A stretch of 32,973 bases of DNA from Halobacteriovorax sp. (GTDB lineage: Bacteria; Bdellovibrionota; Bacteriovoracia; Bacteriovoracales; Bacteriovoracaceae): contig PBIO01000023.1 in the NCBI GenBank assembly GCA_002720865.1, positions 1 through 32,973 on the forward strand, written 5' to 3'. Under the pieces are notes generated by a model. The model searched no databases. It saw only the letters and a program-made list of their open reading frames with translations, and had not been told where the DNA came from. Numbering within the stretch: the stretch's first letter is position 1; each line of letters opens with the position of its first letter. Below are positions 1 through 32,973 of the stretch, one piece after another. The translations under genes were made by a program, and so were the position numbers.

Positions 1-1
1 A

Positions 2-913
2 ATGGCTACACTTACACCGCAGTTCTTCCAGCTTTTGGAAGCCGAAGAGAAGGACGTGTTTTTCCAGTCCTTCCAAATGCAGAGTCTCAAATACCCACAA
101 CTGTTTGAAACTCGAAACAGCACCAAGGCATACGAAGACCGAATTCGTATCGCTGGTCTGGGCACGTTTGCTACCAAGCCCGAGGGCACGCCGGTAGCGT
201 TCGATGACCCGGTGCAGGGTACCCAAGTCAGGACGGTCCATCAGACCTTTGCGCTCGGTTGGCGAGCAACCATGGAGATGATGGAAGATGACCAGTTCAA
301 TGTAATGAACCGGATGTCCAGTGAGCTTGGTGAATCTGCTCGTGACCATCAGGAGCGCCTTGCATGGGGCCTCGTCAATGATGGCTTCACTGGCACTACC
401 TATACGGGATTGGATAACGATACTCTCTTTCAGGCATCTCACACGATCCTGAAGGGTGCATCGTCTACCACTTCCAACATCCTCAGCCCCGCAGTTGCGC
501 TGAGCCAGACTGGACTGGAGTCCATTCTTACGCTGGCTAGCACCACTACGTCGGATGAGGGACGGTTCGTTGATCTCGCTCCGTCTATCCTCTTGATTCA
601 TCCCAATGAGCAGCACAATGCATACGTGCTCCTCAACACGGATTACAAGCCGGGTAGCGCGGACAATGATCGAAGCACCGTGGTTTCGAGTCGCAGTGGT
701 CTGCGTCCGTTGGAGGTTCCGTACCTCTCCAGCCAGACCAACTGGTTCGTGTTCTCGCCTCCGGGCAAGAATACGTTGGCGTGGAACAACCGTAAGAGTC
801 TCACCTTCTCGCGCGCACAGGATGCTGATACGTTCGATCAGAAGTTCTACGGAGCTTATCGAGCCAGCGTCATGTTCGACGAGTGGCGAGGATCTTGGGG
901 ATCCCAGGCGTAG
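2..913 (+). CDS. Major capsid protein, Mu gpT/HK97-fold type
   Basis: This 303-residue protein most likely forms the icosahedral capsid shell. The assignment rests on overall resemblance to Mu gpT-like major head subunits: an N-terminal helical arm (residues 1-40), a middle segment with repeated acidic and Met-rich helices (RATMEMMEDD near 90), a long Ser/Thr-rich central region and a C-terminal stretch ending in FDEWRGSWG. There are no cysteines, unlike the exported proteins just downstream. The ATG lies at base 2, so the ribosome-binding site is outside the window and a slightly longer N-terminus cannot be excluded. Its position ahead of the other virion genes is usual for a capsid gene, with terminase and portal expected upstream. 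Base composition is visibly more GC-rich than in the following genes. The family call is by eye, without a search. Confidence 0.8.
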   Translation: MATLTPQFFQLLEAEEKDVFFQSFQMQSLKYPQLFETRNSTKAYEDRIRIAGLGTFATKPEGTPVAFDDPVQGTQVRTVHQTFALGWRATMEMMEDDQFNVMNRMSSELGESARDHQERLAWGLVNDGFTGTTYTGLDNDTLFQASHTILKGASSTTSNILSPAVALSQTGLESILTLASTTTSDEGRFVDLAPSILLIHPNEQHNAYVLLNTDYKPGSADNDRSTVVSSRSGLRPLEVPYLSSQTNWFVFSPPGKNTLAWNNRKSLTFSRAQDADTFDQKFYGAYRASVMFDEWRGSWGSQA

Positions 914-980
914 GTTTTCCTCTTTTTCCTGCGTCTGTAGAAGACCTGGGGCACGTCAAAAAACTGCCCCACCTTAGCAA

Positions 981-1018
981 CTAACCAGCCCTACGGGGCC
1001 AGCCTTCGGGCCAGTTAG
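981..1018 (+). other. Hairpin between capsid gene and next gene
   Basis: The 115-base gap after the capsid gene contains an inverted repeat. CTAAC (981-985) plus GCCC (988-991) pairs with GGGC (1008-1011) plus GTTAG (1014-1018), with a symmetric CA/CA internal loop. A smaller alternative stem with a TTCG tetraloop (GCC-TTCG-GGC, 1002-1011) lies inside it. No T-run follows, so it is not a standard intrinsic terminator. The AGGA ribosome-binding site of the next gene (1017-1020) overlaps the 3' arm, so the stem may affect translation or act as an RNA processing or stability element. Function is inferred. Confidence 0.5.
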
Positions 1019-1028
1019 GATATATAAA

Positions 1029-2075
1029 ATGCCTAGATTTCAGCAACCTCTTGGTGCAAGTGATAAAGCTCAAGGTGGAGCAGCACTAAATCAATCAGTT
1101 AAAGTACTCGATGGAGAAACTGAACTCGTAAGCGTCTTTGACGATTTCGATTATGTAGTTCCCACCGAAGCTTTTGGCGGAACTTCAAATTTTGAAATTC
1201 TCGGTTGTGTATTGACCGATGTAGGTTCGCCTTCAAATGACGAAATTGGAATTAATGATCCTGCTAATGTAGATGTATGGGCACCTTCATGTCTTCGTAT
1301 TGATACCGGAGATACTGAAGATACCGGCGGAAATATTCAGTTTGATCGTATCAACCAAGCAGATCCTGCTGCGGGTGGCACATTTCCTCATTTGATTATT
1401 CCAGAAACTGCCGCAGGGGCTGATGCTCTAGACAACCAGATTTTTACTTTTGCCTGTAGAGTTGGTCTTAGAGCAGACGACGAAGCTGGAGGTGATGTCA
1501 CAGGAAACTGGGACAGTAAAGCTTTCATTGGTTTTGCAGTTGCGGGGGATACTGGTCTAATGACTGCGGGAACTGGTGCATTGACGGTTGCTGGTGCGGC
1601 TGAACAATTGGTTGGATTTCATATTCCTGAAGATGGCTCCATTGATGGAATCTCTCAACGTGTTGGTAATACTGCCTATGCCTCCGGCACAAACTTTACT
1701 GAACTAGTTGCTGCTGGTGGAGTAGATGGTACCGTTGCCAATGGGTCCACGGCGGCAGGCGATCCAGTATGGTTTGACCTTGCATTTCGTATGCGAGTAA
1801 CCGATTGGAGCGATAATAATGCCAATGGTACGACGGAGTTTTTCTATCGTCGAGTACGCCCCGCTAGTGGCATTCCTGGGGATAGAACTCACCCGATGGG
1901 TGGACGTGGACCTGCATGGGTAAAACACGGAACCGTTCTTACGAATCAGGTTCCTTATCATACAGTTGCTCTTGTTCCTACAATTGAGGTTGTTAACGGA
2001 CCCACCGCAGATCGCGATGGTGTTCTTTACCTTGATTGGTGGAGCTTTGGAGTTAGTCGCGCCAGTAGGCGATAG
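1029..2075 (+). CDS. Virion-associated protein, unknown function
   Basis: This 348-residue protein is Gly, Ala, Thr and Asp rich, with many short beta-type segments and no membrane helix or signal peptide. The composition fits a beta-sandwich capsid decoration or head-associated protein, and it sits directly after the major capsid gene where decoration proteins often lie. The start is supported by AGGA eight bases before ATG. Only three cysteines are present. I do not recognise a named family. The tail motif YLDWWSFGVSRASRR looks like a folded C-terminal strand. The coding sequence is more AT-rich than the capsid gene. The virion role is inferred from position and composition only. Confidence 0.6.
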   Translation: MPRFQQPLGASDKAQGGAALNQSVKVLDGETELVSVFDDFDYVVPTEAFGGTSNFEILGCVLTDVGSPSNDEIGINDPANVDVWAPSCLRIDTGDTEDTGGNIQFDRINQADPAAGGTFPHLIIPETAAGADALDNQIFTFACRVGLRADDEAGGDVTGNWDSKAFIGFAVAGDTGLMTAGTGALTVAGAAEQLVGFHIPEDGSIDGISQRVGNTAYASGTNFTELVAAGGVDGTVANGSTAAGDPVWFDLAFRMRVTDWSDNNANGTTEFFYRRVRPASGIPGDRTHPMGGRGPAWVKHGTVLTNQVPYHTVALVPTIEVVNGPTADRDGVLYLDWWSFGVSRASRR

Positions 2076-2088
2076 GAGAACCCACAAA

Positions 2089-2553
2089 ATGTTTAGGACC
2101 TTTCTCACCACACTGGGGGTCCTCCTGTGGGCCTCCCAAAGTCTGGCGGCAGATTGGCTTAACGGCTGTCAAGCTGGCAGAACTGTTACATCAGTTCAAC
2201 GCAACGGGTTCGTCTGCACGAAGCCCACCAACGCATCCCAGGATCCGGCCATTTTGGATGTTGGCGCATGTGAGAATTTCGATGTTCTCATCTACGATGA
2301 CCATGATGGTGATACTACGGCTGCAAGTAATAGTACCTATCTGTTGAAACATTGTCCTGCACCTGAGACAACCCTAGACGATGCAACGAAAAAGGGTGCT
2401 GCCTGTGTCACCTTTGATCCGGGTGGAGGCTCCTATACGGGTACCGGGGAAACTCTCGGTGCTGCTGCCCAGTGGTTTTGGGTGGACGTAGGCGGAACTG
2501 TACCTGCATCCAATGAGGGCATGGTTATCGTCCGGTGTAATGGAGGCCAATAA
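2089..2553 (+). CDS. Small exported cysteine-rich protein
   Basis: The 154-residue product starts with a typical Sec signal peptide: MFR, a hydrophobic core (FLTTLGVLLWA) and a likely cleavage site after SLAA near residue 20. The mature part has six cysteines, at GC, VC, AC, HC, AC and RC, enough for three disulfides, which would form in the periplasm and not in the cytoplasm. I chose ATG 2089 because it has AGGAG about ten bases upstream and gives the signal peptide at the exact N-terminus. A longer reading from 1966 would overlap the previous gene and bury the signal. It is coupled to the next gene through TAATG. No family is recognised. It is the first of eight successive genes whose products carry export or membrane signals. 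Confidence 0.65.
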   Translation: MFRTFLTTLGVLLWASQSLAADWLNGCQAGRTVTSVQRNGFVCTKPTNASQDPAILDVGACENFDVLIYDDHDGDTTAASNSTYLLKHCPAPETTLDDATKKGAACVTFDPGGGSYTGTGETLGAAAQWFWVDVGGTVPASNEGMVIVRCNGGQ

Positions 2554-4343
2554 TGTTCAAGTATATTTTGACCACCCTTTTGACGCTTGGACTGTTTGCC
2601 GGGGTCGCTCATAGCTATACCCTGAAGCGCGGCCCAGGACTAGAAGGTAACTCTAACGACGTATACATTAACAACTACGCCGATTGGCAAAATTTCTGGT
2701 ACAAAAAGAAGAGGAATGATGATCGAGATAATGCTCATTTCTGGAAGAAGACAAACGTAATTCTTACAGATGACTTGGTTAAGAATACCCTGTCAGAGCC
2801 TGATGGGGCGCTTTGCAACGACGACACAAACTGTGCAGTTTTTCATGCTGAGCCCGGATGTTCAGGAGATGCCGGGTCTGGTGTAGATGATTGTTATGGA
2901 GATACCCCGACTGATTGGAAAGGTATTGATCTTACCATTGACTGTCAGGGACATGCTTTCGTCTACGACACAGCCCCTGGAGGAGATGAGACGACTGGGG
3001 AAATTCCTGACACTGAGCGGTATGCAATTCTGAGAATTGACCAGAGTAACTTTGGAAACGCTGGAGATTATAAGGCAGCAAATACTGCTAAGTTTACAGT
3101 GCAAAATTGTCACTTTTCAAATCTAAATGCAACTACTAGACAAAGTGCTATTACAGTAGACCATCCAGCCCAGATAACTACTAAGTTTATAAACATCACT
3201 GATGGAGAAGATAGTCTAGCAGTTGGAACTGATGCTCTAGCAAACAATACCAGAACTATCCGGTACGTTGATAATTCTGATCCTTATTACACGATTGTAT
3301 ATGACTCTCAATTGAATCGTGGTATGGGTCATGATGATGGAGCACAAAATTACAACTGGTCACTTAGAGATAGTCTGTTATGTGATACCGCAGAAAATAT
3401 TACTGGAGAAGTAGGAATTTATTGGGATGCTAAAGGATCTACTTATCCTGCTAATATAACTACAAATGGGCTTGATTATGTTAACTGTGGTGGGCATGCC
3501 TCTTATCTAAGACATACAGATCTTAAAGAATCAAATACACTTTATGATGAAATTGGGATAGTAAGTACAGGGCAAAGTTCTCAGCATTACTTCATTATTG
3601 GAGATGACGCAACTTCGGATGATGCTGGACAGTCTCCTCCTAGATTGTCTTCCCATCATTCTACCAATGCGGAATTTTTGCTTGGGGCTAATGATATGAA
3701 TTCTGCGCCGCATATCTACGGAATTGCAGCAACTGATGGCATCACTCTAGAAGGAGAAATTAACGGTCTGTTTTCCGCCCCGGCAACTTGTGCTTCGTTT
3801 GCAAATGGAACGTCTACTTATAGAGAAAATTTTCTCTCTGCCGTTGGAGGAATTTTTGATATCTCCCATGCCACTGATACAAGCGCAAAAATTCTAGGCT
3901 CTCTAAACGTTAAGCTGAAGTCTAATATTGTCAGTCAAGTAGGAGAAGTCTGTGCTCCTGGCCAGGGAATTCCGGCTAATTTCATGTCTGATGAAATGGA
4001 AGATGCTTGTGCTACTGGAGTTAATGGATGTACTGGAATCATTGACCTTCCCGGTGTAGGTAAATGGCAAATTCTCAACTCTGGATATCAGATGTTGCCG
4101 GGAATTTTTCAATGGAAACCTGTAGATGCAAATAACAGGACCGGAACTGATTTTTGCAACCTGGGACTAGATAATACAACAACTTCTACTACTGATGGTG
4201 GTGTCTCTGGAGGTTTGGTTTGTAACACCGAGTTTGGTGTAAGAAACCTTACTGATGGAACTCAGGGTGCCTGCGGGGATACCGAAACTGACGGTGACGT
4301 ACTCGTAGCTTATTGTGACGCTCCGAGGAGCCACTCGCACTAA
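2553..4343 (+). CDS. Exported cysteine-rich beta-helix protein, spike-like
   Basis: The 596-residue protein has a clear signal peptide (MFKYILTTLLTLGLFAG) with probable cleavage after AHS, leaving YTLKRGP at the mature N-terminus. Residues about 120-200 contain LTIDCQGHAFVYD and FTVQNCHFSNL, strand patterns like those of right-handed parallel beta-helix proteins (pectate-lyase-like, common in phage tailspikes). About 16 cysteines are spread through the chain, consistent with disulfide bonding outside the cytoplasm. The start codon overlaps the preceding stop (TAATG). A tailspike or adhesin that reaches the virion through the periplasm, or a phage-encoded periplasmic or surface protein, would both fit. 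The Sec signal is unusual for a virion protein assembled in the cytoplasm. No catalytic residues are assigned. Confidence 0.6.
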   Translation: MFKYILTTLLTLGLFAGVAHSYTLKRGPGLEGNSNDVYINNYADWQNFWYKKKRNDDRDNAHFWKKTNVILTDDLVKNTLSEPDGALCNDDTNCAVFHAEPGCSGDAGSGVDDCYGDTPTDWKGIDLTIDCQGHAFVYDTAPGGDETTGEIPDTERYAILRIDQSNFGNAGDYKAANTAKFTVQNCHFSNLNATTRQSAITVDHPAQITTKFINITDGEDSLAVGTDALANNTRTIRYVDNSDPYYTIVYDSQLNRGMGHDDGAQNYNWSLRDSLLCDTAENITGEVGIYWDAKGSTYPANITTNGLDYVNCGGHASYLRHTDLKESNTLYDEIGIVSTGQSSQHYFIIGDDATSDDAGQSPPRLSSHHSTNAEFLLGANDMNSAPHIYGIAATDGITLEGEINGLFSAPATCASFANGTSTYRENFLSAVGGIFDISHATDTSAKILGSLNVKLKSNIVSQVGEVCAPGQGIPANFMSDEMEDACATGVNGCTGIIDLPGVGKWQILNSGYQMLPGIFQWKPVDANNRTGTDFCNLGLDNTTTSTTDGGVSGGLVCNTEFGVRNLTDGTQGACGDTETDGDVLVAYCDAPRSHSH

Positions 4344-4345
4344 GG

Positions 4346-4954
4346 ATGAAAAATCTAGCGTTTACAGTTGCTAGCTTGTTGTTGCTGGTAGCCCAGCCAC
4401 TAGGAGCATTTACCCTTAAACACGGACCCAAAACGTATGAATCTTGGGCAGATACTACGTCGAATAGAATTAAAACCAACACAGGTTCAGCAGACACTTG
4501 GGTCGATATTAATACACACCGAAATATTGAAAGCAGTACTTCGGATTGGACGGAGGTAACTGAAGGGTTCAAATACACCGGGACGGAAACACGGGATTTT
4601 CTAATCCTTCATACGGCAGATATAAGTGGTTACGGGACTGGAAATCAATTTACAGTGAAGTGCAGTACGAGAGTTACCAAGAGTACAGATGATGGAAGTT
4701 CGTTTTCCACTGCTGTAGTACCTGATACTTTAGCGGGTTATTCTTGGGCACTTTGGGGAAATATCTACATAGAAACAGAAAGTGTTGCATCGACTGGTGT
4801 CACCTCTCTTTCTACTGGAGACATTTTAAGAGTAGAAGGTAAATGTACAGCAGCCTCTGGAATCCCCTTTATTTCTGGAGGATCTTGTCCCAACGGTGGA
4901 GGGGCATGCGGGAATGAGAAAGACTTCAGAATATTTATAAGAAGTATGAACTAA
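4346..4954 (+). CDS. Exported protein sharing the TLKxGP N-terminus
   Basis: This 202-residue product begins with a signal peptide (MKNLAFTVASLLLLVAQ) and a probable cleavage after LGA, exposing FTLKHGP. That is nearly the same mature N-terminus as the upstream 596-residue protein (YTLKRGP). The rest is strand-rich and Thr/Ser-rich, with four cysteines (KCST, KCTA, SCPN, ACGN), and could be a beta-sandwich binding domain. It starts two bases after the preceding stop and is coupled to the next gene by TAATG. The shared mature N-terminus suggests that both proteins dock to the same partner or are processed alike. No family is recognised. Confidence 0.6.
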   Translation: MKNLAFTVASLLLLVAQPLGAFTLKHGPKTYESWADTTSNRIKTNTGSADTWVDINTHRNIESSTSDWTEVTEGFKYTGTETRDFLILHTADISGYGTGNQFTVKCSTRVTKSTDDGSSFSTAVVPDTLAGYSWALWGNIYIETESVASTGVTSLSTGDILRVEGKCTAASGIPFISGGSCPNGGGACGNEKDFRIFIRSMN

Positions 4955-5238
4955 TGAAGATTCTATCCTTTCTACTGGTAGCATTATTTTCTTCACCCAT
5001 TTGGGCTAGTCATCTAAGTTCCCAGGAGATTAACGCTTCTATGCTTCTCCAAGAAATCAACCAATGGGACCCATATGGCAATGTCTACAGTGCTGCAATC
5101 AGAGCAAAGGAAGAACAGTTAAGAAATCTCATCCAAGAACGCAGTGGAATTTTGGCCCCTTCTGAGGCAGAATTAGGGTTGAAGCTGGATTATTACATCA
5201 ACCTGTTCACCCATGAGGATGAACACCATGAAGACTAA
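4954..5238 (+). CDS. Small exported helical protein
   Basis: The 94-residue product has a signal peptide (MKILSFLLVALFSSPIWA) with cleavage predicted before SHLSS. The mature part is helical and charged, with a segment rich in Glu, Gln and Arg (about residues 45-65) and an acidic, His-rich tail (HEDEHHED) that might bind metal. The start overlaps the previous stop (TAATG) and the next gene begins the same way. Its place before membrane and spanin-like genes makes a periplasmic lysis or host-interaction role possible, but nothing specific can be assigned. Confidence 0.55.
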   Translation: MKILSFLLVALFSSPIWASHLSSQEINASMLLQEINQWDPYGNVYSAAIRAKEEQLRNLIQERSGILAPSEAELGLKLDYYINLFTHEDEHHED

Positions 5239-5501
5239 TGAATGGTGAAATAAAAAGGCTGGCGTATTCGCTGATCCTGGCGGCAATCCTGGGGGCATGG
5301 GGATTTGCCGCTACTCGTGCATCCAGTGATGATTTAGATAAAGTAGATTATAACAGCAAACAAAGAGATAAAGAATTAGAGGAATCGGGGGAATGGTTCC
5401 GAGATAAATTACATGATATGAATGTGGAGCAGGCAGCTTTTCGGGCACAAGTTCGCGAAGCTCTAAGAATTCCACAGCCAAGAGGTAGATTACATGATTG
5501 A
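5238..5501 (+). CDS. Small membrane-anchored coiled-coil protein
   Basis: The 87-residue protein has an N-terminal membrane helix (LAYSLILAAILGAWGFAAT, about residues 8-27) followed by a charged helical domain (DDLDKVDYNSKQRDKELEE and beyond) that could form a periplasmic coiled coil. This layout resembles i-spanins and other phage lysis accessory proteins, but a better spanin candidate lies just downstream. The start is coupled to the previous gene by TAATG, and the end overlaps the next small gene by eight bases. Role uncertain: holin accessory or lysis-timing protein are the leading guesses. Confidence 0.55.
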   Translation: MNGEIKRLAYSLILAAILGAWGFAATRASSDDLDKVDYNSKQRDKELEESGEWFRDKLHDMNVEQAAFRAQVREALRIPQPRGRLHD

Positions 5502-5673
5502 ATACATTACTGAAAATGCAGCACAATTGATCCAGACTTTGATTCAGATCTGCGGAGCTTTCGCAGTAATCGCCACGCTTACCCCAAACACCAGCGATAA
5601 TGCCATTGCAGATTTTCTACTCAAACTGGTCAATGGTTTGGGCGCTAACTTTGGAAAAGCTTCCAATAAGTGA
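5494..5673 (+). CDS. 59-residue one-helix membrane protein, holin candidate
   Basis: This short gene fills an otherwise unexplained gap. It reads ATG to TGA for 59 residues, with AGAGG eight bases before ATG. It overlaps the previous gene by eight bases (ATGATTGA) and the next by four (GTGA). The product starts MIEYITENAAQLIQTLIQ, continues into one hydrophobic helix (LIQICGAFAVIATLT, about residues 16-30) and ends with a short amphipathic, basic tail (GKASNK). Size, single helix and position next to a spanin-like pair suggest a small holin or holin-like protein. No family match is claimed. Confidence 0.6.
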   Translation: MIEYITENAAQLIQTLIQICGAFAVIATLTPNTSDNAIADFLLKLVNGLGANFGKASNK

Positions 5674-5912
5674 GCATTTTTACTCTTACAGGTATTTTAT
5701 CTGGTGTAGTTGGTCTGGTATTGTTGGTTTTTGTAGGTTACCAGATATCCAGAAAATCTGAAGAAATGGGAAAAAATGAAGCTGAATCCTCCTTATTCCA
5801 AAGAGGGGACGATGCTCAAGAGGCACAGAATGAAGAAATGGTACGTCAGCGCGGTAATCTTGTTAAGCGGGCTGAGCATTGGTTGCAGTCTATCTCTAAC
5901 AAGGGTGCCTGA
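5670..5912 (+). CDS. Rz-like i-spanin, inner-membrane subunit
   Basis: The 80-residue product begins with an N-terminal membrane helix (IFTLTGILSGVVGLVLLVFVG) followed by a charged coiled-coil-like segment (SRKSEEMGKNEAESSLFQR onward). This is the usual plan of an i-spanin, which spans the periplasm and joins an outer-membrane lipoprotein to fuse the two membranes in the last step of Gram-negative lysis. The start is GTG at 5670, overlapping the previous stop as GTGA. The second half of the gene overlaps the following gene in another frame, a hallmark of Rz/Rz1 pairs. It is shorter than lambda Rz (153 residues). Function is inferred from topology and arrangement. Confidence 0.5.
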   Translation: MSIFTLTGILSGVVGLVLLVFVGYQISRKSEEMGKNEAESSLFQRGDDAQEAQNEEMVRQRGNLVKRAEHWLQSISNKGA

Positions 5913-6096
5913 GCTACCCGCTCATTGTATTACCGAAGAAGAGTGGGGCCACGATCCCGACATCTTTATAGAGCGAATGAGCTACTGCGGCGAAGCCAAC
6001 TGGACTCAGGCTGGCCGCTGTGCCAGAGAGGATTATCTGGAAGCCTACTGCTATGGGGTGAATAAATACCGAGCGACTCTGGGGGCTGATGACTGA
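5830..6096 (+). CDS. Rz1-like o-spanin lipoprotein candidate
   Basis: The 88-residue product starts MKKWYVSAVILLSGLSIGC, a short signal sequence ending in a lipobox-like SIG-Cys. The residue three before Cys is Ser where Leu is usual, so the lipobox is atypical. I chose ATG 5830 because AAGAGG lies six bases upstream and the reading gives the signal at the N-terminus; in-frame upstream starts at 5776 and 5812 lack this. The gene begins inside the spanin-like gene in a different frame and overlaps it by 83 bases, as in embedded Rz1 genes. The mature part has four more cysteines and is not proline-rich, which is unlike lambda Rz1, so another secreted protein is possible. Confidence 0.45.
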   Translation: MKKWYVSAVILLSGLSIGCSLSLTRVPELPAHCITEEEWGHDPDIFIERMSYCGEANWTQAGRCAREDYLEAYCYGVNKYRATLGADD

Positions 6097-6953
6097 TGGG
6101 GACCGTTACCTGCGAGGATGGCAATGGATATGACGGTTATATCAACTCGTCTGGGAGTTGGACTACCGGCGAGAATATCCTATCCCCTGGTGATGGTTAC
6201 ACTGGATATATGGGGTTCTCTCTCGACTTCGATACCCAGAGAACTTCGGAAACCGAACGTGGACTTGCACTAGATCCAGTAATTCCTACAAGCCTTAGCA
6301 TTACCCTGACACATACTGGGTTTTCGGGCTCTGAATTTTGGACTGGAAGTATTGCTGCAAGTTTTGTCTACTACAAGCATATTGCTTATTCGACAGTTAC
6401 TTCTCAAAATCCTTGGTTTGGATTTACAGGCTACACTAGTGCGGCATTTTTAGGGTGGACTCCTGGGAATCTCAGAGAGCTTTCACTGGCCACGAGTTCT
6501 TCTGTAACTCTAAACTCCAGCAATCTTACACATACCATTGAGATTCTTCCTGCCACAGAACGGACTGAGAATCAAGACAAGCTATTCGGTTATATGAATA
6601 ACAGTAACTGGGATGGAATACTTGGAGTTAATCTCTATATTAATGGAACTGAAATCGGTGGTCTGACCGCTGGTGCTACCTTCCACGGAGGGAGCAACAT
6701 TAACCGTCCAGTCTTTAGTTATGATGAGGCGAAGTTCAACACAGGCCACGATGTTGGTGGAGTGAATCGTCATGCTAGGGCAATTCATTGTACCCGTAGT
6801 GGGCTTCCCGCCATGTCTGACCAGTTGGTAGAAGATGGCTGGACAGAAGGTTTGTATGTTTTGGGGGATTGGTGGGAGTCTGATGACCGATCTCAGAAAT
6901 TCGTTAATATCTCTGATACTGAAGGAAGTACAGACGATATACCGGGGTTTTAG
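6096..6953 (+). CDS. Beta-rich virion-like protein, unknown
   Basis: This 285-residue protein starts at ATG overlapping the previous stop (TGATG). It is rich in Gly, Ser, Thr and aromatic residues, with many predicted short strands and no signal peptide or membrane helix. Composition and position before an adaptor-like gene suggest a tail or fibre component. Segments such as SLSITLTHTGFSGSEFW and DGILGVNLYINGTEIGG look like beta-sandwich strands. Two cysteines only, in contrast to the exported proteins on either side. No family is recognised. Confidence 0.5.
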   Translation: MGTVTCEDGNGYDGYINSSGSWTTGENILSPGDGYTGYMGFSLDFDTQRTSETERGLALDPVIPTSLSITLTHTGFSGSEFWTGSIAASFVYYKHIAYSTVTSQNPWFGFTGYTSAAFLGWTPGNLRELSLATSSSVTLNSSNLTHTIEILPATERTENQDKLFGYMNNSNWDGILGVNLYINGTEIGGLTAGATFHGGSNINRPVFSYDEAKFNTGHDVGGVNRHARAIHCTRSGLPAMSDQLVEDGWTEGLYVLGDWWESDDRSQKFVNISDTEGSTDDIPGF

Positions 6954-6955
6954 CT

Positions 6956-7654
6956 ATGGGAACTTTGACACTTTCTCAAATTAGAGATGATCTAAAAATT
7001 GCCCTAGAAAACAGAACTGATATTCTTGATTCACAGCTAAATCGTTGGATTAATGAAGGATATGAATTTATCTGTCAGCCTGAAGTGCGGAAGCATCGTG
7101 AGCTTGAAGCTAACTACGATATCACTCTAGCGACTGATACAAATAGCTACAGCATCTCTAAAAGTACAGTAGGCTACGATATTCTGGGAATTCGTGACGT
7201 TACCTTTTATGATGCAACTACAATTACGAACACAACAACTCGCCACGATGTAAGACCCAGATCAATTCAATGGTTTAACAAAAGAACTCTATACGCTACT
7301 AGTGGCGGTCCCCGGCATTTTTATGTTGGTGGAGATGAAATTAACTTTAGCCCTGTAACAACCTCAACTGACAATGGTAAAAAAGTCCGGTTGAGTGTTT
7401 GGCGCAGTCCGACTTTGCTATCTGCCGATAGTGATCTAACAGTACTAAATACCTACTTTGATACAGCAGTTATTTTAGCTGCCACTTGGGTAGGCCAATT
7501 TAGACTGGGATACCGGGAGCTAGCCATTGCAACTCGTCAGGAGTTGCAGACTTATATGAATCAAAAAACAGACACCGGGCAACTCGGTGGCGAGGATACA
7601 AACTTTGAGGCTCAGATCGAAAATGAACTATACCTTGAAATCTCTCCTAGCTAG
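6956..7654 (+). CDS. Head-tail adaptor-like protein
   Basis: The 232-residue product begins MGTLTLSQIRDDLKIALENR, followed by LDSQLNRWINEGYEFICQP. This helical opening, in which an LxxIRxxL segment is followed by a WIN-x-GY motif, is typical of phage adaptor or connector proteins that sit below the portal (P22 gp4, T7 gp11 and related adaptors). The middle is strand-rich and the C-terminal third is helical again (DTAVILAATWVGQFRLGYREL). It is somewhat longer than P22 gp4 (166 residues). The gene overlaps the start of the following one by 32 bases. The call rests on pattern and context, so moderate confidence only. Confidence 0.45.
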   Translation: MGTLTLSQIRDDLKIALENRTDILDSQLNRWINEGYEFICQPEVRKHRELEANYDITLATDTNSYSISKSTVGYDILGIRDVTFYDATTITNTTTRHDVRPRSIQWFNKRTLYATSGGPRHFYVGGDEINFSPVTTSTDNGKKVRLSVWRSPTLLSADSDLTVLNTYFDTAVILAATWVGQFRLGYRELAIATRQELQTYMNQKTDTGQLGGEDTNFEAQIENELYLEISPS

Positions 7655-9455
7655 TCTTCTGACCAGCGTAGGGTTGGTGGGAGTTTGTGCTCCTCCGTCT
7701 TTTGCAGATGCGCCTGGAACAAACATCCCCTGGACTACGGACTATGAAGCAGATCCACTCGCGGGAGATCCAGTAAACCAGGGAGACGATTGGATTCGAC
7801 GACTTAAAACAGACCTACGAACTAAGCTTCAAGTAGAGCATCAGATTGGCAACTTCTATTCAGGATCTGCTCAGGATAATGCACTACATCGGGTTGGTTC
7901 TGCTAGGTGTTTTTTCTCTGATGCTGCACCCACTAAACTGGGTGGTCCTGAAATGCAGAGTGGGGAGGTCATTAAAGATATTGACAAAGCTACAGGAGCC
8001 GCAGCATCTGGGAATACTCACTTACTAACTACGGCAGAAACGAATGGATCAGATGACGAAGTAGGTTCAGGGGTAGCTAGAAAAGTTGGCTATGGACGTT
8101 GCTGGATTGACGTAGACGGTCCTGATAATGTAGCAGGCAACTACGACGATTATAGTCTTTATGTCTACAATGGAACTGGTTGGTCAGTGCCATGGTTTCC
8201 CAACAAACCAAACTCTGGAAATAATCTTCTTCCAGACGGTGGGTTTGAAGGAAATCCTGTATCGCTTTCATTGGCTACATGTGTAAATCCTACAACTGAT
8301 GATCCTTGGGTACCTGCCGCAACAACTAACACCCCAATTGGGTGGCAGTGCATTGATGCTGCTTCTGACAATCAAATACAAAATGAAGTTATCACTGATA
8401 ATGTAATGGGTCAGGGGTATGGTATACAAGTCAAGAGTAATGGAGATACTCTAAGAGGAATTTGGGCTCAAGTTGAGTTGAAAGACCTCACTCAGTACAA
8501 CATTGCAGTTCAAGTTATTGGAGATGCCGCAGATGACGTTTGTGTATTGGCAGTTGACTCTCCTCCTGGCAGTTCAGATGAACTTACACTAAGCCATACA
8601 GGGACTGCACAAGGATATCTTCAAGGTACGTTTAAGACAACTTCAGATCCTACTACAGAAGTTTTTCTTAAAGCTTCTGCCGATGGAGATATTTGTACTT
8701 TTGATAATATCCGGTTGGTGGAAGCAGGTGCTATTGATACCACAACTGGAAGCGGCTCTAATGTAGCCAGCAGTGGAAGTTTCTACTGGTATAAAGAAGC
8801 TACCTCGCAGGGAACGGTAGCGGTTGATGGTACTACTGGCGGGACAGATATTATTACGAGTCCAACCTTTAAGGTTAATGCACCAAACTGTACTTATATT
8901 GTAAAGGGTACAACTAACATAAAAAATGAAACAGCCGTAGGACACTGGGGGACAGAAGCTGATGAATATTACGATTTTGGTGCTTTAGCTGCCAATGTAA
9001 GAATTCTAACAAATGGTGCTACTAGTGCTGTAACTGCTAGACCTCTTTGTCCTAATGGTATATTAACTAATATTATACCAAGTGATACTGCTAAGATTAG
9101 CACGAATGTGTCGCAAACCGAATTATATTGTTCTATGATTGGCACCTCTGGTTCTTACTATTATACACTAGATACCTTAAATAGCATAGCCGGAGCTACC
9201 AGGATTTATAACACCGGATATCGTTGGGGTATCGATACTAAACATGTAGAACATGTCATCGTAAATCCACCCCCCGGAACTACTTATGCGTTTAAGTTGA
9301 ATGCAGCAATGTCTTACGATCCTCCTGGCAGTGCAACTATGAGTGACGCGTTTAGATGGTGTGGTGGTGACTGTCATGCTGGTGCCGACCTTGGAGATGT
9401 ATCAGGATTTCCTCCCAACAGACTGAGCGTCCAGGCCATTTGCCCAGGAGACTAG
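7623..9455 (+). CDS. Tail-fibre-like protein with signal peptide
   Basis: This 610-residue product starts with a signal peptide (MNYTLKSLLASLLTSVGLVG) with likely cleavage after PSFA. It then reads DAPGTNIPWTTDYEADPLAG and DWIRRLKTDLRTKLQVEHQ. The last motif (D-x-I-R-x-L-K followed by VEH) is common near the N-terminus of phage tail-fibre and appendage proteins. The remainder is strand-rich with about 12 cysteines, and residues about 190-370 look like a carbohydrate-binding-type beta-sandwich (NNLLPDGGFEGNPV, DICTFDNIRLVEAG). ATG 7623 gives the signal at the N-terminus and is preferred over the GTG at 7587. The gene overlaps the adaptor-like gene by 32 bases. Export of a fibre-type protein is unexpected. 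Confidence 0.55.
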   Translation: MNYTLKSLLASLLTSVGLVGVCAPPSFADAPGTNIPWTTDYEADPLAGDPVNQGDDWIRRLKTDLRTKLQVEHQIGNFYSGSAQDNALHRVGSARCFFSDAAPTKLGGPEMQSGEVIKDIDKATGAAASGNTHLLTTAETNGSDDEVGSGVARKVGYGRCWIDVDGPDNVAGNYDDYSLYVYNGTGWSVPWFPNKPNSGNNLLPDGGFEGNPVSLSLATCVNPTTDDPWVPAATTNTPIGWQCIDAASDNQIQNEVITDNVMGQGYGIQVKSNGDTLRGIWAQVELKDLTQYNIAVQVIGDAADDVCVLAVDSPPGSSDELTLSHTGTAQGYLQGTFKTTSDPTTEVFLKASADGDICTFDNIRLVEAGAIDTTTGSGSNVASSGSFYWYKEATSQGTVAVDGTTGGTDIITSPTFKVNAPNCTYIVKGTTNIKNETAVGHWGTEADEYYDFGALAANVRILTNGATSAVTARPLCPNGILTNIIPSDTAKISTNVSQTELYCSMIGTSGSYYYTLDTLNSIAGATRIYNTGYRWGIDTKHVEHVIVNPPPGTTYAFKLNAAMSYDPPGSATMSDAFRWCGGDCHAGADLGDVSGFPPNRLSVQAICPGD

Positions 9456-9458
9456 CCT

Positions 9459-11516
9459 ATGTCCCCGATGAACAGATTTGCTGGTGAGAAGGTAGACATC
9501 TACGGCAACCAGAGTCGAATTCCGGCTGGTGGTGCATTGCTTAACTACCAGCAACGCGAACGGGCACTGGGCCAACAGTATCTAGCTGGACGAAATCGTG
9601 CAGAGTATTTCAATCCCTGGGCAGGATACACTCCAGACCTTCCACATAAGATGATTGATTGCAACTCTGCAATCGACATTGTGGGATTGATCTCCAGACC
9701 GGATACTTACAGCAATGGTGAAGTACTAACTAATACGTCTGGGTATGTTCAACAGTCGAATTACCGGAATATTGGAAGTAGTAGTGATGAAACTCAACTA
9801 GGCCATTCTGATTCTATTTGTAAAATCACCCGGCTAGATCTCTTTGAATCCAGAACTGCTGCTGGAGCACCAACCAATGATACGTCTGATTCAGGGATGG
9901 CACTTACTGCTGGAAATGGATCTACTGTAGGATCTGGGAAGCTTTATAAGTTGGTACCGAATACCAACAAATGGACAGAGATTGATTTTCGTACAACTAA
10001 TACTGGCTCTATTGCAGTGTTCCATACAGATTCTGAGATGAAAGCTACCGAGGCAGGAGATACTACAGGAACTTATCCCTTTAAATCTATGCCAGATAGT
10101 TGTGTGTTCTCTAGCGGCGCTCCTATTCGTAAGATTACAGATGCAGAAAGCAGTCCTGCTGCACAAAATATGTTCATAACTGAGCCAGTATTTATCTTTA
10201 CCAACAATTCCGATCCAGTTAATGTTTTTCCCTGCCTTACAGGAGTGTATGAATATCAACCACTAACTGATAAATTGGGAAGTGGTACTGCGGTTACCAC
10301 CGCGAAGGCCGACTTTCGTGCAGTCAGTGTCGAGTCGTTCGGTGACCGGGTGTATTTTCTCAACACCTACGAGGCAACAGTTCGCCACCCTCAGCGACTC
10401 AGGCGAACAGCCCGTGGAACTGCTGACCCTGATCCCGCCAATGTTGGATCTGGTTATATTGACCTTGACCAGTTTGCCGGGGCAGGACTACGAGTAGAAA
10501 CTCTGGGCAATGTGTTGGTTTGCTACTTTGAAGATGGAGTGGCATTTATCCGAGAGACAGGACTAGCTACCGCACCTAATTCAGTACAGGTTCTAGATAA
10601 CCAGAAAAGCTTAGTTGGGACTCATGCAGTTACCCGTATCAGTGACAACGAACACTTTGGAATCTTCGACGATGGCTGGTGGATTCTAGACAGTAATGGT
10701 AGATGGCGCGAAGTGGGTGTTGCTGAAGCTGGAGGGGCTCGCTTCGATAAATGGAAGAGGACTTTTTATTCGCTGTGTGATACGCACAACGAAGGCTATC
10801 GAGTGCAAACTTTTTTCGATGAAGAAAACCGTTGGGTTTATATTACGGTCCCGGTGGACTCTTCAGAGATTACCCAAGTTTGGATTTATGATATTGACTC
10901 AGATAGAGTTTGGGTTGATTCATACACCAGCGATACTGCAAATAAACAAGGAGTGACTGTTTTCGGAACTGCTGTTTCTAGAGATGCTAGTGCAATAGCT
11001 TGGTCTGATGTAGGAGATGACACTAGTTGGGGGACTGGTTCTGGTGGCGGTACCTGGGACGATGATTTTCCAGAAACTCCCACTTGGGGATCTTTGGCTC
11101 CGGCTATCGGAACACATAAAATGTACCACGGAAATGAAAGTGGTATTCTTTTCGAGCATCACTGTGACATTTACACCAAAGCAGGTGAAGAACCTAATTG
11201 GCTATATGATGCGGCACAAAAAAGTTCACGGTGGTTGCAGACTTTAGACAGACTTAAAATAGAATATGTAACAAGTCCCATCGGTGGAAACATTACAGTT
11301 TCAGCTAAAGCAGGTAAAACTCTTTCAGGTCAATCTGCTGCTATTGCCACCAGCGAAGAAGATGGCGATAACTTTATTCATAATATTTTATCGACGAATA
11401 ATACCTTTCGTGTAACTAATGAAAACTTAGGCTTCCAGATTGCTGGAAAAGTTCCAATTAAAATTCGTGGGTTCTATGTAGACTATCTGGAAAACAACGT
11501 AGAGCGGCGAGGCTAA
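9459..11516 (+). CDS. Tail-hub / DNA-stabilisation-like protein, propeller candidate
   Basis: The 685-residue protein has repeated blocks in which strands end in short aromatic motifs, for example GNVLVCYFEDGVAFIRE, GIFDDGWWILDSNGRW and NRWVYITVPVDSS. Such blade-like repeats, together with a position downstream of an adaptor-like gene, suggest a beta-propeller tail hub of the P22 gp10 (packaged-DNA stabilisation) type. P22 gp10 is 472 residues, so this one is larger; the C-terminal part (after about 560) may add a separate domain. The start is supported by AGGAG eight bases before ATG. No signal peptide is present. The family assignment is inferred from pattern only. Confidence 0.45.
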   Translation: MSPMNRFAGEKVDIYGNQSRIPAGGALLNYQQRERALGQQYLAGRNRAEYFNPWAGYTPDLPHKMIDCNSAIDIVGLISRPDTYSNGEVLTNTSGYVQQSNYRNIGSSSDETQLGHSDSICKITRLDLFESRTAAGAPTNDTSDSGMALTAGNGSTVGSGKLYKLVPNTNKWTEIDFRTTNTGSIAVFHTDSEMKATEAGDTTGTYPFKSMPDSCVFSSGAPIRKITDAESSPAAQNMFITEPVFIFTNNSDPVNVFPCLTGVYEYQPLTDKLGSGTAVTTAKADFRAVSVESFGDRVYFLNTYEATVRHPQRLRRTARGTADPDPANVGSGYIDLDQFAGAGLRVETLGNVLVCYFEDGVAFIRETGLATAPNSVQVLDNQKSLVGTHAVTRISDNEHFGIFDDGWWILDSNGRWREVGVAEAGGARFDKWKRTFYSLCDTHNEGYRVQTFFDEENRWVYITVPVDSSEITQVWIYDIDSDRVWVDSYTSDTANKQGVTVFGTAVSRDASAIAWSDVGDDTSWGTGSGGGTWDDDFPETPTWGSLAPAIGTHKMYHGNESGILFEHHCDIYTKAGEEPNWLYDAAQKSSRWLQTLDRLKIEYVTSPIGGNITVSAKAGKTLSGQSAAIATSEEDGDNFIHNILSTNNTFRVTNENLGFQIAGKVPIKIRGFYVDYLENNVERRG

Positions 11517-11517
11517 A

Positions 11518-12045
11518 ATGGCCAGAACCTACGAAGTTAACATTAACCCGGAGGATCCCAATTCGATTGCTGAGGCTCTCAGTGTTCTTCTTCGCGTCGT
11601 AGACCGGGAGATTGAATTCGGGAATCCACAGAATCCAATTGGGGAGGATGCTACCTCTTCGGCTCAGGTTGCTGGAGCAGACGGTGGAGCAATCCCAGCA
11701 CACAACGGTGTGCTGGAAAACATTCGAGGGAGTTGGGTTGAGATTACTGTAGACTCGTCTTCGGACACGGATACAAAAATCGACTGTGCTCACAATCTCA
11801 ATGTGCCTATGACTAGCGGAGTTGCCGAGGCTAATGTAAGGTGGATGGTCATGGGGATTAAGCATGATGGGCAGGGAGCAGGTGATGCTTCTACCATCTC
11901 AGTTTCCTATGAAACGGGAGACAGTGGATCTATCACTGCGGATAGTTTCCCCCTGCGCGTCTACGCAAATTCGCGAACAGTAGATGACAGTCACCCCATC
12001 AAAATCACCCTCTTCTTCATACCCGCTGTGAGGTGGCCTGATTGA
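11518..12045 (+). CDS. Structural protein, unknown
   Basis: The 175-residue product has a short helical N-terminus (IAEALSVLLRVVDREIEFG) followed by a strand-rich body that ends ITLFFIPAVRWPD. This pattern, a small assembly helix plus a beta-sandwich, is common in short tail-tip or fibre-associated proteins. GAGG lies five bases before ATG. The end overlaps the start of the acetyltransferase gene by four bases. No family recognised. Confidence 0.5.
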   Translation: MARTYEVNINPEDPNSIAEALSVLLRVVDREIEFGNPQNPIGEDATSSAQVAGADGGAIPAHNGVLENIRGSWVEITVDSSSDTDTKIDCAHNLNVPMTSGVAEANVRWMVMGIKHDGQGAGDASTISVSYETGDSGSITADSFPLRVYANSRTVDDSHPIKITLFFIPAVRWPD

Positions 12046-12566
12046 TCGTAAGAATCGCTGAGCATTCAGATCGACAAGCATTTGTTAAACTTTGGAAAGA
12101 ATACCTAGAGGAACAGCACCAGGATTTAGGTCACCATGTACTACCCTCGAAAGAAAACGTCCTTGAGTTCACCCGGCTATTTGAAGCTTATACGGCTGGG
12201 AGTCTCTGGGGCGTTTGTGTTTTGATGAGCCCCGCCGAAGGAGAGGAACCTGTGGGGGTGTGCATGATGGGGGAGAATTTCCCTGGGGGAGTCCACCTGA
12301 AAACTGCCTGGGGGAAAGTTGCTGAGTACTGGGGGATTTATGTTAAAAAAGAGTATAGAAGGGCGGGAGCAGCCCGAGCAGTAGCTAAACCTTGTTTTGA
12401 ACTAGCAAAATCGCTAGGATTCAATAGGGCAATTACGTCTATGTTAGTGGATGACCCTATTGCAGATGAAAAAATGCAGATCATTAATGAAGACACTTCC
12501 TGGGATGTAAAACCTGGGATGGTTGTTTATGTCTCTAAAGATCTCCAGTCTATGGTGGAGGATTAA
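12042..12566 (+). CDS. GNAT-family N-acetyltransferase
   Basis: This 174-residue protein shows the GNAT fold order: an N-terminal strand and helix (IVRIAEHSDRQAFVKLWKEY), central strands with a Gly-Val pair (PVGVCMMGE), then the acetyl-CoA-binding motif A, where WGIYVKKEYRRAGAARAV matches the family pattern of a strand followed by R-R-x-G-x-A and a helix. GNAT enzymes move an acetyl group from acetyl-CoA to an amine; the substrate is unknown here. Translation starts at TTG 12042, overlapping the previous stop (TTGA). The gene lies inside the virion operon, so a target among capsid, ejection or host proteins is possible but unproven. Confidence 0.75.
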   Translation: MIVRIAEHSDRQAFVKLWKEYLEEQHQDLGHHVLPSKENVLEFTRLFEAYTAGSLWGVCVLMSPAEGEEPVGVCMMGENFPGGVHLKTAWGKVAEYWGIYVKKEYRRAGAARAVAKPCFELAKSLGFNRAITSMLVDDPIADEKMQIINEDTSWDVKPGMVVYVSKDLQSMVED

Positions 12567-12569
12567 GTT

Positions 12570-13253
12570 ATGGGTTCTGGTGGAAGTTCTACTAGTCAAC
12601 AACAGGCAGAAAATGTTTTAGGAACTCTGTCTCCTCTTTTGCCGGTAATTGGGCAGATAATGGGGTTGTCCCCAATTACTCATAAAGGTGCATTTCAGTG
12701 GGGTGATGCCATTCCCGATTTCATGGGACAGGGTGGTATTCTTGAAGGTTTTAATCCTAGAGGACTTTTTGACCCGGCAGTAGTTCCCACGCCACAGGTA
12801 GACGTAGCAGGATCTCTTGGAGCAGCCCAAAGTGCTTTGGGGTCCATGTCTGACATTGCTCGTGGTGGTGGCGTAGATGAAGATGTGAATCTGGCAAATA
12901 TTATTCTGACCCAGCGTCAGCTTCCAGCACTGAAAGAGGAAATGGGTGCTGGTCTAGGGCTTGGGCCTGGAGACTCTGACTTTAATGCAAGGTTGGCAGA
13001 CATCATGGGGCAGAATGCCGCAACGATTGCCTCCCTTGGTACCGAGCGAAAAATGCAGGCTGGTCAGCTTGTACCTAGTATGGCTGGAAATCTATTTAAT
13101 CTTCAAGGGGGAGCTTCTCAGATTATGGCAGGCAGAGATCCCAATCGTGCAATGTTGAATACTTTGAAAGATATTGCTGGATTTGGTACTCAGGCTGGCG
13201 GAATGGGTGAGTCTTCTGGCAAATCGTCGTCTTGGGAATTTGGACTTGGTTAA
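12570..13253 (+). CDS. Internal virion / ejection-type protein (small)
   Basis: This 227-residue product is Gly, Ala, Gln and Met rich, with an N-terminus of low complexity (MGSGGSSTSQQQAENVLG) and hydrophobic helices (LSPLLPVIGQIMG). Composition and position as the first of three genes that grow in size (227, 660, 1225 residues) match the ejection-protein clusters of podoviruses, whose products leave the capsid ahead of the DNA. GGAGG is placed eight bases before ATG. No named family is seen, and the ejection role is inferred from arrangement. Confidence 0.5.
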   Translation: MGSGGSSTSQQQAENVLGTLSPLLPVIGQIMGLSPITHKGAFQWGDAIPDFMGQGGILEGFNPRGLFDPAVVPTPQVDVAGSLGAAQSALGSMSDIARGGGVDEDVNLANIILTQRQLPALKEEMGAGLGLGPGDSDFNARLADIMGQNAATIASLGTERKMQAGQLVPSMAGNLFNLQGGASQIMAGRDPNRAMLNTLKDIAGFGTQAGGMGESSGKSSSWEFGLG

Positions 13254-13268
13254 AGAAGGAATTTAGTT

Positions 13269-15251
13269 ATGGCTAATGGACAAGGACCGGGAGTAGAGCA
13301 GTTTAAAACTCTTTTAGGTAATCCCGATGAGATGAACTCTCTACAAAGAATTCGGAGAGAACGTGATCTTGCAGCGCAGAGAGTAGAAAACGAATACCGG
13401 AACAATCTTGAAAAGCAAGAAGCTAGATTAAATAAGCTTGGCGCAAAGAACGCTGAAGCCGCCAAAAGGAAAGCGATTGCTCAGCAGGGAGGCAAGATTC
13501 TTGCCGGTGAAATTGAAGGTGCTACAGGGCAGGCTGCTCCGGTAGATTTGCAGCCAGGACCTTCTGGACTTCTTGCCAATGTGGGGGAAGTAGATGCTGG
13601 AACAATGGGGGCAGCGGCAGCAGGTGGAGGGCACTTTGAGTTTGCTCCCGAGGCATCACCTGAAAAACTAAATGAACAAATGCTGGCAAACATGGCCGAT
13701 TTGGGGATTGATCCAAAGGACCCAAATCAGAGTGCTAAAGTAGATCTTTTTCAACGAGCCCACAGAGAAAACATGGCCCAGCGGCAACCGTATCGCCGGG
13801 GGATAACTGGGTTTCCTCAAATAGATCAATTTATGGGAGTTCTTGGTGCGATGGGCATTGGGCCTGGGGGGAGTACAACTGAGTATATGCCACCCCAGAG
13901 TGTAACTTCTTCTCAAATGCGGAATATAGAAGAAGCGGACAAACAGGTAGCAGAGGCTGAGCTAACAAGGACTCGCGCCGCAGCGGCAGAAACCGAACGA
14001 GAAAAAGCCCGGAAACATGCGGCGAAAAAAAGAATATGGGAAGAAGGTGCACACGAACACGAAATAAAACGGCGTAAACAAGAATTTCATCTTACAGACT
14101 TACAGATTAAAGACGAAGAAGCTTATAATGTCGGGGCAAAAGAAATGGTTGACTCTCTATCACCTACGGGTGGCGATGGTCAAAAAATTCCCGATAGAAT
14201 TAGCCCCCTAAGAGCAGAAGGTATTCTTAGATCCGAGGGGGGTAGGACGGGAGAACTGAATAAACTTAATGCAGCAAGCAGCAATATTACTAACGCAGTT
14301 CCAACAGGGACAAATTGGGAAGATGTAGCGGGTCATTCATCTAATCGTTTTATGCAAGCCTTTATTAAAGACAATGCTACGACTATGAGTGCTGTGAGTA
14401 ACGGTGAGATTTTTATGTTTTCTGGTGATTTTGGACCAGATATTCTAGGTCAGTCTAAAGAAGAAATTTTTTCTGACGAATCAAAAAGACCTTATAGATC
14501 TAAAGAGATGTCTGTACTACCCCTCCAACCTAGGTTTAATCAAATTATACATTCTTCTTCAGAGGCGGGAGCTAAGAATTATGCAATGGGAGAATTTTTC
14601 GGCGATATAGTCGGATCACATTATATTGGAAGATACGGGTTGACTAAAGAGTGGCGAGAACTAAGTGAAAATTTTATTGATAAAAATGGAGAATTCAATA
14701 CAAAGGCTTTTGGTAAGTTCAAAAACGCTATGATCAAACAAGGCCAACATGGTAATGCTAAATCTCTTAATCTTTTATTTGGCCAACTTATCGCAAGAAC
14801 AAAAGATGCCAGCGAGGAGCAACGAAATATAGATCTGCGGCCTTCCGTGCCTACTCAAGAACCAGAGCCGGAAGTATCTGTTGGGGCTAAAGGGCAAAAA
14901 GTTGGAGAGGAAATTAGAGAAGGAGTCGGGACTGCGGTGGAGAACATCGGAGGTGTTCTTGCTAAGGTACCGGGGGTTTTGAGAGAAGGAGTAGAATTTG
15001 GTGCTGGTGTTGAGGAAGGTCTAGGAGTTCCCCTTCTCACCACACCTGGGCCGTTTGGGGCGGGTCTATATTTTAGAACAGCTGATCAGATCTTGGAACT
15101 TATGTCTAACTTGCTTAATACGTCAAAGCCTCCTTCTTCGACATACCCGCTGCCGCCCGAGGGAAAGGGAGAATCAACCGATGCTGAACTTCAAGGGACC
15201 CGCTTCCACAAGATGTGGCGTGCCCTCCAAAAAGACCTCGAAGATAGATAA
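13269..15251 (+). CDS. Internal virion / ejection-type protein (medium)
   Basis: The 660-residue protein has a helical N-terminus (RIRRERDLAAQRVENEYR, residues about 26-60) and a long charged coiled coil at about 225-275 (EEADKQVAEAELTRTRAAAA onward). A mixed middle domain and a Gly-rich region with amphipathic helices (about 540-620) follow. It has no signal peptide. Such alanine- and charge-rich helical proteins are typical of phage internal virion proteins that line the ejection channel. AAGGA lies eight bases before ATG. The next gene starts four bases after the stop. No enzymatic motif is visible. Confidence 0.5.
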   Translation: MANGQGPGVEQFKTLLGNPDEMNSLQRIRRERDLAAQRVENEYRNNLEKQEARLNKLGAKNAEAAKRKAIAQQGGKILAGEIEGATGQAAPVDLQPGPSGLLANVGEVDAGTMGAAAAGGGHFEFAPEASPEKLNEQMLANMADLGIDPKDPNQSAKVDLFQRAHRENMAQRQPYRRGITGFPQIDQFMGVLGAMGIGPGGSTTEYMPPQSVTSSQMRNIEEADKQVAEAELTRTRAAAAETEREKARKHAAKKRIWEEGAHEHEIKRRKQEFHLTDLQIKDEEAYNVGAKEMVDSLSPTGGDGQKIPDRISPLRAEGILRSEGGRTGELNKLNAASSNITNAVPTGTNWEDVAGHSSNRFMQAFIKDNATTMSAVSNGEIFMFSGDFGPDILGQSKEEIFSDESKRPYRSKEMSVLPLQPRFNQIIHSSSEAGAKNYAMGEFFGDIVGSHYIGRYGLTKEWRELSENFIDKNGEFNTKAFGKFKNAMIKQGQHGNAKSLNLLFGQLIARTKDASEEQRNIDLRPSVPTQEPEPEVSVGAKGQKVGEEIREGVGTAVENIGGVLAKVPGVLREGVEFGAGVEEGLGVPLLTTPGPFGAGLYFRTADQILELMSNLLNTSKPPSSTYPLPPEGKGESTDAELQGTRFHKMWRALQKDLEDR

Positions 15252-15254
15252 CCT

Positions 15255-18200
15255 ATGGCAGATGATTTCACATACGATTTCGACCTTGATGATGACGATG
15301 GAAATTTTCTAGAGTCATTCGGTGGTGGACTGTATACGGGGGTTTTGAAAGACCCCCTTGTCGGGCCTGCCGTGAGCGAAATTTCTTCTCTGCTGGGATT
15401 CTCCGATGAGGAGCAACAGATTTTTACGGAAGGACTTAGAAATTCAACCTCCCGTAATATTGGAGAGTTTATCGGGGAATGGTCCCCGGTCATTATAGGA
15501 TCTATTACTGGGTTTGGTGTAGGCAGTGCTGCCGTGCGGGGAGCTGCGGGGATTCTTGGTAAGTCAGCCTTAAAAGCTGGAGCTACTTCGGCTACGACAG
15601 GGCTAAGAGGTCAGTTTGCCCGACAGGCAATAATTAACCAAGCTAAGAGGCCCGATGCACAGGCAATTAAAAAGCTTGATGCTGCCGTGCGTAGACGGAT
15701 AGATGCTCCAGAGGATAGTCTAAAATTTGTTCAGCAATATGATAAATTTTACAATGAACTTAAAGGTAAATATATTCCCGGTATAAATTTCAAAGTTCCC
15801 GGTGCAGTCCGTGCAATGGAAATTGCAGGAGGTGCCATTGGCGAGGGTGCCTTTATGGGTGCCCATGAATTTTCCAGGGAATACGATATAGACGAAGCAA
15901 CTAAAGCAGCATTGTTGACTACTGCAATTTCAGGAACTTTTGGTGGAGCACTATTGGGCATAGGAAAAGCCCTCCATACTGGCGGAGACTTTGCAGAAAG
16001 CGAACTTAAAAAAGATCCCAGATTTCTAGCCGCAGCAAAGCTACTATATGAAAAAGTAGCTGAGCCTGAAAAGGCATCACTTGCAAGTATTAAAACCAAA
16101 ATTGATAATGTTTTAGGTATAGATAGGCAACTAGAAAATATTGAAGGACTTACTGGCAAAGTTGGGTACAAATATAAAGAGGGTGAAACTGTAAAACTAG
16201 GTTGGGGAACCGTAAAACGAGAAGGTGATTTTACAACCTACCAGTTTAAGAGTGGTACTAAAATTGTAGTTCAAGGAAATGATCATCTACATGATATCTC
16301 ATTTGCAGGTAAAAAAGGATCCAAAAACTGGATATCTGACAAAGGCAAAATCCGACCGGAAGTCGAAAAAGATATTGCAATTGCCGCATCTGATTCTGGT
16401 GTAAGTCAATTTATACGTGGAACTTCTGCCGGGAAAGATGACCAATTCCGAAGGTATATGGAAATTACCGAAGGACTGCTGGATGTTCCGAGCCCTGCTA
16501 TAAATCTAGCTAAGGGTATTAGAGATAGGGCAATTTGGAAAAAGGCGCAGGAAAAGTTTCCTGGGATTCACCAACGAAGCGAGTTTCATGCGGAAGTTGA
16601 AAGACTTGTTGCTGAGACTGGAAAACTACGTAGAGAAGCAATTGCAATCAAATCTAATCTTAGACAATTGTACAAAACTCTTGTAACCCATACTGATAGT
16701 TCAATTTTGTACAGCCGAGGAACACCGAAAGATTTCAACGCAGTTACTGGATGGCTCAGAAATATACTCACTAAAATTGCCATTACGCCCGAAAGTTATG
16801 AAGGAAAAATGGGCGTTATTCTGTCCAATGTTATTCGTGGATGGAAATCCGCAGAGGCAGATCATCTTGTAGGTCGGTCTTATATCCAAAGTAAACTTAC
16901 TGAAATTCAAGTTGCCATGGGAAAGGCGGCAAATATAGGTGTAAGTAAAACTGGAAGACAGGCCAGAGGTCGTCTTGGACTTACTAAAGACAATCAAAAA
17001 CTCTGGGCTGAACTTTTCAATGCAAGAGAAAGTCTTCACGGTGAACAGGCAGTTAAGGATCTTTTGACTAAGCGTGGCATTAAAAGTGAAGAAAGTCATA
17101 AGGCAGTTTTAGATCAATTTACAAAACTGGAAAAATTTCTAAAAGAAATCTATAAACCACTTCAGCAATTGGGTGGTGGTAAAATTATGGGGCTTGACGA
17201 ACTGATGCAGAACGGCACCAGTTTCTACGTGCCTAAAGTTCTGCGCGAATTGGGAGACGCTCGATTAAAAAAGCTCGCAGTAAGTATGGACTCAGATTAT
17301 GCCGAGTTTATTAATAGAGAAATTGGTAAAGGGTTTAATCGTTATGGTTCTGTTGATAACAACAGAAAAATAAAAGGCACCCTACTTGAAAATCTTAGCG
17401 GAGATAATCCGCTCCCCTTTATTTCTGATCCCTGGCAAGCCAACTATATGTATTTGGTTGGTGCCAATAGACGATATGCGTATGCTTCCCGCTTTGGCAT
17501 GATGTCCGCTGGAAGAAATACCGATAAAGTAATCGCTGGTATCAAGCAAGCTGCAATGAAAGAAGGTGCCAATCCTCAAATTACTAACACTATAGTAGAT
17601 GCTGTTTTTGATCGTACAATCCACGATGCTACAACTAAGAGAATGTCTCAGCTTTTTGTTAATTCTGAGATTGCCTCAAAGTTGACGTTGGCTGTGATTC
17701 CAAATTTAAGTCAGAGTGTAAACACTATGATGATGTTTGGATTTAAGAATACCGTTTCCGGTTTGTTCGCAACCGCAAGGCGTCTAGATAGTCAGCAGAT
17801 TATGACTGCTTTGGCACTTCAGGATAGTGTTTATTCAGGTCTAGGACGGGCAAGTGCGGCAGAAGCTCAGTTTGCGGAAGATGCCGGTTCAAAAGTTTTG
17901 GATAAAATGGCTACGTGGGCGGATATTTTCGCAGATCGTATGTTGAGACATACCGGATTTACATGGACGGAAAAACAAAATCGTTTGATTGCAGGGCATG
18001 CGGCGCAATATACGATGATGGAGACTTTGTTTAAGGCGCATGCGGGAAAACTTACAGGCAGGAAATACTTAGAGGCTAAAAGGAGAATGGCTGATTTAGG
18101 AATCAACCTAGATGAAGCCGTTGTTAAATTTGACGGTGTTCTAAGGAGTCCCAACTATGATCCTGATACACCCTCTAAGTTTATTTCAGACATGGCTAAA

Positions 18201-18932
18201 AAAGCCGTAGTCAATGGAGCCCAGAAATCCCAGTTCACTCCGGGTGCTACCCGAAGACCTATCTGGTGGAATCATCCGGTAGGTCAGATGGTTTTTCAGT
18301 TTAAGAATTATGCCCTTGGGCAGACTCGATTTTTGTCGGATCAAATTTTCAGGGAAGCTTACAACGGTAATTATAAACCTTTAGCTTATCTAGCATCGGT
18401 CTATCCTGTAGCTGGAGAATTTGTTAAGGATTTTAGAAGTTTCGTTTATCAAAAAGAGCGAGATCCTGATAATGGTATGGCACAACTTTATCAAAACTTC
18501 CTTGCTGTTGGAGGTTGGGGAGTAGCAACTGATATTGTAAGTGCTTCTTTTTTTGGACGCTTAAAAGAATTGTTGTTAGGTCCATCAATTACTGACATGA
18601 TGGATGTTGCTCAAGCCATCATTAGCGGAAAGCCCCATGTCCTTGTTAGTATGACAGAACGACAGCCACTCTTTAAAGCGACAAAAAGTTCGGTAAATTT
18701 CCTCACCGGAACTGCTGCGTACACAAAAAGAGGGTACGAAAGTTGGAGAGAAGAGGACGACAAAATCGATTACTGGAATGAAAACTTCCAGACAGATTAT
18801 ATTAATGAGAATGAAGTACGGGAAACTATACCGGAATTGATTCCGGGGAATGATTTCTCACAGGTTAGTCAGCCGCCTAAATCTTTTAATGAACTAATTC
18901 GTGAACGTAACAAGTTAATTAAGTCCGTATAA
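15255..18932 (+). CDS. Giant internal virion protein, 1225 residues
   Basis: This is the largest protein of the window, in the position usually taken by the biggest ejection protein (T7 gp16 is 1318 residues). The N-terminus is acidic (MADDFTYDFDLDDDDG). Residues about 70-110 and 210-240 are Gly/Ala-rich and hydrophobic (PVIIGSITGFGVGSAAV; LLTTAISGTFGGALLG) and could insert into membranes. The rest is largely helical and basic, ending with QFKNYALGQTRFLSDQIF and a segment around FLAVGGWGVATDIVSASFFG. I see no lytic transglycosylase motif that I can place with confidence. The role in DNA ejection is inferred from size, order and hydrophobic segments. A large polyvalent phage protein of other function is possible. 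Confidence 0.5.
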   Translation: MADDFTYDFDLDDDDGNFLESFGGGLYTGVLKDPLVGPAVSEISSLLGFSDEEQQIFTEGLRNSTSRNIGEFIGEWSPVIIGSITGFGVGSAAVRGAAGILGKSALKAGATSATTGLRGQFARQAIINQAKRPDAQAIKKLDAAVRRRIDAPEDSLKFVQQYDKFYNELKGKYIPGINFKVPGAVRAMEIAGGAIGEGAFMGAHEFSREYDIDEATKAALLTTAISGTFGGALLGIGKALHTGGDFAESELKKDPRFLAAAKLLYEKVAEPEKASLASIKTKIDNVLGIDRQLENIEGLTGKVGYKYKEGETVKLGWGTVKREGDFTTYQFKSGTKIVVQGNDHLHDISFAGKKGSKNWISDKGKIRPEVEKDIAIAASDSGVSQFIRGTSAGKDDQFRRYMEITEGLLDVPSPAINLAKGIRDRAIWKKAQEKFPGIHQRSEFHAEVERLVAETGKLRREAIAIKSNLRQLYKTLVTHTDSSILYSRGTPKDFNAVTGWLRNILTKIAITPESYEGKMGVILSNVIRGWKSAEADHLVGRSYIQSKLTEIQVAMGKAANIGVSKTGRQARGRLGLTKDNQKLWAELFNARESLHGEQAVKDLLTKRGIKSEESHKAVLDQFTKLEKFLKEIYKPLQQLGGGKIMGLDELMQNGTSFYVPKVLRELGDARLKKLAVSMDSDYAEFINREIGKGFNRYGSVDNNRKIKGTLLENLSGDNPLPFISDPWQANYMYLVGANRRYAYASRFGMMSAGRNTDKVIAGIKQAAMKEGANPQITNTIVDAVFDRTIHDATTKRMSQLFVNSEIASKLTLAVIPNLSQSVNTMMMFGFKNTVSGLFATARRLDSQQIMTALALQDSVYSGLGRASAAEAQFAEDAGSKVLDKMATWADIFADRMLRHTGFTWTEKQNRLIAGHAAQYTMMETLFKAHAGKLTGRKYLEAKRRMADLGINLDEAVVKFDGVLRSPNYDPDTPSKFISDMAKKAVVNGAQKSQFTPGATRRPIWWNHPVGQMVFQFKNYALGQTRFLSDQIFREAYNGNYKPLAYLASVYPVAGEFVKDFRSFVYQKERDPDNGMAQLYQNFLAVGGWGVATDIVSASFFGRLKELLLGPSITDMMDVAQAIISGKPHVLVSMTERQPLFKATKSSVNFLTGTAAYTKRGYESWREEDDKIDYWNENFQTDYINENEVRETIPELIPGNDFSQVSQPPKSFNELIRERNKLIKSV

Positions 18933-18942
18933 AGGCAGTAAA

Positions 18943-19305
18943 ATGGCCGCACCTTTTGAAGCAGAAGAGTTTGTAAAGTGGCTCTCCTCTATGAAGAAGT
19001 TCCTTCTTATGTTGGAGGTTCCCGATGAGCCCGAGGTTCCTGTTGACGGGGATCTTCAGCCGCTTCCCCAGGAGGAAATGGTAGAGCAGGACGACCGTCC
19101 GGTTTTTAAGTTGATGGAATTGGACGGGGAAACTCCCAACGATGCCCGGATGGACATGTTGAATAATCTGCTGAATGATGTGAATGGGCTGTTGAGAAAG
19201 AAGAAGCGGCGACGTATGGGTCCAAGAGAAGCTTCTCATCGTGGAAGTAATTTGCAGAGTGAAGTTTATCCTGGGATTGAATCTATGGGTGGAGTTGATC
19301 TTTAG
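18943..19305 (+). CDS. Small acidic protein, unknown
   Basis: The 120-residue product has an N-terminal helix (EAEEFVKWLSSMKKFLLML), an acidic Pro-rich stretch (DEPEVPVDGDLQPLPQEEM) and a basic patch (RKKKRRRMGPR, about residues 85-98). AAAGG lies seven bases before ATG. The stop overlaps the GTG start of the next gene (TAGTG). The helix, acidic linker and basic tail could suit a small binding or scaffold-type protein; no family recognised. Confidence 0.5.
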   Translation: MAAPFEAEEFVKWLSSMKKFLLMLEVPDEPEVPVDGDLQPLPQEEMVEQDDRPVFKLMELDGETPNDARMDMLNNLLNDVNGLLRKKKRRRMGPREASHRGSNLQSEVYPGIESMGGVDL

Positions 19306-19793
19306 TGGCTGAACCTTTTCAAATTGATGCGCCTTTGATGGGTCCCTGGTTTGGTAGATGGGGACATGGGCGTAGTACGCCGGATGAACCGATTAAGTCT
19401 TCAGATAAGCAATCAGTTAAGCCGCAAACCGCAGTAGATCCACATATGCCAATTAGAGAGTTTGAACTTGCCAAAGATTCTGAGTTGTTAACGAATCTTT
19501 TGAATGAGCTAGAAACAAACAAATTAAATGCTCAGGTTAAAGACTCTAGACTTGATCAGCTTATCAATTCAGGCATGACTTTTAAAGAAGGTAAAAAGTG
19601 GAACAAGAGCGGGAACATCGCAAAAGGGAAAGATAAAAGAGGAGAAAAGTTTAATCTTGGACGTATTACCGATGAAGATCTTTCTAATTTAATGAATATC
19701 GAACTAGGTAATTTTAGAAACGCAAACACTGGTGAATGGGGGCAAATCTCTGGACCTCCTCCAAACATTCTTGACCAACTAAAAGGGTACTAA
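19305..19793 (+). CDS. Hypothetical protein, 162 residues
   Basis: The product starts at GTG 19305, sharing a base with the previous stop. It opens with Pro, Gly and Trp-rich sequence (PLMGPWFGRWGHG), then a charged helical middle (LAKDSELLTNLLNELETN) and a basic segment (KEGKKWNKSGNIAKGKDKRG). No signal peptide or membrane helix. It sits after the presumed ejection genes and before the ATP-grasp-like gene. Function not recognised. Confidence 0.45.
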   Translation: MAEPFQIDAPLMGPWFGRWGHGRSTPDEPIKSSDKQSVKPQTAVDPHMPIREFELAKDSELLTNLLNELETNKLNAQVKDSRLDQLINSGMTFKEGKKWNKSGNIAKGKDKRGEKFNLGRITDEDLSNLMNIELGNFRNANTGEWGQISGPPPNILDQLKGY

Positions 19794-19800
19794 ATAAAAA

Positions 19801-20811
19801 GTGGAATACCTACTAATCTCTCATCGTCATGGTTTGATGCCGCTAGCGCATCGACTTAACCTGAGCGGCGAGCAGACAAATCTAATTGTCTGGAAGCATC
19901 GGTTTGAAAAAGCATGGGGCGGCAGTCTGGACCAAGTCATCCGAGGATCTAAAGGAGAGATTCGTCGGGAGACTCTGGACCTTATCGGTGAACAAGTCCG
20001 CGAGGGTCAGGTGACTCTGATTACGGATGTGCCGTTGGAGAAGTTGGGACTTGAGCCGGGTGACGGCAACATCTACGGGGGGCTGGAAGGTTCCGAGAAA
20101 CCGCTCAGCGCGCTGCGGATCGGCGGTTGGTTCGATGGGAGCAAGGTGCAGTCGCCGCATCTGCTTGTTGCGGACATGGGGGCGTGGCCCGGTGGAATGG
20201 GGCCGGACACCTTGGGTGGACTGACGCTGGTATTTCCTAACGCTGCGGTTGTTAGGGAGTTCATGGAACCGCAGTTGGAAGTGATGTCGTTGCAGTTTCA
20301 GGAGAAGGGTTTCCGTGGCCTGTTCTCTGTTGGTTTGTCCCCGTCTGAGGATGGGTTTGTTGAGTTTGATCGAATGGAAGGTGGCTGGGGCTCCCTGCAT
20401 ACCTATGCTTTTTTGAGCGAATTGGAGAACTTTCCTGCACTGTTGGAAGGAAGCGAGGTTTGCCAATTTACAGGAGGAGTTAAGTACGTTACTGTAGTTC
20501 CAGTGACTATTCCCCCATGGCCTAATCAGGGTAAAGCCCTAGAGGTTGAAATTGGTGGGCTTACGCCAACACTTACTGGAAAAGCTTTCTGGTTTGACGT
20601 GTGTATGAATGGTCAACTTAAAACTGCGGGCTTAGACGGATTTATTGCAGTTGCCAGAGGTGCAGCCGGGAATTATGAACTGGCTAAAGCTAGGGCACTT
20701 GAGATTGCCGCCAAGCTGGACGTTCCTGAAAAACAGTTCCGACCAGATGTTGGGGTTAATATACCCCTGGTTATATCTACGTTGGAACAACAGTTTGGGA
20801 TTGTCATTTGA
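19801..20811 (+). CDS. PurD-like ATP-grasp protein, shortened
   Basis: This 336-residue protein resembles phosphoribosylamine-glycine ligase (PurD). The N-terminus MEYLLISHRHGLMPLAHRL matches the PurD opening. The motifs PGGMG (near residue 125), a SVGLSPSEDGFVEFDR segment (near 185, like the GLMLT-x-G-x-x-x-EFN segment of PurD) and the C-terminal FRPDVG (like YRxDIG) also fit. Cellular PurD has about 425 residues and a Lys/Gly-rich ATP-binding loop (KADGLAAGKG-type) that I cannot find here; the region between residues 60 and 110 is much shorter than in PurD. It may therefore be inactive or have another activity. The start is GTG. Coupling to the phosphoesterase downstream suggests a shared pathway. 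Confidence 0.6.
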   Translation: MEYLLISHRHGLMPLAHRLNLSGEQTNLIVWKHRFEKAWGGSLDQVIRGSKGEIRRETLDLIGEQVREGQVTLITDVPLEKLGLEPGDGNIYGGLEGSEKPLSALRIGGWFDGSKVQSPHLLVADMGAWPGGMGPDTLGGLTLVFPNAAVVREFMEPQLEVMSLQFQEKGFRGLFSVGLSPSEDGFVEFDRMEGGWGSLHTYAFLSELENFPALLEGSEVCQFTGGVKYVTVVPVTIPPWPNQGKALEVEIGGLTPTLTGKAFWFDVCMNGQLKTAGLDGFIAVARGAAGNYELAKARALEIAAKLDVPEKQFRPDVGVNIPLVISTLEQQFGIVI

Positions 20812-20820
20812 TCAGGCGCA

Positions 20821-21720
20821 TTGACTAAGGTTACTTCCAAACATCTCGATTCCGAGATCAATCAGGCTGAGGACTTTGCCGAGCGCACTAAGCTGCGTAT
20901 AAAAGAGGGTTTTGAGGCGAAGCCTTTACGTAGAATGAAAAAGCCACGAGTGAAGCCTGAACTTCACATGGTGATTGGTGACTCGCATGCTCATCCAGAT
21001 GAGCCGAACAATCGGTATCTGTGGGCGGGTAGGTTAGCGGCTGATCGTAGACCTGATGTAGTTGTTGACATCGGAGATAGTGCTGATCTGCCCAGTCTGT
21101 TTGGCTACGATCAAGGAGCAAAGGGTCCCTTGTTTGAAGGACGGGCGTACTGGCGCGATGTAGATGCGTACATTGATGCAAAGACTCAGTTTAACTTGGG
21201 CCTAGAGGGTTTTTCACCCAGATTGGTTAAGTGCGACGGCAACCATGAAGATAGAATTCGTAGACTGTTGGAATCGGATCCTAGATTTGCCGGGGTAATT
21301 GGCCCGCATAATCTAATGGATAAAGAGTTAGGCTGGGAGCGGCATGAGTTTTTAGAAATTGTCGAAATCTCTGGAGTTGGATACAGTCACTATTATAAAG
21401 CTAGAGCTAGCCAGCGCCCTGTGTCTGGAGTTGTACAGACAAGGTCTGTAATTCAGTCCAGGCCGGGGAGCTTTTGTAGGGTCTTCGGACATACCCATGT
21501 TTATCAATACTATGAGACGAGCGATGGTTCGTCTTCTGGTAGGAAAATATCCAGCATTAACTGTGGTTGTTATTTCGGTCGAGATAGTGCAGGGCACAAT
21601 TGGGCTGGCGACGATGTGAACCACTGGCGGGCTGGGATTTTGATGCTACGGGTATTCGATGGTCAGGTTATTGGGCATGAGTGGATTTCTTTAGAAGAGA
21701 TTCACGATAAGTACGGGTGA
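20821..21720 (+). CDS. Calcineurin-type metallophosphoesterase
   Basis: This 299-residue protein carries the full metal-binding set of the calcineurin-like superfamily: GDSHAH (53-58), GDSAD (85-89), GNHEDR (140-145) and GHTH (223-226). These residues hold two divalent metal ions that activate water to cleave phosphate esters; substrates in the family range from nucleic acid ends to cyclic nucleotides. An extra N-terminal basic helix (residues 20-45) precedes the catalytic domain. The start is TTG 20821, with AGG a few bases upstream. It follows the ATP-grasp-like gene after nine bases and is the last plus-strand gene, overlapping the convergent gene by 53 bases. Substrate unknown. Confidence 0.85.
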   Translation: MTKVTSKHLDSEINQAEDFAERTKLRIKEGFEAKPLRRMKKPRVKPELHMVIGDSHAHPDEPNNRYLWAGRLAADRRPDVVVDIGDSADLPSLFGYDQGAKGPLFEGRAYWRDVDAYIDAKTQFNLGLEGFSPRLVKCDGNHEDRIRRLLESDPRFAGVIGPHNLMDKELGWERHEFLEIVEISGVGYSHYYKARASQRPVSGVVQTRSVIQSRPGSFCRVFGHTHVYQYYETSDGSSSGRKISSINCGCYFGRDSAGHNWAGDDVNHWRAGILMLRVFDGQVIGHEWISLEEIHDKYG

Positions 21721-21922
21721 GTCTTTCTATTTGTTCCGGGGTTTTTCCTGACAGGTCTGGAGTTGGACAAGTTGTGGGCTTTTTTAGATGGCTATAGTAG
21801 TCTATACCACAACCTGTGCATTTTAGATTATCACTGAACTTGTGCCAACTGGCTGAAGGGTGACAGTCGCAGGTTGTGTAGTTGTAGAAAGTTCTTTTGA
21901 GTCGGGGCTTTTTACTGGGCAT
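21668..21922 (-). CDS. Small zinc-finger-like protein
   Basis: The 84-residue product contains a CDCH pair and a later CTGC motif (about residues 18-40: CDCHPSASWH, then LKCTGCG), which could form a zinc site. The rest is basic and helical. I chose ATG 21922 because it overlaps the upstream stop as TAATG; a TTG at 21937 would add five residues. The 3' end runs 53 bases into the convergent phosphoesterase gene. Small CxC/CxxC proteins are frequent in phage early regions; the role is unknown. Confidence 0.5.
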   Translation of the reverse strand: MPSKKPRLKRTFYNYTTCDCHPSASWHKFSDNLKCTGCGIDYYSHLKKPTTCPTPDLSGKTPEQIERLTRTYRESLLKKSTHAQ

Positions 21923-22341
21923 TAGTTCATATGCCAAGCGTTTTCCCAGGCCCGCTCAATTCTACCTAAGACTAGGTAGAACTCATCATCGTGTTCTTCT
22001 CTTTCTAGTTCTATGTTTAAGTGACGCCAAGTATGGGCATGTGCCCATTCATGTAGGAGTGTTTCAATTTTCTCATGGAGCGGTAGATTAGAGTGGATCT
22101 GTATGAGCATTTTTCCATTTTCACAGCTACATTGCCCGAAGATTGGAAATTTAATTCCCTCTTGGGTGTAAGCTAATCGGTTAGTTTGAGATAGTTTATA
22201 TGGATACGGTGAGGGGAAGTTTCTACTGAGCCACTCCGAAATGTCCAACAGCCTGCCACGGTGAACTAATAGCTCTTCGCGTGTCCATTTGTAGTGGAAG
22301 AAGTGTTCAGCACGGGATATTTTTTCGGCGAGAGTTAGCAT
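21922..22341 (-). CDS. SprT-like zinc metalloprotein
   Basis: The 139-residue protein contains HEWAH at residues 97-101, the HExxH zinc-binding motif of metallopeptidases, followed by HDDEFY (117-122), which can supply the third ligand. The pattern LLHEWAHAHTW with a later H-x-x-E-F resembles SprT-like proteins found in phages and bacteria. Upstream residues include a CSC pair (71-73). GGAGA lies four bases before ATG. The start codon also overlaps the stop of an eight-codon open frame with a strong ribosome-binding site. Substrate unknown: a DNA-protein crosslink or host-protein target would fit the wider family. Confidence 0.7.
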   Translation of the reverse strand: MLTLAEKISRAEHFFHYKWTREELLVHRGRLLDISEWLSRNFPSPYPYKLSQTNRLAYTQEGIKFPIFGQCSCENGKMLIQIHSNLPLHEKIETLLHEWAHAHTWRHLNIELEREEHDDEFYLVLGRIERAWENAWHMN

Positions 22342-22367
22342 TAAGTCTCCGGGTAGGGTGTCTTCAT
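22341..22367 (-). CDS. Eight-codon mini open frame, possible translational coupler
   Basis: ATG at 22367 is preceded by AAGGAG with ideal spacing, the best ribosome-binding site in this stretch. The frame reads MKTPYPET and stops with TAA, which overlaps the ATG of the SprT-like gene as TAATG. Such an arrangement can load ribosomes on a short cistron and hand them to the next one. The peptide itself is probably not functional. No product has been shown, so this remains a proposal. Confidence 0.4.
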   Translation of the reverse strand: MKTPYPET

Positions 22368-22380
22368 TTTTTCTCCTTTT

Positions 22381-22773
22381 TTACCAATACTTAGAGGGTA
22401 ACTTTACTTTACCTGCGGTGCCATGAGGCTGGTACTCTAGGTGCAGGTGATCAGATTCTAGAATAACGTCCCAATCTGGACCTAGAGCATCTTTCAGGTT
22501 GTTTGCCCAATCACGAGCATCCCCCGTATGGGGTAAGTCACGGATACGAATATCCCAGGCACGTCCCAAATAGTGAAGTGAGTCTGCTTTGTGGTTGCCA
22601 TCTGATTGGGAGGTTACCGTTAGGGTGCCTCCATCTGGACAAGTTAGCGCGGCGACAAAAAGAGCATGAGGCATGGGGTGCTGGAGAGATTCTAGATCTA
22701 AGGTTACTCCGGGTTTAAATTTAATTTTTGTCTTCATTTTTAGTGCCTTAGAATGTAAATCAAAAGTAACCAT
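22381..22773 (-). CDS. M15-family peptidase, probable endolysin
   Basis: The 130-residue product carries the zinc-peptidase M15 signature: S65-x-H67-x-x-G-x-A-x-D74 and, near the C-terminus, an ESDHLH segment (106-111) with H109 and H111. Enzymes of this family (VanY, phage endolysins) cut peptide crosslinks of peptidoglycan. Size and lack of a signal peptide suit a holin-dependent phage endolysin. The start at 22773 overlaps the previous stop (TAATG); an internal ATG at 22737 with AAGG upstream is a real alternative and would remove 12 residues. The gene lies in the early-type minus block, about 16 kb from the spanin-like pair. Confidence 0.8.
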   Translation of the reverse strand: MVTFDLHSKALKMKTKIKFKPGVTLDLESLQHPMPHALFVAALTCPDGGTLTVTSQSDGNHKADSLHYLGRAWDIRIRDLPHTGDARDWANNLKDALGPDWDVILESDHLHLEYQPHGTAGKVKLPSKYW

Positions 22774-23162
22774 TAATTTTTGTCTTCTTTTGTTCTGTTG
22801 TCCTGACCACCGGCAACAGGGCTGGCAGCTTTCCTCTCCAGGTCAGATAGCCTGACGTATAGAATGAATGCCCAGCCTACAATATCTAGAGCTTCTTCTT
22901 GGATTTCTTGAATGAGCCCGATGGGACTCATGTCAAAGCTATCATCTCCGTATTCTTCGTGACCTTGGCGCAGTCTGTTTTGCAGCAGTGTTGCAAAGTG
23001 TGGCCATTCTTTTTCCCATCTTGCTTCATAATCTGGAAATAGTTTTAGTTGTTTTGGTTCTGGATTAAACTTCGGGGTACCCTTACGGGTCGTAACTTCT
23101 TCTGGGTTTTTGTAGTAATGGAAAGTGAAAAACTTCCTCATCATCTTGTGCAAGAGTTGCAT
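22773..23162 (-). CDS. MazG-like nucleotide pyrophosphohydrolase
   Basis: This 129-residue protein contains the all-helical MazG-type core in residues about 60-110: RLRQGHEEYGDDSF, then EIQEEALDIVGWA, which holds the E-x-x-E-E-x-x-D metal-binding pattern (E86, E89, E90, D93). MazG-like enzymes hydrolyse nucleoside triphosphates to monophosphates, and in phages they may adjust nucleotide pools or alarmone levels. The N-terminal 50 residues are basic and unrelated. It overlaps the upstream helicase-like gene by 22 bases and the next gene by a TAATG. A copy of the 16-base hairpin repeat seen near 28.1 kb lies within its coding sequence. Confidence 0.7.
   Translation of the reverse strand: MQLLHKMMRKFFTFHYYKNPEEVTTRKGTPKFNPEPKQLKLFPDYEARWEKEWPHFATLLQNRLRQGHEEYGDDSFDMSPIGLIQEIQEEALDIVGWAFILYVRLSDLERKAASPVAGGQDNRTKEDKN
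23078..23093 (-). repeat. Hairpin repeat copy 1, within MazG-like gene
   Basis: On the minus strand the sequence is ACGACCCGTAAGGGTA, where ACCC and GGGT pair around a GTAA loop, a GNRA-type tetraloop in RNA. Two further copies lie together at 28096-28127; copy 3 there matches all 16 bases. Here it encodes the residues T-R-K-G-T, so coding constraint may also explain it. Confidence 0.5.
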
Positions 23163-24760
23163 TCATGCCCCACAATACGGTAATAGCCTCGCTTCCCCAG
23201 GTCCACTTCTTCGACCATCTCTTGGTCTTTGAGAAGATTAATATGGTACTTGGTTCCGTTGGAGAGCTTTGGGTTGAAGTATTGATGTACCACTCCTCTG
23301 CCGACACATCCACCGTTCTTCTTCAAGTAGTCCACTATCTGGGTTGTCCAATACTTGTTCTTCTTGCCTGAAGCTCGATCCATAAAAACTCGCATGGATT
23401 CTTCTTCAGCTTTGTAGAGCAAGCGGGCCAACTCGACGTGACGTTTGCGGACTCGTAGAGGTGGGAAGTTTCCCTCAGAGATTGCGAGCAGTGTGCTGAT
23501 CTGTAGAGCCATCCACAGGACACGGTTTGAGGTGTTCTCCCTAGCCTCTGTGCCGAATTTAACGTAGGACTGGTACTCACGCTCTACCATTTCTCGGTGG
23601 AACAAGTCCATTTCGTTCTGAGCATCTGGGTCGAGAATGGCAGGGACTTTGAATCCCAGGTCTATGATGTTGTTGATTAGGAAGTCGGCTAGAAATTCTG
23701 CGGCCAGCGGATCGAGAGGCTGGCCATTCATTAGGTTATGCTGGCGGCGACGATCCCAGACGGGATCCCGGTAACACCATAGAATCCGGTCACCCAGCCC
23801 ACCACCTAGGATGTCCATTTCAATTGTGTTCTGCATCCAATCAGGAGCTACGTTAGCCAGGATGCTAAGAGCTAGGTTGTTGAGATCTTCAATGCCGTTT
23901 GCCTTGGTCATCTTCCGGTATCGTTTAGACTCCTTGGCCGAGGTCAGAAAGGGTATCTTCTGAGTGATGTTCCAAACGTCTTTACCGAGGAAGGTCGCCA
24001 TTTCGTCGAGGGGCAGAAACCCTACGGCGTCACGGGTCGGCTCTGAGATCGTCACCAGCCCCTCCTCGTCACGGTCAATGTCCACCTCGACACCTCCGGG
24101 CGGTCGGCCTAGGAAGCTGACGACTGACTCGATGGTGGCATCAGAGGGGATTACATTTAGAAGATTCTCTGAGTCCTGCCCATCTCTAGCTTCTAGTTTG
24201 CTGTTTACTCTTTCGATTAGATAAGATGCTGCGCTAAGGGCTTGGCCTTTTCCTGCGCTTCGGTCGGCTCCCAGTACTGTGTACATGTTCATGTAGACTT
24301 GGGTTCCGGCGGGTACCCAGATACGTCTGCCACATACGAAGCCCAGTAGGGTCATCGCTGACCAGAAGTGGAAAGCTAGCGGAGCATTTCCTCCTCTGGC
24401 CCAGTTCAGGTAGCGACCTAACCACTCGTCCTGACCGGAAGGGTAGATATCTTCACCATCTACGAGGGTATAATCTGCGGTCTTTTGAGGGTTAAACCTT
24501 AGTGCATCGAAGATGTCTTCTGGTTCTAGTTGGATGATTCGGGCAACTGAAAAGCGGGCAGCATCAGCATCTTTGGCCTGAGCTATTCGACTGAGCATTG
24601 GCGCGAGTAGGCTGGTGTATTTGTCCCGATCTTCTTGAGTTAGATCTTTCCAGAGTAGCTTAACGTGGCAGAGCAGTTGGTACTGTAGATAGAAATCTGA
24701 ATGGATATCTGCCTTTTTAAGCATCTCGTGGATATGGTTATGACGGTCGAGAGCTTCCAA
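23141..24760 (-). CDS. DUF3987-type helicase/primase-like ATPase
   Basis: This 539-residue protein has the layout of DUF3987 proteins, which replace or assist replicative helicases in many phages. An N-terminal helical region is followed by a P-loop-like motif at 164-172 (GADRSAGKG). The last residue is Gly where Ser or Thr normally follows Lys, so nucleotide binding may be altered. A Walker B-like segment (VGFLPLDEMATFLGK, with D252 and E253) comes next. The C-terminal 80 residues look like a winged-helix domain (YWTTQIVDYLKKNGG, then GTKYHINLLKDQEMVEE). Start is TTG 24760 with AGAGG eight bases upstream, directly after the polymerase stop. Context supports a replication role. Confidence 0.65.
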   Translation of the reverse strand: MEALDRHNHIHEMLKKADIHSDFYLQYQLLCHVKLLWKDLTQEDRDKYTSLLAPMLSRIAQAKDADAARFSVARIIQLEPEDIFDALRFNPQKTADYTLVDGEDIYPSGQDEWLGRYLNWARGGNAPLAFHFWSAMTLLGFVCGRRIWVPAGTQVYMNMYTVLGADRSAGKGQALSAASYLIERVNSKLEARDGQDSENLLNVIPSDATIESVVSFLGRPPGGVEVDIDRDEEGLVTISEPTRDAVGFLPLDEMATFLGKDVWNITQKIPFLTSAKESKRYRKMTKANGIEDLNNLALSILANVAPDWMQNTIEMDILGGGLGDRILWCYRDPVWDRRRQHNLMNGQPLDPLAAEFLADFLINNIIDLGFKVPAILDPDAQNEMDLFHREMVEREYQSYVKFGTEARENTSNRVLWMALQISTLLAISEGNFPPLRVRKRHVELARLLYKAEEESMRVFMDRASGKKNKYWTTQIVDYLKKNGGCVGRGVVHQYFNPKLSNGTKYHINLLKDQEMVEEVDLGKRGYYRIVGHECNSCTR

Positions 24761-26230
24761 TTACTTAACCTCTTTTAGTCCGTTGGGATTGTCTTGACTG
24801 TAAGCTCCCCAGTTGTGGCCAATCTCTGTGTCCACTGGGAATGATACGCCACCGAATGCTTCTACGGGTTCTTCCATTACGCCTTTCATGTCGGCAATGT
24901 GTTGGTCTACCAGACTGCCGGGAGTTTCTGGAACTTCCAGCAGAAAGGCGTCGTGGAATTGTAGAATGATAGGCAAGCCCATTGCGTGCATCTTAACCTG
25001 TGCTTGGTTCATTCTAATTGCCCCGTTCATTTGCATGGGAATATTTAGAACTTCGCGGCGTAGATCATTCCCCCAGGGTTTGGAAATCCAGCGGCGCAAG
25101 CCGAAGGGACTTTCGTAGTAGTGGTTACGTTGGACAAATTCACATAGGTTGTCTTGGAATTTTCTAACCCAGTGATGTGTCTTGAACCAGTTTTCTTCGG
25201 CGTTGAGGATTTCGTACTTTTTTAAGGTGAGACTTTGAGGTGTCCTGTCAGCGCATTTTTCACACGGGCAGTACGTTTTTGATTTTTCCACTGCACCTTC
25301 CCCTCCGTAGCTGATCCTGTATAGAAAACCTTTTGCGAAGTTACGGTAAGCTTTCGCTTTACCACCGAGTGCTTCCCATTGGGTCTTTGATAACCCAAAG
25401 AGATCTCTCGCGTTCTGTGTATGGACATCTTTACCGGAGTTAAACGCTTCGATGGAGATCTCATCTCCAGAGAGATACGCAAGGATCCGAGCTTCAAGTT
25501 GTGAATAGTCCGACGCGATGAGAATTTTTCCTCTTTCCGCTTGGAATAGGTGACGAACTTCGGGCGGGAATTGCTGGAGAGCTGGGTCGGCATAGGCGTA
25601 CCTGAATGTTTTAGTCCCGGTGATCTTTACCGTAGGTCGGCAACGCTTGTCTGGACCTAGCGGGATAGTCATGTACCGGGTTAGGATGGTTTGTAGACGG
25701 GCTCTGTGGAACAAGGAGTAGAGTAGCTGCCGGTGTGGCTCGTCTTTTTTACGAAACTTTTTTAGAACTCTAGTCAGGGCATCTTGATCTACACTGTATC
25801 TGCCTGTTTCGGTTTTCTTGTGAGATTTTAGTTTTAAGTGATCGAAGAGAAACTTACCCGTTTGCATGCCACTGTTGGGGAACTTGTCTGTGTAGTCTGT
25901 GAAGCCAGTCTGGTCAGCATAGTCGCGGATAAACTGGTCTGTCTCGTTGAGTTCCCGGCGTAGGTTCATGTGATAGGTGTGTTTCTTTTCTTTGTCTAGT
26001 AGGATGCCTCGTTTTTGCATGTCCATTACTGCTGCCTGTAGAGGCTGAACCCACTCTGTGTAGAAATTCCACTGAGTGGGGAAGTTTTGGCTCTGCATTT
26101 CAGCCCGCATAGCGAGGAACAGTTTTGCTGTATTGTGTGCGTCGTGTGCGTTGTATAGAAATATTGATTCGTTAGGTAGGCGTAGAAATTTATGACTGGT
26201 GTTTGCTGCCCAACTAGTGGGAGGCGACAT
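24761..26230 (-). CDS. Family A DNA polymerase, Exo III plus polymerase domain
   Basis: The 489-residue chain carries all three family A polymerase motifs: A, DYSQLEARILAYLSG, with D241; B, RNFAKGFLYRISYGG (296-310), with R296, K300 and Tyr304 at the position of T7 Tyr526 and E. coli Phe762; C, QFHDAF, with H426 and D427. Near the N-terminus, YNAHD (26-30) is the Exo III motif of the 3'-5' exonuclease. Exo I and Exo II lie in the separate upstream protein. An unusual CPCEKC cluster (321-326) follows motif B. The ATG is in frame with the upstream exonuclease gene and is separated from it by TAA plus two sense codons. The polymerase domain appears intact. Confidence 0.9.
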   Translation of the reverse strand: MSPPTSWAANTSHKFLRLPNESIFLYNAHDAHNTAKLFLAMRAEMQSQNFPTQWNFYTEWVQPLQAAVMDMQKRGILLDKEKKHTYHMNLRRELNETDQFIRDYADQTGFTDYTDKFPNSGMQTGKFLFDHLKLKSHKKTETGRYSVDQDALTRVLKKFRKKDEPHRQLLYSLFHRARLQTILTRYMTIPLGPDKRCRPTVKITGTKTFRYAYADPALQQFPPEVRHLFQAERGKILIASDYSQLEARILAYLSGDEISIEAFNSGKDVHTQNARDLFGLSKTQWEALGGKAKAYRNFAKGFLYRISYGGEGAVEKSKTYCPCEKCADRTPQSLTLKKYEILNAEENWFKTHHWVRKFQDNLCEFVQRNHYYESPFGLRRWISKPWGNDLRREVLNIPMQMNGAIRMNQAQVKMHAMGLPIILQFHDAFLLEVPETPGSLVDQHIADMKGVMEEPVEAFGGVSFPVDTEIGHNWGAYSQDNPNGLKEVK

Positions 26231-26236
26231 AGACGG

Positions 26237-26239
26237 TTA
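26237..26239 (-). other. In-frame TAA between exonuclease and polymerase
   Basis: The exonuclease gene ends at this TAA. The same frame continues as CCG, TCT, then ATG, the polymerase start. If the stop were read through, the product would be one 705-residue exonuclease-polymerase chain with Exo I, II and III in order. TAA ends many other genes here, so general reassignment of TAA is unlikely. AAGG and GGGA before the ATG may allow reinitiation. A sequencing error or a recent nonsense change are also possible. Confidence 0.8.
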
Positions 26240-26878
26240 TCCCTTTCCTTCTGTTTCATCCTTGTCATCGAGTAGGTCTTTCCAGTGTGCCGCTCCTGTG
26301 TATAGAGTGGCGCAGTACTGTAGACCTTTACGCATTTCCGGGTACATGTAATGCTGCATAACCATTGTGTCCCAGATTTCCCCGCCGACTATGAAGCCGT
26401 GTTCTTCTAGAATGGGTACGTCGTGGGTAACTCCGTTGTGGAATATCTTGCCCAACTTGGGATTGATTAACCAACGGTACAGGTACTCGGTTGCCTTTAG
26501 GTGAGATTCCCAATCGGCCCAATAGTTGTGACCGTATCTCATCCTGTAAGGCAAGCTTAGTGTGGGGCCTAGTTCATTCCTTTCGGCAGAGAGGGCTGTT
26601 ATACCAATTAGTGTTAAGTAAGGTCCTGCGTTTTCAATGTCTATAGATAGTAGGTCGAAGTTTTCTAGTTGGTTTGTGAATTTTTCTAGGTCGTTTAAGG
26701 TGGGCCAGAGTTTGGTATTTTCAGGTAGGTTATTTGGATCGGTGGGATAGTTTGAAGGGTTTGTTGGATTGTTTAGGATTTTTTTGATTTGTTTAAGGTA
26801 GACTATTTGGGCAGAGTCCTCGTGCCAACGTCCGCGCACAATGCTCGCCGGATGTATAATAGGAAGTATCCAAGGCAT
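26237..26878 (-). CDS. UDG C-terminal motif plus Exo I/II domain
   Basis: This 213-residue protein begins MPWILPIIHPASIVRGRW. The HPAS (residues 9-12) matches the second active-site motif of family 4 uracil-DNA glycosylases, which normally lies near the end of that domain. After a Pro/Asn-rich linker (about 35-55) it carries Exo I (D80-x-E82 in LLSIDIENAG) and Exo II (IFHNGVTHDVPIL, with N148 and D153) of a DnaQ/Pol I-type 3'-5' exonuclease. Exo III is missing and lies at the start of the next protein. AAGGTGG precedes ATG, so this is a real translation start. The product fits the middle part of an SPO1-type UDG-exonuclease-polymerase that has been split. Confidence 0.85.
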   Translation of the reverse strand: MPWILPIIHPASIVRGRWHEDSAQIVYLKQIKKILNNPTNPSNYPTDPNNLPENTKLWPTLNDLEKFTNQLENFDLLSIDIENAGPYLTLIGITALSAERNELGPTLSLPYRMRYGHNYWADWESHLKATEYLYRWLINPKLGKIFHNGVTHDVPILEEHGFIVGGEIWDTMVMQHYMYPEMRKGLQYCATLYTGAAHWKDLLDDKDETEGKG

Positions 26879-26893
26879 TTTCCACCTTTATAT

Positions 26894-27097
26894 TTAGGGG
26901 GTGGATGAATTGTGTGAATCTAGGTGCTTTGAAATCCTCGTGGAATCGAAGTAGGTTTTCAGGATTGCCAGTTCATGGATTACCTTGGTTAGAACTTCAT
27001 TGGTATCTTCCACATCTCTAGTTAGAATGGCAAGTTTTTTCTCTAGTTCTGCCACCCTGTCAGTCTGGTTATTGGGTACATCGTAACTTTCTGTCAT
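26894..27097 (-). CDS. Small coiled-coil protein inserted in polymerase region
   Basis: The 67-residue product is largely one helix with heptad-like spacing (VAELEKKLAILTRDVEDTN, then VLTKVIHELAILKTYF), so a coiled coil or dimer is likely. The start overlaps the UDG-like stop as ATGA, and the end lies 15 bases before the next gene. It sits exactly where the UDG-like domain is broken. It might join the separated polypeptides, or be an unrelated inserted gene. No family recognised. Confidence 0.6.
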   Translation of the reverse strand: MTESYDVPNNQTDRVAELEKKLAILTRDVEDTNEVLTKVIHELAILKTYFDSTRISKHLDSHNSSTP

Positions 27098-27573
27098 AGC
27101 TTTACCTTTTTAAGAGAACCCATGTGTTTGTCTAGTGGCCCCTCCAACTTGGTAAGGGCTCGCGTTGCCGGTGCGCCTACAGCTACGATGAGTGAATCAT
27201 CGGCTGTGTAACCTTCGTCTTCCAGTAGCGGGAGAAGGTGGTGCTCGTAACAATAGGTAGTCTCTTCTGGTTTAGGATCGCGGTTCCCCTGGGGGACGCC
27301 GTTGGGCTTCCGAGCAGGGAGCCAGCACCAGACGATGTTTGAGATGAGGGCCTCGGAGCGCCGAAGTCCTGCGCCTTGAAGCCATCGGTCGAGGGTCCTC
27401 CCGCTGGGGGCATTGGGAAAGAAGGGGCGGTCGAAACGCGCTTCCATCTCGCCAGGACCTTGACCGATCAGGGCAAACTTGGTGTCTTGACTGACATTTT
27501 CTGGCTTGACGAAGCCAATTCCCCACTCGTAAGCAGGACAGTTGGTGCAGCTTTTAGGCTTTTGAGTTGTCAT
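27094..27573 (-). CDS. Family 4 uracil-DNA glycosylase-like N-terminal part
   Basis: This 159-residue product contains CTNC (9-12), IGQGPGEMEARFDRPFFPN (motif 1 region; family 4 usually has GEAPG or GEGPG), NIVWCW and TTYCYEH. The four cysteines match the iron-sulfur ligands of family 4 UDG. It stops after a VAVGAPATRAL helix and MGSLKKVKL, so the second active-site motif (HPx) is absent; that motif opens the protein encoded at 26878. ATG 27573 is chosen because GGAGGA lies eight bases upstream; longer readings have no such site. It overlaps the GroES-like gene by 20 bases. Either a truncated UDG or the front third of a split SPO1-type polymerase. Confidence 0.8.
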   Translation of the reverse strand: MTTQKPKSCTNCPAYEWGIGFVKPENVSQDTKFALIGQGPGEMEARFDRPFFPNAPSGRTLDRWLQGAGLRRSEALISNIVWCWLPARKPNGVPQGNRDPKPEETTYCYEHHLLPLLEDEGYTADDSLIVAVGAPATRALTKLEGPLDKHMGSLKKVKL

Positions 27574-28084
27574 CCAAATTCTCCTCCGGGTTTGGACTTC
27601 CCCAGAAGAAAGTTTCATAATTGTCAATCGCCCAGATATCCCTGTCTGTTAGAACAATGATACCACTGTGGTATTCCCTGTCCATTACATCCAATCTTAG
27701 GACATTTCCAGAGTGCATGCCAAATACGATGTGTTTGTAGAGAAATTCTGAGGAATCTCCCAGAGGAGAGCCTGGAAAGGGTACGCCTGAGCCTACTAGA
27801 GAGCCTACAGACATGATGATTCCAGCACCCATCTTCTCGCGGGATTGGTATTCTTCAGGTAGCTGAATCCGCCCGTAGGTTTCAGGGACAGGGTCCAGTA
27901 CTACCAACATCCTGTGCCCTACTGGGTGGATGTCAAATGCTTTGGGGTTTACAGGCTTGACGCTTTCTATGGTGATCTCTTTTTCGGGATCGTTAGCCTG
28001 AGCTACTTTCCACATGGTTTGGTGGAGTTTTCCGGGGTTTGCAATGTGTGACGGTTGGATTTTATTCTCTATTTTAAGTGACAC
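27554..28084 (-). CDS. GroES-like co-chaperonin
   Basis: The 176-residue product has the GroES/Cpn10 pattern in its C-terminal two thirds: IHPVGHRMLVVLDPVPE, a mobile-loop region (TYGRIQLPEEYQSREKM), GAGIIMSVGSLVGSG, then HIVFGMHSGNVLRLD and IIVLTDRDIWAI, which align with the GroES elements P-L-x-D-R-V, G-I-x-L-P, G-x-V-x-x-V-G, VLF-x-x-x-x-G and ESDILA-x. GroES is about 97 residues; the extra N-terminal 50 residues are unique. Phage co-chaperonins such as T4 gp31 replace host GroES to fold capsid protein. GTG 28084 is preferred, with AGAGG seven bases upstream; TTG 28087 is an alternative. The start lies just after two hairpin repeats. Confidence 0.8.
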   Translation of the reverse strand: MSLKIENKIQPSHIANPGKLHQTMWKVAQANDPEKEITIESVKPVNPKAFDIHPVGHRMLVVLDPVPETYGRIQLPEEYQSREKMGAGIIMSVGSLVGSGVPFPGSPLGDSSEFLYKHIVFGMHSGNVLRLDVMDREYHSGIIVLTDRDIWAIDNYETFFWGSPNPEENLDDNSKA

Positions 28085-28095
28085 CAATTAACCTC

Positions 28096-28127
28096 TACCC
28101 TTACGGGTCTATACCCTTACGGGTCGT
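28096..28127 (-). repeat. Two tandem GTAA-loop hairpin repeats upstream of GroES-like gene
   Basis: Two copies of GACCCGTAAGGGTA lie 16 bases apart on the minus strand. Each folds as ACCC/GGGT around GTAA. The copy at 28112-28127 shares 16 bases with the copy inside the MazG-like gene. They end 3-5 bases before the AGAGG of the co-chaperonin gene, so they could affect its translation or bind a protein. Confidence 0.6.
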
Positions 28128-28294
28128 TATTTAAAAGAGGGGGGTAGGGGGCAGGGATGAGAACCAGACGGTTAAACTCGACTAAAGGAAACCGGCGAGC
28201 TTATGGGTCCGGGGAAACAGACTAATCTCGCAACTCAGTTAGCCTTGCAGCCAGCATTGCTGGTTAGAAGTTCAACTGAACCTCTGATTCTCTA

Positions 28295-28341
28295 CACCTT
28301 TAATCCGAAGAATTAAGGTGCCCCTACGCGGAACTTCCGCG
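28295..28341 (-). terminator. Tandem hairpins after 28347-28769 gene, possible terminator
   Basis: Six bases past the stop (minus strand), CGCGG and CCGCG pair around AAGTT (28327-28341). After a short GTAGGGG spacer, CACCTT pairs with AAGGTG with an AAT/ATT extension and a TTCG-containing loop (28295-28320). No T-run follows, so efficient intrinsic termination is doubtful. They may instead protect the mRNA 3' end or form part of the wider structured stretch. Confidence 0.4.
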
Positions 28342-28346
28342 ATAGC

Positions 28347-28769
28347 CTACGCTCCGATGACCTGAATCAGGCGACCGTTGTAGCCGTTACGGGCCGCGCT
28401 CACCTGAATACCTGCCACGTCACGCGGAGCAACTCCCTCGGAGTTGAACTGCGTGCCACCATTGCCATCGGATTCAATCTCAACTCCCAAACCCTCAAGC
28501 ATCTGGGTGAGTTTTGATCCGGTGAAGGAACCAATCGGCTCCCAGTGGTTGAAGAAGATCATCCCAGTGTCCTGGGTAATCACCCTGAAGCTGAAGTAAG
28601 CGTAAGGCCCACGCTCACCGTCCCGATCGTAACCGGGCATGCGCTCTGCGGGACACTCAAAGCTATCCAGCCGAACGTCAGCCTCATGCTCCATGCCGGG
28701 ACCGTAGACACCGGCATTTTCAAGAACAGGACGCTTGGAAGCGTCGGGGTTAATTGTCACAACTGACAT
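28347..28769 (-). CDS. Possible ssDNA-binding protein, unknown family
   Basis: The 140-residue product has alternating strands with charged and aromatic residues (VRLDSFECPAERMPGYDRDG, YAYFSFRVITQDTGMIFF) and a C-terminal helix and strand (LTQMLEGLGVEIES). GAGG is placed five to six bases before ATG. It directly follows a Sak4-like ATPase gene; in many phages that ATPase is paired with a ssDNA-binding protein, and an OB-type fold would fit the strand pattern. I cannot match it to a named family, so the call rests on neighbours. Confidence 0.45.
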   Translation of the reverse strand: MSVVTINPDASKRPVLENAGVYGPGMEHEADVRLDSFECPAERMPGYDRDGERGPYAYFSFRVITQDTGMIFFNHWEPIGSFTGSKLTQMLEGLGVEIESDGNGGTQFNSEGVAPRDVAGIQVSAARNGYNGRLIQVIGA

Positions 28770-28803
28770 ATTTTTCCTCGTTATTGTTGGTTTGTTAGTT
28801 CTC

Positions 28804-29595
28804 CTACTTGGAGACGTTTGTGGAAACTCCCAGTTTCCAAGTCTTGTTCATCTCATCAAACGGAGATCCTCCTTCTGAGATTACGATCTCAGGAGGGAGA
28901 TTTCCTCCCTTACAGGTGTTGTACCTGTCGGGTGGTGAGGTGATGATCTTGTACTGAGTGGAGCGAACTGCAACAGTCTTCTCGTTTACCTTTTTGGTAG
29001 AGGAAACCATTTCGCTATTCGTCAGTACTGCGTAGTCAAAGTAAGCTTCAATTTGGTCTTTGAATTGTCCCATGATGTTGGGACTTACTTTGAGTAGGGC
29101 ACCCTGTTCACTGGTAACATCTCGAACATGGGTTGTGAAGACAATATGGTAACCAGGGTGATCTCCGCGTGGGATACTGGTAGCCATGATGTCACGGGTA
29201 GTCTCACTCAATCGTCGGAGTCCTGTTCCGAAATCCTGTTGGGTGAGATGAGAGCGGCTACCCTGGAGATCGCGCCACATTACCTGAGCGAGAAAGCTAA
29301 TGCTATCCACTACGATGGTACTGGCTTCGATACGCCTGGATATGATCTGTGGAACGATTTGAGTTTGATACTCATTCCATTCGTTTACCGCAATTCCCTT
29401 TATGTCACGTCCACCATCTACTGCCAGTCTACGAACAGTATCGCGGTTCACGTCTGCGTAGATTAGAAAGATGGGCTCTGGAAAGGACAGGGCCAAGGTG
29501 GTCTTGCCACTTCCAGACGGACCTTTTGCCAGCAGGGAGATTCTACTATCTACCATGGTACTGGCGTCGAATGTTTGAAGTTTTTCAAATGACAT
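28804..29595 (-). CDS. Sak4/RecA-like phage ATPase
   Basis: The 263-residue protein opens MSFEKLQTFDAS and carries a classic Walker A (GPSGSGKT, residues 25-32), then a Walker B-like strand in STIVVDSISFLAQ and a later YHIVFTTHVRDV strand. This matches phage AAA_24/Sak4 ATPases, single-domain RecA relatives that promote strand annealing or exchange. ATG 29595 is chosen over a longer frame (to 29724) because it overlaps the previous stop and places the ATPase core at the normal distance from the N-terminus. With the PD-(D/E)XK nuclease and the small downstream protein it probably forms a recombination module. Confidence 0.8.
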   Translation of the reverse strand: MSFEKLQTFDASTMVDSRISLLAKGPSGSGKTTLALSFPEPIFLIYADVNRDTVRRLAVDGGRDIKGIAVNEWNEYQTQIVPQIISRRIEASTIVVDSISFLAQVMWRDLQGSRSHLTQQDFGTGLRRLSETTRDIMATSIPRGDHPGYHIVFTTHVRDVTSEQGALLKVSPNIMGQFKDQIEAYFDYAVLTNSEMVSSTKKVNEKTVAVRSTQYKIITSPPDRYNTCKGGNLPPEIVISEGGSPFDEMNKTWKLGVSTNVSK

Positions 29596-29830
29596 AGTTC
29601 TTTTTTTTCTGATCCTCGTATCGCTTGCGACGTTCTTTTTCGCTGGGCCGATTGTTGTGGAATACATCGGAACATTCCTTATGAGCAGGGAACTGTTTCC
29701 AGCCTCCAGCGTGGGGTATTCCAACGTCTTCGTATTCTTCGCCCACTTCTAAGATACGCCGACAAACCATACACGTTGTGTGTGTTAGTTTTCGGATTTT
29801 AGTGGATTGTTTTTTTGTTTTCTCTGACAA
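29585..29830 (-). CDS. Small cysteine/histidine zinc-binding-type protein
   Basis: The 81-residue product has CMVC followed by HKEC about 30 residues later, a possible zinc site, and lysine-rich ends (KKQSTKIRK; EKERRKRYEDQKKK). TTG 29830 is preferred because AAAGGA lies five bases upstream; a TTG at 29872 would add 14 residues and a longer overlap with the preceding gene. The stop overlaps the ATPase start by 11 bases. Likely nucleic-acid binding, by composition only. Confidence 0.5.
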   Translation of the reverse strand: MSEKTKKQSTKIRKLTHTTCMVCRRILEVGEEYEDVGIPHAGGWKQFPAHKECSDVFHNNRPSEKERRKRYEDQKKKNYVI

Positions 29831-30197
29831 TTGTATCCTTTGGGCTGTAGTTAGCAGACTTGATTCTTTCAAGTGCCTTGGTTAGTAGGCTCTTTTCAAG
29901 TCCTGTAGCGAGTTCTTCGCCACTTGTGCCTTTGAAAATTGGAAACGCATGCAGACCTACCTCTAGTGGAGTTGCTTCCATTAGAGTATTCATTTCATAC
30001 TCGGAAGGCTTTACCATTTCGTTTTCAATTACGTTCCAGTAGTCCTCTGTAATGTAACCAGTGACTAGCGTGAAACAGACAGGCTTGAGTGTGTCTGCTT
30101 CACTTTCATCTACTAGGGTTTCAACTACTTCTAGTAGAGTGTCTAGTACTTCACAGACAATTCTATTTAATCGTTCGTTTTCAGTGAATTTATTCAT
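29799..30197 (-). CDS. Hypothetical helical protein
   Basis: The 132-residue protein is mostly helical and acidic in its N-terminal half (IVCEVLDTLLEVVETLVDE) and basic at its end (ALERIKSANYSPKD). There is no strong ribosome-binding site before ATG 30197. It overlaps the zinc-type gene by about 32 bases. No family or motif recognised. Confidence 0.5.
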   Translation of the reverse strand: MNKFTENERLNRIVCEVLDTLLEVVETLVDESEADTLKPVCFTLVTGYITEDYWNVIENEMVKPSEYEMNTLMEATPLEVGLHAFPIFKGTSGEELATGLEKSLLTKALERIKSANYSPKDTIVRENKKTIH

Positions 30198-30229
30198 TGG
30201 GATGGTTCAGGGAGATGGCTGCATCCACA

Positions 30230-30261
30230 GGGAGACTGCATTTTTAATGCAACCACCTCCC
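30230..30261. other. Hairpin in 73-base gap
   Basis: TGCATT and AATGCA (30237-30242 and 30246-30251) pair perfectly around a three-base loop, inside a second pair, GGGAG (30230-30234) and CTCCC (30257-30261). On the minus strand no T-run follows, so it is not a convincing terminator for the excisionase-type gene. On the plus strand TTTTT follows after ATCCCC, but no plus-strand gene needs it. Possible mRNA-stability element. Confidence 0.4.
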
Positions 30262-30270
30262 ATCCCCTTT

Positions 30271-30543
30271 TTACTTACGGTTCAACGTGACAGACTCAGC
30301 CGGGATTTCTTCAGCGGTCTGGTTGTGATATCCAGCAAGGTTGTTCTTCCAAACTGGAGCACCCGTTCCACCAGCGTTAATCCACTGATGTACCGTTTCA
30401 GAATGGAACCGCAAAGAACGGTTCACCCAGAAGTGGGGAATCTTCCCCTCTTTTGCGAGATTCTTTACGACAGAGGGAGATACAGAGAGAACCTCTGCTA
30501 CTTCTTTGTCGGTGAGAATCTTCTTCTCGATATTGTTTTTCAT
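30271..30543 (-). CDS. Excisionase/MerR-type helix-turn-helix DNA-binding protein
   Basis: The 90-residue product has the short winged-helix pattern of the excisionase family: LTDKEVAEVLSVSPSVVKNLAKEGKIPHFWVN followed by a wing-like segment (SLRFHSETVHQWI). Members bind DNA and act as recombination directionality factors or regulators. ATG 30543 is preferred, with GAGG five bases upstream; the longer in-frame reading to 30642 would overlap the nuclease gene heavily. No integrase is visible in the window, so a transcriptional role is more likely than excision. Confidence 0.75.
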   Translation of the reverse strand: MKNNIEKKILTDKEVAEVLSVSPSVVKNLAKEGKIPHFWVNRSLRFHSETVHQWINAGGTGAPVWKNNLAGYHNQTAEEIPAESVTLNRK

Positions 30544-30560
30544 ATTTTCCTCTGTTTTAT

Positions 30561-31622
30561 TCAATCCCAAACCTTGGGACGAAACTGGTTCAACTGTCTG
30601 GCTTCCATACCAGCCAGCATGCATAGATTGTAGTAGTCGCAATTTCTACCATAGGCATTGCATCTTCCAGTACGGATGCCATGTATCGGGAAGCAGGACA
30701 TCATAGCCTGTTCAGGATCGCCACCCTCTTGAATGAGTTTGTCGAACTCACCAATGGATTCTTCGATCTGATCCAGAATATGTATACATTCCTTTTTCCA
30801 TGCTTCAATCATGCCAGGACTTCGGGTCGTAGACTCACGTACAGCAGCCTGTTGAAACTGGGCACGGGCAGTCTTCGGCCTTGGTCCTTTGAATACTACA
30901 TTAACTAGTACACCTGAGAGTACCTCTTCGGGAAATATTTCCGAAAGAATCCAATATTCTCCGGTGAATTGGGACGCTGTGGCCAGGGAGTTGAGCATCA
31001 TCCGAGCACTGCTGCGGGTTGCGCTCTTGTGCTCCATGGTCATCAGGTTGCCACGGTAGGTTACAATTAGATCTGTACGACAGGTGTAGTTGTAGCCTGG
31101 TTTGAGTGGGGCTACCCATTCCCTCTCTATTAGAGGCTGACCCTGATCGTCACAAACTACCCGGATTTCTGGGAACTCAGGCTCCATGGAGTCTGGCCCG
31201 AAATCGTTGTGGTAGTCACGAATCATCTGCTCTAGAAGTCGCCAGCTTTCTTCTGACTCTTCTGCTCCACCACCGTATTCGTTCATTCCAGCGGCACGGG
31301 TCCAGTGTGTCCTAGCCATGTCGATGGCTTTTTCCACACTGCGTTCGCCGGTATCGTCACCGTCACGGACACCGGAATTATACCACTCGCCAATAGCCTC
31401 GTGGAATATCCTACCGTTGATCAGTGGCGTTGCCGTAGTGGGAAGTTGAATTCCCCTGCGGATTACCTCTTTGTCGTTTTCGTCGTAACCGATAATGGGC
31501 CGATAGTATAGGTTGAACCATTCACGGGGACAGTTAGCCCAGGTACTTAGGTAACTGTTGCCCAGAGCAGTTCCGCCAGTCGGTCCTACATCGGGTACGA
31601 ATCTAGGTGATCCTTCAGCCAT
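30561..31622 (-). CDS. PD-(D/E)XK nuclease with probable Fe-S cluster
   Basis: This 353-residue protein has the RecB/Cas4-type nuclease core: GRIFHEAIGEW (His74), CRTDLIV (Asp184) and MEHKS (Glu197 and Lys199). Cys31 near the N-terminus and three cysteines near the C-terminus (321, 328 and 334, spaced C-x6-C-x5-C) resemble the four-cysteine iron-sulfur clusters of AddB and Cas4, although the first C-terminal interval is usually C-x2-C. The ATG directly abuts the previous stop. Expected to trim or resect DNA ends; location two kb from a Sak4-like ATPase supports a role in phage recombination or replication. Confidence 0.8.
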   Translation of the reverse strand: MAEGSPRFVPDVGPTGGTALGNSYLSTWANCPREWFNLYYRPIIGYDENDKEVIRRGIQLPTTATPLINGRIFHEAIGEWYNSGVRDGDDTGERSVEKAIDMARTHWTRAAGMNEYGGGAEESEESWRLLEQMIRDYHNDFGPDSMEPEFPEIRVVCDDQGQPLIEREWVAPLKPGYNYTCRTDLIVTYRGNLMTMEHKSATRSSARMMLNSLATASQFTGEYWILSEIFPEEVLSGVLVNVVFKGPRPKTARAQFQQAAVRESTTRSPGMIEAWKKECIHILDQIEESIGEFDKLIQEGGDPEQAMMSCFPIHGIRTGRCNAYGRNCDYYNLCMLAGMEARQLNQFRPKVWD

Positions 31623-31952
31623 TTAATTCTTACCGGGCTTACTGAATTGTTTTACCCAGTTTTTGTACTTGTCGAAGTTTCCAGTATTCTGGGCAACTGA
31701 TTTTGATCGTTGTGCAATTCTTGCCCAGGTTTCATGGTTACGGTGACAGTAGCCGCAGAGTTTAGCTTTTTCAATGACTGAGCCATCTTCATCTTTCCAA
31801 TGAAAGACATGACTGCACTGGCGACTGCTACCGTACTCTACCTTACAAGAAGCACACTGCCACTTGTTGATGTCTCGCCATACTCCTGGGCTGGCTGCTT
31901 CAGAGCGACCATCTCTGGAGACGACAGGACTAGAGTAGTTTCTGTTGTCCAC
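31623..31952 (-). CDS. HNH/zinc-ribbon-like protein
   Basis: The 109-residue protein has two cysteine pairs and histidines in an HNH-like order: CASC, then CSHVFHW, then LCGYCHRNH. This can hold one or two zinc ions. The third motif looks like the C-x-x-C-H ending of many HNH nucleases, but the central Asn/His of a clean HNH is not certain, so activity is not assigned. GTG 31952 has AGAGGA about six bases upstream. The gene abuts the nuclease gene and overlaps a small basic open frame upstream. Confidence 0.6.
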   Translation of the reverse strand: MDNRNYSSPVVSRDGRSEAASPGVWRDINKWQCASCKVEYGSSRQCSHVFHWKDEDGSVIEKAKLCGYCHRNHETWARIAQRSKSVAQNTGNFDKYKNWVKQFSKPGKN

Positions 31953-32073
31953 TTTTTGTCCTCTTTTTTCTAGGTTTTTTGGTCTTCTTCTTTACAACTG
32001 GAGCAGGTATTGGTGCTCTCAGTTTGAAGGCTGCTTGTTTGATTCGTCGGAGGTCTTCCTGGGTTAGTTCCAC
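31930..32073 (-). CDS. 47-residue basic small protein
   Basis: GTG 32073 lies four bases after the stop of the XRE gene, and the frame runs to TAG at 31930, overlapping the next gene by 23 bases. The product starts MELTQEDLRRIKQAAFKLR, then has a Pro/Ala bend and a run of basic residues (VVKKKTKKPRKKRTK). Tight packing and the frame-consistent composition support a real gene, but the start codon is GTG with only a distant AGAGGA. Possibly nucleic-acid binding. Confidence 0.4.
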   Translation of the reverse strand: MELTQEDLRRIKQAAFKLRAPIPAPVVKKKTKKPRKKRTKSGQQKLL

Positions 32074-32077
32074 GGGA

Positions 32078-32311
32078 TTAGATTGTGTCCTCTGGAGCCT
32101 CGCCCAGTTTGGGGTAGAGGTCCAGGGCGCTTACTCCCATTGTCTTTGCAATGGAGATTAACTTACCCACGCCGACACCGGAGATTTCTGTGTGCTTTGT
32201 GGCTGCTTCTATCTTTGAGATGGTACCCAGGCTTACACCAGACTTGGCCGCTAGGTTCAACTGTGACAACTCAAGAGTTGTCCTAATTCCTCTTAGCTTT
32301 GTAATAGACAA
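32078..32311 (-). CDS. XRE-family helix-turn-helix regulator
   Basis: The 77-residue product has the Cro/CI-type helix-turn-helix: LRGIRTTLELSQLNLAAKSGVS, then LGTISKIEAATKH, where the second helix reads S-x-x-T-I-S-K-I-E as in XRE proteins. The rest ends in two short helices (VGKLISIAKTMGVSALDLYP). It probably controls early transcription of the minus-strand block. Start is TTG 32311 with AAAGG about 11 bases upstream, so translation may be weak. A stable hairpin lies directly upstream. Confidence 0.8.
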   Translation of the reverse strand: MSITKLRGIRTTLELSQLNLAAKSGVSLGTISKIEAATKHTEISGVGVGKLISIAKTMGVSALDLYPKLGEAPEDTI

Positions 32312-32338
32312 ACTATCGTATACCTTTCATCAAATCTA

Positions 32339-32394
32339 GGGGGGTGATTCCAGCCGAGCGATACTAGCCGAATGGTGTCTCGGTGTCACCCCCC
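32339..32394 (-). other. Long hairpin spanning the end of a small gene
   Basis: GGGGGGTGA (32339-32347) and TCACCCCCC (32386-32394) form a perfect nine-base stem. Within the loop CCGAG (32354-32358) and CTCGG (32379-32383) form a second stem. On the minus strand the 5' arm lies in the last codons of the 59-residue gene and the 3' arm lies after its stop, 28 bases before the XRE start. No T-run follows, so it may be a translation or processing element that acts on the regulator mRNA. Confidence 0.55.
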
Positions 32395-32543
32395 GTTTGG
32401 GTGGTATGCGAAGTTTTTTCTTCTCTATATGTCTTGCTCAGTTGTTCCATAAATTCATCTAATGTAATAAAACCCCATTTGTATTTTTTTAGTATCTTTT
32501 TTCTTAGCTTTTCAAGGTTAACTGAATCTTTAGGATCTTTCAC
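32364..32543 (-). CDS. 59-residue small charged protein
   Basis: This short gene fills the gap between the last two larger genes. GTG 32543 begins eight bases after the upstream stop, and the frame runs to TAG at 32364. The product starts MKDPKDSVNLEKLRKKIL, has a helix (GFITLDEFMEQLSKTY) and a polar tail. No strong ribosome-binding site is visible. Lys/Glu-rich helical content fits a real small protein; no family recognised. Confidence 0.5.
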   Translation of the reverse strand: MKDPKDSVNLEKLRKKILKKYKWGFITLDEFMEQLSKTYREEKTSHTTQTGGDTETPFG

Positions 32544-32551
32544 TGTTGATG

Positions 32552-32947
32552 TTATCTTTCTTGGTTTCTTATTTCATTAGCTGCCATCATACAGTCGATA
32601 AGATCCAGCACCCATTCTCTCATTATTGCTGTGTTTGGGTATCCTCCCATTGGAGTACAGTTGTATGTTGTTTCCTTCCAGAGATTTATACGTTGGAGTT
32701 CTGCCTGCATTTCTTCTTGAATGCGGGCCATGTTATCCAACATGACTTCCCTGGAGGTAAGGACTCTTTCTAAGTCCTTTAGCTCTTCTATTTTTAGTCT
32801 GTCATTCCATCCCAAGTTAATGAACCTCGTAGCTAATCTGGTCTTTTGGATTCCAGCACTGTCTGCATGAAAGACACTCACCTTTTTGGCTAGGTGCCGC
32901 ACATGCTTCGATGCCACTCCCGGGTGTACGCCCAGGACTATGGGCAA
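32552..32947 (-). CDS. Hypothetical protein near window edge
   Basis: The 131-residue reading begins at TTG 32947; an in-frame TAG at 32957-32959 lies just above it, so the gene does not continue beyond the window in this frame. GTG codons further in could be the true start. The middle is a long helix (LKDLERVLTSREVMLDNMARI), and the C-terminus is again helical (VLDLIDCMMAANEI). No family recognised. Confidence 0.45.
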   Translation of the reverse strand: MPIVLGVHPGVASKHVRHLAKKVSVFHADSAGIQKTRLATRFINLGWNDRLKIEELKDLERVLTSREVMLDNMARIQEEMQAELQRINLWKETTYNCTPMGGYPNTAIMREWVLDLIDCMMAANEIRNQER

Positions 32948-32973
32948 AGGCCAGTCCTATGTTTTCGGTGTAA

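Follow-up and report, generated by a model that had tools for sequence, protein, structure and literature searches.

A family-A phage DNA polymerase encoded in pieces, with a gene boundary between exonuclease motifs Exo II and Exo III and a second boundary inside the UDG domain

How is a phage replication enzyme to be read when the domains that relatives carry in one polypeptide are distributed over several adjacent genes, and when the gene boundaries fall inside two of these domains? This question was raised by a contig of 32,973 nucleotides assigned to Halobacteriovorax sp. (PBIO01000023.1, assembly GCA_002720865.1), the whole of which is referred to here as the window. It was originally predicted that four adjacent minus-strand genes hold UDG motif 1 with Fe-S cysteines (the N-terminal part, UDG-N), a coiled-coil insert, the second UDG motif (HPAS) with Exo I/II, and Exo III together with polymerase motifs A, B and C. 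These four genes were found as described (Table 1), and the Pfam, PHROG and NCBIfam models recognised UDG, 3'-5' exonuclease and family-A polymerase domains among them, with scores far better than expected by chance. Both interrupted domains are single-chain in relatives, which places the breaks inside two domains, as had been proposed.

Table 1. Features of the divided polymerase locus, in positions of the window
Feature	Positions	Strand	Content and evidence
GGAGGAG, Shine-Dalgarno-like, ahead of the UDG-N start	27581..27587	minus	Sequence
UDG-N, 159 aa	27573-27094	minus	ATG start; ends after strand KHMGSLKKVKL; Fe-S cysteines C9, C12, C83, C108; motif 1 GQGPGEMEA; PF03167 E 1.2e-11; TIGR00758 E 5.6e-15, profile 1-125 of 173; family-4 UDG structures E 5e-12
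AAAGGT upstream of the 67-aa ORF	27109-27104	minus	Sequence
67-aa coiled-coil-like ORF between the UDG halves	27097-26894	minus	SlyX E 0.0039, under cut-off
AAGGTGG, Shine-Dalgarno-like, adjoining the HPAS/exo start	26882..26888	minus	Sequence
HPAS/exo ORF, 213 aa	26878-26237	minus	UDG-C strand ILPIIHPAS, Exo I (DIEN), Exo II (NGVTHD); PF01612 (DNA_pol_A_exo1) E 1.2e-5; PHROG 17 profile 606-798 E 3e-14; family alignment
AAGGAAAGGG, purine-rich, possible ribosome site (long spacing) ahead of the polymerase start	26241..26250	minus	Sequence
Exo III + family-A polymerase ORF, 489 aa	26230-24761	minus	Exo III YNAHD; motifs A DYSQLEAR, B KGFLYRISYGG, C HDAF; PF00476 E 3.9e-42; PHROG 17 profile 800-1232 E 3.9e-63
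DUF3987-type replication helicase/primase-like protein, next downstream gene	23141..24760	minus

The TGA stop of UDG-N overlaps the start of the 67-aa ORF as ATGA, and two in-frame TAA stops lie upstream of the HPAS/exo ORF. The coil, exonuclease and polymerase ORFs share one reading frame with TAA stops between them, and UDG-N lies in another frame. It was observed that the phage DNA polymerase profile PHROG 17 was covered collinearly, and nearly without gaps, by the exonuclease and polymerase chains of the window. The family-A polymerase motifs A (Asp), B (Lys...Tyr) and C (His-Asp) are all present, as are the DEDDy exonuclease motifs Exo I (DxE), Exo II (N..D) and Exo III (YxxxD), the last of these on a separate chain. 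DUF3987/primase genes are also found downstream of the polymerase in vir526, Mel-JY34 and a Desulfofustis phage.

Whether related phages have the same breaks was answered differently for the two domains, since the exonuclease break recurs and the UDG break was seen in the window alone. An alignment-based scan of viral contigs (IMG/VR) gave 498 related stretches, and the best 80 of the 498, nearest to the window, were examined. Five of these 80 end too early for the split to be assessed. UDG with Exo I/II and Exo III with the polymerase were encoded by separate genes in 75 of 75 assessable loci (window included) and on a single chain in none, a proportion that is not the frequency of the split among all PolA, the scan pattern having been built mostly from split sequences and the 80 stretches being those nearest to the window. 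The same division was found in Caulobacter phage Kuura, a cultured and sequenced phage (PMC9959647), in which UDG and Exo I/II form gene 029 (369 aa), followed by two small genes, and Exo III and the polymerase form gene 026 (560 aa). Genome scans returned the split in two MAG contigs only (Terriglobia and Actinomycetes), and a whole-genome search for polymerase relatives recovered mainly PolA-sized open frames of ~900 aa. One locus of a large Staphylococcus phage (L057) matched the polymerase model only.

The position of the exonuclease cut is narrowly defined. The first gene ends a median of 13 aa (range 3-17) past an invariant WK, at 13 aa in the window, and the second gene starts ~20-28 aa (median 24) ahead of the Exo III Tyr, at 25 aa in the window. 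On the PHROG 17 profile, the cut falls at the same position (about 798-802) in the window and in two relatives (L104 and L029), and near the same position in Kuura; the window has the conserved break of the Kuura-type family, which separates Exo II from Exo III. These results altogether indicated that the exo/pol cut is the rule in a large, uncultured and apparently undescribed phage family, to which Kuura is added. The original prediction that no family with this arrangement is known was therefore only partly upheld: a family exists for the exonuclease cut, and in the open-access literature no description was found of a polymerase whose first chain bears the UDG and whose split lies between Exo II and Exo III, other splits only being reported.

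The catalytic residues of the divided exonuclease were conserved on both sides of the cut. In the family rows, the Asp and Glu of Exo I and the Asn of Exo II were each conserved in 81 of 81, and the Tyr and Asp of Exo III, carried by the polymerase chain, in 71 of 71. The polymerase motifs were equally constant, with the motif A Asp and motif B Lys in 71 of 71 rows and the motif C His-Asp in all 70 rows with letters there. Neither fragment alone bears the full set of exonuclease carboxylates, and the two halves of the exonuclease site remain under constraint on separate chains. The window departs from the family in two details: its Exo I reads DIEN, where 80 of 81 rows have a DIET-like motif with Thr, and there is one extra residue in its Exo II; for this reason, exonuclease activity in the window phage is considered plausible but not certain.

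The reading that we consider probable is that of a family-A phage polymerase in pieces, derived from a UDG-exo-pol fusion, whose second and third chains associate and form the exonuclease site at their interface. In this arrangement, chain 2 (UDG-C with Exo I/II) and chain 3 (the Exo III helix with thumb, palm and fingers) would be made as separate products and would then associate. The 3'-5' exonuclease site would take its Exo I/II residues from chain 2 and its Tyr and Asp of Exo III from chain 3, the cut lying within a disordered loop that connects the Exo II and Exo III motifs, and the division may have originated through insertion of a gene at the junction. What was observed directly is which domains are present, where they are cut, that the catalytic residues are conserved and that the division recurs in relatives. 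From this we infer proofreading activity and also co-assembly, the latter mainly because the exonuclease catalytic residues are invariant and neither chain has a full site.

Structural models were consistent with such an interface. When the exonuclease and polymerase ORFs were joined by reading the TAA as Gln, which produces a linker absent in nature, the joined model matched the whole Klenow fragment (1kfs) with a Z of 30.1 over 544 residues, and the region of the cut, 181-234, was disordered. In the model of a single-chain relative, the exonuclease cut mapped to a low-confidence loop (349-361) right before the Exo III helix. Because its linker is artificial, the joined model shows that the chains are compatible in a Klenow-like fold, and not that they associate.

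The break in the UDG domain calls for a separate discussion. The earlier assignment of HPAS to the UDG, as its second half, was borne out by the alignment of this segment with the (V/L)(L/I)PT(Y/F)HP(A/S) strand of 12 single-chain and ~80 two-chain homologues. Relative to vir526, the window is cut between KHMGSLKKVKL and PWILPIIHPAS, so that the strand following the RG motif is parted from the one that bears HP. When mapped on the model of a vir526-like single-chain protein, whose low-confidence polymerase part was left out of use, the cut falls in a beta-turn flanked by strands 142-145 and 151-157; the UDG part of this model resembles Thermus thermophilus UDG (1ui0, TM 0.80 by target). The break was absent from every other fetched locus. 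Moreover, single-protein scans with the polymerase, exonuclease, UDG-N and DUF3987 proteins of the window detected no close relatives beyond the contig itself. The lone other match in one of these scans (L028) covered 34 residues in a different exo-pol protein.

The four Fe-S cysteines of family 4 UDG are retained in the window and were lost in the Kuura-type split family. The GE[AG]PG and HP[SA] motifs of family 4, expected in one chain, are represented by GQGPG and HPAS on two chains. Three substitutions were noticed at otherwise conserved positions, namely Glu to Gln in motif 1 (GQGPG where GE is the rule), Arg to Met in the RG motif, and PIIHP in place of PT(Y/F)HP. UDG-N alone scored 55.5 bits and did not reach the TIGR00758 cut-off of 125.3, and uncut homologues were likewise below it (L034 91.8, L104 86.8 and Kuura 029 70.9). 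Since residues of motif 1, RG and PT(Y/F)HP are changed, UDG activity in the window phage is doubtful, and the domain, in which normally conserved residues are altered, may be degenerate.

It is a little less than an even chance that the UDG of the window is a decaying remnant, destroyed by the 67-aa gene, so that only the exonuclease and polymerase matter. The restriction of the cut to the window, with no close relatives sharing it, and the E to Q, R to M and T to I changes would be expected of such a remnant. However, GxGPG, HPAS and the full set of four Fe-S cysteines survive, each piece is an open frame with a plausible ribosome site, and the cut is clean and lies within a turn. The two UDG pieces may also associate, but the substitutions suggest that the domain no longer works as a glycosylase and is now degenerate, or else has a structural or DNA-binding role. 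The most elaborate version, a four-chain holoenzyme in which exonuclease and uracil-recognition sites are both rebuilt across chains and the 67-aa coiled-coil protein bridges the UDG halves, is quite unlikely. The proposal that each domain is rebuilt from two chains thus fared unequally, being suggested for the exonuclease by its conserved residues and weakened for the UDG by its lost ones.

How many times the polymerase was divided is a further point. The family is represented in the tree by 56 non-redundant members. The polymerase tree rejected a single clade of split rows that would join the window to the Kuura clade (AU p 0.00016 with 26 rows, 0.031 with 66 rows), whereas the exonuclease tree leaned to one group with the Kuura clade, without rejection (AU p 0.12); long branches weaken all trees. 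The window is probably not simply a member of the Kuura clade, because the polymerase tree places it outside, a placement to be read in light of the long branches. It is nearly an even question whether the exo/pol split arose twice, in the window lineage and in the Kuura clade, instead of once, followed by divergence or polymerase exchange. Two origins would agree with the polymerase tree and with the presence in the window of Fe-S cysteines that the family lost. On the other hand, besides the lean of the exonuclease tree, window and family are cut at identical residues, and a model built on the 60 C-terminal aa encoded by the first gene of the family scored 48.9 bits for the window and at most 33.4 for any single chain.

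Independently of its origin, the junction between the two genes varied widely. Among 81 split loci, the genes overlap in 12, lie within 30 nt in 13 and within 100 nt in one, and are more than 100 nt apart in 55. The inserts are unrelated small genes, including HNH_3 endonucleases, endonuclease VII, an NrdR-like zinc ribbon, DUF7768, DUF1937/DUF4406 and DUF3102, and the exo/pol junction is therefore either a hot spot of gene insertion or a short overlap. This variation bears on the possibility that the exonuclease fragment and the polymerase act separately, as a proofreading-free polymerase and a UDG-exo protein with another role. Intervening genes can exceed 1 kb in relatives, and tight coupling is not always kept, as separate proteins would allow. 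Nevertheless, this reading is unlikely, for the Exo III Tyr and Asp, useless alone, are invariant on the polymerase chain, Exo I/II are invariant on the other, and neither fragment possesses the whole set of carboxylates.

That the pieces end up in one chain through recoding (by frameshift or stop read-through) or through an intron is highly improbable. Although seven of the 25 closely spaced loci share a frame across TAA, each of the three stop codons and each of the three relative frames occurs in this group, a variation that argues against recoding, as do the 55 distant pairs, many of them enclosing unrelated small genes; in the window, exonuclease and polymerase are separated by TAA plus two codons only. 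Comparison with Rfam gave no match to a group I intron or any other family, either for the window stretch (E up to 0.5) or for eight related loci. A sequencing or assembly artefact hiding a one-chain gene deserves as little weight: a single wrong base could create the exo/pol stop between ORFs of one frame in a contig represented by one assembly, but the stop and restart match those of other split members, and the UDG cut demands an insert of ~200 nt together with a different frame and additional start signals, more than a base-calling error can produce.

Returning to the reading of chains that associate, some consequences can be considered. The described split phage polymerases that were found are cut elsewhere; in the present case the proofreading active site itself is divided, and the position of the cut is fixed throughout a diverse phage family. 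Should the chains associate, the amount of the UDG-exo subunit could set the level of proofreading, and each chain could evolve, or be exchanged, on its own. The junction, with its repeated insertion of endonucleases and small genes, offers a natural series for how genes become pieces.

Among known systems, Kuura 029/026 (OQ067476) is like the window in gene partition between exonuclease and polymerase, cut position and retained catalytic residues. Unlike the window, its UDG is uncut and without Fe-S cysteines, both UDG and Exo I/II residing on that one chain, and two small genes separate the halves. The split polymerase is not described in the Kuura record or paper (PMC9959647), where 029 is a 'hypothetical protein', an example of how routine annotation overlooks the split. 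In single-chain UDG-exo-PolA proteins, such as those of Caudoviricetes sp. vir526 (BK063670), Microcystis phage Mel-JY34 and others (PHROG 17), the domains and their order are those of the window in one polypeptide of ~780-870 aa (vir526 ~860 aa), and vir526 retains the Fe-S cysteines, as the window does. The original prediction that these domains occur elsewhere in one chain was hence correct, although its label 'SPO1-type' was loose, the nearest intact relatives being the PHROG 17 fusions. Compared with family 4 UDG (TIGR00758; 1ui0, 1vk2), the window shares the motif 1 region and the Fe-S cysteines, but carries HPAS on the next chain and has substitutions at otherwise conserved positions.

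Other phage polymerases have been divided in different ways. In the OM43 phages MEP401/402, a small ORF separates the two genes of a family-A polymerase (PMC10580990) that is cut inside the polymerase domain and has the whole exonuclease on the first chain, whereas the window is cut between Exo II and Exo III and its polymerase domain is intact; Vibrio phage VS-ABTNL-3 (L051) has a PolA cut similar to that of MEP401/402. Precedent for essential phage enzymes encoded in pieces, some with homing endonucleases, is provided by the split T4-like 43A/43B, whose pieces co-purify and have polymerase activity, and by the split NrdA of phage Aeh1, which is fully functional; insertion of endonucleases that splits essential phage genes with function retained is also documented (reviewed in PMC2988022). 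However, 43A/43B is a family-B polymerase and NrdA a ribonucleotide reductase, neither of them a UDG-exo-PolA. Split phage polymerases were already known, and what appears new with respect to the open-access literature is a family in which the break separates Exo II from Exo III and the first chain carries the UDG; its anatomy and conservation are observed, and co-assembly is the mechanism they suggest.

In the split family, that is, the phage loci of Kuura type in which UDG and Exo I/II are carried by one gene and Exo III and the polymerase by another, the UDG is an altered one, as judged from its motifs. Across the UDG halves of about 80 loci, motif 1 mostly reads GEAWG as opposed to GEAPG and the Fe-S cysteines have been lost, while HP(A/S) was retained. 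The polymerases of this family were also found to be nearly uniform at the position equivalent to Klenow Phe762, an equivalence assigned by motif spacing, since His occupied it in 70 of the 71 examined (71 loci). By the same spacing, the window polymerase presents the Tyr of KGFLYRISYGG, its motif B. A paper on this residue treats Phe, Tyr and Leu.

The window contig corresponds to IMGVR_UViG_2788500220_000007 and may be incomplete, because it begins at the start of the major capsid gene (region 1-913) and neither terminase nor portal was seen among its scanned ORFs. In IMGVR_UViG_3300044683_000155, which holds two of the compared loci (L081 and L085), the polymerase genes lie at opposite contig ends, an arrangement that suggests a circular or permuted genome. 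The host ORF listed below has a lipoprotein-like start.

Coordinates of additional features
Feature	Location	Strand	Remark
UDG-exo-pol, cut inside polymerase domain	L051 (Vibrio phage VS-ABTNL-3) 3297-6431		
UDG and whole exonuclease gene, then polymerase gene	L049 (MW202554) 1727-4364		further breakpoint
Host ORF, 648 aa	G000:C17:5808-6059 (L003 1204-3147)		two weak UDG-like half matches
Gene directly upstream of UDG-N	window 27554-28087	-	weak, sub-threshold resemblance to Cpn10 (E 0.021)

UDG-exo-pol genes are interrupted at other sites as well. In MW202554, Exo III sits with UDG and the rest of the exonuclease on the first gene, and between the two genes lies an open frame that carries no annotation and looks like an NrdR zinc ribbon. 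In Vibrio phage VS-ABTNL-3, a gene of ~184 aa separates the two polymerase pieces; this locus resembles the OM43 phage MEP401, whose PolA is encoded by two genes (PMC10580990), in that the breakpoint falls in the polymerase domain, a different site from the Exo II/Exo III cut.
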